IMG/VR virus record: IMGVR_UViG_3300013132_000031
Coordinates: 44,086 to 108,085 of that record
DNA length: 64,000 nt
Strand: one strand, 5' to 3'
DNA from: a virus
Shown in pieces: positions 1 through 64,000 of the stretch (its first letter is position 1; each line of letters opens with the position of its first letter). Under the pieces are notes generated by a model. That model had not been told where the DNA came from, ran no database searches, and was given only the letters and a program-made list of their open reading frames with translations. The translations under genes were made by a program, and so were the position numbers.

Positions 1-2
1 CA

Positions 3-200
3 GGATACAAGAAAAAACCCGCATGTGATAGATGCGGGTTTCGAGCAAGACTTGCCAGTCAGTTGTTGGTGTATCACATTGACGGAGATCTCAACAATGT
101 TGCATTGAGAAATCTCAAAACAATCTGTAAAAATTGTGTAGAAGAAGTGTCACGCACAGAAGTTACTTGGCGGGCGGGTGATCTCGAACCAGACGCTTGA
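3..200 (+). CDS. Small HNH/zinc-site protein of T4-like phages (5' truncated)
   Basis: This reading frame is open from the window edge and ends at TGA 198-200, so only the last 65 residues are visible. It reads GYKKKPACDRCGF early and later HIDGDLNNVALRNLKTICKNC. The two CxxC pairs flanking a His-Ile-Asp/Asn-rich segment are the layout of an HNH-type zinc site. The tail WRAGDLEPD resembles a small conserved protein of cyanophage T4 relatives; that resemblance is from memory. Nuclease activity is inferred from the layout only. The 3' end overlaps the convergent kinase gene by 38 bases. The DNA of its early codons also forms the terminator hairpin of the minus-strand operon. Confidence 0.6.
   Translation, partial: GYKKKPACDRCGFRARLASQLLVYHIDGDLNNVALRNLKTICKNCVEEVSRTEVTWRAGDLEPDA
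15..41 (-). terminator. Rho-independent terminator of the kinase/exonuclease operon
   Basis: Bases 15-24 pair with 32-41 (10 bp, 7-base loop). On the minus strand the stem is followed by six T (complement of 17-12, part of it in the stem). It lies about 120 bases past the stop of the minus-strand kinase gene and sits inside the coding sequence of the convergent gene. Confidence 0.7.
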
Positions 201-813
201 CCTGCTGGTACAAGTCATCTAATGTACCGTTGTTGTCCAGTACCACATCGAACTTAGTGCCCACCCAAGCAGTTTCTGACGCATGCACACCCAGTTGCTC
301 TAATTTTCTGCCGCTGAGAGCCCAGGTTGGATTGCCATCAGGGCCACGATTACGACTCACAGCCGCATCGTACCACTCGGGTTCGGGTCCGCGCACCACA
401 CGTACCACCCGGCCGCCAGCAGCACGAATGGCATGAATTTCGTTGGGAAATCTGCAATCGCTTATGACCACATCATCCCGGCTGTTGCGCAATTTGTTTT
501 CTAGGCTGGCAATCCAGATGTCATCGTGGAAGCCTTTGCGGCATACTTCGGTGCCCCACTGTTGCAGGATCCAACGCGGGGTCAAGTGTGGTATGTCCAG
601 TCGTTGGGCCCACCAGGGATCCACCTGCTCGCGCCACTCACGGGCCATCTTTGTACGGCCCTCCAGCATGGTTCTGTCCCAGCCAAACACCTGTGCCACA
701 GCGTCTTTGAGTGTGTTGGCAAAACTTTCTCGTCGAAAGTGATGTAGGTTCACTAGATAGTCTGCAATAGTATCTTTGCCTGAGCCAATAAATCCACAAA
801 CTCCAATGATCAT
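163..813 (-). CDS. 1: Deoxynucleoside monophosphate kinase (T4 gp1-like)
   Basis: A 216-residue protein that probably phosphorylates dNMPs, possibly including a modified nucleotide, to feed phage DNA synthesis, as T4 gp1 does. The N-terminus carries a P-loop, GFIGSGKDT at residues 7-15, followed by ADYL, as in T4 gp1 (GVKRSGKDT then ADFI). The central segment DVVISDCRFPNE (about residues 95-106) resembles the Walker B/LID-proximal region of the family. Length is close to T4 gp1 (241). The start ATG overlaps the stop of the upstream DexA-like gene in an ATGA, so the two are translationally coupled. Substrate specificity cannot be read from the sequence. Confidence 0.8.
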   Translation of the reverse strand: MIIGVCGFIGSGKDTIADYLVNLHHFRRESFANTLKDAVAQVFGWDRTMLEGRTKMAREWREQVDPWWAQRLDIPHLTPRWILQQWGTEVCRKGFHDDIWIASLENKLRNSRDDVVISDCRFPNEIHAIRAAGGRVVRVVRGPEPEWYDAAVSRNRGPDGNPTWALSGRKLEQLGVHASETAWVGTKFDVVLDNNGTLDDLYQQVKRLVRDHPPAK

Positions 814-1331
814 GCCAGTTCCTTGATATTTAAATGAATCAGGGTTGCTTGCAACATGTCAATTTGTCTGCGGCAGTCTTCCAACGCATGATGGCTGGTA
901 GGCGGTCGGGGCAACCCTGGATACAGCTTATATACCGTTCGTGCATCACAGATCTTATAATATTGCCATGGTAATGGTTTACCATAACTCTTGTAGGCAT
1001 GCTCTAGGATGTTGGCATCGTATGTGGGACCATTCATCCAGATGCGATTGCACTTCCAACATAATTTATGCAGTTCATCCAAGGCTTGATCCAGTGGGAT
1101 ACGACCCTGTTCATTGAACGCTTCGTCACGTGCGGCTGCAGGTTGTGTGGTCCACCAGTTGATGGTGCCTTGTTCAATAGTACGGTTTTCTTGGCTTTCA
1201 AAATCAACTCTGGCATAATACTTGTGCTCGTAGTAACCAGTGCCAAGGGGATCAAATGCCTGGGCCGCAATGGTTAGAATTGTGGTCTCAGGGCCTGTTG
1301 CCAAACCTTCAATGTCGATCATTAGGTCCAT
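810..1331 (-). CDS. dexA: DEDDh 3'-5' exonuclease, DexA-like
   Basis: A 173-residue RNase H-fold exonuclease, similar in type to T4 exonuclease A and to the Rv2179c-like family. The four acidic ligands and the general base of a DEDDh enzyme are visible: D6 and E8 in MIDIEGL, D105 in TYDANIL, then H148 and D152 in HHALED. It probably degrades single-stranded DNA or RNA 3'-5'; which one is not decidable here. It is first in a two-gene operon with the dNMP kinase (ATGA overlap), consistent with nucleotide recycling from degraded host nucleic acid. The ATG lies only 5 bases after a TATAAT box and has no Shine-Dalgarno sequence, suggesting a leaderless mRNA. Confidence 0.8.
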   Translation of the reverse strand: MDLMIDIEGLATGPETTILTIAAQAFDPLGTGYYEHKYYARVDFESQENRTIEQGTINWWTTQPAAARDEAFNEQGRIPLDQALDELHKLCWKCNRIWMNGPTYDANILEHAYKSYGKPLPWQYYKICDARTVYKLYPGLPRPPTSHHALEDCRRQIDMLQATLIHLNIKELA

Positions 1332-1336
1332 GCTGT

Positions 1337-1345
1337 ATTATAGCA
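1337..1345 (-). promoter_or_regulatory. Extended -10 promoter of the exonuclease/kinase operon
   Basis: The minus strand reads TGCTATAAT, an extended -10 box, followed by five bases and the ATG. No good -35 hexamer is seen at 16-18 bases. The TGC-TATAAT core is identical to those of the promoters at 5294 and 5639. The predicted transcription start falls on or next to the A of the start codon. Confidence 0.6.
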
Positions 1346-1371
1346 GGAATTTTGATAAAAGTGTGTGCAGT

Positions 1372-2142
1372 TTAGCCAATAACCCAGGTGATTGGTTGTG
1401 ACCCATCCACATAGTTTACCAATTGAACAACCAGCGCATCCATCTGGGCCTGTGCTTCGGTTTTCATTGCAGTGCCATTCAACGCACTGCCGCCCTGCGG
1501 TCCAGCAATGGTACCAAACTTTTCACGTGCTTCGCCAATGATCATTTTGCAGTTGGCCACCATGTAGTCTCGTAACCATTGTTTTATTTGGTGATCACTC
1601 AACAGGTTGAATTCAGGTTTCAAGTTGTAGGTCCACAGCAACACAGTTTCGCCGGAGCCTTTGGGATCACGAATCAGTTGCAATTTTTTGGTCACAGGAT
1701 TCCAGGTGTAGTTCATGTAGGCGCCAAACATGCGTCCGGCCAGCTCAATGTATTGACTGTAGAAATCATATGTGGCCAGGCCTCCTGCCACGTTGAAGTT
1801 CATGAGATACACATTGATACTTGCTTGTGCAAACGGGTCAAAGTTTGACGCAAACGGTCCCGAACTGTCGCCAAATGTTCTGCGGAATATTTGACGCACA
1901 CTCACAACTTCTTGAGGCAGTTCGTAGATGTTGACATCTTGTACCAACTGCATGAAACTGTAACTTTCCTCGTAGGCGTTGTTGGCTCGTTGGCGATAGG
2001 TGCCAATGGTTTTTTGATAGGCCGCTTCGTAGTGTGAGGGGTCTAGTTCTAGGTCAATGATATCCCCGCCCAACTGAAGTTTGACATACTCTATCAAGTT
2101 TTGTTTCAGTGTAGGCAGTGATTGCTGTTGCTGTTCTGGCAT
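1372..2142 (-). CDS. 13: Neck protein gp13 (head completion)
   Basis: A 256-residue protein assigned to the T4 gp13 family, which together with gp14 closes the filled head and joins it to the tail. The N-terminal part, with LIEYVKLQLGG, then DLELDPSHYEAAYQKTI and a segment ending YELP, follows the gp13 pattern of an initial helix pair and a domain that begins after the conserved ELP. It is somewhat shorter than T4 gp13 (309). It is transcribed opposite to gp14/gp15 and separated from them by accessory genes, unlike T4, where 13-14-15 are contiguous. A late octamer lies 18 bases upstream, and the leader can form a small GGAAC/GTTCC hairpin around the GGAG. Confidence 0.65.
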   Translation of the reverse strand: MPEQQQQSLPTLKQNLIEYVKLQLGGDIIDLELDPSHYEAAYQKTIGTYRQRANNAYEESYSFMQLVQDVNIYELPQEVVSVRQIFRRTFGDSSGPFASNFDPFAQASINVYLMNFNVAGGLATYDFYSQYIELAGRMFGAYMNYTWNPVTKKLQLIRDPKGSGETVLLWTYNLKPEFNLLSDHQIKQWLRDYMVANCKMIIGEAREKFGTIAGPQGGSALNGTAMKTEAQAQMDALVVQLVNYVDGSQPITWVIG

Positions 2143-2160
2143 CTGGAACTCCGGTTCCTG

Positions 2161-2168
2161 TATTTATT
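2161..2168 (-). promoter_or_regulatory. Late promoter octamer for gp13
   Basis: Minus strand AATAAATA, one base from the T4 late consensus TATAAATA. The TAA stop codon of the upstream gene (2164-2166) lies inside the octamer. The ATG of gp13 is 18 bases downstream. Confidence 0.55.
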
Positions 2169-3234
2169 GAAGTTTTGCTATCGTGTTGGGCAACCATTGG
2201 GCAAAATCCACGGGCCACTGGCGTTGCATTTGTGCCAACAGTTGTTGATTGTGTGTGGCCGCTGCGTGACATCTCACAGCCAATTTGATTTGATCAGAAT
2301 TTTTTATGTTGTGATAATTTTGTATGTTGAGTCTGACAAATTCTGTGATTTTTCCATGCCCGTACATGGTGTTACTTTGTGTCAAACGGTCATAACTGTG
2401 ATCTACCACATCATCCAACACATCAAACCCCAGTGTTTTCAAATACTCCACAGCGTGTTTTGCTGAAAACACAGCCCAAGGTGCTGGCGTTACCAGTGCT
2501 CTAAATATCTTTTCGCTGAATGCTACAGTGGCGTCTCCAGCATAGGTTTCAATTACCAAATTGAGGCACGCACCAACCTGCGTTTGCTCAACTGTTAGTG
2601 CATGGTTTCTAATGGGTATGTGGGGTCGGGTTTGATCAAACCACTCGGCATATTCGGTGTTGTGCAATTGATTCAACTGTGTCCAACAATGTGCAAAACT
2701 GTGTTGAGCATGTTCAGCAGTGTGCTCATTGCCCTGTGCTCGTGCATTGAAATTCACATGATCCAATTGTTGCACTTGATCAATCCCGCCCGACTGTTTT
2801 GTCAATTCTAATAGAATCAACTGTCGCTGACTGTCTAGCCTGTTGACTGAAAAATTAAATCGCCGACTTGGTGTCCAATTTTGATCTGCTGGCACATAAC
2901 TAAACACTCCAAAGTAACTTGATGGCAACTTTAGAATCTCATAATTGGTAGCAAAGGGCATGTGGTTGTCAGTGACGATTGTGGTGTCAGTATCAAACCA
3001 CTGATCAGGTGGCAGGCTCCAATCATCTCGGTTGACTCCAAAGTCATCGGCCAAACACACAATGACCTTGCGACTACCGCGCCCCCATGCTCTGGCACTG
3101 CCGGGTATTTTTCGATAGCCCATGTTCATCAACACACTTGAAAACAAATGAACCATTGCATGCTCATGATACATGCAGTGACTTTGCTGAAATATTTCTC
3201 CAAGATCAATTCGATAAAACTCTTGGTCAAACAT
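2164..3234 (-). CDS. Putative glycosyltransferase, GT10-like C-terminal half
   Basis: A 356-residue protein that I do not recognise from a named phage gene. Residues about 235-300 contain ETYAGDATVAFSEKIFRAL and, after the P-A-P-W segment, LGFDVLDDVVDHSYD. This matches the nucleotide-sugar-binding signature of GT10 (fucosyltransferase-type) and related enzymes: Ser-Glu-Lys, a Pro loop, then G-F-D and an acidic patch. The same signature recurs in the protein at 25438-26370, so the phage carries two relatives. Its start overlaps the end of the radical SAM gene by 8 bases, implying coupled expression and possibly a shared pathway. It might glycosylate the virion, DNA or host surface; the substrate is unknown. 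Confidence 0.45.
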   Translation of the reverse strand: MFDQEFYRIDLGEIFQQSHCMYHEHAMVHLFSSVLMNMGYRKIPGSARAWGRGSRKVIVCLADDFGVNRDDWSLPPDQWFDTDTTIVTDNHMPFATNYEILKLPSSYFGVFSYVPADQNWTPSRRFNFSVNRLDSQRQLILLELTKQSGGIDQVQQLDHVNFNARAQGNEHTAEHAQHSFAHCWTQLNQLHNTEYAEWFDQTRPHIPIRNHALTVEQTQVGACLNLVIETYAGDATVAFSEKIFRALVTPAPWAVFSAKHAVEYLKTLGFDVLDDVVDHSYDRLTQSNTMYGHGKITEFVRLNIQNYHNIKNSDQIKLAVRCHAAATHNQQLLAQMQRQWPVDFAQWLPNTIAKLQ

Positions 3235-4126
3235 TGCTGGTTCCTTTGATCACTGGAAATATTTTTTGAAATGTGTACTGCTCAGGACAAAATTTACACT
3301 GTGCAATGGGATTATCCAATTGAGCAAAAAATTCTTGTTGATAAGTTTCAAAATTGTCCACGCTCAGTGGCTGATACGAATTTAACAATGCTCGGTCTGC
3401 AGCAGATATATCCAATGTGTGTTGTTGATCAAACTCGGGCATCAGTGCCACTGGCGCACACTTGTACAACTGGCCGCGTATGAAATGATAACTTTTGAAT
3501 GTGGCAAATCCACAATTTTGATGTGCAAAAAATGGATCGCTGTTGTGCAATTTGAACACTGGTTGGGTGCTGTTTTGCCAAGAATGAGTGATGGCGGCCG
3601 AATGAAACGTATCAACGTTCATCACCGTTACCACTATGCCATTGCGGTCAACAAACAAATAATCACTACTCCAAAAATTTTTTGGATGTCCTTTTGGATA
3701 TATTTGCACTGGTCCTTTAAGGAACCATAGTATGTCTTCTTTTAATTTTTCAAACTGATCAGGGTTGTGCAAACTCACACCAATGTAATTGTGCGGACGA
3801 GTCTGATGTGGAAAAAACAAAGCATCATAAAGATCAGGATTGTGTCTAAATCTAGTACCATTAGTGAGTATTTGTACTTCAATTCCAAATATGCGATTAA
3901 TGCCACGCACCCAGTCTATCAGGGTGGGGTTCAAAAAAGGTTCCCCGCCCATGATAGTGACTGCTGTGAGATTAACTAACTTACCCCACTGCTGGTATTG
4001 ATCTTCATAGTCGCCCCAACGCTGCCAACCTTTAAAATTGAAATTGTTAAATCTATTGCAGTGCTGGCAGGTTAAATTGCATACGTTGGTAATGTATACG
4101 TCTACTTTGTTGGGGATTACATGCAT
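3227..4126 (-). CDS. Radical SAM protein with C-terminal auxiliary cysteines
   Basis: A 299-residue radical SAM enzyme. The [4Fe-4S] motif CNLTCQHC occupies residues 16-23 (C16, C20, C23) and the GGEP motif follows in IMGGEPFLNP near residue 60. Near the C-terminus CGFATFKSYH, LYKCAP and CKFC suggest a SPASM/twitch-like auxiliary iron-sulfur site. Such enzymes use S-adenosylmethionine to start radical chemistry on peptides, sugars or nucleotides; this one's substrate is not apparent. It sits 7 bases after the unknown 378-residue gene and overlaps the glycosyltransferase-like gene by 8 bases, so the three form one operon from the promoter at 5294-5322. No RiPP precursor is visible next to it. 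Confidence 0.8.
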   Translation of the reverse strand: MHVIPNKVDVYITNVCNLTCQHCNRFNNFNFKGWQRWGDYEDQYQQWGKLVNLTAVTIMGGEPFLNPTLIDWVRGINRIFGIEVQILTNGTRFRHNPDLYDALFFPHQTRPHNYIGVSLHNPDQFEKLKEDILWFLKGPVQIYPKGHPKNFWSSDYLFVDRNGIVVTVMNVDTFHSAAITHSWQNSTQPVFKLHNSDPFFAHQNCGFATFKSYHFIRGQLYKCAPVALMPEFDQQHTLDISAADRALLNSYQPLSVDNFETYQQEFFAQLDNPIAQCKFCPEQYTFQKIFPVIKGTSNV

Positions 4127-4133
4127 CCACTAC

Positions 4134-5270
4134 TTACCAGGCTTTTAGCACCACCAAGTTCTCTGTACCACGCCCGTTGAATGGAGTCTCAGTTGTGGTA
4201 AGGTCTTTGTAGATCTTACGTGCGGCTGGCTTGCCTGCGGCTTGCACTGCTTTCACAACATCTGCTGGCTTGCGCACAGTTTTTTGCATGGTCTCAATGG
4301 TACTGAAACCAATGATGCTGTTTGACTTCACAGTAAACGCCTGTGTGTGACTGTCGGCCACAATGTGGATCAACTTGCGCTTCTTGGTATCGTACAACCA
4401 TGCTTCGGCTTTGTCCACAAGACTTGCGGCTGGCAAGCCTCGGAGTTTGAGTTCGGCAAATTCCATCATGACTTTGAATTTTGCGGCACGTTTTTCAGGT
4501 GGCACTGACCGGACCTTGCGTGGCTTGCGTTCCACTTTCTTGATTTGTACGTATGCACCGCAGTCATTGATCACTGCTTCGCAAAACTTCACAATGTTGC
4601 GCATTTGAATCTTTGAAAAATTGCTGTAGCCTTCCGCGAGTTGTGCGTCTTTGCCTTCCATAGCAGTTTCAAATTCTGCCAGTTTGGCCTTCCACAAGTT
4701 GGCAATGTCCGAAATCATTTGCGGTGCTACATTTAGCCCACGGATCACTGTGATAGGTTTGTAGTCTGCTGACATCTTGACACCTGCAACCACAAACTCA
4801 TCAAACATGCCATCCAGTTCTCCAGCACATTCTGATACCTTTTCACGCAGGCGATCCTGAATGTTGGGCTTGGTCACTGGGGGTGCGGCGTCTACTACTA
4901 CCACTTCGGGTTCACGTGCTCGTAAAATTTCTTGAATGTAGCCTTCTAATCGAACTGTCTCAGTGTCTGTGAGTTCCAGGCCTACCATACTCATACGGCA
5001 AAGCCATGCAGTGGTCAAACGAACTGCCGAGTCAGGCACGCCTTTCAATGCACGAACATCTGCTCGGCGTCCGTTGTGCTCTAAGTAAGCCACCAACATC
5101 TCACGTGCGTCTTTTTTGCCGTAGAAGTAATTGTACCATGAAAAGGCAGCACTGAGCTGGCTGGTGCGATCATCTGTGGGTTGCACACGCCATGTTGGTT
5201 CCAGTCCTGTGTATTTGGTATCGGGACTGCGAGGGTTCAGTGGCTTGACAACGGCTCGTGTTGCGTTCAT
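4134..5270 (-). CDS. Conserved phage protein of unknown function (378 aa)
   Basis: I do not recognise a function. The 378-residue protein is soluble-looking, with no signal or membrane segment. An N-terminal helical part (FSWYNYFYGKKDAREMLVAYL near residues 44-64) is joined by a Pro/Val linker near residue 125 to a Lys-rich middle (KKVERKPRKVR) and a C-terminal part containing AWLYDTKKRKLIHIVA. The basic patches would suit nucleic-acid binding, but this is weak inference. It heads the operon with the radical SAM and GT-like genes and has its own strong promoter, with AAGGAG 7 bases before the ATG. This points to early expression. Confidence 0.6.
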   Translation of the reverse strand: MNATRAVVKPLNPRSPDTKYTGLEPTWRVQPTDDRTSQLSAAFSWYNYFYGKKDAREMLVAYLEHNGRRADVRALKGVPDSAVRLTTAWLCRMSMVGLELTDTETVRLEGYIQEILRAREPEVVVVDAAPPVTKPNIQDRLREKVSECAGELDGMFDEFVVAGVKMSADYKPITVIRGLNVAPQMISDIANLWKAKLAEFETAMEGKDAQLAEGYSNFSKIQMRNIVKFCEAVINDCGAYVQIKKVERKPRKVRSVPPEKRAAKFKVMMEFAELKLRGLPAASLVDKAEAWLYDTKKRKLIHIVADSHTQAFTVKSNSIIGFSTIETMQKTVRKPADVVKAVQAAGKPAARKIYKDLTTTETPFNGRGTENLVVLKAW

Positions 5271-5293
5271 CGGGGCTCCTTAAATTATATGTA

Positions 5294-5322
5294 ATTATAG
5301 CAGAATGGCCATTGTTGGTCAA
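5294..5322 (-). promoter_or_regulatory. Strong sigma70-type early promoter
   Basis: Minus strand TTGACC (5322-5317), a 17-base spacer ending in TGC, then TATAAT (5299-5294). The block GAATGGGTTGACCA around the -35 is identical in the promoter at 5639-5667. The start codon of the 378-residue gene is 23 bases downstream. Confidence 0.8.
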
Positions 5323-5612
5323 CCCATTCTTTTTGGCAAATCTTTGACTAGATCGAACAAATACGAAGCTCGATTGATATTGAAGTTTTTGTGTCGATAC
5401 ATGTATGCTTTTTTGCGCTCGGCTATCTCTAGTGCGTCCATGAGTTGACATTTCAATTTGAAATCTCGTGTGCTCATCATCTCTGATTGCATGTCTTTCA
5501 CATCTAGTGCATACTCCACCCATTTTTCGGTGGCTTTTACTTTGTCATATGGCACTATTGCTTTGCTGCCATTTGAGGTAGCATATTTGCTTACAAAATT
5601 GTGTGCTTTCAT
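5319..5612 (-). CDS. Small protein of unknown function (97 aa)
   Basis: A 97-residue protein with no recognised family. It is charged and probably helical, with a Lys/Arg-rich middle (ERKKAYMYRHKNF) and a C-terminal FDLVKDLPKR. I place the start at ATG 5612 rather than the GTG one codon upstream, because AAAGGAG lies 6 bases before that ATG. It has its own perfect-spacing promoter immediately upstream, and its 3' end overlaps the -35 element of the next gene's promoter. Position, size and promoter suggest a small early protein acting on the host; this is inference from context only. Confidence 0.6.
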   Translation of the reverse strand: MKAHNFVSKYATSNGSKAIVPYDKVKATEKWVEYALDVKDMQSEMMSTRDFKLKCQLMDALEIAERKKAYMYRHKNFNINRASYLFDLVKDLPKRMG

Positions 5613-5638
5613 CACTCACTCCTTTGTTGTCAAGCTGT

Positions 5639-5667
5639 ATTATAGCAGTTTAGGAATATTTGGTCAA
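5639..5667 (-). promoter_or_regulatory. Strong sigma70-type early promoter (copy 2)
   Basis: Minus strand TTGACC (5667-5662), a 17-base spacer ending in TGC, then TATAAT (5644-5639). It shares GAATGGGTTGACCA and TGCTATAAT with the promoter at 5294-5322. It is divergent from the late promoter of gp14 at 5694. Confidence 0.8.
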
Positions 5668-5693
5668 CCCATTCAATGGTAAACCCAAAGTAC

Positions 5694-5701
5694 TATAAAT
5701 A
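5694..5701 (+). promoter_or_regulatory. Late promoter of gp14, perfect octamer
   Basis: TATAAATA, exactly the T4 late consensus. Only TAGC separates it from the ATG at 5706, and there is no Shine-Dalgarno sequence. The mRNA should start at or within the start codon. Confidence 0.7.
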
Positions 5702-5705
5702 TAGC

Positions 5706-7046
5706 ATGCCACGCTTATCCCTATACCGTCCAAATCGCACTAAAGATTATCAATTTTTTGACCGCACCATTCGTGAAATGTACACTGTTGGCGGGGTCGA
5801 CATGTATGTTCACAAATATATGGGTCCACAAGCAGGCGGTGCAGACTCTACTCTAAGCGGCAATTTTGACGCCACACAGCCTGTGTACGAAGATCAAAGT
5901 GAGTTGAACATTCAAGACTTGCTGTTGTTGGAAAACCGTGATCGGATCTACTCCACAGACATATATACCATGCGTGGTGTGTTCAATCATCAAGACATTG
6001 ATTTTGATTTGACACAATTTGGATTGTTTTTGAACAACGACACCCTGTTTATTACGTTTCACTACAACACCATGATTGACGAATTTGGGCGCAAGCTCAT
6101 GAACGGTGATGTGTTGGAACTGCCCAATTTGAAAGACTATCATCCGCTGAACAGTGACATACCCCTGGCTATTCCTAGATACTATGTGATACAAGATGCT
6201 GACTTTGCAGCTGAAGGATTTAGTCGCACCTGGTTGCCGCACTTGTGGCGTGTAAAAGCAACACCGTTGCAAAACCAACAAGAATACAATGACATACTCA
6301 AACGCCCATTCATGCCCGAAAACATCTGGGACAACGGCAATTACTATCCCACTGGCACAGTGGTCAATTACGGTGATGTGTACTACACTGCTCAAAAAAA
6401 TGTCGCAGCAGGCACTGACATCACAGACACCACGGCTTGGCTACCAGTGACCAATCCGCCCAGCATCAGTGATGTGATCAGTACCAGAAGCAAAGATTAC
6501 CAGATCAACGATGACATTTTGATTCAAGCCGAGGTGGAGACTCCTGCATCTGGATACGACAGTAGCAAATTTTACATTGTGCCCACACAAAACGGCGAGC
6601 CAGCCAACCCCAGTGGCATCACTGCCGATGGCACTACCACAGTGGATGGCACACAAGGTGGCATGGATGTTACGCCAAAAGGCCAAGGCTATGCCGCAGG
6701 TTACATGACTGGTGGTGCAGTGGCACCCAATGGCCTGCCTGTGACACCAGCTGTGTCATTCCCGCCCAGTGCTGTGGCTGGCGATTATGTGTTGCGCTTG
6801 GACTACAAGCCCAATAGACTGTTTCGTTATGATGGCAAACGTTGGGTCAAGATTGAACAGAAAGTCAGAACTTCTCTTGACAACGGGCCACAAAATCAAA
6901 GCCTGCGCAGCACTTTTGTAAATAACACAGCCACGGTGAATACCAAAGATCTAGGCAACATTCCAAGTAGACAAAGCCTTAGTGAAGCATTGAAACCCAG
7001 AGCCGACAATGGCGATCAGGGTGGCTTCTTACCGCCTGGCACCTAA
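5706..7046 (+). CDS. 14: Neck protein gp14-like
   Basis: A 446-residue virion protein whose first 200 residues match the T4 gp14 neck family: a start with YRPNRTKDYQFFDRTIREMY, then GGVDMYVHKYMG and a paired segment around DIDFDLTQFGLFLNNDTLFITF. gp14 acts with gp13 to complete the head and attach the tail. T4 gp14 has 256 residues; the extra C-terminal half here is Gly/Pro/Thr-rich and contains VEWRVD-like and LDYKPNRLFRYDGKRW segments resembling a small carbohydrate-binding or beta-sandwich module. I chose ATG 5706 instead of the upstream in-frame ATG 5676, because the latter would lie upstream of the late promoter. gp15 follows 49 bases later. Confidence 0.65.
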   Translation: MPRLSLYRPNRTKDYQFFDRTIREMYTVGGVDMYVHKYMGPQAGGADSTLSGNFDATQPVYEDQSELNIQDLLLLENRDRIYSTDIYTMRGVFNHQDIDFDLTQFGLFLNNDTLFITFHYNTMIDEFGRKLMNGDVLELPNLKDYHPLNSDIPLAIPRYYVIQDADFAAEGFSRTWLPHLWRVKATPLQNQQEYNDILKRPFMPENIWDNGNYYPTGTVVNYGDVYYTAQKNVAAGTDITDTTAWLPVTNPPSISDVISTRSKDYQINDDILIQAEVETPASGYDSSKFYIVPTQNGEPANPSGITADGTTTVDGTQGGMDVTPKGQGYAAGYMTGGAVAPNGLPVTPAVSFPPSAVAGDYVLRLDYKPNRLFRYDGKRWVKIEQKVRTSLDNGPQNQSLRSTFVNNTATVNTKDLGNIPSRQSLSEALKPRADNGDQGGFLPPGT

Positions 7047-7095
7047 CGAAAGACCATAGACTGTAAACGAGTGTATATGGACTAGGAGAATTAAA

Positions 7096-8493
7096 ATTAA
7101 TCAATATTTTTATGACGCTCAAATACGCAGATTCCTGTTGCAGTTCACTAGAATTTTTTCAGGGTTTCAAGTGGAATATGGCAACGAAACCGACGGTGTG
7201 AACGCTGCTGCCTTGTTGCGTGTGCCTGTGCGCTATGGTGATGCCAGTCGCAATGCTCAAACAATCATACAAGAAAACAGTCGCAATGCTTTGCCGTCAA
7301 CTCCCTTAATGACTTTTTACATCACTGGATTGGACTATGAGCAAACACGTTTGCAAGATCCAACTTTTGTCAGCAGAATCAATGTTCGGCAACGCACCTA
7401 TGACTCGGCCACAGAAAGCTATGAAACCACTCAAGGCAATGCATTCACAGTTGAGCGACTCATGCCTGTGCCATACAAGCTCACTATCAACTTGGATATT
7501 TGGACATCTAACACCAGTCAAAAACTTCAATTGCTGGAACAGGTACTGACCATGTTCAATCCCAGTTTGGAAATACAAAGCACAGACAACTACATTGACT
7601 GGACCAGTTTGAGTGTGGTATTTTTGGAACAGGTCACTTGGAGTTCAAGAACCATTCCTGTGGGCACTGACAATCCCATTGACATAGCCACTTTGAGATT
7701 TAGCTTGCCAATTTACATCTCACCACCAGCCAAGGTACTGAAACTGGGTGTGATTGAACGAGTGATAGCGTCAATCTATGACGCACAAGGCGACCTAAAT
7801 GATGCTGTGCAAAATAATGATTTGTTGTTGGGCACCAGACAAGTTATCACTCCTTACAACTATGCCACTGTGTTGATTGGCAACAAGATTCAAGTTTTGC
7901 AGGCCAGAGACCTGGCACAAGAACCTGACAATGACCTGCTCACCCCTGCAGGCATTGTGTCTGACAGTAATTTGATGTGGCCTTCAGTGATCGATTTGTA
8001 TGGATCCTTACGACCAGGTGTGAGTCAAATCAGACTGATCCAAGCAGACGAATCTGAAATTGTGGGCACTGTGGTACTGGATCCCAATGACGATAGATTT
8101 TTATTGTACAGTGTGGACATTGATACTACCCCACAGAACACCCTGGAACCTGTGGATGCTGTGATCAATCCCCTGACTTCAGGTCCAAGACCCGAAGACA
8201 GTGTGCTAGCCGGTGTGCGGTACCTGCTGACCGAAGACACTGGCGAAGGCGTCAATCAAGATCCAGCACAGGCCTGGGTAGGCGAAAACGGTCGGCCTCT
8301 TGTGGCCCATGCCAATGACATCATTGAATATCGCAACGGTGCCTGGCGAGTGGTTTTCATGGCCAGCACTGCCAACGAAATTCAGTATGTCACAAACATA
8401 ACCACAAGTCTGCAGTATGAATGGACTGGTGACAGTTGGGTCAAAAGTTATCAAGGTGTGTATCCAGGAGGCACCTGGAGGCTGGTACTGTGA
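7096..8493 (+). CDS. 15: gp15-like proximal tail sheath stabiliser, apparent ATT start
   Basis: A T4 gp15-family protein that caps the tail and stabilises the proximal sheath. The family's opening, a Tyr-rich stretch then IRR-x-LLQF and IFSGFQVEYG, is present only if translation starts upstream of the first standard start codon (TTG 7138). The frame is open upstream and reads NQYFYDAQIRRFLLQF. AGGAG at 7084-7088 stands 7 bases before ATT 7096, so I take ATT as the likely start (465 residues). The segments TVERLMPVPYKL, TSNTSQKLQLLEQVL and NPSLEIQSTDNYIDW are strongly family-like. T4 gp15 has 272 residues; the C-terminal extension (about 265-465) carries repeats ending in YRNGAWRV and YEWTGDSWVK. 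Confidence 0.75.
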   Translation: MNQYFYDAQIRRFLLQFTRIFSGFQVEYGNETDGVNAAALLRVPVRYGDASRNAQTIIQENSRNALPSTPLMTFYITGLDYEQTRLQDPTFVSRINVRQRTYDSATESYETTQGNAFTVERLMPVPYKLTINLDIWTSNTSQKLQLLEQVLTMFNPSLEIQSTDNYIDWTSLSVVFLEQVTWSSRTIPVGTDNPIDIATLRFSLPIYISPPAKVLKLGVIERVIASIYDAQGDLNDAVQNNDLLLGTRQVITPYNYATVLIGNKIQVLQARDLAQEPDNDLLTPAGIVSDSNLMWPSVIDLYGSLRPGVSQIRLIQADESEIVGTVVLDPNDDRFLLYSVDIDTTPQNTLEPVDAVINPLTSGPRPEDSVLAGVRYLLTEDTGEGVNQDPAQAWVGENGRPLVAHANDIIEYRNGAWRVVFMASTANEIQYVTNITTSLQYEWTGDSWVKSYQGVYPGGTWRLVL

Positions 8494-8921
8494 AGGCCGT
8501 GGGTGTTTGGTTCCGCAGTGTGGTCACTGGACGTTATCTCTATCTCCTACGCAATGACGCAAAAAATCCCAGTACCTGGGGCTTGCCTGGCGGCAAAGTA
8601 GAATCAGGCGAAACACTACTTGGTGCCATGGAACGTGAATGTATTGAAGAACTGGGTCACATGCCTGAATATCAACGCCTGGTTCCCTTGGAAAAGTTCA
8701 CATCAGCTGACGGTGTGTTTGAATATCATACCTGGATATGTGTTGTATCTCAGGAATTTGTGCCCACACTCAATCACGAACACCTGGGCTGGGCTTGGAT
8801 TGATCGAGGCACCTGGCCTCGACCCATGCATCCAGGTCTGTGGAACACAGTGAATTTAACCACTGTGCAAGACAAGATACACACTGTAGAGCAGTATCTT
8901 GCTGCAGATTCTCAAGCCTGA
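8490..8921 (+). CDS. Nudix hydrolase
   Basis: A 143-residue Nudix enzyme that hydrolyses a nucleoside diphosphate linked to another moiety. With the start at GTG 8490 the box is complete: G35, five residues, E41, seven residues, then R49-E50 and E53-E54 ending at G56. The preceding GLPGG at residues 31-35 and the following beta-strand/FEYHTW region fit the fold. The GTG overlaps the gp15 stop (GTGA) and is preceded by TGGAGG at 8 bases. The longer in-frame ATG at 8436 lies inside gp15 and lacks such a site. The substrate may be an oxidised or modified nucleotide or an NAD-type compound; unknown. It overlaps the convergent virion gene by 10 bases. Confidence 0.85.
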   Translation: MKAVGVWFRSVVTGRYLYLLRNDAKNPSTWGLPGGKVESGETLLGAMERECIEELGHMPEYQRLVPLEKFTSADGVFEYHTWICVVSQEFVPTLNHEHLGWAWIDRGTWPRPMHPGLWNTVNLTTVQDKIHTVEQYLAADSQA

Positions 8922-11900
8922 CTTTCTTGGAATTGCAACTGCACTTCGCCAACTGGAGTGACGCTGGTTGTCAACGCTGTGATGGTCACTGCCAACACTT
9001 CGGGACCATTGGGATAGGTACCTATGCCAGGAACAGCACTGGTTCCAATCTGCTTGACGTTGGTCAAGTCCAGCACCCCAGAATTGGTTGTTGAAATAGG
9101 TATGGCAAACAGTCGTTCGCCTCCTGAAATTTCTGCTGAAATATTTTGCACAATCAATGACATATCATTTGCAGGGGTAGAACCACCTATCACATTGCCA
9201 AGGATCTTCAGTGTATCGCCCACCGCATAGCCTGTTCCTGGATTTTGAATCTGTATGGCTGTGGTGGTAATTCCATAGGAGGTGCCTGTTCGTGTCAACT
9301 GCACAGTAAGGTTGGCTCCTGTGCCTGCACTGGATACCACAACTGGAGTCAAGTTAGCAAAACTCTGATTTGAACTGAATGTAACCTTGGTGCCTGTGCG
9401 AGTAAAACCGCCTGTAGTACTCAATGGTGCAGATTGCACACCGCCAGTACTGACACCTGAGAAAACTGGCGCTGTGGAAAACTGTGTAAAGCTGGGCTGG
9501 AAACCACCGCCTGCATTGTTTAGTCCTGCCCATACAGTGTTGGCTGAGTCAATGTTGTTGGGATTCAAGATACCAGCTACCAAGAATCTACCAGCAGTGA
9601 TGTTGACAGTAATATTTACTAGTGTCAACTGTGCTCGATTTATAAGATCTTTAATGCCTAGATTTCCAATCACGCCATTGCTGACACTGGGGCTGAGACG
9701 CATAGCAAACGCCACTTGTTGTGCGCCCACTGTGGCAGGGAGGCCATAATTGGTGCGGTTGAACTGGAAGCTGTAGCCTTCGTCGCCGTCAAAGTTGCCG
9801 TCCATGATAATGGCTGAACCCCAGTGATTTACCAAGGGTGTACAGGTGTTGCTGATCAAAATCACACCGGTGTTGATGGCATGTGTGGCAGCCGCTGAGC
9901 TGGTGTAACTGCGACTTTGTCCTTCTTGCCATTGAACAAACGTTGCAGCTCTAGTACATCCAGTCAAATTGTTGCCTGCTTTGCCAGAATATTTTATAAC
10001 TTCACTGTCAATCATCACAAACACTGGATAAGTCACTGACGCTGAGGGATAATCTGTAGCGTCTACTAGAGTAATTGTGGTCTGGCTGGCGTCAATAGCA
10101 CTGGCAAGACTGCTGTTGGGTGTTTCATTGATGGCTTCATAACGTGCTGGCAAGTTACCTGAACGCATGAATGCTTCGTTGTTAAAGTTGTTGTTGGGAC
10201 GACGATGTGCATGAATAAATCTACCATCTTGACCACGTACCATCCACGTTATATAACCCGCACCGTACCATGAATATTCAATACCCAACATCTGCATTTT
10301 GGTGGCGTTGATGGTGTATCCTGATTGACCTGTTCCGTCTATCTTGTCTATGTTGAAACTGGATTGTCTCACACGTAATTCAGTACGCAAACACATTTTT
10401 ACACGACTTTGATTGCTGACTCCGCGAAACGGAGGAATCACTGTCATTCTGTTGTTGTTCAGAATGCTGGTAACATAGTGTGACATACCTTTGATAATGA
10501 CCAAATCACCAGTGTTGATTTGATCTTCAAATCTACAAGTTCCATCTCCTGTGACAAGATTAGATCCTACCCCTACACTGACCAGGCCAGACAACTGATT
10601 GGTTGAAGTACGCAGAACTGCGTTCAAACTTTGCCCGTCATGTTCCCAAAACATGCCGTTTTGGTCGTCAAACATGCCGGCACGAATACTGGCACCATGC
10701 CAACTTGATACGTTGATTCTTGGTTGTTGACCCAGTGTGGGAGTAGCACTGCCCAAGATAGCAATTGCATTTACTGTGAAAGAGGTGTCGCTGACAATGG
10801 CAGTGACAGTGTAGCCAGATTGGTCGTAGCCCGATGTGGTAATTCCACTGAGTACAATCACTGCTCCAGCATTGAGACCGTGTTCAAGATCAGTTGTGAT
10901 GGTTATGGCAGATCCTGCTGCGGTTCCTGCTGCGGTCACTGCTGTCACATCCAGGGTTGGCTGTAGCATGGTACCTGAGGTAAACAACAGGCCTTTACCT
11001 GATTGGTAACGGAAATATTTTTTTGTTTGTCGCACAGCACTGGCACCACGAGTGGGATTACCAGGACCAATGATCACACCACCGTCAAACGGTCTGGGCA
11101 AAAAGCTGGCATTGCTGCGTATGTTGATTTGTCCCACTGCTGGGCTAACAACTATTGCACCGGCTTTGGCGGTGTATTGGAATGTGGTAGTACTGGGAAT
11201 AGCAGTGACAATAAACGAACCTTCAGCATAAGACTGGTTGGTTCCTGCACTGAGAACACAAAGAATAGGAGTGCCTGGAACCAGGCCGTGGGCAAACGTT
11301 GTGGTCACTGTGATAATACTGGGGTTGCCGCCATCGCTGGCCATGGAAATCACATCAAGGTCAGCACCGGTGTAAGGGAAGGCCTGACGCACAGTGCTGT
11401 CAGTTTGATTGAGTGGGTATCCCACCGCCACACCAGGGTTGCGTCTTGGGTAAAAGCTAAAATTGTTGGTTTCTGCAAAGTTGACCAAGCTCGTACCCTC
11501 AGCATTGCTGAGCACAGTGTTCAAAACACTGACATAATTGTCTGTGACCAAGGCACTGTCTGTATAGTTTACTGCCACTTCAGGAATGTTAGAGTTGCCA
11601 GTGGCATTGAAAATACCAGTCATGCGAATGAACGGTGATCCGACCCCGGCACCAGTGAGTATGGTGCTGTTGAATTGTCCACGGGTGATAACCTGACTGC
11701 CGTTGACTGCGGTGCTAACTGTGGTGTGTTTGACCAGTTCAACATTGCCGCTGAGTCTTTGAAACACGGAACCTGTGGCGTATGAATTGGCCGCTGAAAT
11801 ATTGTACCAGCCACGATTGAGTTGCAGAGTAGTGGCATCAGTGACTTCTTGAACCTGTGCAATTTCTAAGGTATTGACTGCATAGATGTTGGCACCAATT

Positions 11901-12874
11901 ATGATGTTGGCTGCCCCAGAATTGGTACCATTGCTTTGACGCACCACTGTGAGTGCATTGGCGGCCACACTGGTCACAGCCATGACTTCATACACGTTGT
12001 TGGTGATGGTTTCAGCAATTACATAAATGCCAGCTCCAGCCACTATTGTTGCAGCGTTGGCCACGTTCACAGTGGTGGTAGCATTGCTGGTAATGTTGGC
12101 CACTGCAATGGTAGTACCGCCTGAGGTGGGACGACCAATCAATAAAATATTGTCCAGTGCTGTAACGCCAGTGGTTGATGCCACAGTGAATGTGCGTTCA
12201 GCTGAACTGGCCACTGCAGAAGTAAGGTGACTGGTCACAAAAGGCGCAACGTTGCCTTGTGTTTGACTGATCATCAATGCAAAGTCATTGGCTAGCCAAG
12301 GTGCTGTGCCTTGGTTGCTCAAGCGCACCGCAGTGTCCACGTTACTGGCAATAAAATCAGTACTGGCCAACAATGTTGCGTATCCGTTGGTGTTGTACAC
12401 CAAATCTGCACCAATGTCTTCGAAAAAACCTGGAACATAATTTATCAAGCTGACGTTTTGCCATTTGGTATTTTGCAAGCCGTATTCAAAGTCAGCGTCA
12501 ATCAAACTTTCTGGTTGACCCACACGAGCTCGACCAATTGCATCTTCACCGAATGACCAAGGCTGTGAGGTCAGGCCGTTGTAGTCTTCTACATATATGG
12601 CCAGGTCGTCTGAGCTGCTCAGTGACGAAGTATCAGCGTACAACGACAGTGTGGTCACTCCAGCATAGGCTGCAGGGAAAGTTGCAGTGGTTCCTGCTGC
12701 CCATGTGACAGAACCGCCCAATGTGGGCTCGGCAAAATTGTAGATATTTTGATCAGCAGTTGTATCATACACAGCAAGAAAATCTGCCAGGTTGTAACGA
12801 TTTGGCACTTGGATAGTGCCCAGTCCGCTGGTACCTGGTGTGAACGAATATTCGTATAATCTTTTTCTAGCCAT
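8912..12874 (-). CDS. Large virion structural protein (1320 aa), tail/fibre region
   Basis: A 1320-residue protein at the end of the tail-fibre operon, two bases after the 130-residue gene. The sequence is Ser/Thr/Asn/Gly-rich with few cysteines, typical of extended beta-rich virion proteins. Two or more segments of the form 'HGL-x-G-x-x-I ... T-x-F' (around residues 525-560 and 660-700) look like repeated Ig-like or small beta modules. A distinctive central part contains SSWHGASIRAGMFDDQNG, FWEHDG, and later FIHAHRRPNNNF and NHWGSAIIMDG. These resemble large structural proteins of marine T4-like phages that I know only as 'virion structural protein'. The most likely role is in the adsorption apparatus. 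Confidence 0.6.
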   Translation of the reverse strand: MARKRLYEYSFTPGTSGLGTIQVPNRYNLADFLAVYDTTADQNIYNFAEPTLGGSVTWAAGTTATFPAAYAGVTTLSLYADTSSLSSSDDLAIYVEDYNGLTSQPWSFGEDAIGRARVGQPESLIDADFEYGLQNTKWQNVSLINYVPGFFEDIGADLVYNTNGYATLLASTDFIASNVDTAVRLSNQGTAPWLANDFALMISQTQGNVAPFVTSHLTSAVASSAERTFTVASTTGVTALDNILLIGRPTSGGTTIAVANITSNATTTVNVANAATIVAGAGIYVIAETITNNVYEVMAVTSVAANALTVVRQSNGTNSGAANIIIGANIYAVNTLEIAQVQEVTDATTLQLNRGWYNISAANSYATGSVFQRLSGNVELVKHTTVSTAVNGSQVITRGQFNSTILTGAGVGSPFIRMTGIFNATGNSNIPEVAVNYTDSALVTDNYVSVLNTVLSNAEGTSLVNFAETNNFSFYPRRNPGVAVGYPLNQTDSTVRQAFPYTGADLDVISMASDGGNPSIITVTTTFAHGLVPGTPILCVLSAGTNQSYAEGSFIVTAIPSTTTFQYTAKAGAIVVSPAVGQINIRSNASFLPRPFDGGVIIGPGNPTRGASAVRQTKKYFRYQSGKGLLFTSGTMLQPTLDVTAVTAAGTAAGSAITITTDLEHGLNAGAVIVLSGITTSGYDQSGYTVTAIVSDTSFTVNAIAILGSATPTLGQQPRINVSSWHGASIRAGMFDDQNGMFWEHDGQSLNAVLRTSTNQLSGLVSVGVGSNLVTGDGTCRFEDQINTGDLVIIKGMSHYVTSILNNNRMTVIPPFRGVSNQSRVKMCLRTELRVRQSSFNIDKIDGTGQSGYTINATKMQMLGIEYSWYGAGYITWMVRGQDGRFIHAHRRPNNNFNNEAFMRSGNLPARYEAINETPNSSLASAIDASQTTITLVDATDYPSASVTYPVFVMIDSEVIKYSGKAGNNLTGCTRAATFVQWQEGQSRSYTSSAAATHAINTGVILISNTCTPLVNHWGSAIIMDGNFDGDEGYSFQFNRTNYGLPATVGAQQVAFAMRLSPSVSNGVIGNLGIKDLINRAQLTLVNITVNITAGRFLVAGILNPNNIDSANTVWAGLNNAGGGFQPSFTQFSTAPVFSGVSTGGVQSAPLSTTGGFTRTGTKVTFSSNQSFANLTPVVVSSAGTGANLTVQLTRTGTSYGITTTAIQIQNPGTGYAVGDTLKILGNVIGGSTPANDMSLIVQNISAEISGGERLFAIPISTTNSGVLDLTNVKQIGTSAVPGIGTYPNGPEVLAVTITALTTSVTPVGEVQLQFQESQA

Positions 12875-12876
12875 TG

Positions 12877-13269
12877 TTAAACTCCAAAAATAATCTGATT
12901 AGCAGTCAATCTTGCCTGAGTAATACTGCTAAACTTGTTGTAACTGATGGTGCCCACAGCAATCTTGCTGTCTGTAACTGTGCCATCACTGGGTGTGCCT
13001 GTATATAGTGTGTCTCCAAATATCAACGCAAAGAAAGGAGTCAATGCCGCAGGTGCCACTGCAAAACTCAGGTCAGCTGCTGATATTGAAAAATTGATAC
13101 CAGGATTTTGTGGCACGCCGTTCAGTACCACCAGCATGGCAAACGCAGTTGAGGGTGTGACACTGACCCCATCAATGGTCATGGCAAACGTGGTCTGCAC
13201 ACCATTGAACACAAGATTGTCCAACTTTCGATACTGGCCAATTGGTGGCTGATTTCCCAAATAACTCAT
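12877..13269 (-). CDS. Small fibre-associated virion protein (130 aa)
   Basis: A 130-residue protein beginning MSYLGNQPP, followed by a beta-rich domain with FAMTIDGVSVTP, LVVLNGVPQNPG and FSISAADLSF. This short module also occurs at the N-termini of phage fibres, where it attaches the fibre to the tail; the neighbouring fibre begins similarly with MSYIGLNPQ. Here it stands alone, so it may be an adaptor between fibre and baseplate or a remnant of a duplicated N-terminus. Its start overlaps the stop of the upstream fibre gene (TAATG), so expression is coupled. The C-terminus SYNKFSSITQARL resembles the usual linker after this module. Confidence 0.55.
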   Translation of the reverse strand: MSYLGNQPPIGQYRKLDNLVFNGVQTTFAMTIDGVSVTPSTAFAMLVVLNGVPQNPGINFSISAADLSFAVAPAALTPFFALIFGDTLYTGTPSDGTVTDSKIAVGTISYNKFSSITQARLTANQIIFGV

Positions 13270-16200
13270 TATAGTCTTCCCACAACAATTTCAATCATGC
13301 CTGAACCGCCTGGATGATCTTGTGCGGCTTTACCAATCACACTTCCCATTCGGGGTTCAGCACAGGCCTGCGCCACACCGCCGCCGGCAGTGACCATCAT
13401 GTCACCTTTGCGTACGACTCCTATCACTGAAGTTGGCACACGACCAGTCAGTGCAAGAGCCGCGGTGTGAGCACTTTGCAAAGTGCTGTTCATCAAGTGA
13501 GCAGGGTTGGTACTGACCACTCCAGCCACTCGCACACTGTTGATACCAATGCTCAATGTGACTTCATTGGCACCGCCAAAATCCAATACTGTTCCTGGTG
13601 CATATTCTGCGTCCGCAGCATACAGCTCGGCCAAGTCAGCGTACTCTGCTGTGGTTGCTTTGGCAAACACTGTGTTAAAACCAGTTGTGCTGGTTCCAAT
13701 ATTGCCCACACCGTTGGTGCCGCCATTTACAATGGCCGTGACTGCATTACCGCTGTTCACTGTGATTGCGCCGCTGACTGCCAGTGCGGTGAGTGTGCCC
13801 AGTGATGTGACATTGGTCTGTGCGGCTGTGGCCAAAGTGCCGGTTAAGTTGGTAGCTGTGACATTGCCACCTGTGATCAAGCCTGTAACTGAAACTGTGG
13901 TGCCTGTGTGTGTGGTGGCATTGACATTGGCACCACCTAATACATTGCCACCAATAATATTGCCTACTGCACTGATCAAATCAGCAGAATTAATATTGCC
14001 GCCAGTGACATTGCCAGTCACATTCAAGCTACTGATCACATTGCTGGTCAAGCTCAATCCAGCTGCATTGAGGTTTCCTGCAACAACATTGCCTGTGGCA
14101 CTGAGTGTGGCAGCTTGTAATAAATTGGCAGTGACCAAATTGCCAGCAATCACATTGCCAGCAGATGTTATGTTGCCAGTGGCTGTGATCAGCCCGGCTG
14201 TTTGAATATTGCCGCCAGTGACATTGCCAGTGGCACTGATCAAGCCGCCTGTCCGCACGTTGCCACCAGTGATGTTGCCTGCGGCACTGTAACTACCTGC
14301 GGTACTTGCACCTGTGGTGCTGCTGGTTCCTGTAGAGATCAAATTACTACCTGTGACATTGCCTACGGAATATACCTCCGAGTATGCATAGAGGGTGCTG
14401 CCAATTACAAATCCTGTAGCTGATACTTGTCCAAGAGTGCGAAAATTGCCACCAGTGATGTTGCCACCTACACTCAGTGCTGATCCACCAGTGTTGGCAA
14501 CAACCACTTTGGTGGCGGTGTTGAATGTTGCTGTGCCTGCTGCTGTGGTTGCTGTCACAGGACCAATGCCAATCAATGTAGTTGAGCCAGCAGCACCGCC
14601 AACACCAATGTGAACGCTCTTTGTGCTGCCCGAACTGGCCACACCGTTACCAATGCCCACAGTCTGACTGCCTGTGCTTTGCCCAATTAAAATTGTTCCA
14701 GTCTGTGCTGTGCCACCTACTGTGGTTGTGCCTGTGGTCTGACTGGTTCCAATGTCGATATTTTGTGTGGTACCTGAGAATGTGACTGTGCCAGTTGCAC
14801 TGAGATTGGCCGCATTTGTGGTACCTGCAATGGTGGCACCCAGCGGGCTGAACACTGCTATATTGGCCACTCCGTTCACTGTCACGGCCACATTGCCAGC
14901 TGAACTGACCACTCGCACATTGCTGTTGCCAAACTGTATGCTGGTAGCATCAATGCCTGTGAGTGCAGCACCGTTGCCTATGAAATAAGGTGCAAGTATG
15001 TTGCCTGTGGCTGACATGATGCCAGAACTCAACACATTACCAGCTATGACATTACCAGTGACACTGGCATCAAGGGGCACATTCAAATTGGCAGACAGAT
15101 TGAAATTGGCACCAAATATATCGCCGGCTGCTGACACAAAACCGTTGGTTTTTATGTTGAGACCAGTGACATTTCCGCCTGTGCTCACAGCCGAGGTACC
15201 TATGATGTTGCCACCGGTGATGTTGCCTGCGGCACTGATCAATCCGGTGATCAGTGCATTGCCTGCTGAAACATTGCCTGAGACCGTGGTTATGTTGCCA
15301 GCGGCACTGATAATATTGCCTGCGTTTACATTGCCTGCCACAATGTTGCCAGTGATGCTGGCAGTGGTTGATCCAGATATGGCCCCAGTCACTGCCAGGC
15401 CGCTGCTGGACACAGTCACAATGTTCACGTTGTTAACATTGCTGAGAATGTTGCCGTTTATGGTTGGTATATTCACAGCAGAATTGCTGTTGAATATGGT
15501 GGTGGTCAACTGTGCAATTCCGGAGAGTTGACTACCATTACCGGTAAAAAATGCAGCCTCCACATTGCCAGTGGCGCTGACATTGGCCAACACTAGATCT
15601 GTCAGTTGAAAACTGGGATCAGTGGTATCAACCACTGTGGTGGGTTCTGTCAGTAGATTGGTAAACAACTTGTATTTGGCATCAGTTACATCTCTAAACA
15701 AGCCGTTGTATCTGGTATTGGCACCATCATAGTACTGTGCCACTAGACCTGTGTCAAATGTGTCTCCAGGATTGTTTGCAGCCAAAAAGATAAATGGATC
15801 TGCCACTGCAAGACTGTCTACACCAGTGGTGGTAAAGTTGCCATTGACCACAAAGTCGCCCACGCAAGTTAAGCCTCCACCCACATTGATATTGCCTACT
15901 ACGCCTACGCCACCGGCTACCAACAATGCACCACTGGTAATGCTGGTGCTGTTGCTGGTACTGCCTACTACAACTTGTCCGCCAGCGTATAAGTTACCAG
16001 TTATGCCAGCACCGCCAGTGACTCGCAAGGCTCCTGTAGTGCTGCTGCTGGCGTTGATGTTGGCGCTGAATGTGGCACGATTGGCTCCTGCTGTGGTCAC
16101 TATCACTGTTTGTGCATCAGACCAATACAGTCCCGAATTGTTGGCAGCTACTGAGTACACACTGGGCGCACCCACTGTGCCTGCGCCAAACGCATTGGCT

Positions 16201-16475
16201 GCTTGTAGATCCAAGCTGTTGAGCGCACCAGCACGATATGTTACCGCAATGTTGTCGCTGCCAGAAGCAGGTGGAGTGGTGAATATCAGTACAACATTGC
16301 CTGCTATGTAATCAGTGAATGGTACTTTTAATACATTGCCCACAATTACATCAAGGTCACTGGCTGACGCTACACTTCTATTGAGGTTGAACTGTGTGGC
16401 CACTGAATTGCCACTGAAAAACTGTGTGCTAGTATTCAGCAGTGTTTGCTGAGGATTAAGACCAATATAACTCAT
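13269..16475 (-). CDS. Tail fibre with repeats and a peptidase-G2-like C-terminal domain
   Basis: A 1068-residue fibre. The N-terminus MSYIGLNPQQTLL with a small beta domain is an attachment module. Residues 130-300 contain 'GALRVTGGAGITGN' and 'SITSGALLVAGGVGVVGN', a common fibre shaft motif. Residues about 370-870 are degenerate repeats of the type ATGN-[VI]-x-GGN, shared with the two upstream fibres. The C-terminus begins AEYADLAELYAADAEY and continues GTVLDFGG, V-A-GVVSTNPAHLMN and GVVRKGDMM. This resembles the C-terminal domain of many marine phage fibres and the Peptidase_G2/IMC family, which can cleave itself after trimerisation. Self-cleavage here is an inference. The gene is coupled to its neighbours by TAATG junctions on both sides. 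Confidence 0.7.
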   Translation of the reverse strand: MSYIGLNPQQTLLNTSTQFFSGNSVATQFNLNRSVASASDLDVIVGNVLKVPFTDYIAGNVVLIFTTPPASGSDNIAVTYRAGALNSLDLQAANAFGAGTVGAPSVYSVAANNSGLYWSDAQTVIVTTAGANRATFSANINASSSTTGALRVTGGAGITGNLYAGGQVVVGSTSNSTSITSGALLVAGGVGVVGNINVGGGLTCVGDFVVNGNFTTTGVDSLAVADPFIFLAANNPGDTFDTGLVAQYYDGANTRYNGLFRDVTDAKYKLFTNLLTEPTTVVDTTDPSFQLTDLVLANVSATGNVEAAFFTGNGSQLSGIAQLTTTIFNSNSAVNIPTINGNILSNVNNVNIVTVSSSGLAVTGAISGSTTASITGNIVAGNVNAGNIISAAGNITTVSGNVSAGNALITGLISAAGNITGGNIIGTSAVSTGGNVTGLNIKTNGFVSAAGDIFGANFNLSANLNVPLDASVTGNVIAGNVLSSGIMSATGNILAPYFIGNGAALTGIDATSIQFGNSNVRVVSSAGNVAVTVNGVANIAVFSPLGATIAGTTNAANLSATGTVTFSGTTQNIDIGTSQTTGTTTVGGTAQTGTILIGQSTGSQTVGIGNGVASSGSTKSVHIGVGGAAGSTTLIGIGPVTATTAAGTATFNTATKVVVANTGGSALSVGGNITGGNFRTLGQVSATGFVIGSTLYAYSEVYSVGNVTGSNLISTGTSSTTGASTAGSYSAAGNITGGNVRTGGLISATGNVTGGNIQTAGLITATGNITSAGNVIAGNLVTANLLQAATLSATGNVVAGNLNAAGLSLTSNVISSLNVTGNVTGGNINSADLISAVGNIIGGNVLGGANVNATTHTGTTVSVTGLITGGNVTATNLTGTLATAAQTNVTSLGTLTALAVSGAITVNSGNAVTAIVNGGTNGVGNIGTSTTGFNTVFAKATTAEYADLAELYAADAEYAPGTVLDFGGANEVTLSIGINSVRVAGVVSTNPAHLMNSTLQSAHTAALALTGRVPTSVIGVVRKGDMMVTAGGGVAQACAEPRMGSVIGKAAQDHPGGSGMIEIVVGRL
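13840..15330 (-). repeat. Fibre repeat block A
   Basis: Imperfect units, many near 51 bases, encoding ATGN/TGGN repeats in the 1068-residue fibre. Recurrent words such as CCAGTGATGTTGCC and GGCACTGATCA are shared with blocks B and C. Confidence 0.65.
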
Positions 16476-16807
16476 TAGGTAATTTCCAATATGCTCATCA
16501 CGGTATCAATGCTGGTACCTGCGCTGCTTTGAACGTACATTGTGTCGCCAGTTATCAGTACCAATTTCTGATCCCCACCGCCCACTACCAAACTGGAACC
16601 AGCCGGCACTGGACCTCTAGCAATTATGTAAGTGTTGGCCACCCCGTTGTTGATAAACACATTGGCTGTGATAGCACTGCTGGTGGTGTTGGTCACGCTG
16701 AGACCAACCACTATGGTTTTGGTGCTGGCTGGCACCGTGTATGCGCCCACTGGATCAGCCGTAGTACCAGTGTTTTGTTGTAGTTTTCTCGTGAAGGTAT
16801 TTGCCAT
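16475..16807 (-). CDS. Small beta-rich virion protein between fibre genes (110 aa)
   Basis: A 110-residue protein with alternating hydrophobic and Thr/Ser-rich strands: TKTIVVGLSVTNTTSSAI, ANVFINNG, AGSSLVVGGGDQKLVL, DTMYVQSSAG. The pattern suggests a single jelly-roll or Ig-like domain, as in small accessory fibre proteins that trimerise or cap the shaft. It sits between two long repeat fibres, 3 bases after the larger one and with a 1-base TAATG overlap to the next. This argues that it is part of the same adsorption structure. I do not recognise a named family. A chaperone role for fibre assembly is possible, but nothing in the sequence shows it. Confidence 0.55.
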   Translation of the reverse strand: MANTFTRKLQQNTGTTADPVGAYTVPASTKTIVVGLSVTNTTSSAITANVFINNGVANTYIIARGPVPAGSSLVVGGGDQKLVLITGDTMYVQSSAGTSIDTVMSILEIT

Positions 16808-16810
16808 TTT

Positions 16811-19800
16811 TTATCCTAATGCTATTGATAATGCTATTGCATCATCCACAGTGGCTGCCACTGCTCCTGCAATATTTATGGAGGTTGTGGCTGCGATGTT
16901 GTTGGCTGTGATGTTGCCTGTGGTAGTGATGTTGGTGGTCATGTTCAGCGCACTAAGCACATTTCCACTCAAACTCAATCCTGCAGCCCGTAAATTGCCA
17001 CCAGTGATATTGCCAGTGGCCGAAATTGCCCCATTGGATATGACGTTTCCGCCAGTAATATTGCCAGTTACACTGATTGCAACACCCTGCAATTGACTTG
17101 TGGCATTGATCACACTGCCAACTATGTTGCCAGTGGCTGTGATAGAACCTGCTGTGTTGATATTGCCACCAGTGATGTTGCCGGTGGCTGTGATTAATCC
17201 TGCTGTGCTAACATTGCCACCTATAACATTGCCTGTGGCACTGATTGTTAATCCTTCAACCAGTGCGCTTGTTATGATGTTGCCGCCTGTTACATTTCCT
17301 GTGGCTGTGACCAGCCCCGCAGTTTGAATGTTACCGCCGGTGATGTTGCCTGTGGCACTGACTGTGCCAGACTGCATCAAGGCAGCAGTGACTAGATTTC
17401 CACCTGTGACATTGCCAGTTGCTGTAATCAGTCCAGCTGTGACAATATTGCCGCCTACAATGTTTCCTGTGGCAACGACTTCACTTGCAGCATTTAAATT
17501 TCCACCGGTGATGTTGCCCACAGCAGTGATCAAACCTCCAGTTACCAAATTGGCACCAACTATGTTGCCTGCTGACGACAGCAGTGTGGTAGCCAATATA
17601 TTGCCGCCATCAATATTGCCAATCACTGTGCTGATATTGCCTGTTACTGTGGTTTTACCAGCCACAGTCAAATCTCCACCGCTGGTTGTGGTTATTGCAC
17701 CAGCTATGGTCAATGCATTGGCTGCGTAGTCAAATACCAATCCAGCGCCGCTGCCAATGGATCCCAACTGGTTATACAACACTTGACTGTTGGCGCCAGT
17801 GAGAGTCAAACTGCCAGTTACGTTACCAATAAATGTATGAGCCTGAATATTACCTGATGAAAAGATATTTCCAGTAGCACTGATTATACCATTGGTCAGT
17901 ACATTGCCTGTCACACTAACTTGACCTGCAGTGACTATGTTACCACCAGTTACATTGCCTGTGGCGCTGACTTGTCCTGCTGTTAAAAAATTTGCACCAG
18001 TGACATTGGCTGCGGCAGTGATTTGCCCCAATGTACTGATGTTTCCGCCAATCACATTGCCTGTGGCATTTACAATTGCTGCAGATACATTGGCCACGGC
18101 CGACACATTGCCACCAGTGATGTTGCCAGTAGCAGTGATTGTGGCAGTGCTTACTGAATCAGAACTCACAGCAAGAACAGCTACTAAGTTCCCGCCAGTG
18201 ATGTTGCCTGTGGCACTGACTTGGCCTGCTGTACGCACATTGCCTGATTGAGTGTTGCCAGTTATGCTAATGCTGGACAGCACTCCCACATTCACAGCCG
18301 TGACATTGGTAACCAATGTGCCATTGCCGATCAAATTGTTGCCAGTGATATCAGCTGACGTGGTAATGTTGTTGGTTGAATTCAACACACTCAATACATT
18401 GCCAGTGAGACTGAGATTGGCTGCATTCACTGCGTTGGCTGCCACGTTGCCTGTGGCACTCACAATGCCTGCAGTGATTATGTTGCCGCCAATCACGTTG
18501 CCCACTGCTGTGACTCGATCAGTTGCAACTAAATTTGCGCTGGTGATATTGCCAGTGGCAGATATTGATGCCACTGCAATTGTACCTGTTGTGATCAAAT
18601 TACCGCCAGTGATGTTGCCAGTGGCCACCATGGACGCTGCTGACACTGCTGATATTGCTATCACATTGCTGCCAGTGATGTTGCCTGTGGCTGTGACCAG
18701 GCCTGTGGTGATCAAATTGCCACCAACAATGTTGCCAATCACAACTCCAAATGCTGCACTCAACGCAGCGCCAGTTATCAAATTCCCACCAGAGACATTG
18801 CCAGCGGCTGCTACAAATCCTCCAGTGGTGATATTGCCAGCCAGTAATGCTCCTGTAGCAGACATTGATGCAGCTGAAACTGCTCCTGATATCACTGCAT
18901 TGCCGCCAGTGACATTGCCACTCACTGACGCAGACTGTGCATAAATTCCTAGATTGGCATTGACGTTGGAACCACTAACATTGCCGGTCATTAAAGTAGA
19001 AGTGCCAGTGAAGAACTGTGCGTTTATAGTGTCAGCTGCTATTACGTTGCTGCCGCTGATGTTGCCTGATACTGACACTGTAAACCCAGTGTGTGTGACA
19101 GCATTGACATTGGCTCCGCCTTGAATGTTACCACCAATGATGTTGCCCACTGCTGAGATCAAGCCTGCTGTGCGCAAATTTCCACTGTTGACGTTGCCTG
19201 TAGCACTGACTGCCGCAGCTGACACAAGAGATACAGCTATCACATTGCCGCCTGTGACATTGCCTGCAGCCGAAATCAATCCTGCTGTCAAAATATTGTC
19301 GCCAGTGATGTTGGCTCCAGTAATTGCGCCTGTAGCCGAGATAATACCACCAGTAAGCACATTGCCACCGGTAATAGTTCCTGTGGCTGTTATTAGTCCA
19401 GCAGTGCGAACATTGCCACCAGTGACGTTGCCTGTGGCGCTGACGGCTGCATAGCTGTTGACGTTGCCGCCTATGACATTGCCACTGGCACTCAAAGATA
19501 CCGAAACCACCAACACATTGGCTTGAATGTAATTGGTAACAAAATTGTTGGCACCAGTGATGTCATTGATCACAGCCAAGTTGTTGCTGACTATGTTGCC
19601 TGTGACATTCAACGGAGTCAACACATTGCCCGACAGGCTCAATCCTGTGGCTTGCAAATTTCCGCCAGTGATATTGCCTACGGCGCTTATTTGTCCCAGT
19701 GAATTGAGATTACCGCTTGTAACATTGCCAGTCACACTCAAACTGGGCAACACTCCCACATTGGTAGCCACCACACCAGACAGTTGTGAACCGTCACCAA

Positions 19801-21220
19801 CGAACACTCCGCCTACTATGCTGCCAAGTGCAGTGATTTTGCCTGCTGTGATAATGTTGCCACCAGTGACATTGGCCAAAGTAGTGATTGCGCTGACACT
19901 GTTTAGTGCTGACATCACATTGCCTGACAAGCTCAACGCCACAGCATTGACCGCGCCGCTGGTCAAGGTGCCTGTAATATTGGCCGAAGCAGCACTCACT
20001 GCACCTGCTGTGATGACATTACCACCAGTGACATTGCCTGTGACCACTGCACTCACAGCACTTACCGCACTGAGTGCTATGACATTGCCACCAATTACAT
20101 TGCCCACTGCACTGACATTGCCCGAAGCTTGGACTAGGCCTATGGCAGACAAGTTGGTGGCTGTGAGTCCGGTGTTGGCAAACACTGCCACATTGGGTGT
20201 GCCATTAACACTCACACTGATATTGCCGTTGGCACCATTGATCACAAGGTTGCTGTCGCCCAGTGCAAAAGATCCGCTGGACACATTGCTTATGCCTTGC
20301 ACTGCAAAAGATCCGCCCGCTGGATTGGTCAAAATAAGACTGTCTACGTTGGACGTGATTATTGAGTCGCCCAGTCTAATGGTACTGCCAGTCAACCAAA
20401 TGTTAGCCCACCGCTGAGTGCTGGATCCAAGACTGTACACATTGTTGGCTGCAGGCAGCACATTGCCTGCAAATGTAACGCTGGTTGTGGCAAACACTGC
20501 ACGGTTGCTGAGTCCACCCACACTCACTGCTATGTTGCCGCCTGGGGTCACAATGTTTACTGTGCTGTTGCCGCTGACCAGATTGGATGCTGTGGTCAAA
20601 ATTCCAGTCAACAATGAACCATTGCCAAGAAAATAATTGCCTACTACATTGCCTGTGGCACTTACAGAACCTGCAGTGACCAAATTACTACCGGTTATAT
20701 TACCTGAGGCAATCATTTGCCCACTGGTGCTGATATTGCCGCCAGTGACTGTGCCGCTGACACTGACTCCAGTGGTACTAAACACTGCCACGTTGCTGGT
20801 GCCAGCAACGCTGACAGTTACATTACCGTTGGCGCTGACAATTTTTACATTTGATGTACCTGAATTTATACTGCTACCAGCAGTGGTTACATTGGTAAGT
20901 CCAGCACCGTTGCCCACAAAATATTGGGCATAAACAGTGTCGATGCGTTGAGCAGGAGCGCCAATGTCATACACAGCGTCGATGCTGGGCATGATAGAAC
21001 TATTTGCTTGAATATTGCCAATTCCATTAGCTCGGAGTATCAGGTTGTTGTTGGTACCAGTGACTGTGATGGTATTACCGGTGATGACCACATTGCTATC
21101 CACTGGGCCCGCAGCGAATATTTGGGTGAAATTGTTATTGACAGCTTCAAAAGCTGTTCTTAATGGTTCACCAGTGCCATCGTTGGCAGCGGCGCCTACA
21201 TCTATTATATTTTGTGCCAT
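16811..21220 (-). CDS. Giant repeat tail fibre (1469 aa)
   Basis: A 1469-residue fibre. Residues 1-35 (AQNIIDVGAAANDGTGEPLR, then AFEAVNNNF) form the short N-terminal module common in phage fibres with 'IG..ANDGTG' openings. Residues about 130-1430 are tens of imperfect repeats, core ATGN-[VI]-TGGN-[VI]-x-TAGL-[IV]-[ST], mostly 17 residues per unit with some 22-residue units. A regular Gly-Asn/hydrophobic alternation of this kind suggests a trimeric beta-helical or collagen-like shaft. Units interrupted by TSLMTGNVSG-type or 'FVGDGSQLSGV' blocks recur. The C-terminus SINIAGAVAATVDDA lacks an obvious receptor-binding domain, so tip function may lie in another protein. An upstream AGAGGA site serves the ATG. 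Confidence 0.7.
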   Translation of the reverse strand: MAQNIIDVGAAANDGTGEPLRTAFEAVNNNFTQIFAAGPVDSNVVITGNTITVTGTNNNLILRANGIGNIQANSSIMPSIDAVYDIGAPAQRIDTVYAQYFVGNGAGLTNVTTAGSSINSGTSNVKIVSANGNVTVSVAGTSNVAVFSTTGVSVSGTVTGGNISTSGQMIASGNITGSNLVTAGSVSATGNVVGNYFLGNGSLLTGILTTASNLVSGNSTVNIVTPGGNIAVSVGGLSNRAVFATTSVTFAGNVLPAANNVYSLGSSTQRWANIWLTGSTIRLGDSIITSNVDSLILTNPAGGSFAVQGISNVSSGSFALGDSNLVINGANGNISVSVNGTPNVAVFANTGLTATNLSAIGLVQASGNVSAVGNVIGGNVIALSAVSAVSAVVTGNVTGGNVITAGAVSAASANITGTLTSGAVNAVALSLSGNVMSALNSVSAITTLANVTGGNIITAGKITALGSIVGGVFVGDGSQLSGVVATNVGVLPSLSVTGNVTSGNLNSLGQISAVGNITGGNLQATGLSLSGNVLTPLNVTGNIVSNNLAVINDITGANNFVTNYIQANVLVVSVSLSASGNVIGGNVNSYAAVSATGNVTGGNVRTAGLITATGTITGGNVLTGGIISATGAITGANITGDNILTAGLISAAGNVTGGNVIAVSLVSAAAVSATGNVNSGNLRTAGLISAVGNIIGGNIQGGANVNAVTHTGFTVSVSGNISGSNVIAADTINAQFFTGTSTLMTGNVSGSNVNANLGIYAQSASVSGNVTGGNAVISGAVSAASMSATGALLAGNITTGGFVAAAGNVSGGNLITGAALSAAFGVVIGNIVGGNLITTGLVTATGNITGSNVIAISAVSAASMVATGNITGGNLITTGTIAVASISATGNITSANLVATDRVTAVGNVIGGNIITAGIVSATGNVAANAVNAANLSLTGNVLSVLNSTNNITTSADITGNNLIGNGTLVTNVTAVNVGVLSSISITGNTQSGNVRTAGQVSATGNITGGNLVAVLAVSSDSVSTATITATGNITGGNVSAVANVSAAIVNATGNVIGGNISTLGQITAAANVTGANFLTAGQVSATGNVTGGNIVTAGQVSVTGNVLTNGIISATGNIFSSGNIQAHTFIGNVTGSLTLTGANSQVLYNQLGSIGSGAGLVFDYAANALTIAGAITTTSGGDLTVAGKTTVTGNISTVIGNIDGGNILATTLLSSAGNIVGANLVTGGLITAVGNITGGNLNAASEVVATGNIVGGNIVTAGLITATGNVTGGNLVTAALMQSGTVSATGNITGGNIQTAGLVTATGNVTGGNIITSALVEGLTISATGNVIGGNVSTAGLITATGNITGGNINTAGSITATGNIVGSVINATSQLQGVAISVTGNITGGNVISNGAISATGNITGGNLRAAGLSLSGNVLSALNMTTNITTTGNITANNIAATTSINIAGAVAATVDDAIALSIALG
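16900..20130 (-). repeat. Fibre repeat block B (largest)
   Basis: More than 3 kb of degenerate tandem units, core length 51 bases (17 codons) with some 66-base variants, encoding the shaft of the 1469-residue fibre. Copies differ mainly at third positions and at the I/V and T/S positions, so this is an old, selected repeat rather than a recent slippage product. Confidence 0.7.
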
Positions 21221-21270
21221 GGATAAACAAGGTCCTCTGATGTATTTACCAAAAGGACTTGTTTGCTATT

Positions 21271-22737
21271 TTAGCCAATTCTTGTGTAGGTCAGGTAAGC
21301 ACCGCTTTGTATCGCTAGATCGTTGCTGGAAGTTTGAGCTTGAATGGTCACATTGGCATTGCCCACACTGTAAATGGTACCAGTTACTCTGGCAGCACGT
21401 GGCGTGGTACCAGTCATTGCTTGTGTAGCAGTTGCAGCGGCTGACACATTTGAAGTTGATGTAGAGAATGCACCTGTTTGTGTGGCCTGTGCTTCCACAG
21501 TGTAGTAACAGATACCAGCATCAAAATATGTGCTAAACGCAGTGGTAGTAGAACCAGCTGGCAGTATGGGCAAGTAAGCTTCAAATTTGTAACTTTGGCC
21601 TGCCAGCACAAAGAAGCCCAGACTGCCCACATTGGCCATGGATGCTGACGTCATGGTGGCTGTGGTATTTTGCCACACAATGTTTTCTGCACCAATGCCG
21701 CGACCACTGCTGAGTGTATTAACTATCAGTGTGTTTGTGTCAGTGATACCTGACACAGTGGCATTGCCTGTTACAACGTTGGCCACTGTGCTAAAACCTG
21801 ATCCAGCGTTGATTACCCCGTTGTTGGTGATATTGCCCACGGCACACATGATTCCATCGCTGTTGACATTGCCTCCGGTGACGTTGCCTGTGGCGCTGAT
21901 ACCTAATGCGCCGGCACTAACTGCACCAACACTGACGACATTGGCACCGGTGATATTGCCTGTGACTGTAGCCAAACCTCCAGTGATCAAATTGCCTCCA
22001 GTGATATTGCCAGTTACGCTGCTCAATCCTGAATTCAAAATATTGCCAGTGCTGACATTACCAATCACACTGGCATTGCCGCTGACAAAGGTATTTCCGC
22101 TCACCGCAAATGTGTGCAAAGGAGCAATATTGGCCACGCCCACATTGCCCACGCTGTCTACAGTGACCTTGGGCGATGCTGCTGCGCCGCCAGTGCTGGT
22201 AAAAATCTGTACCAGTGCATTGCCCAAAATACTGTTGGCTGTGCTTTTGATAGCTGATGTTACTCTAGCGCCAGATCCTGACAAATCGTTGGTGTACCAT
22301 TCAATGGCACCAATCACCGTGCCATCACTCACAGTGGTATCAGTGTCTTCAAATCTCAACAGTGGTGTGCTCGCACTGGCATCTCGACGTACCAAAAAAA
22401 CATTGCCAGTTACATTGCCTGTGGTATTGACATTGCCTGCATCCACGTTGCCAGTAAAGCCCACAGCGCCGGCAAAAGTTGTGCCAGTTGGGCTGACTAC
22501 CATGATATTGCTGACACCACCTGGATTGAATGTGATGTTACCGTTGATCACAGGAATTTCAACGCTGGTGGTACCATTAAAAATTTTGTCTGCGTTGATA
22601 TTGCCGGACAACACGGCATTTCCTGTGACTGTGAGATTGCCCACAATGTTGACGTTGGTGCTGCTGACAGTGACCAGGTCACCAGAATTTATGGTTTCTA
22701 TAGTATAGTCGCCGCTGACTCTTTTGACTGTTGACAT
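21271..22737 (-). CDS. Tail fibre with C-terminal C1q/TNF-like head (488 aa)
   Basis: A 488-residue fibre. The N-terminal part (KRVSGDYTIETINSGDLVTV, then VNIVGNLTVTGNAVL) matches a common fibre opening. Residues about 75-110 and 225-310 carry the same ATGN/TGGN repeats as the two larger fibres. Residues 110-205 contain FLVRRDASASTPLLRFEDTD and SKVTVDSVGNVG-type strands seen in other phage fibres. The last 130 residues (SLGFFVLAGQSYKFEAYLP, then GICYYTVEAQ and NANVTIQAQTSSND) look like a C1q/TNF-type beta-sandwich, a good candidate for the receptor-binding tip. Its late promoter octamer lies 17 bases upstream, with AAAGGA before the ATG. Confidence 0.65.
   Translation of the reverse strand: MSTVKRVSGDYTIETINSGDLVTVSSTNVNIVGNLTVTGNAVLSGNINADKIFNGTTSVEIPVINGNITFNPGGVSNIMVVSPTGTTFAGAVGFTGNVDAGNVNTTGNVTGNVFLVRRDASASTPLLRFEDTDTTVSDGTVIGAIEWYTNDLSGSGARVTSAIKSTANSILGNALVQIFTSTGGAAASPKVTVDSVGNVGVANIAPLHTFAVSGNTFVSGNASVIGNVSTGNILNSGLSSVTGNITGGNLITGGLATVTGNITGANVVSVGAVSAGALGISATGNVTGGNVNSDGIMCAVGNITNNGVINAGSGFSTVANVVTGNATVSGITDTNTLIVNTLSSGRGIGAENIVWQNTTATMTSASMANVGSLGFFVLAGQSYKFEAYLPILPAGSTTTAFSTYFDAGICYYTVEAQATQTGAFSTSTSNVSAAATATQAMTGTTPRAARVTGTIYSVGNANVTIQAQTSSNDLAIQSGAYLTYTRIG
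21750..22060 (-). repeat. Fibre repeat block C
   Basis: A short run of the same ATGN/TGGN coding units within the 488-residue fibre. Homology to blocks A and B could support recombination among the three fibre genes. Confidence 0.6.
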
Positions 22738-23325
22738 TTAAAGGTCCTTTGTGTTATTTATGCGGTTCAAAAAGTCTGCTATGGGCATGTGTCTTAGATT
22801 GGGCAATCCATTTAGCTCGTTTACTGTGGCTGTGGTTTCGCCCTGTACTCGATAAAAACTTATTTTGGGATGATCTTTTATCACCGTGGCCAACTGTCTG
22901 GCCCAGTTGCCAGTGTAGGTAGGCAAAGAATTGCTTTTTTTATAAAATTGTGTGTCAGCATACACATTGTTGAAACGATTGTTTTGTGCCGGTCCCATGT
23001 CAAATCCAATGAGATACACTGCTATGTTGCGGTCCAGTGCAGCGATCCCCACTGCAATAGGTCCTGAACTAAAACCAAAATAGCTTTGAGGAACAGTTTT
23101 GGCACCTAGTCCTGGCATGGGCCTGCGAGTGTACATGCGATTTTTTGTAGCGTAACCTGAATTTTGTATTTCTTGGCTGATTGCTTTGTCGGTGCTGACC
23201 AACACTGTGGGAGTGTGCTCACGATAAAGAGCGTTACAACCATACACAGGCCCAGTTGCTTGTAGTGTTTTGACATCTACTTCAAGTCTGCTGATGCCGT
23301 TGCCTAATACAAATCCAATACTCAT
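22738..23325 (-). CDS. MptE/DUF115-like enzyme, putative glycosyltransferase-type
   Basis: A 195-residue Rossmann-like protein. The opening VLGNGISRLEVDVKTL, followed by GPVYGCNALYREHTP and LVSTDKAI, is the signature of the MptE-like/DUF115 group and the related GT29-like fold: Gly-Asn-Gly, a Cys-Asn motif, then an acidic residue. A second motif is VYLIGFDMG near residue 105. Proteins of this type occur in phages and in bacterial flagellin or cell-surface glycosylation loci; whether it transfers a sugar or pyrophosphate is not decidable. It sits immediately upstream of the three fibre genes, so modification of fibres is a reasonable guess. Its ribosome-binding site lies inside a terminator-like hairpin. 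Confidence 0.55.
   Translation of the reverse strand: MSIGFVLGNGISRLEVDVKTLQATGPVYGCNALYREHTPTVLVSTDKAISQEIQNSGYATKNRMYTRRPMPGLGAKTVPQSYFGFSSGPIAVGIAALDRNIAVYLIGFDMGPAQNNRFNNVYADTQFYKKSNSLPTYTGNWARQLATVIKDHPKISFYRVQGETTATVNELNGLPNLRHMPIADFLNRINNTKDL
22755..22762 (-). promoter_or_regulatory. Late promoter octamer of the fibre operon
   Basis: Minus strand CATAAATA inside the 3' end of the MptE-like gene, 17 bases before the ATG of the first fibre. AAAGGA follows as Shine-Dalgarno. Confidence 0.6.
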
Positions 23326-23329
23326 AAAA

Positions 23330-23358
23330 AGTCCTCCCAGTATGTAGCTGGGAGGACT
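23330..23358 (-). terminator. Terminator hairpin that contains the next gene's ribosome-binding site
   Basis: Bases 23331-23340 pair perfectly with 23348-23357, and 23330 with 23358 (11 bp, 7-base loop). On the minus strand five T follow, then ATG 23325 directly. The 3' arm contains GGGAGGA, well spaced from that ATG. It ends the 260-residue gene's transcript and could mask the MptE-like gene's start in readthrough RNA. Confidence 0.75.
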
Positions 23359-23373
23359 CAGTTGCGTTACAAA

Positions 23374-24156
23374 TTAGGAAGTGACGTTATCAACAATAGC
23401 TAGATCCAGCAAGTTTTGTTGACCTGTTGATACACTGCCAGTGTTGGCAGAGCCTGTGGTTCCTGACTTGATCACTGTGCCTTCGTCAGTGAAGAAGTTG
23501 GTCACATATCGTTTGTCCGCAATCACTGAAGTGGCTGCATAGGTTGACCCGCCGGTCCAGTCCAACAAGAACTTGTTGGTCAGCTTGCTGACGGTGGTAG
23601 CGGTACTATCACCTGTGGTAAATGTGATGGCCATGAGTCCAGCAGCAGGTGTCACATCGTCATCCAGCACACACACGCCCACGCTGTTGGCTGTTCCTGA
23701 GCCTGCACCGCCCACTGAAGTGGCTGTGAATATGGTGCCCACACCAAAGTTGGCAGGTGCACCTGCGGCTGTCCAAGCCGTGGTACCCACAGATGTTATT
23801 TGATAGGCCTGACCTACCACAAATGAACCATCGTTAACACCAGTGACGTCACCTACCAAGTACTTGTGACTGCCTTTTTGGCGGATGATATAGCCCTGTG
23901 CCACACCAATGCCTGAACCATCAGGTGCAGCAATGTTGACTGTGACATCAACTCTGGGATTGGTTGCAGAAGGTGCATCAGTGGGTGCTGCACCGCCTAC
24001 CACACCCAGATATTCAGTGGTGTTGAGTGTGTTGGTAGTGTTGACTACTGGTGCTGTGAGTGACCCAAAGTTGGGAAAACCCAGATCCACGCTAACGCTG
24101 GCGCCACCGTTGCCTGATCCGGTTGAAGTTTTTTGTATTTTTAGAGGACGTCCCAT
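23374..24156 (-). CDS. Virion structural protein (260 aa)
   Basis: A 260-residue protein starting MGRPLKIQKT, an opening I associate with conserved virion proteins of marine T4-like phages. Residues about 118-150 contain VGQAYQITSVGTTAWTAAGA followed by GTIFTAT and GSGTA. This is a widespread small phage structural module of the form 'G-Y-x-I-x-x-x-G-T-T-x-(W/F) ... G-x-x-F-x-A'. The rest is Thr/Gly/Ala-rich and beta-prone. AAGGAG stands before the ATG, and a late octamer lies 87 bases upstream. The strong hairpin 16 bases after the stop suggests an independent and abundant transcript. It may be a tail or head decoration protein; the exact place in the virion is unknown. Confidence 0.55.
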   Translation of the reverse strand: MGRPLKIQKTSTGSGNGGASVSVDLGFPNFGSLTAPVVNTTNTLNTTEYLGVVGGAAPTDAPSATNPRVDVTVNIAAPDGSGIGVAQGYIIRQKGSHKYLVGDVTGVNDGSFVVGQAYQITSVGTTAWTAAGAPANFGVGTIFTATSVGGAGSGTANSVGVCVLDDDVTPAAGLMAITFTTGDSTATTVSKLTNKFLLDWTGGSTYAATSVIADKRYVTNFFTDEGTVIKSGTTGSANTGSVSTGQQNLLDLAIVDNVTS

Positions 24157-24243
24157 TTTGTTTCTCCTTAAAGAAGTCCGATCGGAGTTCTAGTCCGTAC
24201 GCGGTGGGTAGAACCGCATAAAACGCAGAATTGCGTTGACAAG

Positions 24244-24251
24244 TATTTATG
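24244..24251 (-). promoter_or_regulatory. Late promoter octamer of the 260-residue virion gene
   Basis: Minus strand CATAAATA. The leader to the ATG at 24156 would be about 80 bases and can form a small GCGG/CCGC hairpin. Confidence 0.5.
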
Positions 24252-24284
24252 ATTATCAGAAATAAAAGAGTGGCTTGGTAAAAT

Positions 24285-24292
24285 TTTAAATA
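24285..24292 (+). promoter_or_regulatory. Late-type promoter abutting the TPR-glycosyltransferase start
   Basis: TTTAAATA, one base from the late consensus, followed by CTAC and the ATG at 24297. No Shine-Dalgarno is present, so the transcript would be leaderless. Confidence 0.45.
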
Positions 24293-24296
24293 CTAC

Positions 24297-25448
24297 ATGC
24301 ACCCAAACCAACTAATAGAACAAGGCAATCAATTTCGAGCAAATTGTCAACCACAACAGGCTTTGGCCTGTTATGCACAGGCTTTTGTGGCTGATCCTGA
24401 TTCGGCCGCTGCCTTTAACAATTATGGCAATGTCCTGCGTGAGTGTGGACAACCTGCCAGGGCCATACCATTTTTGCAACATGCCATGATACTTGAACCC
24501 AACAATGTAACTGCCAGATTCAATTTGGCTGTGTGTTATTTGATACAGGGAGACTATGCACAAGGATGGCCGGCCTATGAATCACGTTGGCAGTACGAAC
24601 ACCTAGCTGGTACACAACCGCAACACAGTCAACCACGCTGGACCGGTGAAAACCTCAAGGACAAAACCATTCTTGTGGTAGGTGAACAAGGTCACGGGGA
24701 CAACATACAGTTCTGTAGATTTTTGTACAATCTACATGTGTTGGGTGCTCGCATATTGCTACAAGTCACAGATGGATTGATTCCCATGCTCAGTGCCAGT
24801 CCCATACTTTCATGGGTAGGCGGGTACACTGAAGAAATTCCTGAAACGTTTGACTATTGGGTGTCTATCATGAGTTTGCCAGGTGTGTTGGGTATTCAGT
24901 TGCACAACTTGCCACCACAGGTACAGTATCTCAATCCTCCATTGAATCTCCATCAAGACTGGCTGAAACTGCTTGGACCAAAAACACGCATGCGGGTGGG
25001 ATTTTCATGGTCAGGTCGACGAGACGCTTGGTTGAACCAACACAAAGGCATGCCGTTTGATGTCATGCTGGACATTGTACGCCACAACCCGCAATACGAA
25101 TGGATCAGTCTACAAATAGACGCCACTGATGAAGAATCTCAAGCCTTGGCTGATGCTGGGGTAAACTTGTATCCTGGTTCTATTCAGAGTTTTGCAGACA
25201 CTGCTGCTTTGATAGCATGCACAGATGTTGTGATCAGTGTGGACACAGCCATTGCACATTTGTCAGCTGCGCTGGGACGACCCACATGGTTGATGTTGCA
25301 GTGGTTTGCCACAGACTGGCGTTGGATGCTGGATCGTGACTCAAGTCCGTGGTACAGTACCATGCGCATATTCCGTCAACCCAGCATGGGTGATTGGAAA
25401 TCAGTCACTCAAAAAATAGAACAGTATCTGGGTTGGTTCAAAGTGTAA
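24297..25448 (+). CDS. TPR-domain glycosyltransferase
   Basis: A 383-residue protein of a bacterial-type family that couples TPR repeats to a GT9/GT41-like transferase domain. Residues about 1-105 hold three TPRs (CYAQAFVADP, AAFNNYGNVL, AIPFLQHAMI, ARFNLAVCYL). The catalytic part starts near residue 120 with ILVVGEQGHGDNIQFCRFL, continues with RVGFSWSGR, and ends with DVVISVDTAIAHL, GRPTWLML and a Trp-rich WRWMLDRDSSPWY segment, the donor-binding region of these enzymes. It is normally used in surface polysaccharide or protein glycosylation. In the phage it may glycosylate virion proteins or alter the host surface. It converges on the GT10-like gene with an 11-base overlap. Confidence 0.8.
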   Translation: MHPNQLIEQGNQFRANCQPQQALACYAQAFVADPDSAAAFNNYGNVLRECGQPARAIPFLQHAMILEPNNVTARFNLAVCYLIQGDYAQGWPAYESRWQYEHLAGTQPQHSQPRWTGENLKDKTILVVGEQGHGDNIQFCRFLYNLHVLGARILLQVTDGLIPMLSASPILSWVGGYTEEIPETFDYWVSIMSLPGVLGIQLHNLPPQVQYLNPPLNLHQDWLKLLGPKTRMRVGFSWSGRRDAWLNQHKGMPFDVMLDIVRHNPQYEWISLQIDATDEESQALADAGVNLYPGSIQSFADTAALIACTDVVISVDTAIAHLSAALGRPTWLMLQWFATDWRWMLDRDSSPWYSTMRIFRQPSMGDWKSVTQKIEQYLGWFKV

Positions 25449-26370
25449 ACACTTGCATTTGCCCCATGATCTTGTTTCTAAATGCTTCGCTGTGAAAGTA
25501 CTGTTTGTTTTTTTCAATTCTAGGCAACAGACTATGATAGTCATTTAAAATAGTCCTGCCACGGATCCAGGCATCCACAAACTGTGCTATCTTGACAACT
25601 CTGGTCAATTGATCTGCCTCATTGTCCCAGGTGCGCCAGGGAACTACATCTTCAAACATGTCTAGTCCAATATCTTGCAAGAATTTGTTGACTCCAACAC
25701 AGCCCACAACAACAGGTATCTGCTGAGCCACAAAAGCCTTGCAGATTTTTTCACTCACATAAGACACGTCTGTAGAAGTTTCAGTCACAATGTTTACTGC
25801 ACACTGATTGTATACTTCATGTCCCACACCAACATCGTTGCGCTGTGGGTCTTCTAATTCTCCACGCAACAGCATGGGATATTGGTAAGCGTAAGACAAA
25901 GCATTATCTTCAGGTCCTACAAAACTGTAAATTATCCGGTTGATAATTCCCAGGCTATTTAACTCTGCCCACAACTGTGTTCTATGACTGCGACGCCTGT
26001 TGTTGAGGCACATGACTTCTTTGCTTTTTTTTGTGCCTGCATCAAAACACAAAACATCCCACCATTGCGGATTGCGTAACGAATACATCCATAACCAGAT
26101 AGGAAAGAACACATGTCCAGGCTGTGGATCATAATAACGCTCAAAGTTGTTGGTGAGGCAGGGACGTATATTTAGAACAACTTGTTTGTCTGGAAAAGGA
26201 TTGTGTGTGATGTCTAGTATTCTGTCAAAGTTGCTGTGTTGATCCAACAATTTTTGAGATTGAGATTGATTTTGTAAATCGTTGTCTGTGACCACTAACG
26301 TGTGCGGAGGGAACCATTGAGTCAGATACGTTCGACTGGTATAGTGTTGCTGTGGATTGAGATATTGAAT
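25438..26370 (-). CDS. Putative GT10-like glycosyltransferase, apparent ATT start
   Basis: A protein of about 310 residues related to the one at 2164-3234: it shares TETS followed by SEKICKAF, PVVVG and LDMFEDVV, the GT10-type donor-binding signature. The first standard start is GTG 26295, but the frame is open upstream to the stop of the preceding gene and reads QYLNPQQHYTSRTYL and then TQWFPPHTLVV, which looks like genuine protein. No ATG or GTG exists there. GGGGG at 26376-26380 stands 5 bases before ATT 26370, which I propose as the start. It is next to, and convergent with, the TPR glycosyltransferase. The substrate is unknown. Confidence 0.5.
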   Translation of the reverse strand: MQYLNPQQHYTSRTYLTQWFPPHTLVVTDNDLQNQSQSQKLLDQHSNFDRILDITHNPFPDKQVVLNIRPCLTNNFERYYDPQPGHVFFPIWLWMYSLRNPQWWDVLCFDAGTKKSKEVMCLNNRRRSHRTQLWAELNSLGIINRIIYSFVGPEDNALSYAYQYPMLLRGELEDPQRNDVGVGHEVYNQCAVNIVTETSTDVSYVSEKICKAFVAQQIPVVVGCVGVNKFLQDIGLDMFEDVVPWRTWDNEADQLTRVVKIAQFVDAWIRGRTILNDYHSLLPRIEKNKQYFHSEAFRNKIMGQMQVFTL

Positions 26371-26383
26371 AGTTGCCCCCGAC

Positions 26384-27025
26384 TCAATATTTTTTCTTCA
26401 TAAAATTTCTAATACGCTCCACGTCATCCACTGTTTCTGTTGTGGTGGCTGATCCTGTGGAAGGCTTGGGCTCAGCAGGTGCTGCTATGGTGGGAGTGGT
26501 ACTGGCTGTTGTGGCAGACCCTGTTGACGGCTTAGGTAGCTGTGCCGCAGGCGGAGCTGGCGGCGGGGTGGTTGATGGTATCATGGGCTTGCTTGGAGTC
26601 TGCAAAGGCTGTGCTGGTTGTGCCATTGGAGCTGGTTGTGCTGTTGGTCCGCGCTGCTGCGGAGTCAGCATCAACGTTGGCTGTATTGGTTGTGCCATCA
26701 GCCTGGGCTGTGCTGGTTGTGCTGTTGTAATAGGTTTCGTAGTGCCACCTATGCCAACTGCTGGCTGTGCTGGTTGTTGTGTTGGTTCTGGTTGTTGTGT
26801 TGGTTGTGGTGTTTGTCCAGGTGCTGGCTGTGCTGGTTGTTGTGTTGGTTCTGGTTGTTGTGTTGGTTGTGGTGTTTGTCCAGGTGCTGTATTGTTATCA
26901 GTTGCGGCATCTTGTGTAGCAGTGTCAGGTTGGTCTGACACGTCGTCGGTGGTAGTCCCCGGCATTACTGGGGGCTGGGCTTCGTTTATAATGTCAATGT
27001 ATTTTCTAAAAAATCTTGGATCCAT
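26384..27025 (-). CDS. Pro/Gln/Thr-rich low-complexity protein (213 aa)
   Basis: A 213-residue protein with short conserved-looking ends (MDPRFFRKYIDIINEAQ and VDDVERIRNFMKKKY) joined by a long disordered Pro/Gln/Thr/Ala linker. The linker contains two identical 21-residue units encoded by an exact 63-base direct repeat. The N-terminal 'FRKYIDIINEA' resembles an N-terminal helix seen in small proteins of the cyanophage head region, but I cannot name a family. Two helical ends on a flexible tether suggest a linker or scaffold-type role. GGAGC/AGGAT precedes the ATG. The low complexity and very Gln/Pro-rich content are unlike any neighbour. Confidence 0.55.
   Translation of the reverse strand: MDPRFFRKYIDIINEAQPPVMPGTTTDDVSDQPDTATQDAATDNNTAPGQTPQPTQQPEPTQQPAQPAPGQTPQPTQQPEPTQQPAQPAVGIGGTTKPITTAQPAQPRLMAQPIQPTLMLTPQQRGPTAQPAPMAQPAQPLQTPSKPMIPSTTPPPAPPAAQLPKPSTGSATTASTTPTIAAPAEPKPSTGSATTTETVDDVERIRNFMKKKY
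26761..26886. repeat. Exact 63-base tandem direct repeat, two copies
   Basis: Copies at 26761-26823 and 26824-26886 are identical and in frame, giving a 21-residue Pro/Gln unit. Identity at third positions shows a recent duplication. Confidence 0.85.
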
Positions 27026-27080
27026 ATCCTGCTCCGACTCAGTTATTTAGCGGTACTGTTCAACAGTGGTAGCAACAAAA

Positions 27081-27098
27081 AAGGGCCTTGCGGCCTTT
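27081..27098 (-). terminator. Rho-independent terminator after the 184-residue virion gene
   Basis: The minus strand reads AAAGGCC-GCAA-GGCCC followed by TTTTTT: a GGCC/GGCC stem with an A/T extension (one bulge) and a clear T-run, 26 bases past the stop. Confidence 0.65.
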
Positions 27099-27123
27099 GG
27101 TATCTCGTTTTGGAGTTGAAGAT

Positions 27124-27678
27124 CTAGCCAATATACCAGTTTGTACCGTCTGACCATACTGGAACAACATTGGCACCACCACTGCCAATCTGCGCACCAA
27201 AGTTGCCTGCTGCTGCCAAGTTGCCATCTGACACAAAGGCACGACCGCCAGATACTGTTGCGAGGTTGGCCAAGGGCACAGCAGGTGTGACAACACCCGT
27301 GGCAGTAATGGTGCCTGTGGCAGAGATACTGCCAGCAGTTAGTAGATTAGTTGCTGAGTTGAAGAACAAATCCACGTCGGCTCTTACTTCTTGTGCTGCG
27401 GACCTATTTTCAACAAAAGTTAAATAATAGTTGGTGTCTATGCCATTGGTGTTGGTCACATCAATGGTCACAGCATTGACGTTGTTTGATGAGATTGCCG
27501 TCAATGCACCCAGATTGTTGCCTATGTAAAGTGCAGGCGGATCTTGGGTCAAGTCTGCCACAATTTCGCCCGGTCTGGCATTGCCATTGTAGTTGGCCAA
27601 CGTCTCTTGAGCGTTGTCCTTCATCACCGCGCGGCTGATGCCGGTGATCGAGTCGTAGGGGGGAGGTGGATTGGCCAT
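27124..27678 (-). CDS. Virion structural protein near the capsid gene (184 aa)
   Basis: A 184-residue protein with an N-terminal segment containing ISRAVMKDNAQETLANYNG and then RPGEIVADLTQDPPALYIGN. This is the module found at the start of many phage fibre and head-decoration proteins ('R-x-G-E-x-x-x-x-x-x-x-P-x-L-Y-x-G'). Residues about 118-140 contain SISATGTITATGVV, akin to the fibre repeats. The C-terminus ends with a short GTNWYIG strand. It lies downstream of the capsid operon but is separated from gp23 by a terminator and a homing endonuclease. It has its own late octamer 7 bases from the ATG and no Shine-Dalgarno sequence. A decoration or small fibre protein is likely. Confidence 0.5.
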   Translation of the reverse strand: MANPPPPYDSITGISRAVMKDNAQETLANYNGNARPGEIVADLTQDPPALYIGNNLGALTAISSNNVNAVTIDVTNTNGIDTNYYLTFVENRSAAQEVRADVDLFFNSATNLLTAGSISATGTITATGVVTPAVPLANLATVSGGRAFVSDGNLAAAGNFGAQIGSGGANVVPVWSDGTNWYIG

Positions 27679-27685
27679 GATTGTT

Positions 27686-27693
27686 TATTTATT
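27686..27693 (-). promoter_or_regulatory. Late promoter octamer, leaderless architecture
   Basis: Minus strand AATAAATA, 7 bases before ATG 27678. The TAA stop of the homing endonuclease (27689-27691) lies within the octamer. Confidence 0.55.
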
Positions 27694-28447
27694 GTTTTTG
27701 GCTGCAGGCATCACCGTGTCTGTAGAACCAACCTTGAGCAATATCTCTGTTGCAGTGCGGGCAGTAGAGTTTTTGACGCTTTTGCCCAGTTTGTGACGCT
27801 ACACGTCGAGCCAACACTTCAGGGTCAACTTTACGACCCTTCATTTTTTCACTGAGTTTTTGTTTTTGTTCTTCAGTCATGGGCACGCCTTTGTTGGAGG
27901 GCACCTTACCTTTGTTCGCTGCACCAATCTTGGCTGCTCGTTCTGGTGTACATCCTTTGCCGTACATTCCATTTCCAGCGCCAGATTTAAGCAACGACAT
28001 TTGTTTCCTATATTCGTCACTTTGGTACACTGTAGATTTTTTAGGTTTCCCTTTTTGTGCATCTCTAATTTTTTGTTTATGCTCGTCGCTTTTAGGTTTA
28101 TCTTTGTGGTAATCACTAATCTTCTTACGACTTTCTTCAGTAGGCAGAATATAACCTGCAATATTGCCATTAAACCATTTTTTGCTTTCTAACACCTTGC
28201 ATCTTTTCAACACACGGGTTTCCCAATCAGTGGCTTGTTCTGCTGTTGCAAAAGTTTTTCGTACTTCCCACTCAAATGCTTCTAGCCCGTATTTTGCAAT
28301 AAGATCATTTATATCTTTGCTACTAGTAAAATATTTGATCATTAGATCATCTTGTGGACTTATTCCAAGACGAACATTTTTAAATCTTGACCCGTAATAA
28401 CATTGGCCAGTTGGTTTAAACTTGATTAGATATGTGTAAGGTTGCAT
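27689..28447 (-). CDS. GIY-YIG-type homing endonuclease with NUMOD3 motifs and zinc finger
   Basis: A 252-residue mobile endonuclease. The N-terminus YTYLIKFKPTGQCYYGSRF is a variant GIY-YIG start (Y-x-I then YYGS), followed by the expected YFTSSKDI, IAKYGLEAFEWEV and WETRVL segments. Residues about 105-195 carry at least three NUMOD3-like DNA-binding motifs (ESRKKISDYHKDKPKS, DEHKQKIRDAQKGK, TEEQKQKLSEKMKGR). The C-terminus is a CPHC...H...C zinc finger from about residue 229. It is visibly more A+T-rich than the flanking virion genes, a sign of separate origin. It sits between the gp23 terminator and a virion gene, a typical free-standing homing-endonuclease position in T4-like phages. Confidence 0.8.
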   Translation of the reverse strand: MQPYTYLIKFKPTGQCYYGSRFKNVRLGISPQDDLMIKYFTSSKDINDLIAKYGLEAFEWEVRKTFATAEQATDWETRVLKRCKVLESKKWFNGNIAGYILPTEESRKKISDYHKDKPKSDEHKQKIRDAQKGKPKKSTVYQSDEYRKQMSLLKSGAGNGMYGKGCTPERAAKIGAANKGKVPSNKGVPMTEEQKQKLSEKMKGRKVDPEVLARRVASQTGQKRQKLYCPHCNRDIAQGWFYRHGDACSQKQ

Positions 28448-28517
28448 ATTGTTATTTAGTTTGACATTGCGATTTCACCTAATAACAATAACATTTTTAG
28501 ATTTTTTTGTCAACAAA

Positions 28518-28537
28518 AAACCCGCCGAAGCGGGTTT
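28518..28537 (-). terminator. Strong terminator after the major capsid gene
   Basis: Perfect 8-bp stem (28518-28525 with 28530-28537). On the minus strand the loop is a TTCG tetraloop closed by C-G, and a T-run follows. It lies 28 bases past the gp23 stop. Confidence 0.9.
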
Positions 28538-28565
28538 CTTGAACTTCCCATCCCTGGGTTGTATC

Positions 28566-29762
28566 TCAACTAAATGACAAATTGCTCACGGCTATCTCGC
28601 CGACATAGTCGCCCGCATTGCCGAAGCTAGATGCAGTGTTAGTGAGCTCGATGTACCCATAACGAGTCATAAAACTCACCACTGGTTCGAATGTTGTGGG
28701 ATCAAGCACAACACCGCTGCTCATCAAAGGAATGTATGGGCAGTAGAATGCTGGTGCGTCAGCTTCTGAACTACCTTTGTAACCAACCAACACAGCTTGT
28801 GTGTCAGCAGCATAGCTGTCAACAAACACACGCATACTGCCGTTCAATGTACCAACAAACTTGGTGTTGGTAGGTGCTTCAAATGTACCTTCTGTAGTGC
28901 GAGCAAAAGCACTAGTTGTTGCACTTTGCAACACTGTCAGTGCAGCTGAACTAACCACAGCGTAGTTACCAGCGCCACGACGTGTGCGTTGAGCAATCAA
29001 GTTAGCCACACGGTTGACCAACACAGCCAGTGCGGCGTGTTCGTCACCAACAAATGTTGCTGTACCACTAACGGTAGCTTGGTTGTATGTGAACTCAGTA
29101 GCTGCCAGTGAACGCAAGCTCAAGAGAATCTCTTGGTCGATTTCAGCGGTAATTTCTTGAGCCAATGCTGCCATGATTTCTGCTTCAACGTCAATACCAT
29201 GCATGGCTTGTGCGTCTTGTGCAGATTCAAATGTCCAGCGAGCTTGCAACTTACGTGTGCGAGCTTCAACAGCTTGTTTCAGGATCTGAACGCTAATTTG
29301 CTTACCGCCAGTGCCTTCCATGGTAGCTGTGTTGCCACCAGTGTAGCTAGATGCGCTAGCTGTTCCGCTAGGAACAGTAGAATATGCCTGAGCAATTTTG
29401 AATGGACTCAATGCTTCTTCACCAGCTGCAACAGAAGTAGCGGCTGCACTGTTGTCTGTCAAGCTGTTGGCATACCGCACACGCAGGGTGTGGATTTGAC
29501 CAACAGGACCTGTCATGGGCTGAACGCCAACCAACTCGTTAGCAATAACGGTGGGCATAACACGACGGATCACTGGCAGAATCACACGGTTAAGTGTGGC
29601 AATGTTGCCAGCAGCAGTTGAACCTGCTGTTGCATTCTCTTTCAAGTAGCGACGGGTATTTTCTAAGATTACCCCCATGCTGTTGCGCTTGGAACCGCCA
29701 AGACCTTCAAGCAATGCTTCTTTGGTCTCGCCCCAGCGACTTTCTAATAGTTCTTGTGACAT
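28566..29762 (-). CDS. 23: Major capsid protein gp23
   Basis: A 398-residue T4-family major capsid protein that forms the hexamers of the head. Strong family blocks are MPTVIANELVGVQPMTGPVG (about residues 69-88) with the following IHTLRVRYA, and near the C-terminus YCPYIPLMSSGVVLDPTTFE and FMTRYGYIEL. T4 gp23 has 521 residues and loses its first 65 by gp21 cleavage; here the N-terminal propeptide-like region (to about residue 60) and the insertion domain appear shorter, as in the far-T4 groups. AGGAG precedes the ATG, and a TATAAT sits just upstream in the end of gp22, so an additional promoter is possible. It ends the 20-67-68-21-22-23 operon. Confidence 0.95.
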   Translation of the reverse strand: MSQELLESRWGETKEALLEGLGGSKRNSMGVILENTRRYLKENATAGSTAAGNIATLNRVILPVIRRVMPTVIANELVGVQPMTGPVGQIHTLRVRYANSLTDNSAAATSVAAGEEALSPFKIAQAYSTVPSGTASASSYTGGNTATMEGTGGKQISVQILKQAVEARTRKLQARWTFESAQDAQAMHGIDVEAEIMAALAQEITAEIDQEILLSLRSLAATEFTYNQATVSGTATFVGDEHAALAVLVNRVANLIAQRTRRGAGNYAVVSSAALTVLQSATTSAFARTTEGTFEAPTNTKFVGTLNGSMRVFVDSYAADTQAVLVGYKGSSEADAPAFYCPYIPLMSSGVVLDPTTFEPVVSFMTRYGYIELTNTASSFGNAGDYVGEIAVSNLSFS

Positions 29763-29779
29763 TTTTAGTCTCCTGTTAA

Positions 29780-30874
29780 TTATAGACCTGCCAGTCGCTT
29801 GAGGTCAATCACGTTGCTTTTCGCATCGTTGTATTCCTGCTGACTCGGTACAGTTTTATCGCCCGTTACTGCTGTGACTTGTTCTGAAATTACTTTGCGG
29901 GCTTTTACAGATCTGTCTTCCAACACTGCTGGTAGATACTTTTCAAAAGCATTTTTCAAACGGTTTGTTTGAACGCTTTCAAGTAAATTACGCATGACTT
30001 CTTGCTTTTCCCGGTTTAAGGGACGTAGCAATTCATCCATTGTGCTTTGACGCTCATTGGACTCACGGATCATGTATAACTCACGCTCTTTTGACTCAAT
30101 CAAAACTTTTGCATTTTGAGAAAGTTTAATGGCTTCCGCCAACTTACGGTCTTTGTGGCTCAGCAAGTCATAAAGTTTGCGTACTTCTGCCTTCTCATTG
30201 AGATGAGTAGCACCAAATTCTGTTGCATAAGCTTCAAAGATTCTGCGACCAAAATTGTTCTCGCGAGCAATTTTGATATCTTCATGTAGCTGATTTAACT
30301 CAGACTTTAGATGACTGCTAACAGCTTGACTCATTTTACTTGCACTTTCTTTGATGAAACGTGCTTTCAATTGTTCAAGTTTGCCACGTGCTTCACGAAC
30401 CAGACGCACTTTTGTTTCTACAACATCGCGTTTGTCTTTTGCAAATTCAGTGATTTCACGGGCCAATGCTTGTACCACAAAGTTTTCCAACTTGGCAACA
30501 CCTTCGGTATGCATTTTACGGTCACGGCGCAATTCGCCGATTTCTTCTGCCAATTTGGTTACTAAAAAGCCGTTAAACTTGGTAGCACTTTCTTTCATCT
30601 TGGTTTGGAAACGCACACGATCTTCCGCCAGTGCTTGCTTTTCAGCAGCCACTTGCGCAATTTCTGTACTGAGACCTTCTGTTATCATTTTATCTAGAGC
30701 TTCTACCATTACTGTCTTGTCATGCTCGTAGCGTTGTGCAAACTCTTCTCTGAGTTCCGCACGTACCTGTTCACGGGCTTCGTTTAGTTTTCCTTCCCAA
30801 GCTTCGTTGAGTTCTTGACTAACGTCTTCGTTAATTAGGCCACTATCAAGCAGGGGTTTAATTGCATCAAACAT
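29780..30874 (-). CDS. 22: Prohead core scaffolding protein gp22
   Basis: A 364-residue, highly charged, almost wholly helical coiled-coil protein in the T4 gene 22 position between protease and capsid. The N-terminus ends an acidic helix (SGLINEDVSQELNEAWEGKL), and long heptad-rich stretches fill residues 20-270. It builds the internal prohead core around which gp23 assembles and is then digested by gp21. T4 gp22 has 269 residues, so this one is about a third longer. AAGGAGA stands before the ATG, and the gap to gp21 is 12 bases. The C-terminus YNDAKSNVIDLKRLAGL matches the conserved 'I-x-x-L-K-x-L-A' end I expect for marine gp22. Confidence 0.85.
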   Translation of the reverse strand: MFDAIKPLLDSGLINEDVSQELNEAWEGKLNEAREQVRAELREEFAQRYEHDKTVMVEALDKMITEGLSTEIAQVAAEKQALAEDRVRFQTKMKESATKFNGFLVTKLAEEIGELRRDRKMHTEGVAKLENFVVQALAREITEFAKDKRDVVETKVRLVREARGKLEQLKARFIKESASKMSQAVSSHLKSELNQLHEDIKIARENNFGRRIFEAYATEFGATHLNEKAEVRKLYDLLSHKDRKLAEAIKLSQNAKVLIESKERELYMIRESNERQSTMDELLRPLNREKQEVMRNLLESVQTNRLKNAFEKYLPAVLEDRSVKARKVISEQVTAVTGDKTVPSQQEYNDAKSNVIDLKRLAGL

Positions 30875-30886
30875 GCCTGGTTCTCC

Positions 30887-31525
30887 TTAGATTTTGAGAT
30901 CCCGAATGAGTCTTTTAACTTCATTCTTAAGGTATCTCTGCACTTTGTCGCTCTCGCCAGATTCCCTTGCCATCTCCAAGATTTTATGACCGTGCTTCAT
31001 GTTCATGAGGCCTTCATAAATTGCTGTTGGATATGCATTGGGTGCGCTGGGTTGTGCAACCACATCTATAGTGACAATTTCAAAGTCACTTACATGTCCT
31101 GTTCTGTCGTCTACGTTGCCGCTACCACGACTGCTGACACCAAGTTTTACATCTGATGTCAACAGGGTCTTGATCAACTCGCCCATGGGAGTTGGCAGGA
31201 TCTTCAACTTGCCGCAACCGGCATGCCCGTCCATCCACATGCCTTCCACAGTGTGGCACACACGATCTAAATTGATTTTTAAATCATCTGGATGGTCCAC
31301 TTCACCTAAAACTGAGTTACCGCCACGGATCTGTTCGTTGATGGTTTCAACTGCCTTGATAATTTCATGTCGCGGATAGATACGTTCATTTGCATTCTTC
31401 TTGTCGCCTTCAATACAAATGCCTTTGAGGTAGAGATGTTTTTTACCGGCCATATCCGACTCTTCTAAGACTTGGATATTGGCCTGGCGAAAAGTTAAAT
31501 CTTCTCTTAGGTATCTAGATGACAT
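30887..31525 (-). CDS. 21: Prohead core protease gp21
   Basis: A 212-residue serine protease of the T4 gp21 family (herpesvirus assemblin-like fold) that cleaves core and capsid proteins during head maturation. The family motifs are complete: NANERIYPR near residue 44, GEVDHPDD with His78, SSRGSG with Ser131/132, and the IVTIDVVAQPSAP segment with Asp154. Length matches T4 gp21 (212). It follows the acidic core-protein gene by 4 bases and precedes gp22. Probable cleavage sites in substrates were not traced. Confidence 0.93.
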   Translation of the reverse strand: MSSRYLREDLTFRQANIQVLEESDMAGKKHLYLKGICIEGDKKNANERIYPRHEIIKAVETINEQIRGGNSVLGEVDHPDDLKINLDRVCHTVEGMWMDGHAGCGKLKILPTPMGELIKTLLTSDVKLGVSSRGSGNVDDRTGHVSDFEIVTIDVVAQPSAPNAYPTAIYEGLMNMKHGHKILEMARESGESDKVQRYLKNEVKRLIRDLKI

Positions 31526-31529
31526 CTAA

Positions 31530-32357
31530 TTAACCCTTACGTCCGCCGGGAAGTGGGCTCTTGTTATTTTGACCTTCGCTGCCGGCGCCCATTTTAGGCT
31601 TTGGTGCTGCTGAAGGCTTTTGTGTGCCTTGTGCAGGTGTGTTACCAACTTTTCCTATCAAGTCTTTTGTGTTGTTGCTGTAAGCGCCAGATGCGTCATG
31701 ACGTCCACCTTCACCTGCACCAGTGTGTACTGGACGGCTGGCCATGCCTGCTTGTCCGCTGTTGGCTGCATAGGTAGACTTCTTGTTTACGCCGCCTTCT
31801 TCACTGGTAACTGGCTTTGGGGCTGCTTTTAATGTAACAGCTTCCATCATGCCCATTTCTTCAGTGTCGTCCATTTCAATAGCGTCACCACCTTCGTCAG
31901 GACCAAAGTCATCGCCGTCGCCCATGAGGTCTTCAAACTCGGCCATTAGTTGGTCCAGTTTGTCTTCTAAATTCATGATGTCGTCTTTGGTAGCTGGCTC
32001 ATCGCCGCTGTCTTTGTCGTTGCCCATGCTAAATTCTTCTTCGCCGTCGTCCATGGACATGTCCATTTCTTCGTTGTCGTCTTCGCCTTCCATGTTCATG
32101 TCAGACTCTTCTTCCATTTCCACGTCGTCGATCAGGTCGTCAGCAGCGTCACCGCCCATCATGCCTTCTTCAATTTCTTCGTCGGCTGCTTCTTCAAGCT
32201 CTTCGTCAGCTTCTTCAAGCTCTTCGTCAGCTTCTTCAGCCATTAGATCTTCATAAATCTGGCGGCTTTTTTCTACCACGATGTCATGGAAAAGCTCGCG
32301 AGCTTTGGCTTCTTCATCATTGATCACGTATTCGATCAATTGTTCAAATTTGTTCAT
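31530..32357 (-). CDS. 68: Acidic prohead core protein, gp68 position
   Basis: A 275-residue protein in the T4 gene 68 slot (20-67-68-21). The opening MNKFEQLIEYVINDEEAKAR, continuing through LFHDIVVEKSR, is the conserved start of prohead core proteins of marine T4-like phages. After it comes a very acidic Glu/Asp/Met stretch (about residues 40-165), including two exact EEADEEL units, and then a Gly/Pro/Lys tail. An acidic core would be digested by gp21 and leave peptides in the head. T4 gp68 is only 141 residues, so homology is mainly positional and N-terminal. A late-type octamer and AGGAG precede the ATG. Confidence 0.65.
   Translation of the reverse strand: MNKFEQLIEYVINDEEAKARELFHDIVVEKSRQIYEDLMAEEADEELEEADEELEEAADEEIEEGMMGGDAADDLIDDVEMEEESDMNMEGEDDNEEMDMSMDDGEEEFSMGNDKDSGDEPATKDDIMNLEDKLDQLMAEFEDLMGDGDDFGPDEGGDAIEMDDTEEMGMMEAVTLKAAPKPVTSEEGGVNKKSTYAANSGQAGMASRPVHTGAGEGGRHDASGAYSNNTKDLIGKVGNTPAQGTQKPSAAPKPKMGAGSEGQNNKSPLPGGRKG
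32188..32229. repeat. Two exact 21-base coding repeats
   Basis: Units 32188-32208 and 32209-32229 are identical and in frame, encoding the seven-residue acidic unit of the core protein; a partial third copy follows. Confidence 0.8.
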
Positions 32358-32388
32358 ATGGAAAACTCCTATAGGTAAAGTGTGCTGT

Positions 32389-32396
32389 TATTTACA
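32389..32396 (-). promoter_or_regulatory. Late-type octamer of the acidic core gene
   Basis: Minus strand TGTAAATA, one base from the consensus, 31 bases before the ATG and followed by an AGGAG ribosome-binding site. Confidence 0.4.
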
Positions 32397-32465
32397 ACAA
32401 TGCCTAAAAACTAGCTGTTTAAGGAGTGAAAAACACCAATAAATGTAAACTTTATGACAAAAAGT

Positions 32466-32687
32466 TTATGCTACTGGTGCAACTGGTGCTGGTGCGTATT
32501 GCTTGCGAACATTTTTGAGTTTTTCTTTGTACTCATATGCTCGAACATCATTCATTCTTCTCAGTTTGTTGAGCTGTCTCAATGTGAGACGTGTTTTACG
32601 AAGATCGCTGGCAGTGGGCTGGCTGTTGTCTTGGCTCAGGTCCTGATAGGCAGCTGGTGCTTTTTCGTAAATTTCATTGAGAATCAT
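32466..32687 (-). CDS. 67: Small prohead core protein, gp67 position
   Basis: A 73-residue basic protein between portal and acidic core protein, the exact slot of T4 gene 67 (80 residues). The middle, with SDLRKTRLTLRQLNKLRRMN followed by DVRAYEYKEKL, is strongly conserved in marine T4 relatives as I recall them; the tail is Pro/Ala-rich. T4 gp67 is a core component processed to internal peptide, so the assignment rests on synteny and size more than sequence. Its ATG is only 5 bases after a late octamer and has no Shine-Dalgarno sequence. Confidence 0.65.
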   Translation of the reverse strand: MILNEIYEKAPAAYQDLSQDNSQPTASDLRKTRLTLRQLNKLRRMNDVRAYEYKEKLKNVRKQYAPAPVAPVA

Positions 32688-32692
32688 ACTGG

Positions 32693-32700
32693 TATTTATG
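32693..32700 (-). promoter_or_regulatory. Late promoter octamer, leaderless architecture
   Basis: Minus strand CATAAATA, then CCAGT and ATG 32687. The TAA inside the octamer (32698-32696) is the stop codon of the portal gene. Confidence 0.6.
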
Positions 32701-34465
32701 CAGGCGGGGCAGGAGGAGCTGCAGTGGGGGCTCCTGGAGGCGTTGCTCCAACCGCAGCAGATCCAACACCGTTGGGTCCCATGTCTGCCATGGCTTCGCC
32801 AGTCTCGATGTCGCTTTCCAAGGCTGACGGAGTAATGCCCACAGATCTCAAGTCTTGTCCAGCATTGGTCTGCATGTCAACGTTATCACGTTCTTCCAGC
32901 CACATTTCTTCATTTTGTTTGATTTCTTCGTCGGTCAAGCCCAAGAAACGTTCCAGCATGAATCTCTTGCTCATGTAAGGCAACGCTTCCAAACTGGTAA
33001 ATGCTGTGATACGAGTGTTGTCCAGTTCGCTTTGACGATAGCTGGCAAAGTTTTGAGGTGCATTAAATATTATGTCAAACAAACTGGAGTCAAGATTAAA
33101 TCCGCGCCATTTCAAGAACATTTTGAATTCATCATCCAATTTCTGTGCTATCAGCTTTTGCAGGCGTTCACAGTACTGATTGAATCTGTATTCTTGAATC
33201 AGTGCTGTGCCCACTTTACCGTCGTTCAACACAGCAGATGAATCGTCAGGACCAGTGGGCAAGTAGCTACTAGGCACACGCAAACCACGGGCCATTTTGT
33301 TGTTGAAATATTTTAAATCGTCGATTTCGCCTAGATTTTTTCCGCCTTCCAGTGTGCTTACATCGCTGCCACGGCCTTCGGCTGTGACTGGAAAAAAGTA
33401 GTCTTCGTTGATGCTGAGTGGGTTGTAAGATGCATCCATCATGTTGTTGCCGCCACCGTTCATGGTGGGGATTCGCCGCTGATGCATTTCGTTTTTCACA
33501 CGTTCCACAAAGGCCATGGCCAAGTGGCTGGGCATGTTGCCCACGTCAATTTTGAAGATTCTGCGCTCTGGAGCACGGCTCACACGATAGATCAAGATAG
33601 CATCCTCCAGCAGTTCTTTTTGTTTGAACACTTTGTAGATCATTTCCAGCACTGATCTTCCAAATGGCCAGAAAACATCCAGGCCTTCGTTTAGACTAAT
33701 GTGTACCACGTGCTTGGCATCCAAACAAACTTCGTTCATGGCAGTCATAAAACGACTGTTGCCCACACCACCTCCGGTGCCGCCATTGGGCATGGTGTAG
33801 TTGGCATTGCCTGATATGGTGCCTGTCACCGGGTTGGTCATGTAGTCTGTGGTGGTCTTGGCTGCCACAGTCATGTTTTGGAAATTGGGGTTGATGTCAC
33901 GAATCACATACTGTTCAGGACGCTTGCCTTCTGATTCGTTCACAATCACACGAGCCACTTTGCTCATGTCCACCCACATCATTTCAAATGTTTCTGGGTC
34001 ACGCACAAACACTTGATCACCGTACTTGATGGTGTTGCGGAACAGTTTGAATATGCGCTGATCCAACTTGTTCAGCTTGACCCACTGTTTCAACTGTTTC
34101 TTAACAATGTCAATTTCGTTGTCTGTGGGTTTGTCACTCCAGCTGATGTCAAATGGTGTGCCATTTTGTTCGTTCATCTGTGTGGAAAACTCAGCAATGA
34201 TATCCAAACAAGCATTGATTTCACTGTCCATGTCCATGTTTTCGTACTGATTGTAGCGTTCAATACGATTGGGGTGACCACTGTAAACTTCGGGCAGTCT
34301 TGATGCATAGTTGCGGAACACAAAATCAGCTGAATTTTCACCATCATTGTTGCGACCGTATCCGGGCAAGCCCAGTTGATTACGACCCGATATAGGGCTC
34401 ATCACCCCTGACGTGTCTGCAACTTTGAAGTATTTTTTCCAGCCTTGTGAATTTTTATCTGCCAT
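32696..34465 (-). CDS. 20: Portal vertex protein gp20
   Basis: A 589-residue portal protein that forms the dodecameric DNA gate of the head and starts capsid assembly. Family blocks are clear: NGTPFDISWSDKPTDNEID, FKLFRNTIKYGDQVFVRD, VVHISLNEGLDVFWPFGRSV, LEDAILIYRVSRAPERRIF, FFPVTAEGRGSDVSTLEGG and a RLRVP-like ARGLRVPSSYLPTG. The length is near T4 gp20 (524), with an added Gly/Ala/Pro-rich C-terminal tail. The central NANYTMPNGGTGGGVGN loop looks like a local insertion. The ATG lies 7 bases after a late octamer and lacks a Shine-Dalgarno sequence. Confidence 0.95.
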   Translation of the reverse strand: MADKNSQGWKKYFKVADTSGVMSPISGRNQLGLPGYGRNNDGENSADFVFRNYASRLPEVYSGHPNRIERYNQYENMDMDSEINACLDIIAEFSTQMNEQNGTPFDISWSDKPTDNEIDIVKKQLKQWVKLNKLDQRIFKLFRNTIKYGDQVFVRDPETFEMMWVDMSKVARVIVNESEGKRPEQYVIRDINPNFQNMTVAAKTTTDYMTNPVTGTISGNANYTMPNGGTGGGVGNSRFMTAMNEVCLDAKHVVHISLNEGLDVFWPFGRSVLEMIYKVFKQKELLEDAILIYRVSRAPERRIFKIDVGNMPSHLAMAFVERVKNEMHQRRIPTMNGGGNNMMDASYNPLSINEDYFFPVTAEGRGSDVSTLEGGKNLGEIDDLKYFNNKMARGLRVPSSYLPTGPDDSSAVLNDGKVGTALIQEYRFNQYCERLQKLIAQKLDDEFKMFLKWRGFNLDSSLFDIIFNAPQNFASYRQSELDNTRITAFTSLEALPYMSKRFMLERFLGLTDEEIKQNEEMWLEERDNVDMQTNAGQDLRSVGITPSALESDIETGEAMADMGPNGVGSAAVGATPPGAPTAAPPAPPA

Positions 34466-34472
34466 AGTGTGT

Positions 34473-34480
34473 TATTTATT
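34473..34480 (-). promoter_or_regulatory. Late promoter octamer of the head operon, leaderless architecture
   Basis: Minus strand AATAAATA, then seven bases and the gp20 ATG at 34465. It lies between the tape-measure stop and gp20. Confidence 0.6.
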
Positions 34481-34481
34481 G

Positions 34482-37142
34482 TTAGTTCACAGCGGCTTGT
34501 GCTATTCGTTGGTTGCTGGACACCAGGATTTTTTGCATGCGAGTCATGTCTTGCATTTCGGCTAGAATTTGTTGATTGACATCATCTCGAGGTTGTGCAG
34601 CGGCCTGCAGACTGATTTTGAGATCGTTCAATGCTGCTCGTATTTCTGCCCCGACATTGTGACTCATGTTTTTGCTCATGGCCTCAATCTTGGCCGGATC
34701 AATGTCTGGCTGAGCCATTGAATCCAACAAGCCGCCAGCACTGATTGTGACTGGTACTGATCCATTTTTCAAGGGAATAATGGCTTCTGGACCTTTTTCA
34801 CCTATGCGAGCCAGTTGCTCTCTGAGAGCAATGCCACCGTCACCAAAACTGTTTATTGCAGTGTCAAAATCTATAGTTGCTTTGTTTTGATTGCCCGGAA
34901 GACCAGTTTGGCCGCCAGCATCTTTGGGAATGCCAGCCCATATTCCACTAAGGCGTTTTACAAAGGCTTTCTTGGCATCTGGTGTGGGATTGGCAGCATA
35001 TTCATCATAGCCAGCTTGTTTGATCAAAGAGTCAGCCAATTGATCTTGAAGATCCTTGTCGAACATTTGATCGCCTTGAATTTTTAGCTGCGCAATTTTT
35101 TCTTTCAAAGTACTCTGTACTATTTGATATGCGCCTACGGCAGTGCTTTCTCCTTTTTTCAGTCCTTTTTTTCTGCGTTGGTCTTGCAAGGCCAACACTT
35201 GATCCACTGTCATTTTGGTCAGTTGCACTGCTGCTTGTTTGCCTTCGCCTTGCTGTATGTCATAGGGATTTTCTGCCCCTGGCGTGATCTCAGCACTTTT
35301 GATCATGTTTCTGATGTTCTGCATCTGCTGAGCTTGATTGGTGGGCGGTGGTGCTGATTGAACTTGTGGTGCCGGTGCTGTATTTGATTGTCTACCTTTA
35401 CCGGTCAGTCTGTCCAATATTCCCACACTACCTGGTGCTCGATTATCAACCGGACGTGGCGGTTGTGCTTGTGTTGCTGAGTTAGTATCCGCAGTGTTTT
35501 GAGCATTGTTTTGTGCATTGGGAGGTTGCGTTTGTTCAAGGCTTCCCTTGCGTTGTCGGCTTGGTGCGGCTGTGTTCTGCTGTTGTCCAGTGTATTCTTC
35601 ACGAAACTTGTCCAGCTTGTTCTGAGATTTTCTTTGTAAATCAAGGGCTGCCTGACCCTGACCGTTGTATGTTTTTAGAATTTTAACTAAGTCATCTAAC
35701 TGCTTTGCTATTTCCTTGCTGGCCGCAGCCAGCACCCTAGCTGGTGCCTGCAACTGTGGTTGAACCGATTCTACTAGGCCTTGCATTTCCAGTCCCAGCC
35801 TACGATTGCCTTCGTTGATTTTAGCTTGGTCAGCAGTGTTCTTACTGGCTTCATTTAGTTGTTTGCCGTATTCTTCGTCGGCCTTTTTAAATCTGTCCAC
35901 TATACTGGTTTGCAGTTTGGCAGCCAGATCAGCTGACTCGCTCATGCTCACAAACTTTGTATTGAAGTTGCCTGTGAGTCCCAGCACTGTGCCAATTGAA
36001 TCTCCTGTTTGTTGTACTTGTTTCAAAACTGTTTGTGCAGCTTCGGCTGGTTGTATGCTGCCTTCCAATAGTTTTTGCAGTGTGGCAAATGCTTCAGGTG
36101 CTGAACGTTGTAGTTTTTGCGCAGCTTCGCTGGTGAGGTTGCCGGCAAACATGTCTCTAGCACCTTGTGCCACTTCAGGAGCCAGACCTTGTACCACGTC
36201 GTTGAACATGGTCATGTTTTTTACACCTTCGGTGTTGCCGGCCAGTTCTAGGCCACGCAGTTTGGCTCTGAATCGCTCTTCATTCATGGCTGCGGCTCTG
36301 GCAGCTTCTCGTGATTTGCGATCCTGCCCAGTGATCATGGTCAGCTTGTTTTGTTCTTCCAAGTATTTTCGAGCACTTTCGCCCAACTTTTCTGAGTCAC
36401 CAATTTCAGCTTTTGTGTTTCTACCCAGCTGTGTTTGCAGCTTGAGATAACTCATGGTTGCATCGTTTATGTCTTCCTGAGTCATACCTGCACGAAACAA
36501 CGCTTCGCGATTGAGGTTGACCTGTGCTGACGATGCTGCTAGAACTTTGGCTCCTTGCCGCACTGTGCCACCCAACGATGCTAGATCTGCACTGCTTTGT
36601 TTTATAAGGCTACCGTATTCGGGAAATTCATTCAACAGGATTCCCATTTTTTGCAGGTCACCAAACATGCCTTCTAGACCGTCACTGGCAGTGGCACCCG
36701 ATTTGCTGATGTCTTGAAACAGTTTGAACTGTCCGGCAGCCATTTCATTGGACAGTTTGGCTGCTTCAGCGGCTGCACCAAACACCTTTGTTGTAATGTA
36801 GGCTGCTGCTGCCACCAGAGATTTTACAACCACACCACCAGGAGTAAGCACCACCAAACCTGCTGCTGCCAAATTTACTGTCTGTTGAAATTGATCCAAT
36901 GCTGCATTGGCTGCTGTGGCCGAAGTGTTGCCCTGATACACTGCTCGAGCATAGGCTCCTGTGGCTGATGCCAGAGTATTCAGCCCTTGCGCTGCCAAAT
37001 CGGTTTTCATGCCAAAATCTCGTATGCCAGTTTGGGCGTTCAGCAGCGCCTGGCGAGTGCCAGGCAGCACTTGACCAAATTGTTTCATGTCTTGATTGAC
37101 TTGTGCCAGGGTCTGCGACAGCTCTTGTTCTTGTGGGGTCAT
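34482..37142 (-). CDS. Tape-measure-like tail protein with muramidase-like domain
   Basis: An 886-residue protein. Residues about 1-500 are mostly helical (Ala/Gln/Leu-rich) and include a hydrophobic stretch, TVNLAAAGLVVL with the following PGGVVVKSLVAAAAYI, near residues 90-125, as in tape measures. A Gln/Pro/Asn linker leads to a domain (about 615-755) with IRNMIKSAE and STAVGAYQIVQSTLKE, which resembles phage muramidase/transglycosylase folds; the Glu near residue 628 is the candidate catalytic acid. ARIGEKGPEAIIPLKNG near 780 is a classic C-terminal tape-measure motif. I start at ATG 37142: the longer TTG start would place the late promoter inside the gene. It probably sets tail length and opens peptidoglycan, a role T4 gives to gp29 and gp5 respectively. 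Confidence 0.65.
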   Translation of the reverse strand: MTPQEQELSQTLAQVNQDMKQFGQVLPGTRQALLNAQTGIRDFGMKTDLAAQGLNTLASATGAYARAVYQGNTSATAANAALDQFQQTVNLAAAGLVVLTPGGVVVKSLVAAAAYITTKVFGAAAEAAKLSNEMAAGQFKLFQDISKSGATASDGLEGMFGDLQKMGILLNEFPEYGSLIKQSSADLASLGGTVRQGAKVLAASSAQVNLNREALFRAGMTQEDINDATMSYLKLQTQLGRNTKAEIGDSEKLGESARKYLEEQNKLTMITGQDRKSREAARAAAMNEERFRAKLRGLELAGNTEGVKNMTMFNDVVQGLAPEVAQGARDMFAGNLTSEAAQKLQRSAPEAFATLQKLLEGSIQPAEAAQTVLKQVQQTGDSIGTVLGLTGNFNTKFVSMSESADLAAKLQTSIVDRFKKADEEYGKQLNEASKNTADQAKINEGNRRLGLEMQGLVESVQPQLQAPARVLAAASKEIAKQLDDLVKILKTYNGQGQAALDLQRKSQNKLDKFREEYTGQQQNTAAPSRQRKGSLEQTQPPNAQNNAQNTADTNSATQAQPPRPVDNRAPGSVGILDRLTGKGRQSNTAPAPQVQSAPPPTNQAQQMQNIRNMIKSAEITPGAENPYDIQQGEGKQAAVQLTKMTVDQVLALQDQRRKKGLKKGESTAVGAYQIVQSTLKEKIAQLKIQGDQMFDKDLQDQLADSLIKQAGYDEYAANPTPDAKKAFVKRLSGIWAGIPKDAGGQTGLPGNQNKATIDFDTAINSFGDGGIALREQLARIGEKGPEAIIPLKNGSVPVTISAGGLLDSMAQPDIDPAKIEAMSKNMSHNVGAEIRAALNDLKISLQAAAQPRDDVNQQILAEMQDMTRMQKILVSSNQRIAQAAVN

Positions 37143-37167
37143 GTTTGTGTGCCTATAAGTAGAACTA

Positions 37168-37175
37168 TATTTATA
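37168..37175 (-). promoter_or_regulatory. Late promoter of the tape-measure gene, perfect octamer
   Basis: Minus strand TATAAATA, 25 bases before ATG 37142. It lies in the 41-base gap between divergent genes. Confidence 0.7.
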
Positions 37176-37183
37176 GGTCAATT

Positions 37184-38026
37184 ATGCTCCAAACTTCTAA
37201 CCCTTTGCAACAGTTTTTCCGCCAACCTGCCATCTACATACGGTTGCCCAGCAATGGGCAGCACTGGCCACCGGGCAGTTTGGACATGCCGGCCAACTGT
37301 GAACTGCCAGTGTATCCCATGACTGCCATTGACGAAATCACCTATCGCACACCTGATGCGCTGTTCAATGGACAAAGCACAATCAGTGTGATTCAAAGCT
37401 GTGTGCCAAATATCAAAAATGCCTGGCACATGCCGGGAATTGATCTCAACAGTGTGCTGATTGCCATTAGAGTGGCCAGCTACGGTCACAACATGGAAGT
37501 GGACAGCACTTGTCCCAGTTGCGAGACCATGGGAGAGTATGTGACTGATCTCAGACGCATACTAGATCAAATGGACTCAGCCGACTACAATCTTCCAATT
37601 CAGTACGGCGATCTTGAAATTTATTTCAAGCCATTGAATTATCAGCAACAAAATCAAAGCAGCTTGGATCAGTTTGAACAACAAAAAATTCTAGCTGCTG
37701 TGCCCGAAAGTGATCTCACTGACGATGAAAAAATTGCACGTATGAATCAAGCCCTGGTGCGAATCACAGAAATGACCATGGAGTTGATCAGTCTGAGTAT
37801 TGCACTGATAAAAACTCCCACTGCCACTGTGACTGCCACGCAACACATTGCAGAATTTGTCAGCAACTGTGATCGAAAACTGTACCATGCCATACGTGAT
37901 CGCATGGTCGATCTGCGTAAAAGCACTGAGATTCCCAACATGCACATAGAGTGCAATGAGTGTAATCACAAGTACGAACAACAGATGACCTTGGACATGG
38001 TAAGTTTTTTCGACAAAGCCTCCTAA
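37184..38026 (+). CDS. 26: Baseplate hub protein gp26-like
   Basis: A 280-residue protein of the T4 baseplate gp26 family. It begins with FFRQPAIYIRLPSNGQHWPP and continues to ELPVYPMTAIDEITYRTPDALFNG, which are the conserved opening blocks. HNMEVDSTCPSCETMGEY carries a CxxC pair, and a second, CNECNHKY, lies near the C-terminus at about residue 262; together they could bind zinc. T4 gp26 (208 residues) is a hub component. The gene starts a plus-strand run, divergent from the tape measure, and is followed by the gp51-like gene, the same 26-51 neighbour pair as in T4. No clear late octamer is seen on this strand. Confidence 0.75.
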   Translation: MLQTSNPLQQFFRQPAIYIRLPSNGQHWPPGSLDMPANCELPVYPMTAIDEITYRTPDALFNGQSTISVIQSCVPNIKNAWHMPGIDLNSVLIAIRVASYGHNMEVDSTCPSCETMGEYVTDLRRILDQMDSADYNLPIQYGDLEIYFKPLNYQQQNQSSLDQFEQQKILAAVPESDLTDDEKIARMNQALVRITEMTMELISLSIALIKTPTATVTATQHIAEFVSNCDRKLYHAIRDRMVDLRKSTEIPNMHIECNECNHKYEQQMTLDMVSFFDKAS

Positions 38027-38052
38027 ACAGCAACGCAGAACAAATCGGTACC

Positions 38053-38241
38053 ATGGTTGAAACTTTGGACAAGGAGGCTAACCAGATTCGCTCAGAAAGT
38101 TTCAAATTGGCCTGGTACATGCGAGGCGGCATAACCTACGAACAAGTCATGCAGTTGAGTTCTGTTGAGCGCGGCATGATCAATGCATTGGCCAAAGAAA
38201 ATATTGAAACCACAAAGAAAACCAACTTACCATGGTTCTAA
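38053..38241 (+). CDS. 51: Baseplate hub assembly catalyst gp51-like (62 aa)
   Basis: A 62-residue protein directly after gp26, as gene 51 follows 26 in T4. SESFKLAWYMRGGITYEQVMQ is the diagnostic block, a helix with a conserved Trp-Tyr-Met-Arg-Gly-Gly, followed by ERGMINALAKENIETTKK and a NLPWF end. T4 gp51 (249 residues) is much larger, so the name rests on gene order and on the annotation commonly given to this small protein in marine T4-like phages. It overlaps the next gene by 10 bases. A helper role in hub assembly is inferred. Confidence 0.6.
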   Translation: MVETLDKEANQIRSESFKLAWYMRGGITYEQVMQLSSVERGMINALAKENIETTKKTNLPWF

Positions 38242-38738
38242 ATCAAGAAACTGTTGCTGCTGACATCTTAGCCTGGAGTGAAACTTTTGTGGAAGTCCCG
38301 CATCCTGCACTAGGTGGGTGGCCGCCTTGCCCGTTTGCAAGGCAAGCACGCCTTAACCAAACCATACAAGTTTTGACTGGCACAGATCCTTACTTTGATC
38401 TAAAGAACCGAGCACGTTGGGGCATGGGCCGCTATGAGGTGGTTGTGTATGCATATGATCCTGAGGACTGGCCTTATGCTCGTTTTCACTCTGCCATTGA
38501 ATCAGCCAACCAAGAATTTTTGTTAGCACGTGATATCCTGGCTCTGGAAGATCATCCTGAGGATGTGGAAGATGTCAACGGTGTGATAATGAATCAAGGC
38601 CGGTATGCTTTGGTGCTGGTACAAAGTCTTTCAAAGTTAAACACAGCCGCCCGACAAATAGGCACCAAAGGATTTTATCATGCCTGGCCTGAAGAATACT
38701 TGACTGGGCTGTTTAGACATAGACAGGATCCCAGATGA
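38232..38738 (+). CDS. Unknown protein with HPALGGWPPCPFARQARL motif (168 aa)
   Basis: A 168-residue protein that I cannot assign. Its most striking part is residues about 23-40, FVEVPHPALGGWPPCPFARQ, with a Cys in a Pro-Pro-Cys-Pro-Phe-Ala context. This loosely recalls the CPFA motif of DUF1415 proteins; I have not been able to test this. The rest is mixed alpha/beta with RYEVVVYAYDPEDW and an acidic helix (LALEDHPEDVEDVNG). It overlaps the gp51-like gene by 10 bases and the GNAT-like gene by 4 (ATGA), so it is the first gene of a coupled accessory cassette. It may be a small redox or metal-dependent enzyme; this is speculative. Confidence 0.5.
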   Translation: MVLNQETVAADILAWSETFVEVPHPALGGWPPCPFARQARLNQTIQVLTGTDPYFDLKNRARWGMGRYEVVVYAYDPEDWPYARFHSAIESANQEFLLARDILALEDHPEDVEDVNGVIMNQGRYALVLVQSLSKLNTAARQIGTKGFYHAWPEEYLTGLFRHRQDPR

Positions 38739-39172
38739 GCAGTTATCAGTTTGCCAGAATTGACCTCAGCAAAACCAACTACAGCATAGGCATAGAATGG
38801 ATGTACATAACCCGTCCAGATATTCCTGCACTCAATGCCATCTATCGTAATTACTGCGTGTACAAAAAGTTTTCAAGCGTGATGCCCATATTTGACAGCA
38901 GATACACCGACCCCATGACTGATGTGATTGGATATTATGACCAGGCCCAGCTGGTAGCGTTTTCACTGATCAAACGCTACGACGAACACAATGCACTGTG
39001 CGATCAATTTGCATGGACTTATCACAATCCTAAAATGCGCATGGGTATAGAAACAATGAAAGCCGAGTGTGCCATATACCGAGCACGAGGATTTAAGTAC
39101 TTGTATCTAGAACAAGCACACTTGTACAAAAGTGAAATAGACGGATTTGAAATATTAGGACCACTGGAATAA
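38735..39172 (+). CDS. GNAT-like acyltransferase domain protein
   Basis: A 145-residue protein with the strand-helix layout of a GNAT fold: IYRNYCVYKKF, then DPMTDVIGYYDQAQLVAFSLIKR (a beta4-like turn-strand) and WTYHNPKMRMGIETMKAECAIY followed by RARGFKYLYLEQAHLYKSEI. The last part, with 'G-x-x-Y-L-Y-L' after a helix, resembles the C-terminal half of arginyl/leucyl-tRNA-protein transferases. The usual acetyl-CoA Q-x-x-G-x-G/A loop is not obvious, so the donor may be an aminoacyl-tRNA or the site may be divergent. It is translationally coupled to the gene before it and 3 bases before the amidinotransferase. Confidence 0.5.
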   Translation: MSSYQFARIDLSKTNYSIGIEWMYITRPDIPALNAIYRNYCVYKKFSSVMPIFDSRYTDPMTDVIGYYDQAQLVAFSLIKRYDEHNALCDQFAWTYHNPKMRMGIETMKAECAIYRARGFKYLYLEQAHLYKSEIDGFEILGPLE

Positions 39173-39175
39173 AAT

Positions 39176-40318
39176 ATGTATAGTGTATATCAACATTGGG
39201 ATCCACTCAAGGTATGTGTTGTGGGACGTAGTTACCCACCTGAGTTTTATTCATGGATCAAAATTCCACATGTACGATCGTTGTTTGAAAAAATAGCAAT
39301 TGAAACTGAAGAAGACTATCAAAAAATTATAAAAAAACTTCAAGAATTTGGCGTCGAAGTATTAAGACCTCAATTGTCCATCAACACCGTTGATAATCAA
39401 AAATATTTTCCGCCACCTATGTGTCCAAGAGATAATATGATTATGTTAGGACAAACATTTTATCATGCTGATCCGTTTAATTTTAAACAATTTTACAAAG
39501 ACGTTAAAGATACATCCTGGCCTCCATGCCAATCTTTAGAAGAATTTGCAACATTGCCACTGCTTATACAAGATGAATGCAATAATGTTCACAAATTGTC
39601 AGATCACCTATTGTCAACCTATCGTAAAACGTATGAAAATTATGATCACGTATTTGCTCAAATCAGCCAACAAGGCAATGAACTAAAGAAAACTGGTATT
39701 TCCAAAGAGCCTGGCGCTTTTATCAGCCGGATCGGCAGAGACTTGTATTTTGGCACAGAAAATTATACCCAAGATCAAACTCAGTATCAAATAAATATTG
39801 ACGCTGAATTTCCTAACACACGTAATCACATTGTGAACACTGGAGGGCACGGGGATGGTGTATATTGTCCTGTTTGTCCAGGTTTAATAATCAGTTTGCG
39901 CGACGTTCCAACATACAAAAAAACTTTCCCAGACTGGGAGGTTGTGTACTTGCCAGGACAGAGTTGGGCTAAAGTACAACCTTTTTTACGTCTCAAAGCA
40001 AAAAATCAAGGCAGATGGTGGATACCAGGGTTTGAACATGATCAAGCAGTGATTGACACTGTTGAAACTTGGTTGGGACATTGGGTCGGATATGTTGAGG
40101 AAACGGTGTTTGATGTCAATATGTTGATTGTTGATCCAAAAAATGTCATAGTGTTTAATTATAACAAACAGGTATTTGATGCACTACATCGTTACGGTAT
40201 TACTCCGCATATTGTGCCGTTTAGACACAGATATTTTTGGGATGGCGGCATACACTGTGTCACACTGGATTTACATCGAGAAGGTGTCATGCAAGATTAT
40301 TTTCCACAAAGAGGTTAA
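39176..40318 (+). CDS. Amidinotransferase (glycine/inosamine amidinotransferase-like)
   Basis: A 380-residue guanidino-group-modifying enzyme. The opening WDPLKVCVVGRSYPPEFY is the usual N-terminal strand of glycine and inosamine-phosphate amidinotransferases. FPPPMCPRDNMIMLG, then NTGGHGDGVYCPVCPG, and finally DGGIHCVTLDLHREG supply the acidic, His and Cys residues of the active site; Cys361 in GGIHC is the probable nucleophile. These enzymes move the amidino group of arginine to an amine. The acceptor here is unknown. The gene is visibly A+T-richer than the baseplate genes around it, a sign of acquisition. Neighbours are a GNAT-like gene and a sulfotransferase-like gene, consistent with a small biosynthetic cassette. 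Confidence 0.75.
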   Translation: MYSVYQHWDPLKVCVVGRSYPPEFYSWIKIPHVRSLFEKIAIETEEDYQKIIKKLQEFGVEVLRPQLSINTVDNQKYFPPPMCPRDNMIMLGQTFYHADPFNFKQFYKDVKDTSWPPCQSLEEFATLPLLIQDECNNVHKLSDHLLSTYRKTYENYDHVFAQISQQGNELKKTGISKEPGAFISRIGRDLYFGTENYTQDQTQYQINIDAEFPNTRNHIVNTGGHGDGVYCPVCPGLIISLRDVPTYKKTFPDWEVVYLPGQSWAKVQPFLRLKAKNQGRWWIPGFEHDQAVIDTVETWLGHWVGYVEETVFDVNMLIVDPKNVIVFNYNKQVFDALHRYGITPHIVPFRHRYFWDGGIHCVTLDLHREGVMQDYFPQRG

Positions 40319-40319
40319 C

Positions 40320-40661
40320 ATGGATTTATACACAATTTGGGCAGACAAAGAAGGAGACATCTCAGACATTGACTGGGTCAACGGTATGAAGAGTTTCTTT
40401 GATCATCTAGTAGAAGAGGGCCGTATGGAAACCTATAGAATCACACGTTGCAAGATGGGATTCCGTAGCATAGCAGACATGCCCGAATGGATGATCATCA
40501 TGGAATTCCAGAACATGGCACAAATGGATCAAGCCTTTAAAAGAGTAGCACCACTCAAGGGCGATCTAGAAACCAAACATCGAAGTTTCAATCAGTTTGT
40601 TTCAGGAAACATTCAACATGCATTGTTTAGAGATTGGCCAGATACCAACTTGGATGATTGA
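40320..40661 (+). CDS. Small DUF6614-like protein (113 aa)
   Basis: A 113-residue protein starting at ATG 40320 with AGAGG 6 bases before; the longer frame to 40176 lies inside the amidinotransferase and is rejected. The pattern MDLYTIWADKEGD, then FFDHLVEEGRMETYRITRCK, EWMIIMEFQNMAQMDQAF and a conserved FRDWPD end fits a ferredoxin-like alpha/beta-barrel dimer. From memory it resembles DUF6614, a family of unknown function. It starts one base after the amidinotransferase stop, so the pair is expressed together. A helper, binding or small catalytic role in the same pathway is plausible but unproven. Confidence 0.55.
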   Translation: MDLYTIWADKEGDISDIDWVNGMKSFFDHLVEEGRMETYRITRCKMGFRSIADMPEWMIIMEFQNMAQMDQAFKRVAPLKGDLETKHRSFNQFVSGNIQHALFRDWPDTNLDD

Positions 40662-40685
40662 TTGTATACTGTAAAAAGAGCTTGT

Positions 40686-41723
40686 ATGAATCAAAAAATA
40701 TGTGTTACTAGTTGGCGCAGCATGGGATGCACGTTTATTGACTGGAGTATTCATTTTTTATCTGGACAAACTAGATATTACAATGCCAGTGCAAATGATT
40801 TTATAGAGTTAAGCCAAAATCCAATCAACAACATAAACGCCCACGGGCACAATAAAAATCATCCACTGGGATATGCTGAAACAAAAAAATGTTTGGAAAT
40901 TTTTGACAATCTAACAGACCAGGCCATTTGTTCAATGTATGCTGCCTGGTTGCCGCTTGATAGTGGCGCCAATATTATCAACGTTGGTATTGAACAACTG
41001 CCTGAGTCCAATATGATGACACAAGTTCAACAAACCATTGCTGACGACTACAACAAGATCTTTGAACTATGTTATAAAACTAATACAAAGATAATATATG
41101 TTGCACCAGATGATAGAATGCACCTTTATCATCAATCCATTAGATCTCACAGTAGATTCATGACCAGGCCAGACCAACCAAATTCACCTAAAGAACTCAG
41201 TGATGAAATGCAGCAAGTGTTCTTTCAAAACAGTTTATCTCGTTGGCAAGATTTAAATTTAACCAACGTTTGGGACATCAGAGAACGCATGGCATTGGAT
41301 AGCAGGCCATTTGCTGCCCACAAAAGTGACACCAAAATCCTATATCCCCATCATTGGGTAAGTTGTTTGAGTTTGTGGACCCGAACAGAAGAATCTATAG
41401 CAAACATTTTAAAATATCTTGACTTAGAAATTGATGCCAAAAGATTAGAACAATGGTTGCCTATCTGCAGACAATGGCAAAAAATGCAAACAGACATACT
41501 TGAGTTTTGTTACAATCAGCCACACATTGTTGATGCTATTGTTAATAATTTGGATTTCAGTATTGACCTAACATTTGATCAAGAAGTTATAATTCAGCAT
41601 TGCTTGATTTATCAACATGGACTGAATCTAAAAACTTGGCAATTAAAAAAATTCCCATCAAACACACAGGAACTACACAAATTGTTAGAGCCTAACATAC
41701 ACCCAGTTCCGGTGATTTATTAA
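40686..41723 (+). CDS. Sulfotransferase-like protein (345 aa)
   Basis: A 345-residue protein starting at ATG 40686; a TTG frame extends 24 bases upstream, but no ribosome-binding site favours it. The opening ICVTSWRSMGCTFIDW is laid out like the PAPS-binding P-loop of sulfotransferases (RS-x-G-x-T), and a W-x-D-I-R-E-R block lies in the middle. The last 60 residues (LNLKTWQLKKFPSNTQELHKLL) align by eye with the C-terminus of the protein at 47263-48153, so the two are paralogues. The final Lys-Lys-Phe-Pro-Ser/Thr-Asn motif is a good family marker. The gene is A+T-rich like the amidinotransferase. The substrate is unknown, and true sulfotransferase activity is inference. Confidence 0.45.
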   Translation: MNQKICVTSWRSMGCTFIDWSIHFLSGQTRYYNASANDFIELSQNPINNINAHGHNKNHPLGYAETKKCLEIFDNLTDQAICSMYAAWLPLDSGANIINVGIEQLPESNMMTQVQQTIADDYNKIFELCYKTNTKIIYVAPDDRMHLYHQSIRSHSRFMTRPDQPNSPKELSDEMQQVFFQNSLSRWQDLNLTNVWDIRERMALDSRPFAAHKSDTKILYPHHWVSCLSLWTRTEESIANILKYLDLEIDAKRLEQWLPICRQWQKMQTDILEFCYNQPHIVDAIVNNLDFSIDLTFDQEVIIQHCLIYQHGLNLKTWQLKKFPSNTQELHKLLEPNIHPVPVIY

Positions 41724-41740
41724 AGATCTCTAAGAGATCT
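41724..41740. repeat. 8-base inverted repeat right after the sulfotransferase-like stop
   Basis: AGATCTCT and AGAGATCT flank a single A, directly after the TAA at 41721-41723. It may be a weak terminator, or it may mark the downstream border of the RNA-like element; there is no T-run on the plus strand. Confidence 0.4.
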
Positions 41741-41764
41741 GTTGATTTCGCTGTGCTCATCAAC

Positions 41765-42100
41765 GTATTGTTTTTTCTAGCGCGAAGCGACCAAGTATTC
41801 ATGTAGATTGTTTTAGTCAGACGGAACCGTTTTGCGCGGTTCCATCTGTGTCTTCATGTGAGTTGAATCAGCCAAGACATTGGAAGTAGGTAATTTTTTA
41901 TACACCGTATGCTAAAGGACTCTGTGCTTTTCCTTCCTACCACGATACGCTAGTGCGCTCTAAACCTCGTTCCTAGTGTTTAGATGTTTATAGCCGGTGT
42001 CTTCGTATGCTAACATTCATACTATATCAATGCGTTGGCCCTATTGTTCTAGCCTCAAACTCGCTTCCCCTTCAGGATAGTGGGATTTACCCACGGGAGT
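41765..42100 (-). ncRNA. Putative structured RNA, HEARO/omega-RNA-like
   Basis: The only gene-free stretch over 300 bases in the window (41724-42111). It has no convincing ORF and no tRNA, but on the minus strand it forms several stems: 42094-42090 with 42084-42080; 42022-42018 with 42009-42005; 41984-41978 with 41965-41959 (seven perfect pairs, 12-base loop); and 41848-41837 with 41829-41818 (12 pairs including one U-G). In the last stem the plus strand would have a C-A mismatch instead, which favours a minus-strand RNA. The purine-rich single-stranded words GAAGGGGAAGCGA, GTTTGAGGC, GGAACGAGG and AGGAAGGAAAAGC resemble, as I remember them, HEARO/IscB omega RNAs. It follows the GIY-YIG gene. 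No IscB is in the window. Confidence 0.45.
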
Positions 42101-42111
42101 GCATCAATATG

Positions 42112-42618
42112 TCACGTGTCCGGTTTATTCCCCGGTTTTTCCACAGCGGTATTGCAAACTGGCCCGCCAACCTTGGGTGTTAGTTGATTTGTAATTTTAT
42201 CTTTGATGTGTGAGCCATGCACACGTACTTGTATATGGCCGTTGTAATAATCTGTTGATTCCAATACTCGCCTTGCAAATTGTTCTCTTGCCTCAATGTA
42301 ACTGCATTCAGACTTGCTTTTGCAATAGTAAAGTATTTCTCTGGAGAAGTTTTTGGTGCCTAAAGTGATTACGTCTGCGGTTAATTCTGGGCTTGACCCG
42401 TAGTACTCACGCCAGTCTGAATCGACTTTGGTTCGTATCTTTTTCCGCTTTTTGATGCCGTTCTTTTGTTTTACTGTCTTGTACGTTGTTTTTGAAAATT
42501 TCGCTAATTTTTTGCCTATGTACCGGCGTCCAGTGAGATTATTTGTGATCTGATAAACAAATCCCACACATTCTTCGGGCAGTGTCTCAACTGGGGTGTC
42601 TTGATAAAGCCATGTCAT
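42112..42618 (-). CDS. GIY-YIG endonuclease, SegE-like
   Basis: A 168-residue GIY-YIG nuclease. The motif pair appears as FVYQITNNLTGRRYIGKK (residues about 19-36), followed by DWREYYGSS, DVITLGTKNFSREIL and CSYIEAREQF, which provide the conserved Arg and Glu of the fold. It resembles SegE-type endonucleases of T4-like phages, free-standing genes that spread by homing. A short Pro/Gly tail (GGPVCNTAVEKPGNK) follows the domain. It is last in the gp55-47-46 operon, 63 bases after gp46, and is immediately followed on the same strand by the structured RNA region. The position just past gp46 and the A+T-rich upstream gap suit a mobile gene. Confidence 0.75.
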   Translation of the reverse strand: MTWLYQDTPVETLPEECVGFVYQITNNLTGRRYIGKKLAKFSKTTYKTVKQKNGIKKRKKIRTKVDSDWREYYGSSPELTADVITLGTKNFSREILYYCKSKSECSYIEAREQFARRVLESTDYYNGHIQVRVHGSHIKDKITNQLTPKVGGPVCNTAVEKPGNKPDT

Positions 42619-42681
42619 GTGAGTTTTGAGAAATTGCCTTTCGTGCTATAGTTATGCCTTTGAGAGTGATTATATAGAATT

Positions 42682-44763
42682 TTATGCTAGATCAATATCT
42701 GTGCTGTAACTGGTAAATCCGTTTTCTTTTACTACCCGGAGTATGTTCTCCACACGCCCGGCTAATTCGTCTCTATGGCTCACAAGCCAAATGCTCTTGT
42801 GACGCTCACGAGTCATCTTCTTCAACAGCGCCAAACTGGCTTCTACACCTTGCGTGTCTAGTCCAGAGTCAATCATCTCATCAATAAACAAGATGTTGAT
42901 GGGGTGATACAAACTTTCCCATACATCACGGAATGCCCAACTCATGCTAAGGATCAATCGATTACGCTCACCACGACTCAAGTTGTCAAAGTCAAGTTCT
43001 CGACCCAGTTCCTCAATGCTCACACTCAAGTCGTTTTGAAACTTCACTGTGTGCGGCAATCCAATGCGATCCAAATAGTGTGTGAGTCGGGCATTCAAGT
43101 AACTTAGATTCTGATCAATAATTTTTTTACGAACAAAACTATCTTTGCTGGTCAACAGTTTGAGCAAGAACTCTTGATGGTCTTGCACTTTGGTCAGTTC
43201 GTTAATTTTATTGTAGTCAACCACTTGCAAGGCCTGTTGTTGCATGTCCTCAATCTGTTCGCTGTAGGGATCAGTTTCGGCATGCTTGCTGGTGATATGT
43301 TGTAGCAAGTTATTGACTTGTGTGGAGTGTTTGATGGCCTGTGCTTCTGTGTCGTAGTGTGTGACAGGAGGAGCACCCAATTCCACAGGCACATAACCTG
43401 CAAGTTGTTCAGCATAAGGATCTGCTTCTGCTGACTTGTCTGCAATCTTTTGCTGTAAATTTTCCACCTCACTGCTGTGGCGAATGGCTTCTGCTTCGGT
43501 CTTGTAGTATGTTGTGGACCGAGCGCCCAGTTCGCCCAATGCTCGAAGTGCATCAGTATTTTCCATCCATTGACCATTGGTGGCCAAGGCTTGTAGTGCA
43601 GACTCCTGCAGTGCTTTACGCTTGGTTTCCAGCACAGTTTCGTGGGCACCGTCATGAAACTCTTGACCACAAGCATAACACTTGTGTGCTTCTAGTTCAG
43701 CAATCTCTGCCCGGAGTTTATCTGAAGTCTTTTGTTCTCGTGCTTCATCTGACACACAACGAGCAATGAGTTTTTCAAGTTCAGCAATGTCCTTGGCCCG
43801 TTGATTGTATGCGGCCAAGTCTTGGTGTGCTTGTAGTTCTGCTGAGATATTAATGTGACTGAGTTTGGTGTAACTGTCTTGCAATGCAGCAACTTCTTTG
43901 GCCTGTGTTTGTTGCCAAGCGGTTTGATATGCCAGCAGTCGATCATGTGCATCTGCTTGTTTTTTACGTTCGTTCCACAAGGCAAGTTCTTTGTGAGCCA
44001 ACAACTCTACTTCAATGTTGACTCGTGTCAAGTCATCGTATTGCCCCACAAGATACGCCAAGTCGCTGTCGTATTTCTTTTGCCACAGCCCCTGTCTACG
44101 GCACAGGCTTTCAATTTGTTCTTCAATGCGCTTGTTGGCTTCTTGAACAGCCCGCACCCTAAACTCTTCTGAGGTAATAGCGTCCTTGGTGGCCTTGTTG
44201 AGTTCTTTGATACGATCAGCACGTTCACTCAATACTGTAATACCCAACAACTGCTCAATGATGGTTCGCTGTTCGTTGGCTTTCAAACTTAAGAATGGTT
44301 CGGTATATGTGTTCAGCGCCAAGATGTGCTTGAACATGTCATGACTCATGCCAAACACACGCTCAATGGCATCCTGTGTTTCACGGCTGTCACCCTGTGC
44401 ATCGTCTGTGGCAGTTTGTTCTTCACTGTCCACATAGAAACGTAGGACATTGGGTTTGCGTCCACGTTCAATCTTGTATGTTTTACCGTTGACGGCAAAG
44501 TCCAAGCTGACCAACATGCCCTTGCCATTGGTTTTGTTTACTAGATTGTCCTTGCGAATGTTGCTGAGTGCTTGTCCATACATGGCATAACTCAGGGCAT
44601 TGATGATTGTGGTCTTGCCTGTGCCATTGCGTGATCCGTCACCACCCAGGTCCAAATTCTCACCTAACACCAGCGTAAGGTCTTGACGATCAAAGTCAAT
44701 GCCTTGCGTGGCCGCACCCACACTCATGAAGTTCTTAACAGTGAGATTTTTAATTTGAATCAT
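42682..44763 (-). CDS. 46: Recombination nuclease subunit gp46 (Rad50/SbcC-like)
   Basis: A 693-residue SMC-type ATPase that with gp47 processes DNA ends for recombination-dependent replication and host DNA degradation. Walker A is SRNGTGKTT (residues 44-52). The zinc hook is CYAC at 362-365 between two long coiled coils. The ABC signature is in NLSRGERNRLILSMSWAF, and Walker B is NILFIDEMIDSGLD. It is longer than T4 gp46 (560) because of extended coiled coils, which contain internal duplications of the type 'LL-x-H-x-ELA-x-(W/Y)-N' and 'APPVTHYDTEAQAIKHS'. The ATG overlaps the stop of the upstream radical SAM gene (ATGA), unlike T4, where gp47 and gp46 are separated only by small genes. Confidence 0.93.
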   Translation of the reverse strand: MIQIKNLTVKNFMSVGAATQGIDFDRQDLTLVLGENLDLGGDGSRNGTGKTTIINALSYAMYGQALSNIRKDNLVNKTNGKGMLVSLDFAVNGKTYKIERGRKPNVLRFYVDSEEQTATDDAQGDSRETQDAIERVFGMSHDMFKHILALNTYTEPFLSLKANEQRTIIEQLLGITVLSERADRIKELNKATKDAITSEEFRVRAVQEANKRIEEQIESLCRRQGLWQKKYDSDLAYLVGQYDDLTRVNIEVELLAHKELALWNERKKQADAHDRLLAYQTAWQQTQAKEVAALQDSYTKLSHINISAELQAHQDLAAYNQRAKDIAELEKLIARCVSDEAREQKTSDKLRAEIAELEAHKCYACGQEFHDGAHETVLETKRKALQESALQALATNGQWMENTDALRALGELGARSTTYYKTEAEAIRHSSEVENLQQKIADKSAEADPYAEQLAGYVPVELGAPPVTHYDTEAQAIKHSTQVNNLLQHITSKHAETDPYSEQIEDMQQQALQVVDYNKINELTKVQDHQEFLLKLLTSKDSFVRKKIIDQNLSYLNARLTHYLDRIGLPHTVKFQNDLSVSIEELGRELDFDNLSRGERNRLILSMSWAFRDVWESLYHPINILFIDEMIDSGLDTQGVEASLALLKKMTRERHKSIWLVSHRDELAGRVENILRVVKENGFTSYSTDIDLA

Positions 44764-46256
44764 ATATTGCTATTATACACATAGCCCATGGCTTTTGCAA
44801 TCTCAGGATGAGAATCCGCAAAATTTTGATTTCTTAAAGAATCAAAGTGCTTGCATAGTTTTATAAATTCTTGCCCATCTGAATCAGGACCTGATAAGAT
44901 ATAGTTTAAGATATTTTTCATTTCGGGCCAAACGCGATGTTGAAATTTTTCTGTGATCAACTTTTTAGCCTCAGCAGTGAGATTTTTAAGATCAAACCCA
45001 GCTGGTTCAGTAACATACCCCACATTTATTGCAAGTCCTAAATCATTAGCCCATTGTACTATTTCGTCTAGGTATAAAACATTCATTATGCTGATTGCGG
45101 GCATAACACTTATTTTGATATTGGGCAAGTTAAGAGCAATTAACTTTTTGATGTTTGAATCAACTTGCTGCCAACTACCACCTCGTTCAAGTTCAAACCG
45201 ATCACCGATGTTGTCGATGCTGAATTGTATGTCCACATGATTGAAATGTTTCCAGTATTCAATCAATGTTTCAGGATACACAGATCCATTGCTGTTATAG
45301 TGTAACCGAATTTGTGAGGCATGTCCTTGTTCTACTGCTTGTTGAATTATGTGCAGCAAAGATTTCAGCAAAAACGGTTCACCGCCGTACATGTCTATGT
45401 TAGTTAAATTTGGCAATAATTTTACAATTTCATCTACAATTTCGAGATTAGATTCTGGCCAATTAAAACTTTCTATAGAAATAAATTTAGATGCTTTTAC
45501 TTCTTGTGCAAACAAGGAACTGCCCAGCGGATTACAAATGCGGCATTTAAAATTGCAAGTATTTCCCGGTTTAATATCTAAACTTTTAATAGTGGGACTA
45601 TCCAAATCAACTGTCAGCAGTTCTTTTTGCAACATACGCATGTGATAATATCGGCTGCTGGTCAACCCTTTTTCTTCGCTGGCCCAACAATTGTTGCATC
45701 CACTGGGTTTTTTACCATCAAGCAATTGTTGACGTAGATCTTGAATACTATGATTGTTAAATGTGTGTTGCAATGAATTTTTTTTGACATGACCAACACT
45801 GTGTTGGTACACACAGCATGGACGAATCTCTCCAGACGGTGAAACTTCTAAGTGTCTCCAAGGCAGCGGACACAGTGTATTTGGGACAAAAAAGTTGTTT
45901 TTTATAGGCTCAGTAGTTTCAATTTCCACTTGCAGTGTTTGAAATGTGTTTGTGTGGTTTAATTTTGCAAAGTGTTTTGTTTGTTGATCAATATCATATG
46001 GACTGCAAATTAACACAAAATAATTTGATATATCAATCAAATCAGTAGCCTGATACAGATGTTGTAGCAAACTAACTGGTATAATTTTTGAAGTATAAAA
46101 AACCAGTCGATCGTTATTACTAAATTTTTCCTGATGGCAACGATCAAAATGTTTGTATGCATGAGTTGGAGAAGTAGACAGTTCGGCCAAGTCAACAAAA
46201 CATTTTACATCATAAAGATTTTGCAGGCTTTTTTCTAAATGATCTATTGACATCAT
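44760..46256 (-). CDS. Radical SAM/SPASM-twitch protein inside the gp47-gp46 operon
   Basis: A 498-residue radical SAM protein. The cluster motif is CNFKCRIC at residues 234-241 (C234, C238, C241), and MYGGEPFLL follows. Before it, residues 129-190 carry an auxiliary-cluster segment: NTLCPLPWRHLEVSPSGEIR, then CC, and later CNNC. This is a twitch/SPASM-like arrangement placed N-terminal to the catalytic barrel, a layout I associate with aquatic phage and bacterial proteins of unknown substrate. It has 4-base ATGA overlaps with gp47 before and gp46 after, so its dosage is tied to the recombination nuclease. The DNA is A+T-richer than both neighbours, indicating insertion. It is unrelated in length to the radical SAM protein at 3227-4126. 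Confidence 0.8.
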   Translation of the reverse strand: MMSIDHLEKSLQNLYDVKCFVDLAELSTSPTHAYKHFDRCHQEKFSNNDRLVFYTSKIIPVSLLQHLYQATDLIDISNYFVLICSPYDIDQQTKHFAKLNHTNTFQTLQVEIETTEPIKNNFFVPNTLCPLPWRHLEVSPSGEIRPCCVYQHSVGHVKKNSLQHTFNNHSIQDLRQQLLDGKKPSGCNNCWASEEKGLTSSRYYHMRMLQKELLTVDLDSPTIKSLDIKPGNTCNFKCRICNPLGSSLFAQEVKASKFISIESFNWPESNLEIVDEIVKLLPNLTNIDMYGGEPFLLKSLLHIIQQAVEQGHASQIRLHYNSNGSVYPETLIEYWKHFNHVDIQFSIDNIGDRFELERGGSWQQVDSNIKKLIALNLPNIKISVMPAISIMNVLYLDEIVQWANDLGLAINVGYVTEPAGFDLKNLTAEAKKLITEKFQHRVWPEMKNILNYILSGPDSDGQEFIKLCKHFDSLRNQNFADSHPEIAKAMGYVYNSNI

Positions 46257-47266
46257 AAGTTTTGATATATTTGTAGCAACAATTTGTTATCGTAAAATTC
46301 TGATTCGATGTTGGTGAGTTGGTCTGTGACAATTTGATCCACTGACTCAAACTTGACATCACCGGGTGCAAGGTCCACATCCACACCGGCAGTCTTGTTT
46401 GGTATCAAAGCCATTTCACGCAGACTGTAATCTCGAATAAAAGTTTCTTTGATGAAGTTGGCTTCTTCGTATGAGATTTCAATGTCCAAGTTTACACGAA
46501 CGTGCATCCGGGGCGCAAGCAAAGTGGCAGCATTGTCAATTAGATTGGCAAGCCCATACACACGATATCGGGGCTGGTCTGGCCAGGCATGGAACTCAGG
46601 TTCTTTGCCCCATTCCAAGATCATCATGCCGCGCTCGTCGTCTCCAGCATCAGCATAGTTATGCGGAAAGCAGTTGCCGATGTAGGTAATGTTGTTGGCA
46701 GTTTGACGTTTGTGAAAGTGTCCGGTAAACACATGCTCAAAGCCGCCAAAATCGCCACGCTGTATGATGCCATGATCTGGCATTTGAACCATGGCATTCA
46801 TGTAGTAGCCAGGCAGCTCAAAGTGCCCAAACATGTAACGTCCTGTCAGTCGGGGAATACGCTTGTGATCATCTCCGCAAAGCCAAGGAGCAATAACAAC
46901 ATCACCACTGCTGAACCAATCATTGCAAATCGTGACATTGGGGAGGTGTCGGGCCCATTCCACCGATTGAATATCTCTTTTATCCCGATAATAAAGGTCA
47001 TGGTTGCCAGGAATAAAATAAACGTGCTTAAAATTTTCATTCATGTGCTCCAAGGCTCGAAGACTATAGTTCAGTGTGATAATGTTTAGGCTGGCACGAT
47101 TGTTGTGCCAATCGCCCAGGAACAAGCAGGTTTCGCAACCTTGTTCTCGAGCTCGGGCAGTGGCCCACTGTACAAATTCCAAACAGTCTTCGTTGTGTGT
47201 TTGGCTGTTTGATTTCAATCCAAAGTGTATGTCTGTAAAGACTGCGGCTTTTTTAAATAGATTCAT
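46253..47266 (-). CDS. 47: Recombination nuclease subunit gp47 (Mre11/SbcD-like)
   Basis: A 337-residue metallophosphoesterase nuclease, partner of gp46. All metal-binding motifs are present: FTDIHFG (D12, H14), LGDWHNN (D52, H54), PGNHD (N88, H89), and TGHFHKR (H183, H185), with an intermediate AGDDERGMMILEW strand. Length matches T4 gp47 (339). The complex resects double-strand ends to make 3' single strands for UvsX-type recombination. The start overlaps the stop of the sulfotransferase-like gene (ATGA), and the stop overlaps the radical SAM start. The C-terminal part (after residue 240) is the capping region that contacts gp46. Confidence 0.93.
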   Translation of the reverse strand: MNLFKKAAVFTDIHFGLKSNSQTHNEDCLEFVQWATARAREQGCETCLFLGDWHNNRASLNIITLNYSLRALEHMNENFKHVYFIPGNHDLYYRDKRDIQSVEWARHLPNVTICNDWFSSGDVVIAPWLCGDDHKRIPRLTGRYMFGHFELPGYYMNAMVQMPDHGIIQRGDFGGFEHVFTGHFHKRQTANNITYIGNCFPHNYADAGDDERGMMILEWGKEPEFHAWPDQPRYRVYGLANLIDNAATLLAPRMHVRVNLDIEISYEEANFIKETFIRDYSLREMALIPNKTAGVDVDLAPGDVKFESVDQIVTDQLTNIESEFYDNKLLLQIYQNL

Positions 47267-48153
47267 ATGGCGTAGAGTAGTTCTCGCAAGTGTACACTAT
47301 TTGTTGGGAACTTGTCAAGTTCATGACATTGAATTTCCCATCCAATATTTCTCAACTGCCACTGCACATAGGATTCACTGGCCAAGGGCAGTGTTTGATC
47401 GCTCCAGTCAAAAGTTTTGTTGTGTTGCACCGAATCAACAATGGCTGCACACAGTTGGTCTTGAGCAAGATTGGTTTGCAGCAGTAAATTTTTTCTATGA
47501 TAAGGCACAATGTCTGTGATTGGTCGCACAAAGTCAAGATTGAGATTGTGTTGTAATTGGGTCATGACCGATTCAAAATTGTACAGCAAGTCATGAATCA
47601 ACACGGTGTGCGCTCGCTTGTGATGCCACTGATCCAAATGATACCATTCCAACTGTGCGTACCATGCTGGCATGAGATAATGGCTGAGAAATTCTCTGCG
47701 AATCCACTGGGGAATTTCACCTATGGCAACACCGGTCACAGCCCAATTTGAATAAATTAGAGACTGATCAATGTCAAGAGCAAACTGCGTGGTCCACCAG
47801 TCGTCCCAGGCCTTGACAAGGTAGTTGTTGATCACCAGTAACTGACTGTGATGATCAGGATAAAGATAGATCATGCCAGGCACTGATTCAAGAATTTGAT
47901 TTAAATTTTCACTCAATGATTCTGTAGACCGGGTCTTGGGGTGCAGCCTCACAAACTGCTGACAGTCACCGCTGTGTTGATACTGTAGCCAACCAGGTAG
48001 GCCTGAAACAAAATTACCAACAAATTGATGACTATTACCGTTGGGGTTGAATGGTTCCTGAATGGGACCATGCGAACACAGAGTGGTCAAACACCATTCA
48101 ACATAGGTGCCATAGGCACCGGCATTGTAGGCTATGGCAATGGTGTTGATCAT
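47263..48153 (-). CDS. Sulfotransferase-like protein between gp55 and gp47
   Basis: A 296-residue paralogue of the protein at 40686-41723: both end with W-x-(x)-ELDKFPTNSVHLREL / W-x-LKKFPSNTQELHKL. The N-terminus, with IAIAYNAGAYGTYVEW, has the position and spacing of a sulfotransferase phosphate loop but an atypical sequence (no Arg-Ser). The LIHDLLYNFESVMTQLQHNL segment resembles the 'E/D-D-L' strand-helix near the fold's C-terminal half. It is coupled by ATGA overlaps to both gp55 and gp47, which means it is made early and in stoichiometry with replication proteins. Function and substrate are unknown; the name is structural inference by eye only. Confidence 0.45.
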   Translation of the reverse strand: MINTIAIAYNAGAYGTYVEWCLTTLCSHGPIQEPFNPNGNSHQFVGNFVSGLPGWLQYQHSGDCQQFVRLHPKTRSTESLSENLNQILESVPGMIYLYPDHHSQLLVINNYLVKAWDDWWTTQFALDIDQSLIYSNWAVTGVAIGEIPQWIRREFLSHYLMPAWYAQLEWYHLDQWHHKRAHTVLIHDLLYNFESVMTQLQHNLNLDFVRPITDIVPYHRKNLLLQTNLAQDQLCAAIVDSVQHNKTFDWSDQTLPLASESYVQWQLRNIGWEIQCHELDKFPTNSVHLRELLYAI

Positions 48154-49046
48154 TCTTCATAGGTGGTGATCACTGGACCACTCATGGCCGCCATGCTGGC
48201 TTTGCCTGAATTTTGTCTTGTCCAGGACGGATTCAACCCGTTGATTTCAAGAATGTCATCACGGATGTTTTGATTTTTCTTTTCAATGTTCAAGATGCGA
48301 GTAAAGCTATTGGTAATAGCGGCAGTATAATACGCAAAAGGGTTCTGCGATTTTGACTCGTCAAATTGCAAGCCAATTTGGCTGAGTTGTAACAGGGCTT
48401 GTCCGCGCATTTCTTCATTGTAGGTATATCCTCTCCAGTTGGATCTTGTGGCATAGCGTTCACACAGTTTCATGAACATCATGGCCAACTTGCGTGTCAT
48501 CATGCCATGATCTTTGGAAAATTCGCCGGTGTCTAGGTCACCTCGCCAGTGGCTTTTGCCCACCAGCACAGGGTTTTTTTCATTGTCCACACGATAGTGA
48601 TAGAACGGGGGGAAGTTCACACGCATGTGTGTGGGATCTAGTACAATGTCATCTATCAAGTCTGCTAGTGGATCTTCCACTACATCATCCAGGTCCAAAA
48701 TGTCTTCGATTTTTTTCTTTTTGGCAGTAGTTTTAGGCATTTTTTTGGGCGCACGGGGTATGTGTTCCCAAGTCATGACGCGGAAAACCACCTCTGTATT
48801 TGGTATTTTTCGGGGATCAATCACTTCACCAGTTTCACGTCGGTGCCGGTCAGCACGATTGCGGCGTGCTTCTGCAATGGTCTTTTGATTGATTTTGCTT
48901 ACTGAAGGCAGGATCATGTCAAACTGATGATCAGTTGTTCGATCCCGAAATGAGCAGTAGGTATTTTTGCTTAGGTGTATTTCTTTAAGAATATCTCTGT
49001 TGTTGAGATAGTTAACACGCGGCGCAGCCTTTGCGATTAGGGTCAT
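48150..49046 (-). CDS. 55: Late-transcription sigma factor gp55
   Basis: A 298-residue sigma70-family protein of the T4 gp55 type. It directs host RNA polymerase to late promoters (NATAAATA) when tethered to the sliding clamp. The region-2-like core is at residues 185-260: TRKLAMMFMKLCERYATR, YTYNEEMRGQALLQL, SKSQNPFAYYTAAITNSFTR and an IEKKNQN end. T4 gp55 has 185 residues; the 140-residue N-terminal extension (with KEIHLSKNTYCSF and a basic RRNRADRHRR stretch) is typical of marine relatives. It heads the five-gene coupled operon and has a near-consensus promoter. Its presence explains the late octamers found before virion genes. Confidence 0.88.
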   Translation of the reverse strand: MTLIAKAAPRVNYLNNRDILKEIHLSKNTYCSFRDRTTDHQFDMILPSVSKINQKTIAEARRNRADRHRRETGEVIDPRKIPNTEVVFRVMTWEHIPRAPKKMPKTTAKKKKIEDILDLDDVVEDPLADLIDDIVLDPTHMRVNFPPFYHYRVDNEKNPVLVGKSHWRGDLDTGEFSKDHGMMTRKLAMMFMKLCERYATRSNWRGYTYNEEMRGQALLQLSQIGLQFDESKSQNPFAYYTAAITNSFTRILNIEKKNQNIRDDILEINGLNPSWTRQNSGKASMAAMSGPVITTYEE

Positions 49047-49070
49047 TGATAAGTCTCCAAGTATGTACTT

Positions 49071-49098
49071 ATTGTAGCATATCTACAACACTTGTCAA
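49071..49098 (-). promoter_or_regulatory. Early promoter of the gp55-47-46 operon
   Basis: Minus strand TTGACA (49098-49093), a 16-base spacer ending in TGC, then TACAAT (49076-49071). TTGGAGA precedes the ATG at 49046. It shares the TGC extended -10 with the other early promoters. Confidence 0.75.
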
Positions 49099-49129
49099 CC
49101 TCTTGTTAAACTACATGGTTTTTGATTTG

Positions 49130-49137
49130 AGTAAATA
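49130..49137 (+). promoter_or_regulatory. Weak late-type octamer of the baseplate operon
   Basis: AGTAAATA, two bases from the consensus, followed by AGGAA and the ATG at 49156. It is the only late-like site before the plus-strand baseplate run. Confidence 0.4.
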
Positions 49138-49155
49138 ACACATAGGAATACAAAA

Positions 49156-51117
49156 ATGGCCGGTTACGATCCAAAAAAAGCAGCGACATACAACAAACTT
49201 CGTCAGCAAGGACTGAGTGATGAGGCTGCCTTTCAACAATCAGGAATATCCAATTCTGAATCAGACAACTATGTGGTCAATGATGTACCTGGCGATCCGG
49301 GCCGTGGAAAAATAGGTCCTGCAATAATAGGCACAGGCACAATCAGCCAGGCTCCTACTGCTGCTGAACAACGAGAGTCAGCCGAGTTTTATAAAGGACT
49401 TGAATCTAACAACTTTGAAAGAGTTGACTATCCAGTAAAAGCTGACAGTCAGCCCAGCACTAGCACCCCAACAAATTATGTTACCACCAGTACCGAGTCA
49501 ATCAGTGGCGGTGGTTCAACCACTACTATATCAGGTGTGGCAAAAGCCAATGCTGCCAGTCGTGCATTGCAACCCAGCATTGATGCCAAGCAGGCTGAAA
49601 TTGATCAGTTTGTAAAAGAGAACCCCAGCAACTTTGCCAGAAGCAAACAAGGTTTGCCGCCACTGTCACCAGAAGACACTGCGGCCCGGCAAGCAAAATT
49701 CCGAGAGTTGTCTCAAGAAAAGTCTGCATTAAAGGCCGAACAGTTTGATGCCCAAACTCCCGGCAATCCCACAACAACAGTTGTGCCAAACACAACTACC
49801 ACTATCAACACTACCACATTTGGCACAGCATCGACCAACTCAGCTGTGGAAGCACCCGACAGTGCTGATCCAGCCATAGCTCAACAACAAGAAGATCAAG
49901 TTGCTGGACTGCGTGAGAATCAAATTAACAGTGCGCCGACGGCAGTTCCAGCTGAATCGGTGCCTAGCTTACTGACGCGAGAAGAATCCATTGCCCAGGC
50001 ACAAGTCACGCCCACTGACGCAGATCCTGCTGCGGCTGCGGCTGACTTCAATGCCAACACCAATGCCAGTGTGCTGGATGCCATTGGTGTACAAGAACCA
50101 GAGGCGGTGTCAGCTGCAACTCCAGGAACAGCAGGCGCTGAAAGTGCCGACAATCAAGGCGCTGTGGCAACAAAAGCACCGGCAGCAGTAGATGTCACTG
50201 AAGGGGGAGTCATACCCATTTCTAGAGTGAACGAAACACCAGCACAACGAGCAGAACGAGAAGCTATCGAAGCTGCGGCTGCTGAACAAGCAGCCAAGCA
50301 ACGAGCACAAGAACAAGCAGCCATACAAGCTGAATTTCAAACTCCGGCCAATGGTGACTGGCGTGTGCGTTTGCGCCTGGCTCCAGGTGCCACTTATTTG
50401 TACAAAGACGCTGACAACAAATTGTTGGCTCCGCTGGCTGCCAGTGACGGAGTGGTATTTCCTTACATGCCTTCCATTGGTACCACTTACACAGCCAACT
50501 ACGATCAGACTGATCTGGTACACAGCAACTACAAAGGTTATTTTTATCGCAACAGTGCAGTGGACGCAGTCAGCATCACTGGCAAATTCACAGCACAGGA
50601 CACTTTTGAAGCCAACTACTTGTTGGCAGTGATACACTTTTTTAGATCAGTGACCAAGATGTTTTATGGCCAAGACTGGCAACGAGGTGCTCCTCCGCCA
50701 TTGGTATTCCTGTCAGGTCTGGGCGAGTATCAGTTCAACAATCATCCCTGCGTGGTCAACAGTTTCAACTACAGCTTGCCTGCTGATGTGGACTATATTA
50801 GAACCAAGCCCAACAACTATAATGTGGATTTGAGTTCTCGCGAACCCAAACCCATCAGTGGCCCATTCAGTGAGATTCTTGGCGTGGTCAATAGATTGAA
50901 AAATGCTGCCTTGCCCAAAGGAGCTGAGCGTCCGCCGCCTGAACAGGGTCTGGTCACTGCTCAGAGTGTGAACAACACTCAAAACAGTACCTATGTGCCC
51001 ACCAGCATAGACATCACCATCACACTGCTGCCAATACAAACTCGAAAACAAATCAGCCAAGGGTTTAGTGTACAAGAATTCAGCAAAGGCACACTGTTGA
51101 GAAAAGGATTCTGGTAA
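49156..51117 (+). CDS. 48: Baseplate tail-tube cap protein gp48-like with long N-terminal extension
   Basis: A 653-residue protein. The C-terminal 270 residues match the T4 gp48/gp54 tube-initiation family: GVVFPYMPSIGTTYTANYDQ, LVHSNYKGYFYRNS, VDAVSITGKFTAQ and YLLAVIHFFRSVTKMFYG, then YQFNNHPCVVNSFNYSLP. T4 gp48 is 364 residues. Here residues 1-330 are an Ala/Thr/Gln/Pro-rich, largely disordered extension that starts with a short DPKKAATYNKLRQQGLSDEAA helix. gp48 caps the baseplate and nucleates the tail tube. It ends in a TAATG overlap with the gp53-like gene. Confidence 0.75.
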   Translation: MAGYDPKKAATYNKLRQQGLSDEAAFQQSGISNSESDNYVVNDVPGDPGRGKIGPAIIGTGTISQAPTAAEQRESAEFYKGLESNNFERVDYPVKADSQPSTSTPTNYVTTSTESISGGGSTTTISGVAKANAASRALQPSIDAKQAEIDQFVKENPSNFARSKQGLPPLSPEDTAARQAKFRELSQEKSALKAEQFDAQTPGNPTTTVVPNTTTTINTTTFGTASTNSAVEAPDSADPAIAQQQEDQVAGLRENQINSAPTAVPAESVPSLLTREESIAQAQVTPTDADPAAAAADFNANTNASVLDAIGVQEPEAVSAATPGTAGAESADNQGAVATKAPAAVDVTEGGVIPISRVNETPAQRAEREAIEAAAAEQAAKQRAQEQAAIQAEFQTPANGDWRVRLRLAPGATYLYKDADNKLLAPLAASDGVVFPYMPSIGTTYTANYDQTDLVHSNYKGYFYRNSAVDAVSITGKFTAQDTFEANYLLAVIHFFRSVTKMFYGQDWQRGAPPPLVFLSGLGEYQFNNHPCVVNSFNYSLPADVDYIRTKPNNYNVDLSSREPKPISGPFSEILGVVNRLKNAALPKGAERPPPEQGLVTAQSVNNTQNSTYVPTSIDITITLLPIQTRKQISQGFSVQEFSKGTLLRKGFW

Positions 51118-51416
51118 TGGCCAATTATGATCCCACTAGCCCCTACTACTTGACTGGAGTGAGTCAGTTTTTTCTTGACGTCATGGTCAACAGACCCATA
51201 CCCAAAGAAACTGATGACTTGCCGTTTGAAATAAACTTGACCTATCAATACAGACCAGACCTGCTGGCCAATGACCTTTATGGCAACGGCGCCTTGTGGT
51301 GGGTGTTTTATCAACGCAATCCCAACACACTCACAAAACCTCCACTGGATTTTGTGCAAGGAACTTTGATCTACTTGCCCAAGATCAATACCTTGAAATC
51401 AGCCCTGGGATTCTAA
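51117..51416 (+). CDS. 53: Baseplate wedge protein gp53-like (99 aa)
   Basis: A 99-residue protein made of essentially one domain of T4 gp53. FEINLTYQYRPDLLANDLYG, then ALWWVFYQRNPNTL and the closing FVQGTLIYLPKI are the family's hallmark (Y-R-P-D ... LWW-x-F ... R-N-P ... G-x-x-I-x-x-P). T4 gp53 has 196 residues, and only the core is kept here, as in cyanophages. gp53 joins the wedges around the hub. It begins inside the stop of gp48 (TAATG) and is followed after 3 bases by the large hub-region gene, so the operon is tightly packed. Confidence 0.75.
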   Translation: MANYDPTSPYYLTGVSQFFLDVMVNRPIPKETDDLPFEINLTYQYRPDLLANDLYGNGALWWVFYQRNPNTLTKPPLDFVQGTLIYLPKINTLKSALGF

Positions 51417-51419
51417 CAA

Positions 51420-54143
51420 ATGGCAGTTCCACAACCGCAAAATCAGGCACAACAACAAAGTGGGCTCAATGCATCACCCAGCAAGTCCAAGATTTCTTCA
51501 GGCAATGCTGTGCCCGACGACAACACTCCGCCATCAGCTACCACAACACAAACAGTCGCCAATCAAGCCAATGCTGGCACTGCTGATCCTTCCAATGGTT
51601 TTGTAAAACCACAGCCCAATGTGTTGGATTCATTTGCCAGCACCACTTGGTCGGCCAGTGTGTATTTGTTGGCACCGTACCTCTACAAAGAACTGGTCAC
51701 TGGCCTCCAATCAGGCATTCCAGGATCATACCTGTTGTTTCAAACTGCTGGTGCAGGTGCCCAAGCTGGTACCATAGGCAACCGGGGCGTAAACAACACC
51801 ACAAATACTGTATCAATCAGCGGCGTTGGTGGTGCTGCTAGAAATGCATATTTCACAGAAGACTTTTACATTGACTCACTCACACTGGAAACTGCCATGC
51901 CAGGTGGTGGCACAGGCGCTGCTCACAGCGCCACCACGTTGAAATTCACAGTGATTGAACCAGGCAATATCAGTCTGTTGGATCGACTGTATCTGGCAGT
52001 GCAAGATGCCAATCAAGGCAGTGTGGACAACAGCATAGTTAATTATTCTGCTGCACAGTACTTGTTGGTGATCAGCTGGTTTGGCTATGACATAGCAGGC
52101 AACTTGATCAAAAGCAATACCATAACAGAAGATGCCACCACCAAGCTGATCAATCCCAATGCAGCCTTGCAAAAACTCATACCATTCACCATCAACAGCA
52201 TTGACTTCAGTGTGAGCAGTAAGTTGGTATCATATGACTTTGACTGTTCTCCAGTGGGACAGATCATTGCTGGTGGAACCCGTAGAAGCACCATACCCAG
52301 AGACATACAACTCACTGCTGGCACAGTGGGGCAACTGTTGCGAGGCGGCGCCGCCGACGTCACTGACTCCGCAGCTTCTGCCCCAGGCGCCAGCACTACC
52401 AATACAAAAAACACACAGCCAGCACAAAACCCGCCCAAGGCCAACAATGCACCAGCAGGCAAGATCACCCTCAAGCAAGGCCTGTCTGCTGCCATGAATG
52501 AAACTGCTCAAGAGCCAGTGAGTAAAAATCTCTATACCATAGCAGATCAGTACGAAATTGTTTTTGTGGGACCGGGCTCTGATGAAATAGAAAATGCCAC
52601 GTTGATTTTGCCTGGATCCATTGTGAATCAGTCTACCAGCCCCATGTCCACGTCCGCGTCTGAGAATCCCAACACTGCTCTGAACCCCAATGCTACGGCC
52701 ATGCAGACCAAGTACAAAAATTGGAGTATCACAGCAGGCATGCAGATTGTGCAGGTGATTGATCTGGCCATACGCAACAGCAGTTATATCTACAATCAAA
52801 GTCTCACTGTGCTGAACGCTCAAGGCAAAGAACAACCAAATCCTTCAGCAGCGAACAACATCAGCGATAGCAAGCCCATGAAATGGTTCAAGATCAATTT
52901 TGTGGCCATTCCCATTGCCAACGATCCTGCTCGCAATGACTATGCTTACAAGCTGCGATTTGAAATCAGTGCTTACACACTGCGTCGATTTGACAGCAGA
53001 TATTTTCCATTGACTCCATTCCGCGGAGTGCATAAAAGCTATCCTTATTGGTTCACTGGCCAAAACACCGCAGTATTGGATTACACAGCCAAGTTCAGTA
53101 ACTTGTACAATCTCACTGTGACTGGTGGCCCAGGCGAAGAAAACAACGTGAGCAAAGTCCGTCGAGCTCAAACTGCCAACATGCGTGAACTGGTAAAAAT
53201 CAATTATTTCCCAACCAGCACAGAAAGCAACAAAGGCGCAGACAACAATGCCAATGAAGTGGGCGCCAATGCATCTGAATATTATTACCAAGAAGACAAT
53301 CAAGGCGGCACTGACCTACGTATTATTGGCGATCCAGCTTGGATACAGCAAGGCAGCCTCACTGGCAGATTGACCAACGGCAAAGACTTCAGCATACAGC
53401 CTTTTCTGCCAGACGGCACCATAAATTTTGACGCCGCACAGGTTATGTTTGAAGTGAGTTGGCAACGTCCTGAAGATTATGATCTCAGCACTGGGCTGGC
53501 CGATCCTTATGCCAGACCAGGCAATGCCAGCCGCCAGCCACAACAAAGCAATGTGTATGTGGCCACCAAAGTCACACATGAATTCCGTGGAGGTAAATTT
53601 GAACAAGTGATCAATGGCGCTTTGTTCAATTATCCAAAGCCTGATGGACTCAACACTGTGAATGGTGGTGCAGCAGTTGGCAAATCCACAGACAAAGCAG
53701 CAGCAGCAGCCGGCACAGCCAGCACCGCAGTGTCCAGCAACGGCTTAGCAGAACGAGAAAATGTCGCAGTGTCTGGTGTGAGAATCAGTGCAGATGGTGG
53801 TGGATCCAACCCCATCTCAGCCACTGCTGGTGGACCCAACGGATTCTTGACCAGCGCACAAAAACAATTGCAAGGTTTGGGAGCCAGGATTCCCAGCAGT
53901 TTGAACACAGCAACAACTCAGGCCATCAACAACGCCATTGCACCATTTGCCTCAGTCAACAATGTGACACCGGCCAGTTATCCACGTGCGCCCACTGGAT
54001 CAGGTGTGGGCCCAGCGTCATTGCCAACCTTGGCAGATGCAGGCTTGCCAGATGTGTTGAGAACCGCGGTGAAAAAAATCAACGACAATCCGTTGGCCAC
54101 AGCAGTGTATGAACGCACACAATTGATATCTAAAGATGCATAA
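51420..54143 (+). CDS. Large baseplate hub-region structural protein (907 aa)
   Basis: A 907-residue virion protein between gp53 and gp5. After a disordered N-terminus (to about residue 75), residues 75-300 contain FTEDFYIDSLTLET, TTLKFTVIEPGNISLLDRLY, AAQYLLVISWFGYD and IDFSVSSKLVSYDFDCSPV. This is the strand pattern of hub proteins such as gp27 and their marine counterparts. A second half (about 450-720) repeats a similar beta-rich layout with RRFDSRYFPLTPFRGVHKSYPYWFTG and PAWIQQG, and the last 180 residues are Ala/Ser/Gly-rich. I think it is the functional hub partner of the gp5 spike, but no single motif proves that. It is followed by gp5 after 8 bases. Confidence 0.5.
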   Translation: MAVPQPQNQAQQQSGLNASPSKSKISSGNAVPDDNTPPSATTTQTVANQANAGTADPSNGFVKPQPNVLDSFASTTWSASVYLLAPYLYKELVTGLQSGIPGSYLLFQTAGAGAQAGTIGNRGVNNTTNTVSISGVGGAARNAYFTEDFYIDSLTLETAMPGGGTGAAHSATTLKFTVIEPGNISLLDRLYLAVQDANQGSVDNSIVNYSAAQYLLVISWFGYDIAGNLIKSNTITEDATTKLINPNAALQKLIPFTINSIDFSVSSKLVSYDFDCSPVGQIIAGGTRRSTIPRDIQLTAGTVGQLLRGGAADVTDSAASAPGASTTNTKNTQPAQNPPKANNAPAGKITLKQGLSAAMNETAQEPVSKNLYTIADQYEIVFVGPGSDEIENATLILPGSIVNQSTSPMSTSASENPNTALNPNATAMQTKYKNWSITAGMQIVQVIDLAIRNSSYIYNQSLTVLNAQGKEQPNPSAANNISDSKPMKWFKINFVAIPIANDPARNDYAYKLRFEISAYTLRRFDSRYFPLTPFRGVHKSYPYWFTGQNTAVLDYTAKFSNLYNLTVTGGPGEENNVSKVRRAQTANMRELVKINYFPTSTESNKGADNNANEVGANASEYYYQEDNQGGTDLRIIGDPAWIQQGSLTGRLTNGKDFSIQPFLPDGTINFDAAQVMFEVSWQRPEDYDLSTGLADPYARPGNASRQPQQSNVYVATKVTHEFRGGKFEQVINGALFNYPKPDGLNTVNGGAAVGKSTDKAAAAAGTASTAVSSNGLAERENVAVSGVRISADGGGSNPISATAGGPNGFLTSAQKQLQGLGARIPSSLNTATTQAINNAIAPFASVNNVTPASYPRAPTGSGVGPASLPTLADAGLPDVLRTAVKKINDNPLATAVYERTQLISKDA

Positions 54144-54151
54144 GGACTGAC

Positions 54152-55657
54152 ATGTCAGAAGAAATACAACGCAGTAGAGGAAGACCGCAAAATTTCAAAC
54201 AAGACCGCGGCGGTGTGGCCACAGAATTTGGCCCTTTCACTGCTGTGGTAAAAAACAATGTGGATCCCACTAGATCTGGCCGTTTGCAGGTGTTCATTCA
54301 AAATTTCAACAGTGGTGCCGATGAAAGCGACAATCGATTCTGGACCACAGTGAGATACTTGCCTGGGTTCTATGGAGCAACTCCCTCAGGCCTAGCACCT
54401 GACAACACTGTGGGCGGTTATCTTACCAATCAAAGCTCTTATGGCATGTGGATGACACCACCTGACATTGGTATCACTGTGGTAGTGGTGTTTGTAAACG
54501 GTGACAGAGACCTGGGCTACTACATTGGTTCTGTGCCAGACCAAGGCACCGGGCACATGATACCAGCCATAGGCGGCAGTACAAATTATCAGACAGACAA
54601 TAAAAATCAAGAAACTTACTATGTAAATTCTGCCTTGTTGCCTGTGACAGAAATCAATACTGATAATCCCGAGGTGGTAAACAGTGCAAGATTTTTTGAT
54701 CAAAAGAAACCTGTGCATGCAGTGGTAGCTGGTGCTATGTTTCAGCAAGGACTCAACAATGATCGCGAACGTGGTCCCATAAGAAGCAGCAGTCAACGAG
54801 AAAGTCCCAGCAGAGTATTTGGAGTGTCCACTCCAGGCATCCCTGTGTATCAAGGTGGTCTCAAACCCAACGACATAGCACAAAAAATAGCCAGCGGAGA
54901 AATCCAACCTGCTGATGCTCAAGTTATAGGACGCATGGGCGGACACACTCTTGTGATGGATGACGGCGATCTAAACGGTGAAAATGCCTTGTTTAGACTG
55001 AGAACACCCAAGGGTCATCAGATTACCATGAACGACTCGGGCAACTTCTTTTACATCACACATGCCAATGGGCAAACATGGTTGGAGTTTGGACAAGAGG
55101 GCACTGTGGATGTGTTCAGTACCAACTCCATCAACATGCGCACACAAGGCGATATAAATTTTCATGCTGATCGTGACATCAACATGTTTGCTGGTGGTAA
55201 CATACAGGTCAAAAGTACTCTGGCCACCACAATTGAAAGTGTGACTGACCTTTCAATATCAGCACAGAAAAATTTCAAAGTCTACAGCAAGGACACCATT
55301 GGCGTCAAAGCCGACGGCAGCCTGGCTTTGCAAAGTGCCACTGGCACATGGAACGGTGGTGAATCACTGTTGTTTACCGCAGGCGGAATTGATCTCAACG
55401 GCCCAGCTGCCCCTGCTGTGACCAAACCTGCTGTTATCATCACACGCAAACTGGATGACACCTCATTCAGCACCGCTCAAGGCTGGACAGTGGCCACAGG
55501 CAATCTTGAAAGCATTGTGAACCGAGCTCCCACACACGAACCTTATCCTTATCACAACAAAGGAGTCAATATCAAAGTCAATCTTGAACCAGGACAACCA
55601 TCACCTCCACCGGGTGCTGTTCCTGTACCAGCCGGCGTGGTCATTAGAGCAAAATGA
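54152..55657 (+). CDS. 5: Baseplate spike gp5-like, without lysozyme domain
   Basis: A 501-residue tail spike. Residues 25-140 are the OB-fold domain (FGPFTAVVKNNVDPTRSGRL, then VFIQNF, SYGMWMTPPDIGITVVVVF and GYYIGSVP), as in gp5 and VgrG. Residues about 265-430 (GRMGGHTLVMDDGD, then ENALFRLRTPKGHQI, NINMRTQGDI and DINMFAGGNIQVKS) form the triple-stranded beta-helix needle. The T4 lysozyme insert between these parts is absent: residues 140-260 hold only a linker. So the muramidase must be elsewhere, probably in the tape-measure-like protein at 34482-37142. AAGGA precedes the ATG, and ATGA couples it to the next gene. Confidence 0.85.
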   Translation: MSEEIQRSRGRPQNFKQDRGGVATEFGPFTAVVKNNVDPTRSGRLQVFIQNFNSGADESDNRFWTTVRYLPGFYGATPSGLAPDNTVGGYLTNQSSYGMWMTPPDIGITVVVVFVNGDRDLGYYIGSVPDQGTGHMIPAIGGSTNYQTDNKNQETYYVNSALLPVTEINTDNPEVVNSARFFDQKKPVHAVVAGAMFQQGLNNDRERGPIRSSSQRESPSRVFGVSTPGIPVYQGGLKPNDIAQKIASGEIQPADAQVIGRMGGHTLVMDDGDLNGENALFRLRTPKGHQITMNDSGNFFYITHANGQTWLEFGQEGTVDVFSTNSINMRTQGDINFHADRDINMFAGGNIQVKSTLATTIESVTDLSISAQKNFKVYSKDTIGVKADGSLALQSATGTWNGGESLLFTAGGIDLNGPAAPAVTKPAVIITRKLDDTSFSTAQGWTVATGNLESIVNRAPTHEPYPYHNKGVNIKVNLEPGQPSPPPGAVPVPAGVVIRAK

Positions 55658-57036
55658 AACAGTACTCATTTACTTTTGGGGGCAAAACTTTTCAGGTTGA
55701 TGTGCCCACTGGACTCACTGAAGCTCAAGCACGACAGATATTTGATCAACAGGCCAAAACTGGTGCTTTGGTGGGACTCAAACCAGGAGACATAATTGAT
55801 GCTGCCAGTCAAGCAGCCGCTTCAGTGCCTGGCGCCACGGCACAATTCACACAGGCTCTCAGCGGAATACCAGGCAGTGTGCAAGGTGCGTTGACATCGC
55901 CAGACGCCAAAGCTGGCTTGACCAGTGCAATAGATCAAGGCAAACAAGTGTTGTCCAACATTACCAAGTCACTATCTTCAACTCCAGTGACCAACGGAAT
56001 GAGTATACCAGAGTTTGCCAAACAGGCACAGGCCTTGGTGCCAATTCAAGGACTCAGCAGTGTGGATGTGCGAGCAGGATTGAGTCAGGCAGCAGCTTTG
56101 GTAGGACAGGCTCCTACTGAAATCAGCAATGCCTTGGGCGTGGGCCAGTTTGGATTTGATGCCTCACAATTGGAAACAGCCGGCCTGCTCAAACCAGGCA
56201 CTGCCAGCGCATTTTTATCTCAAGGCGCCAATGAGCTGTCATCAATACTGCAAAGCCCCACAGTGTGGACCGGCGCCGGCGGCATCAAAGACCTGGATAG
56301 TTTTTTGTCAAACCCAGCAGCACAGAATTTGACACAACAGAATTTGATGGATGCAGGACTAACAGCAGTGAAACAACTGGGTCTTCCCATAGGCAAACTG
56401 GACAGCAAAGCCTTGGCTGGAGTGGCACTGAACGCAGCCAAATCTGTGGAGACCACTCTGGACTGGGCCAAGGGACAAGCTCTTTCTGCAGATGTCAAGG
56501 CCGAGTATGACACCTTGGCCAAAGATGCAGCATTTGCTGTGGGAGTGGCTCAAGAAAAACTCAATGATGCACTGAAACAAGAAGAATTTGCTGTGCCGTC
56601 AGAGAACACAGTGGACCGTGCCACCTTGGATGCCGCAGTCACCAGACTGTTTGGCAACGACAAAATCCCATCTTTTGAATACGGCAGCGGCGAACGTGAC
56701 GAAGCACTGGATGGCCAGTACAAAGATCTACGCAAACAATGGTCTGACATCAATGACAATATTCTTGCTGCAAAAATTAGAAGCACCTCAACAGCAGAAA
56801 ATGCACAGGCCAATCTCAGCAAGGCCAATGGTTTCCTGGCACAGAGTCGAGCACTGGAAGGTCAGTTAAAAAGTCTACAGCAGCAGGCAGCGGCCAAACT
56901 CAACATTGGTCTTGCGTTTGATATCGGAGTATTGCTGGCCGAAGTGCAGGCTGTTATCAATCAAATTCTCTATGCCACCATACCTTGGTTGCGCAGTTTG
57001 TCAAATCCCAATGCACCGCCAGCCACACCTTTTTAA
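55654..57036 (+). CDS. Virion protein of unknown function between gp5 and gp25 (460 aa)
   Basis: A 460-residue protein that I cannot name. The first 45 residues, with YSFTFGGKTFQVDVPTGLTE followed by QARQIFDQQ and VGLKPGD, form a small module also found in other phage structural proteins. The rest is Ala/Ser/Leu/Gln-rich and helical, with a hydrophobic C-terminal segment (LAFDIGVLLAEVQAVINQIL) and a Pro-rich end. The last segment could insert into a membrane or pack in a hub channel. It is coupled to gp5 by ATGA and followed by gp25 after 15 bases. Synteny with marine T4-like phages suggests a baseplate hub or ejected protein, which is inference. Confidence 0.5.
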   Translation: MKQYSFTFGGKTFQVDVPTGLTEAQARQIFDQQAKTGALVGLKPGDIIDAASQAAASVPGATAQFTQALSGIPGSVQGALTSPDAKAGLTSAIDQGKQVLSNITKSLSSTPVTNGMSIPEFAKQAQALVPIQGLSSVDVRAGLSQAAALVGQAPTEISNALGVGQFGFDASQLETAGLLKPGTASAFLSQGANELSSILQSPTVWTGAGGIKDLDSFLSNPAAQNLTQQNLMDAGLTAVKQLGLPIGKLDSKALAGVALNAAKSVETTLDWAKGQALSADVKAEYDTLAKDAAFAVGVAQEKLNDALKQEEFAVPSENTVDRATLDAAVTRLFGNDKIPSFEYGSGERDEALDGQYKDLRKQWSDINDNILAAKIRSTSTAENAQANLSKANGFLAQSRALEGQLKSLQQQAAAKLNIGLAFDIGVLLAEVQAVINQILYATIPWLRSLSNPNAPPATPF

Positions 57037-57038
57037 GC

Positions 57039-57046
57039 CATAAATA
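57039..57046 (+). promoter_or_regulatory. Late promoter octamer of gp25, leaderless architecture
   Basis: CATAAATA, then TCAGT and ATG 57052. No Shine-Dalgarno sequence. The same CATAAATA-NCAGT-ATG arrangement occurs before gp67. Confidence 0.65.
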
Positions 57047-57051
57047 TCAGT

Positions 57052-57426
57052 ATGACCACATACATTGGCTTCAATACTATCAATCAAAACAAAAAATTCA
57101 CACTCACAGATTTTGAGTTGATTCAACGTGATCTGTTGAATGCTTTCAGTATTCGTCAAGGAGAACTGCCCGGTAGACCCAGCTACGGAACCACGGTATA
57201 TGAGTATCTGTTTGAGAACCAAGCTGAACAAATGCAACAGGCCATCAAGGACGAAATACAGCGTGTGGCGTCAGGGGATCCACGTTTGTTTCTCAATGAC
57301 ATACAGGTTTTTCCACAGAACAATGGTATTTTGATACAGTTAGAAATCATAATAGTACAGACCACCGAAGCCAAAATACTTGCTATCTTTTTTGATGCAC
57401 AGCAACAAACTGCCGGCTATGTATAA
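57052..57426 (+). CDS. 25: Baseplate wedge protein gp25
   Basis: A 124-residue member of the gp25/TssE family, which starts sheath assembly at the baseplate. TLTDFELIQRDLLNAFSIRQGELPGRPSYG is split here by family blocks: DFELIQRDLLNAF, then RPSYGTTVYEYLFE, AIKDEIQRVASGDPRL and a C-terminal ILIQLEIIIVQT strand pair. The usual EPR core sequence is FENQAEQ at this position, so the proline and arginine are missing and gp6/gp53 contacts may differ. Length is close to T4 gp25 (132). Confidence 0.88.
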   Translation: MTTYIGFNTINQNKKFTLTDFELIQRDLLNAFSIRQGELPGRPSYGTTVYEYLFENQAEQMQQAIKDEIQRVASGDPRLFLNDIQVFPQNNGILIQLEIIIVQTTEAKILAIFFDAQQQTAGYV

Positions 57427-57445
57427 CTGCGCCGTTTTCTTTGTC

Positions 57446-57453
57446 AATAAATA
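57446..57453 (+). promoter_or_regulatory. Late promoter octamer of gp6
   Basis: AATAAATA, 21 bases before the gp6 ATG at 57475, with AGAGG in the leader. Confidence 0.55.
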
Positions 57454-57474
57454 ACTCTAGAGGCACAGAGATCA

Positions 57475-60400
57475 ATGGCAACCACCACAAGACAGACCGC
57501 AGTATTTGGCGTAGAAGACTGGAAACAGATCTATCAAACCTATCGCGAAGCGGATTTTCAAAGCTACGACTTTGAAACACTACGCAAGAGCTTTATTGAT
57601 TATCTACGATTGTACTACCCTGAAACATTCAATGACTACATTGAATCCAGTGAATTCATTGCCTTGCTGGATGTCATGGCGTTTATGGGCCAAGCTCTTG
57701 CATTTCGCACAGACTTAAACACTCGTGAAAACTACATAGACACTGCTGAACGCAGAGATTCAGTGGTACGCCTGGCGGACCTTGTGAGCTATTCAGCCAA
57801 ACGCAACACTGCTGCCGAAGGATATCTCAAAGTTTTCAACGTCAGCACCACAGAAAATGTTGTGGACTACAATGGAATCAATCTGAGCAATGTCACAGTG
57901 AACTGGGCCGACCCTACCAACCCTGATTGGCAAGAACAGTTCACAGCCATCATCAATGCCAGCCTGGTAGACAGTCAAAAAGTTGGTCGTCCAGGCAATC
58001 GACAAAGCATATTGGGTGTGCTCACCGATGAATATGCTATCAATCTAGTGCCTGGATTCTTGCCAGTGATCCCATATTCATCCACGGTGGACGGTATCAA
58101 CATGCAATTTGAAGCAGTGACTTCCACGTCAGTGGGTCAAGATTATGTGTACGAACCTGCTCCTGTGCCCAGCACAGCATTCAACGTATTGTTTAGAAAC
58201 GATCAACTGGGATTCCAATCAGCCAACAACGGCTATTTCTTCTTGTTCAAACAAGGTGTGTTGCAGAATCAAGACTTCAACTTGGCTGAACGCATTGCCA
58301 ATCGTACTGTGGACATCAACATTGAAGGCGTGAACAATGAAGATCGTTGGTTGTTTCAATTGGACAATCTTGGCAACATTGCTCAAGAATGGCAATACGT
58401 TGAAAATATCTATCAAGCAGCAGCCGAAAGATCCACACAACTGTTGCCCACTTATGCTGTGACTTCTAGAGCCAATGACCAAATAACTTTGATTTTTGGT
58501 GATGGTGTGTTCTCACAGATTCCTGTAGGCATTTTCCGTGCGTATGTGCGAGCCTCAAACGGGTTGCAGTACATTATCAATCCTGAAGAAATGCAAAACG
58601 TTGTGCTGCCCATCAGCTACACTGACCGCAACGGCAACTTGCAGACCATCACATTCACCTGTGGCATCACACGTCCTGTATCAAACAGCCAAGCACGTGA
58701 ACCCATTGGGGAAATCAAACAACGTGCGCCCGGCAGATACTACACACAAAATCGCATGGTCAACGGCGAAGATTACAATATATTTCCTTACACACAATAC
58801 AACAGTATCATCAAAAGCAAAGCATTGAATCGTGCGTCAATTGGTACCAGTCGATACCTTGACTTGATTGACAACACTGGCAAGTACTCATCAACCAACA
58901 CATTCAGCAGTGATGGAGGTATGTGGCGTAGTTTGGTATTGCCTACTATATTGTTCAGCTTTACCAATAGAAATGATGTAGCTGATTTGATTACCAATCA
59001 AGTGCAACCAAATGTGGCGTCGGCCATTGTGCGACAATTCTACTATTCTTATTTCCCACGAGAGTCCACCAACACAGGCAGCACCGCAGGTACCACCTGG
59101 AATCAAAGCACCACGTTGGCCAACGAAACCACTGGTTACTTTGTAAACGCAGCCGGGCAACCTATACCCATTGGTAGTGCAGTGTCAACAATATTTAAAT
59201 ATGTGGTGGTAGGAAGTTTGATAAAATTTGTTCCGCCCACTGGATTCTATTTTGATCGCAACAACCGACTGGTGCAAGGAGTTCCCACTCGAGCCGACGA
59301 AACTCTGCAGATATGGGCAACTCCTCAACAGATTGTGGGTGATGGATACAACAGCGGCGCAGGTAATTTGCCGTCAGGTGCCGGACCGGTCACTATCAAC
59401 AATTTTGTGCCCACTGGTGCCATTATAGACACAGTGATACCAGCATTTATAACTGATATACCCACAGTGTTACAAGTACAAATGGCCGATCAGATTTTGC
59501 TACTACGCAATTTTGGACTGGGCTATGACAGTGAAGGCACCATAACAGGCACTGCAGCCACATGGTATTTGATACTTGGAGCCAACTTGGATCAAGATGC
59601 TCCTTGGAGCCAACAGTATGCTGGCAACACATCAGGTGCAGGCCTGGATGCCTCGTGGTTGGTACAATTTGTAGTGGTCAATCAAAACTACACCATTACC
59701 TTGCGCGGCCTAGCCTACAACTTTGGTTCAGTGCTACAAACTCGCTTTTTCTTTTATGAAAATCAACTGGTGTACGACAGCCGCACTGGCAGTGTGATCA
59801 AAGACTTTATCAATGTGTTGTCTGTTAATACACAACCTAACAGCACTGATCCATTGCCAGGCGACATTTACACCACCATAATTGGTCAACCTGTGGAAAG
59901 TGATGGCTACGTAGATGACTTCCAGGTGTTGATCAGTTACAGAGACAGTGACAATGACGGCGTGCCTGACAATCCTGATTTCTTTGAAGAAATTGTGGGC
60001 ACTGCTACCAACCCAGGCAACTTGATCTTCTTGCAGCGCACATTGGACTTTGACAATTTACAACGATACTTGTTAACTGAACCAGGCTTGGTAAATTATG
60101 ATTACGGCACACTTGAAGAAATTGAGTTGGTAAAAACCGCTTGGAGCCCAGGGCAAGTTTTTTATGCCTATCAACAAGGCACATTTTACTTGCTGGCCAT
60201 CAGTTTGACCGGAGTTAGAAGTTTAATAGAACAAACTGCCGGTGATTACATAGCAAGAACTGGGCGTCAGGAATTGTATTTTCAATATCGGCATAACTCG
60301 CCACTGACCAATCGCATTGATCCTGGATCAACCAACATTATTGACTTGTATGTGGTGACACAGAGTTATTACACTGCCTATCAAAACTGGCTGCGTGATA

Positions 60401-60906
60401 CCACAGGCACGGTGGAAGAACCGGCTACACCTACCATCAATGAACTCAGCACTGAATATCAAAATCTACAAGACTATAAAATGATTTCTGACAACATGGT
60501 AATTAATTCTGTATCGTTCAAACCGTTGTTTGGTGCCAAAGCAGCTCAGCAGCTTCGTGCCACCATCAAAGTAATTCGTGCTCAAAATAGCACAGCCAGC
60601 ACCACAGAAATCAAGAGTTCTGTACTGGCTGAGATGAACACTTATTTCAGTATCGACAAATGGAATTTTGGAGACACGTTTTATTTCTCAGAACTAGCTG
60701 CTTATTTGCACAGACAGTTGGGCTCAATTATAAGTTCGGTTGTGTTAGTGCCCTTGGATCAACAAAAGAGTTTTGGTGACCTGTACGAGATACGCAGTCA
60801 GCCCAATGAAATTTTTGCAAATGCAGCTACCATAGACAACATTGATGTGATTGAAGCTTTGACCAGTTCTAACCTACGTACTGCACCAGGCAGCGGGGTA
60901 ATATAA
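57475..60906 (+). CDS. 6: Baseplate wedge protein gp6
   Basis: An 1143-residue protein of the T4 gp6 family (GpJ-like), the wedge subunit that forms the inner baseplate ring with gp25 and gp53. The N-terminal 120 residues are diagnostic: TLRKSFIDYLRLYYPETFND, YIESSEFIALLDVMAFMGQ, RTDLNTRENYIDTAERRDSV and VRLADLVSYSAKRNTAAEG. T4 gp6 is 660 residues; the extra length lies in the middle (about 500-900), with repeated Thr/Gly/Pro-rich and YDSRTG-type segments. The C-terminal FYFSELAAYLHRQLGSIISS is also conserved. It ends in TAATG overlapping the next gene. Confidence 0.88.
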   Translation: MATTTRQTAVFGVEDWKQIYQTYREADFQSYDFETLRKSFIDYLRLYYPETFNDYIESSEFIALLDVMAFMGQALAFRTDLNTRENYIDTAERRDSVVRLADLVSYSAKRNTAAEGYLKVFNVSTTENVVDYNGINLSNVTVNWADPTNPDWQEQFTAIINASLVDSQKVGRPGNRQSILGVLTDEYAINLVPGFLPVIPYSSTVDGINMQFEAVTSTSVGQDYVYEPAPVPSTAFNVLFRNDQLGFQSANNGYFFLFKQGVLQNQDFNLAERIANRTVDINIEGVNNEDRWLFQLDNLGNIAQEWQYVENIYQAAAERSTQLLPTYAVTSRANDQITLIFGDGVFSQIPVGIFRAYVRASNGLQYIINPEEMQNVVLPISYTDRNGNLQTITFTCGITRPVSNSQAREPIGEIKQRAPGRYYTQNRMVNGEDYNIFPYTQYNSIIKSKALNRASIGTSRYLDLIDNTGKYSSTNTFSSDGGMWRSLVLPTILFSFTNRNDVADLITNQVQPNVASAIVRQFYYSYFPRESTNTGSTAGTTWNQSTTLANETTGYFVNAAGQPIPIGSAVSTIFKYVVVGSLIKFVPPTGFYFDRNNRLVQGVPTRADETLQIWATPQQIVGDGYNSGAGNLPSGAGPVTINNFVPTGAIIDTVIPAFITDIPTVLQVQMADQILLLRNFGLGYDSEGTITGTAATWYLILGANLDQDAPWSQQYAGNTSGAGLDASWLVQFVVVNQNYTITLRGLAYNFGSVLQTRFFFYENQLVYDSRTGSVIKDFINVLSVNTQPNSTDPLPGDIYTTIIGQPVESDGYVDDFQVLISYRDSDNDGVPDNPDFFEEIVGTATNPGNLIFLQRTLDFDNLQRYLLTEPGLVNYDYGTLEEIELVKTAWSPGQVFYAYQQGTFYLLAISLTGVRSLIEQTAGDYIARTGRQELYFQYRHNSPLTNRIDPGSTNIIDLYVVTQSYYTAYQNWLRDTTGTVEEPATPTINELSTEYQNLQDYKMISDNMVINSVSFKPLFGAKAAQQLRATIKVIRAQNSTASTTEIKSSVLAEMNTYFSIDKWNFGDTFYFSELAAYLHRQLGSIISSVVLVPLDQQKSFGDLYEIRSQPNEIFANAATIDNIDVIEALTSSNLRTAPGSGVI

Positions 60907-63900
60907 TGGCACGACAACGTTCAGTTGATTTTCTCCCAACAATTTTCCAAACACCAGTCAACAAGCAATTTTTGGCTGCCACGCTTGACACCATGGTGCA
61001 AGAACCCAAGTTCAAGAAAACTCAAGGGTTTATTGGTCGCACAGTGGGACCTGGTGTCAACCCCAAAGACAGTTATGTGGTAGAGCCTGACAAAGTTCGT
61101 CAAGAATATCAGCTGGAACCAGGGGTGGTGATTCTTGAACCTGGCACCAAAAAAGTCAAAGATGCCATAACTTATCCTGGCATAAACAACGCCATTGAAT
61201 TTGAAGGTGGGGATTCCAGCAGGCCTGATCTATTGTACCGAAGTGACTACTACACTTGGGATCCGTTTATCAATTATGATGCGTTCATAAATTTCAGTCA
61301 ATACTATTGGTTACCCAGCGGCCCTGACGTGGTATCAGTGGCAGCACTGGGAGTGCCCAGTGAGTACAATTTCACAGTCACACGTGAAGACGGAGTATAT
61401 TCGTTTTCGGGGCAACCAGGAACCAATCCCACGTTGGATCTTGTGCGTGGGGGCAGTTACACTTTTCAAGTTGCACAAAATACCAAGGAAACTGAAAACT
61501 TTCGTGTGACCAACATAGGTACCACCAGTTATCAAATTGATTTTCAATCCAATCCCACTTTGGTGTTGGCGCGGGGCAACACCTACGTGTTCAACCTCAA
61601 CCTCAATGGGGACTACCCATTCTGGATCAAAACACAACAGAGTTTAGGCACCGGCGATGCCTACAACTCAGGAGTCAGCAGAAACGGCAGTGCATTTGGA
61701 CTGGTAACATTTGTTGTGCCTCAAGATGCTCCAGACACTCTGTATTACGTCAGCCAAAATCAAACCAATCTGCGTGGCGTGATCAATATAATTGACGGCA
61801 CAGCCGGCACTGGTCCAGGATTTTGGATTCAGACCAATCCTGGTGTCAACGGCAAAGTGGCTGCAACCCCCAACCTCAGCAACAGAGATGTGCTAGGTGT
61901 CAGCAACAACGGTGAAGATCTTGGCACAGTTACATTTGAAGTGCCGTTGAAAAACGCACAGCAATTTTATTACACACTGCCCGATGTAGGCCCAATTGAT
62001 CTCATGACTGAACTACAGTTTGATCAGATCAACAATCAGCCGTTGCGACAATTCATCATTGACAACAATGGCATTGACGGCATTACCTATCTTACCAGCA
62101 GAACATTGGTGTTCATCAACCCAATCTTGGACGCCGAAGGTGGCGGCTGGTTGGAAACCACATTGTTTGATCCATTGATCAGGTCAGACTCATTGAATGG
62201 GCAACCAGGCAGTTTTGATACTATTGAATTTGATCAAGCCACTCCAATTCCTTTCAACAACAGATATCAACGCTGGCAGATCAACATTGTAAACAGACAA
62301 GGCGTGGATTATATCAGTCTGGCCAACATTGGCAATATCAATGTGAATGAAAAATTCACAGTGGCCTACGGCAGCAAATTCAGCAACACTTCATGGTACA
62401 AAGGCGGCAGCGGATATTTTGAACAAATTCCTCTGCTGACAGCTACTCTGGATACTTTGTACTATCAAGACGGCACTGATCCAGAAATGTTTGGACGTAT
62501 CAGATTGCTGGATCAAACTCAGATAGATACTATTTTCATCGATCAAATTTTAGGTCAACCCAATTACACAGCACCCAACGGTGTTGAACTTACCAATGGT
62601 CTCAAAGTCAAATTCACCGGACAAGTTGAACCTGCAAGTTATGGGTCTGGCAATACTTCGATCATATACACCGCTACCATATCTGGCGGCAATCTCATTA
62701 CTTGTAACAGCACAGCTGGGTTGTATGTGGACGAACCCATTGTGTTCACTGGTACCACTCTTGGCGGCATTGTGGCAGGACAAACTTATTATATTGAAAC
62801 TCTCACTGCCAACGGTTTGCAATTTGCCATTGCATTGCAGCCAGGCGGAGCTCGAGTACAGTTGACCACAGCTAGCAGTGCAGGTTTTTCTGCTGTGGCC
62901 ATTAGCGACAAACAATACTATGTCAGCGGTGTGGGCACAGCCATCGAACTGTTGCCTGTTACAGATTTTGTATGTCCAGAAACCTACATTGTTGATGCCA
63001 ATGACAGCACCATTGCCACAGAACCCGGCGAGATAGACTACATCACCATCAACCGGGCCAGCAAAGATCTCAATGCCTGGACACGCAGCAATAGATGGTT
63101 TCACTTGGAAGTGATTCAAGCCACTGCACAATACAACAACACCGTGGCCGAATTAGACAATCAATATCGAGCCAAACGTCCCATTGTTGAATTCCGTTCT
63201 GGTATTCGACTGTTTAACATGGGCACTGACAGTAAAGCACCAGTTGACATAGTTGATTTTGCAGAAACCGATGCACTCAGCAATATTGAAGGAGCAACTA
63301 GTTATACATATGACGGTTATACATTGGTTGATGGTTCACGAGTTATTTTTGCTGCTGACGAGGATCCCGAAGTAAGAAACAAAATTTTTCAAGTACAGTT
63401 AATCAGTCCAGACACATCTCCGCCCATGGGCGCACCCTATTCTGGCCCACAGCCCATAATTCACTTGGTGCCAGCCAGTGATGCAGAAGTTTTGATTGAT
63501 CAAACTGTGGTAACTCTTGATGGTGCAATCTCAAAAGGACTGACCTATTGGTACAACGGCAGTGCGTGGACACTGGCACAACAAAAAACATCAGTGCAAC
63601 AACCGCCACTGTTTGACGTGTACAATCTTGACGGTGTGAGTTTTTCCAACACCAACACATATCCATCTACCACTTTTGTGGGGTCAAAATTATTCAGCTA
63701 TGCTGTTGGAGACAGTGGTATACTAGATCCAATTTTGCAGTTTCCTTTGCGATATCTCAACATCAACAACATTGGTGACATTGTGTTTGACAACAATCTT
63801 TTCACTGACACATTTGTTTACGTAATCGACAATGTCAGTGAGGTCTTGGCCATCAGCACAGGCACACCAAGAGAATACACATCACGTGCTAGTTTTCAGC

Positions 63901-64000
63901 GTCTGTTGGGTTGGAAATCAGCTGTGGCCGCCAGTCAAGTCTATCAACAGTTTAAATTCTTCTTCCCATCAAAGACATTGCAATTGGATGTATCGGTGGC
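60906..64000 (+). CDS. Very large baseplate/virion protein, gp7 position (3' truncated)
   Basis: The frame opens with ATG 60906, overlapping the gp6 stop by one base, and stays open to the window edge (at least 1031 residues). The start SVDFLPTIFQTPVNKQFLAA, then LDTMVQEPKFKKTQGFIGR and EYQLEPGVVI, is the conserved opening of a giant structural protein found after gp6 in marine T4-like phages. Residues about 120-200 contain YYTWDPFINYDAFINFSQYYWLP. Gene order equals T4 6-7, so it may replace or extend the wedge protein gp7, which is 1032 residues in T4; sequence similarity to T4 gp7 is not evident to me. The C-terminus is missing. Confidence 0.65.
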   Translation, partial: MARQRSVDFLPTIFQTPVNKQFLAATLDTMVQEPKFKKTQGFIGRTVGPGVNPKDSYVVEPDKVRQEYQLEPGVVILEPGTKKVKDAITYPGINNAIEFEGGDSSRPDLLYRSDYYTWDPFINYDAFINFSQYYWLPSGPDVVSVAALGVPSEYNFTVTREDGVYSFSGQPGTNPTLDLVRGGSYTFQVAQNTKETENFRVTNIGTTSYQIDFQSNPTLVLARGNTYVFNLNLNGDYPFWIKTQQSLGTGDAYNSGVSRNGSAFGLVTFVVPQDAPDTLYYVSQNQTNLRGVINIIDGTAGTGPGFWIQTNPGVNGKVAATPNLSNRDVLGVSNNGEDLGTVTFEVPLKNAQQFYYTLPDVGPIDLMTELQFDQINNQPLRQFIIDNNGIDGITYLTSRTLVFINPILDAEGGGWLETTLFDPLIRSDSLNGQPGSFDTIEFDQATPIPFNNRYQRWQINIVNRQGVDYISLANIGNINVNEKFTVAYGSKFSNTSWYKGGSGYFEQIPLLTATLDTLYYQDGTDPEMFGRIRLLDQTQIDTIFIDQILGQPNYTAPNGVELTNGLKVKFTGQVEPASYGSGNTSIIYTATISGGNLITCNSTAGLYVDEPIVFTGTTLGGIVAGQTYYIETLTANGLQFAIALQPGGARVQLTTASSAGFSAVAISDKQYYVSGVGTAIELLPVTDFVCPETYIVDANDSTIATEPGEIDYITINRASKDLNAWTRSNRWFHLEVIQATAQYNNTVAELDNQYRAKRPIVEFRSGIRLFNMGTDSKAPVDIVDFAETDALSNIEGATSYTYDGYTLVDGSRVIFAADEDPEVRNKIFQVQLISPDTSPPMGAPYSGPQPIIHLVPASDAEVLIDQTVVTLDGAISKGLTYWYNGSAWTLAQQKTSVQQPPLFDVYNLDGVSFSNTNTYPSTTFVGSKLFSYAVGDSGILDPILQFPLRYLNINNIGDIVFDNNLFTDTFVYVIDNVSEVLAISTGTPREYTSRASFQRLLGWKSAVAASQVYQQFKFFFPSKTLQLDVSV

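Follow-up and report, generated by a model that had tools for sequence, protein, structure and literature searches.

The structured RNA and its limits

The window, by which we mean the whole 64,000-nt stretch of viral DNA analyzed here, contains a gap at 41740-42111 that is bordered on one side by a plus-strand gene ending at 41723 and on the other by a minus-strand GIY-YIG ORF. An earlier note on this DNA had proposed that the minus strand of the gap holds a structured RNA resembling HEARO/omega RNA; its statement that the gap lacks a convincing ORF was confirmed when we checked the stretch for ORFs. The adjoining GIY-YIG gene that it pointed out is indeed there and is of the SegE type, and a gp46/SbcC-like gene precedes it (Table 1).

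Relatives were gathered from IMG/VR by searching for relatives of the GIY-YIG protein (best 80) and by exact-match pattern scans; many of the sampled contigs are fragments. The full-length nhmmer family, which we call type A, comprises at least 206 loci, partly overlapping, and comes from phages of fresh and salt water, judged from collection names and hits. In 55 distinct loci, the RNA begins sharply at CTAACAC (window 42183), and the preceding sequences are unlike one another. The core ends at ATCTACATGAA (window 41798), and hairpins and a palindromic terminator then reach 41723. A structured RNA does lie in the interval first assigned to it, 41740-42111, but its limits have to be moved: the relatives place the core at 42183-41798 and the hairpins as far as 41723, and because the conserved 5' boundary is at 42183 the earlier interval is short by the first 72 nt. 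About 72 conserved nt of the RNA overlap the 3' part of the ORF annotated as GIY-YIG. This ORF extends to 42112 because the SegE stop is mutated in the window phage, which has ATT ACA where the relative L022 has ATT TAA; the ORF continues for 26 codons into the RNA (42195-42112, minus strand).

The RNA has an overall length of about 390-460 nt. The terminal hairpin motif is found within 220 nt downstream at 160 of 195 type A loci and at 101 of 151 loci of a second RNA type, B, described below. When both strands of the window were scanned for the generic form of this motif in relatives, GAGC[GA]N(2-3)AGCGA, the sole occurrence was at 35949 (minus strand); the scan misses the terminal hairpin of the window RNA itself, GAGCACAGCGA at 41758-41748.

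The possibility, raised earlier, that the stretch is the remnant of a decayed gene does not hold. Across 96 aligned elements, the lengths fall evenly into the three reading frames, and the stop-free runs of the RNA strand do not exceed those of shuffled sequence; the element is thus neither a hidden gene nor a decayed one.

Table 1 Features of the RNA locus in window coordinates; paired segments of each helix are given in the order in which they occur on the RNA strand.
Feature	Coordinates	Strand	Basis and remarks
gp46/SbcC-like recombination nuclease subunit	42682..44763	minus	upstream, same strand; PHROG 77, E 1.7e-106; Pfam AAA_23
SegE-type GIY-YIG homing endonuclease, 142 aa	42193..42618	minus	Pfam PF19835 SegE_GIY-YIG, E 2.1e-32
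Type A RNA core, 386 nt	41798..42183	minus	CTAACACCCAAGG to ATCTACATGAA; sharp 5' boundary, nhmmer family, structure
Helix P1	42146..42167 (42167-42164 with 42149-42146)	minus	100% paired; compensatory change in 2/4 pairs
Helix P2, long-range closing	41881..42143 (42143-42139 UGGAA with 41885-41881 UUCCA)	minus	97.7% paired
Helix P3	42120..42135 (42135-42132 with 42123-42120)	minus	91% paired; compensatory change in 4/4 pairs
Helix P4	42024..42110 (42110-42101 with 42033-42024)	minus	99% paired; compensatory change in 5/9; one pair significant, tree-based null
Helix P5	42005..42022 (42022-42018 with 42009-42005)	minus	99.6% paired; compensatory change in 4/5 pairs
Helix P6, conserved loop ACUAGGAACGAG	41959..41984 (41984-41978 with 41965-41959)	minus	compensatory change in 4/6 pairs
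Pseudoknot	41924..41943 (41943-41941 with 41926-41924)	minus	G-U-G with C-A-C in window
Helix P7, encloses P8	41886..41940 (41940-41936 with 41890-41886)	minus	3'-domain alignment, structure
Helix P8, inside P7	41933-41931 with 41919-41917	minus	3'-domain alignment, structure
Helix P9, the 12-pair stem	41818..41848 (41848-41837 with 41829-41818)	minus	98.3% of cells paired, 9 pairs counted
RNA 3' end region	41723..41797	minus	variable hairpin, terminal hairpin, palindromic terminator
Variable hairpin GTCGCTTCGCGC	41791-41780	minus	RNA 3' end region
Terminal hairpin GTTGATGAGCACAGCGAAATCAAC	41764-41741	minus	RNA 3' end region
Palindromic terminator AGATCTCTTAGAGATCTT	41740-41723	minus	RNA 3' end region

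Fold and covariation of the type A RNA

The minus strand of the gap folds at -99.1 kcal/mol, with a z of -2.84 against shuffled sequence; the plus strand has a z of -0.97. In RNAalifold predictions from 96 diverse sequences, 26 of 71 pairs have compensatory changes. The covariation among relatives on which the first proposal had been made to depend is present, and nine helices and one pseudoknot are supported in the type A RNA (Table 1). Covariation is silent on the long-range closing helix P2, since compensatory changes are absent there. A covariation test with a home-made, tree-based null yielded four significant pairs; of these, three form standard pairs (Watson-Crick or G-U) in 85% or more of the sequences, two of them in the pseudoknot. 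All three pseudoknot pairs vary on both sides and are 99.5% paired in 74 sequences, with the variants GAC/GUC, GAU/AUC, GUG/CAC, AAU/AUU, and GCA/UGC in the family.

We also aligned 74 divergent 3' domains separately. In this alignment 99.0% of pair cells pair, compared to at most 48.5% in slid controls, and double-sided changes occur in 6 pairs and 45 cells, compared to 3.0 and 7.2 in shuffles. An independent alignment fold, uninformed of the helices, returns the same nested helices. These results bear out the claim of a minus-strand structured RNA under selection.

The 12-pair stem with its single U-G pair that had first drawn attention to the minus strand is present as helix P9. Its key pair, read on the RNA strand, is U-G in 42 and C-G in 32 of the 74 sequences and is unpaired in none. 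This alternation points to the minus strand as the RNA, and the strand asymmetry argued from one sequence thus holds across the family. The same counts bear on the reading of the element as DNA, that is, as a replication origin, a packaging site, or a recombination site. Its proximity to gp46 recombination genes and its presence in one copy per phage would suit such a site; however, the G-U pairs exist on one strand only, and an entropy profile of the core shows conservation of loops expected to be single-stranded. We consider a DNA element very improbable.

Genomic neighborhood and exchange of RNA types

SegE lies directly upstream of the RNA in 52 of 55 type A loci and in 73 of 80 wider loci, the latter by our own reading, which depends on estimated and sometimes shifted RNA starts; gp46 often precedes SegE in these loci. 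In some loci, a zinc-finger-like small ORF without a PHROG match sits between SegE and the RNA. The exceptions have varied neighbors. In L197 and L229, a RusA-like Holliday junction resolvase lies just upstream of the RNA in the usual place of SegE; structural or terminase-like genes are found upstream in L155, L163, L189, and L196, with SegE downstream of the RNA in L163 and L196; and L204 and L208 have other neighbor genes. A model of the 3' domain matches L163, L189, L196, L197, L204, L208, and L229 and has no match in four isolate regions examined.

In the contexts that we read, the RNA shares its strand with the gene upstream, so it might be a processed mRNA 3' end: a structured 3' UTR that acts in cis on the operon before it (gp46, SegE), regulating how stable that operon's message is or how it is translated, with no independent life. 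The terminator at the end of the RNA fits this explanation, and no promoter of its own was found in the window. Likewise, T4 late promoter motifs are not enriched ahead of the RNA, and we set aside an excess of sigma-70-like matches there, which was measured against mononucleotide shuffles in partly related sequences. Against a 3' UTR stands the variety of the upstream genes, which include SegE, the RusA-like resolvase, structural or terminase-like genes, and others, together with the size of the 386-nt pseudoknotted structure, which exceeds the usual needs of a UTR. We regard this explanation as unlikely.

SegE homologues occur in 471 isolate phage records, and the four isolate regions that we read hold no SegE-adjacent RNA of the family. 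Blastn of types A and B against the INPHARED isolate phages gave no match, so the RNA was found in none of these isolates. Some INPHARED records, for example NC_041997.1 and NC_028945.1, label SegE-type GIY-YIG proteins as NAD synthetase, as does PHROG 447. Among genome contigs, the exact 5' pattern has no match and the exact 3' pattern matches two contigs of one Neomarinimicrobiota MAG (L397 and L398; PBPT01000016.1 and PBPT01000082.1). Both have a SegE-like gene before the RNA and then a gene resembling the downstream genes of the phage loci; given these phage-like neighbors, we read them as phage contigs that were probably mis-binned with the MAG.

Where a SegE locus lacks type A, a different structured RNA is present, of type B or type C; it lies after the SegE stop or, if genes are inserted, a little beyond. 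Compensated pairs number 39 of 90 in type B and 43 of 93 in type C. All 74 evaluable SegE loci have either type A or type B/C and none has both, five contigs that end too soon being left out. A model built from type A 3' domains (R1) matches the B and C RNAs after SegE with E-values of 0.001 to 0.3, above chance matches in 396 kb; the matches to type C include L029 (E 0.012) and L095 (E 0.28). An alignment of the 3' domains of types A, B, and C has boxes in common. Judging from these comparisons, the 3' domain, consisting of P7/P8/pseudoknot, P9, and the conserved boxes ACUCAxAUGA and AUCUAxAUGA, is common to all types, with homology between A and B/C confined to the 3' domain and modest in its scores.

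The 5' part of type C is the Rfam motif Polynucleobacter-1 (RF01718), which scores 81-120 bits there, over the gathering score. At 141 nt, the Rfam model corresponds to no more than the 5' portion of the phage RNA that follows SegE, which is about 370 nt long. Loci carrying RF01718 include L297, L291, L321, L337, L095, L029, and others. Polynucleobacter-1 was a candidate in a 2010 survey, from Burkholderiales and from fresh water or estuary (PMC2864571). Its type C bearers occupy the same place after SegE as the window RNA and have the 3' domain in common with it; in contrast, the 5' domain of the window RNA is different, and RF01718 has no match in the window phage record.

Hybrids occur as well. 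A model of type B 5' parts (R2) matches directly upstream of type A 3' domains at about a dozen loci; in plain type A controls it has no match except in L229. These combinations of a B-type 5' part with an A-type 3' domain show that the RNA family is modular. The motifs CUAAC..UUAAGG and CUGUGRAAAAA occur in both the type A 5' domain and type B, a tentative sign of homology between the two.

Mapped onto a tree built from 241 SegE genes, the RNA type (A versus B/C) has phylogenetic signal, yet switches many times: there are 31 changes, compared to 80 with shuffled labels. SegE genes that are 97% identical adjoin different RNA types. When loci are compared in pairs, identity is high up to the end of SegE and absent in the RNA, and in most pairs it resumes from the terminal hairpin; the exchange breakpoints thus fall at the stop codon of SegE and at this hairpin. 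The RNA is passed between phages as a cassette; in that sense, and in no other, does the idea of a mobile RNA element survive.

Given the 31 type changes, SegE has no fixed tie to a single type of RNA. Part of the count might stem from exchange of the SegE gene itself, but in either case SegE and the type of RNA beside it are not handed down together. This weighs on the proposal that the RNA is the guide or cofactor of a GIY-YIG ribonucleoprotein with SegE as its protein. The position of SegE directly upstream of most type A RNAs agrees with a partnership, as does the RNA of this family downstream of all 74 evaluable close SegE relatives. However, SegE genes up to 97% identical are combined with any of types A, B, and C, in some phages no SegE precedes the RNA, the SegE homologues in the four isolate phages examined lack an adjacent RNA, and no hypervariable guide-like segment was recognized; binding would be possible only to the common 3' domain. 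We consider a specific partnership improbable.

We found exactly one copy of the RNA per record in 16 of 16 type A phage records. Cassette exchange, varied neighbors, and an adjoining homing endonuclease might suggest a selfish RNA, intron-like or transposon-end-like, that spreads itself. Such an element is hard to reconcile with one copy per record and with presence in all evaluable SegE loci; moreover, the types substitute for one another instead of appearing and vanishing, no intron family matches, and the RNA comes after genes, not within one. A selfish element therefore has little probability in our judgment.

Phage T4 offers a parallel: its SegB, a free-standing homing endonuclease of the GIY-YIG type, lies next to non-coding RNA genes, drives the inheritance of this neighboring tRNA region (PMC2988022), and is able to amplify anti-defence loci (PMC13096335). 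By analogy, SegE is a plausible homing driver of the RNA exchange; the window differs from the SegB region in that it has no tRNAs and in that we infer the driving role of SegE.

Known RNA classes and the proposed role

HEARO/omega RNA (RF02033) is likewise structured, conserved, and a few hundred nt long, and the likeness to it had been drawn from sequence words. The purine-rich words are present, mostly in less conserved parts, but the resemblance to HEARO was not reproduced. No Rfam family, HEARO included, matches at the element (E up to 1; with only the element searched, E up to 10), and the best RF02033 match in the 108-kb phage record reaches 12 bits at another location, compared to a gathering score of 83. 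In 17 phage records, possibly incomplete, the IscB RRXRR domain (PF14239) is below cut-off or absent and the TnpB zinc finger (PF07282) is absent, in agreement with the earlier statement that neither protein is encoded here; an IscB encoded by the host would escape this search. The entropy profile of the core has no recognizable guide-like block, and the sharp 5' boundary abuts gene ends conserved between relatives. With one copy per record and a mostly fixed place, the RNA is unlikely to be a standalone guide RNA. That it is an omega RNA serving in trans an IscB from another locus, for which sequence words are the sole argument, is scarcely credible.

Other known classes were also considered. 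GOLLD and ROOL are large, ornate phage RNAs of unknown function like this one; they are longer, however, with 659 to more than 800 nt against the 386-nt core, their Rfam covariance models are unmatched, and the window yielded no tRNA. Group I and group II introns were rejected because no Rfam intron matches at E up to 10 and the RNA follows genes, and a tmRNA or tRNA because ARAGORN predicts no such genes in the window or in eight relatives. In the window as a whole, a single Rfam match exceeds its gathering score: a freshwater-2 RNA (RF02980, 70.6 bits) at 24154-24238 on the minus strand.

We favor, at a probability of roughly 0.55, a stand-alone phage non-coding RNA gene that acts in trans, has one 3' domain common to all types and 5' domains that can be exchanged, and is kept as a single-copy cassette with SegE as a plausible driver of its exchange. 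The window RNA would be type A of this modular family, coming last in a string of genes with gp46 and SegE and closing with terminal hairpins of its own. It would be transcribed, processed, and function as RNA through its multi-helix, pseudoknotted fold. The common 3' domain probably docks on a shared partner or assembles the RNA, and the exchangeable 5' domains probably confer specificity. The swapping of this single-copy cassette would proceed through recombination within the conserved flanks, plausibly driven by SegE.

A further, rather doubtful reading of the same features is a conflict determinant, in which the swappable 5' domains act against host defences or rival phages and SegE moves the matching cassette between co-infecting phages. 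If true, it would amount to an RNA-based system for anti-defence or exclusion that phages can swap.

Polynucleobacter-1, an orphan Rfam motif, is here connected with a far larger RNA, which is placed in T4-like phages from both fresh and salt water. Since RNA types are swapped naturally in near-identical flanks, the role of each domain is directly testable.
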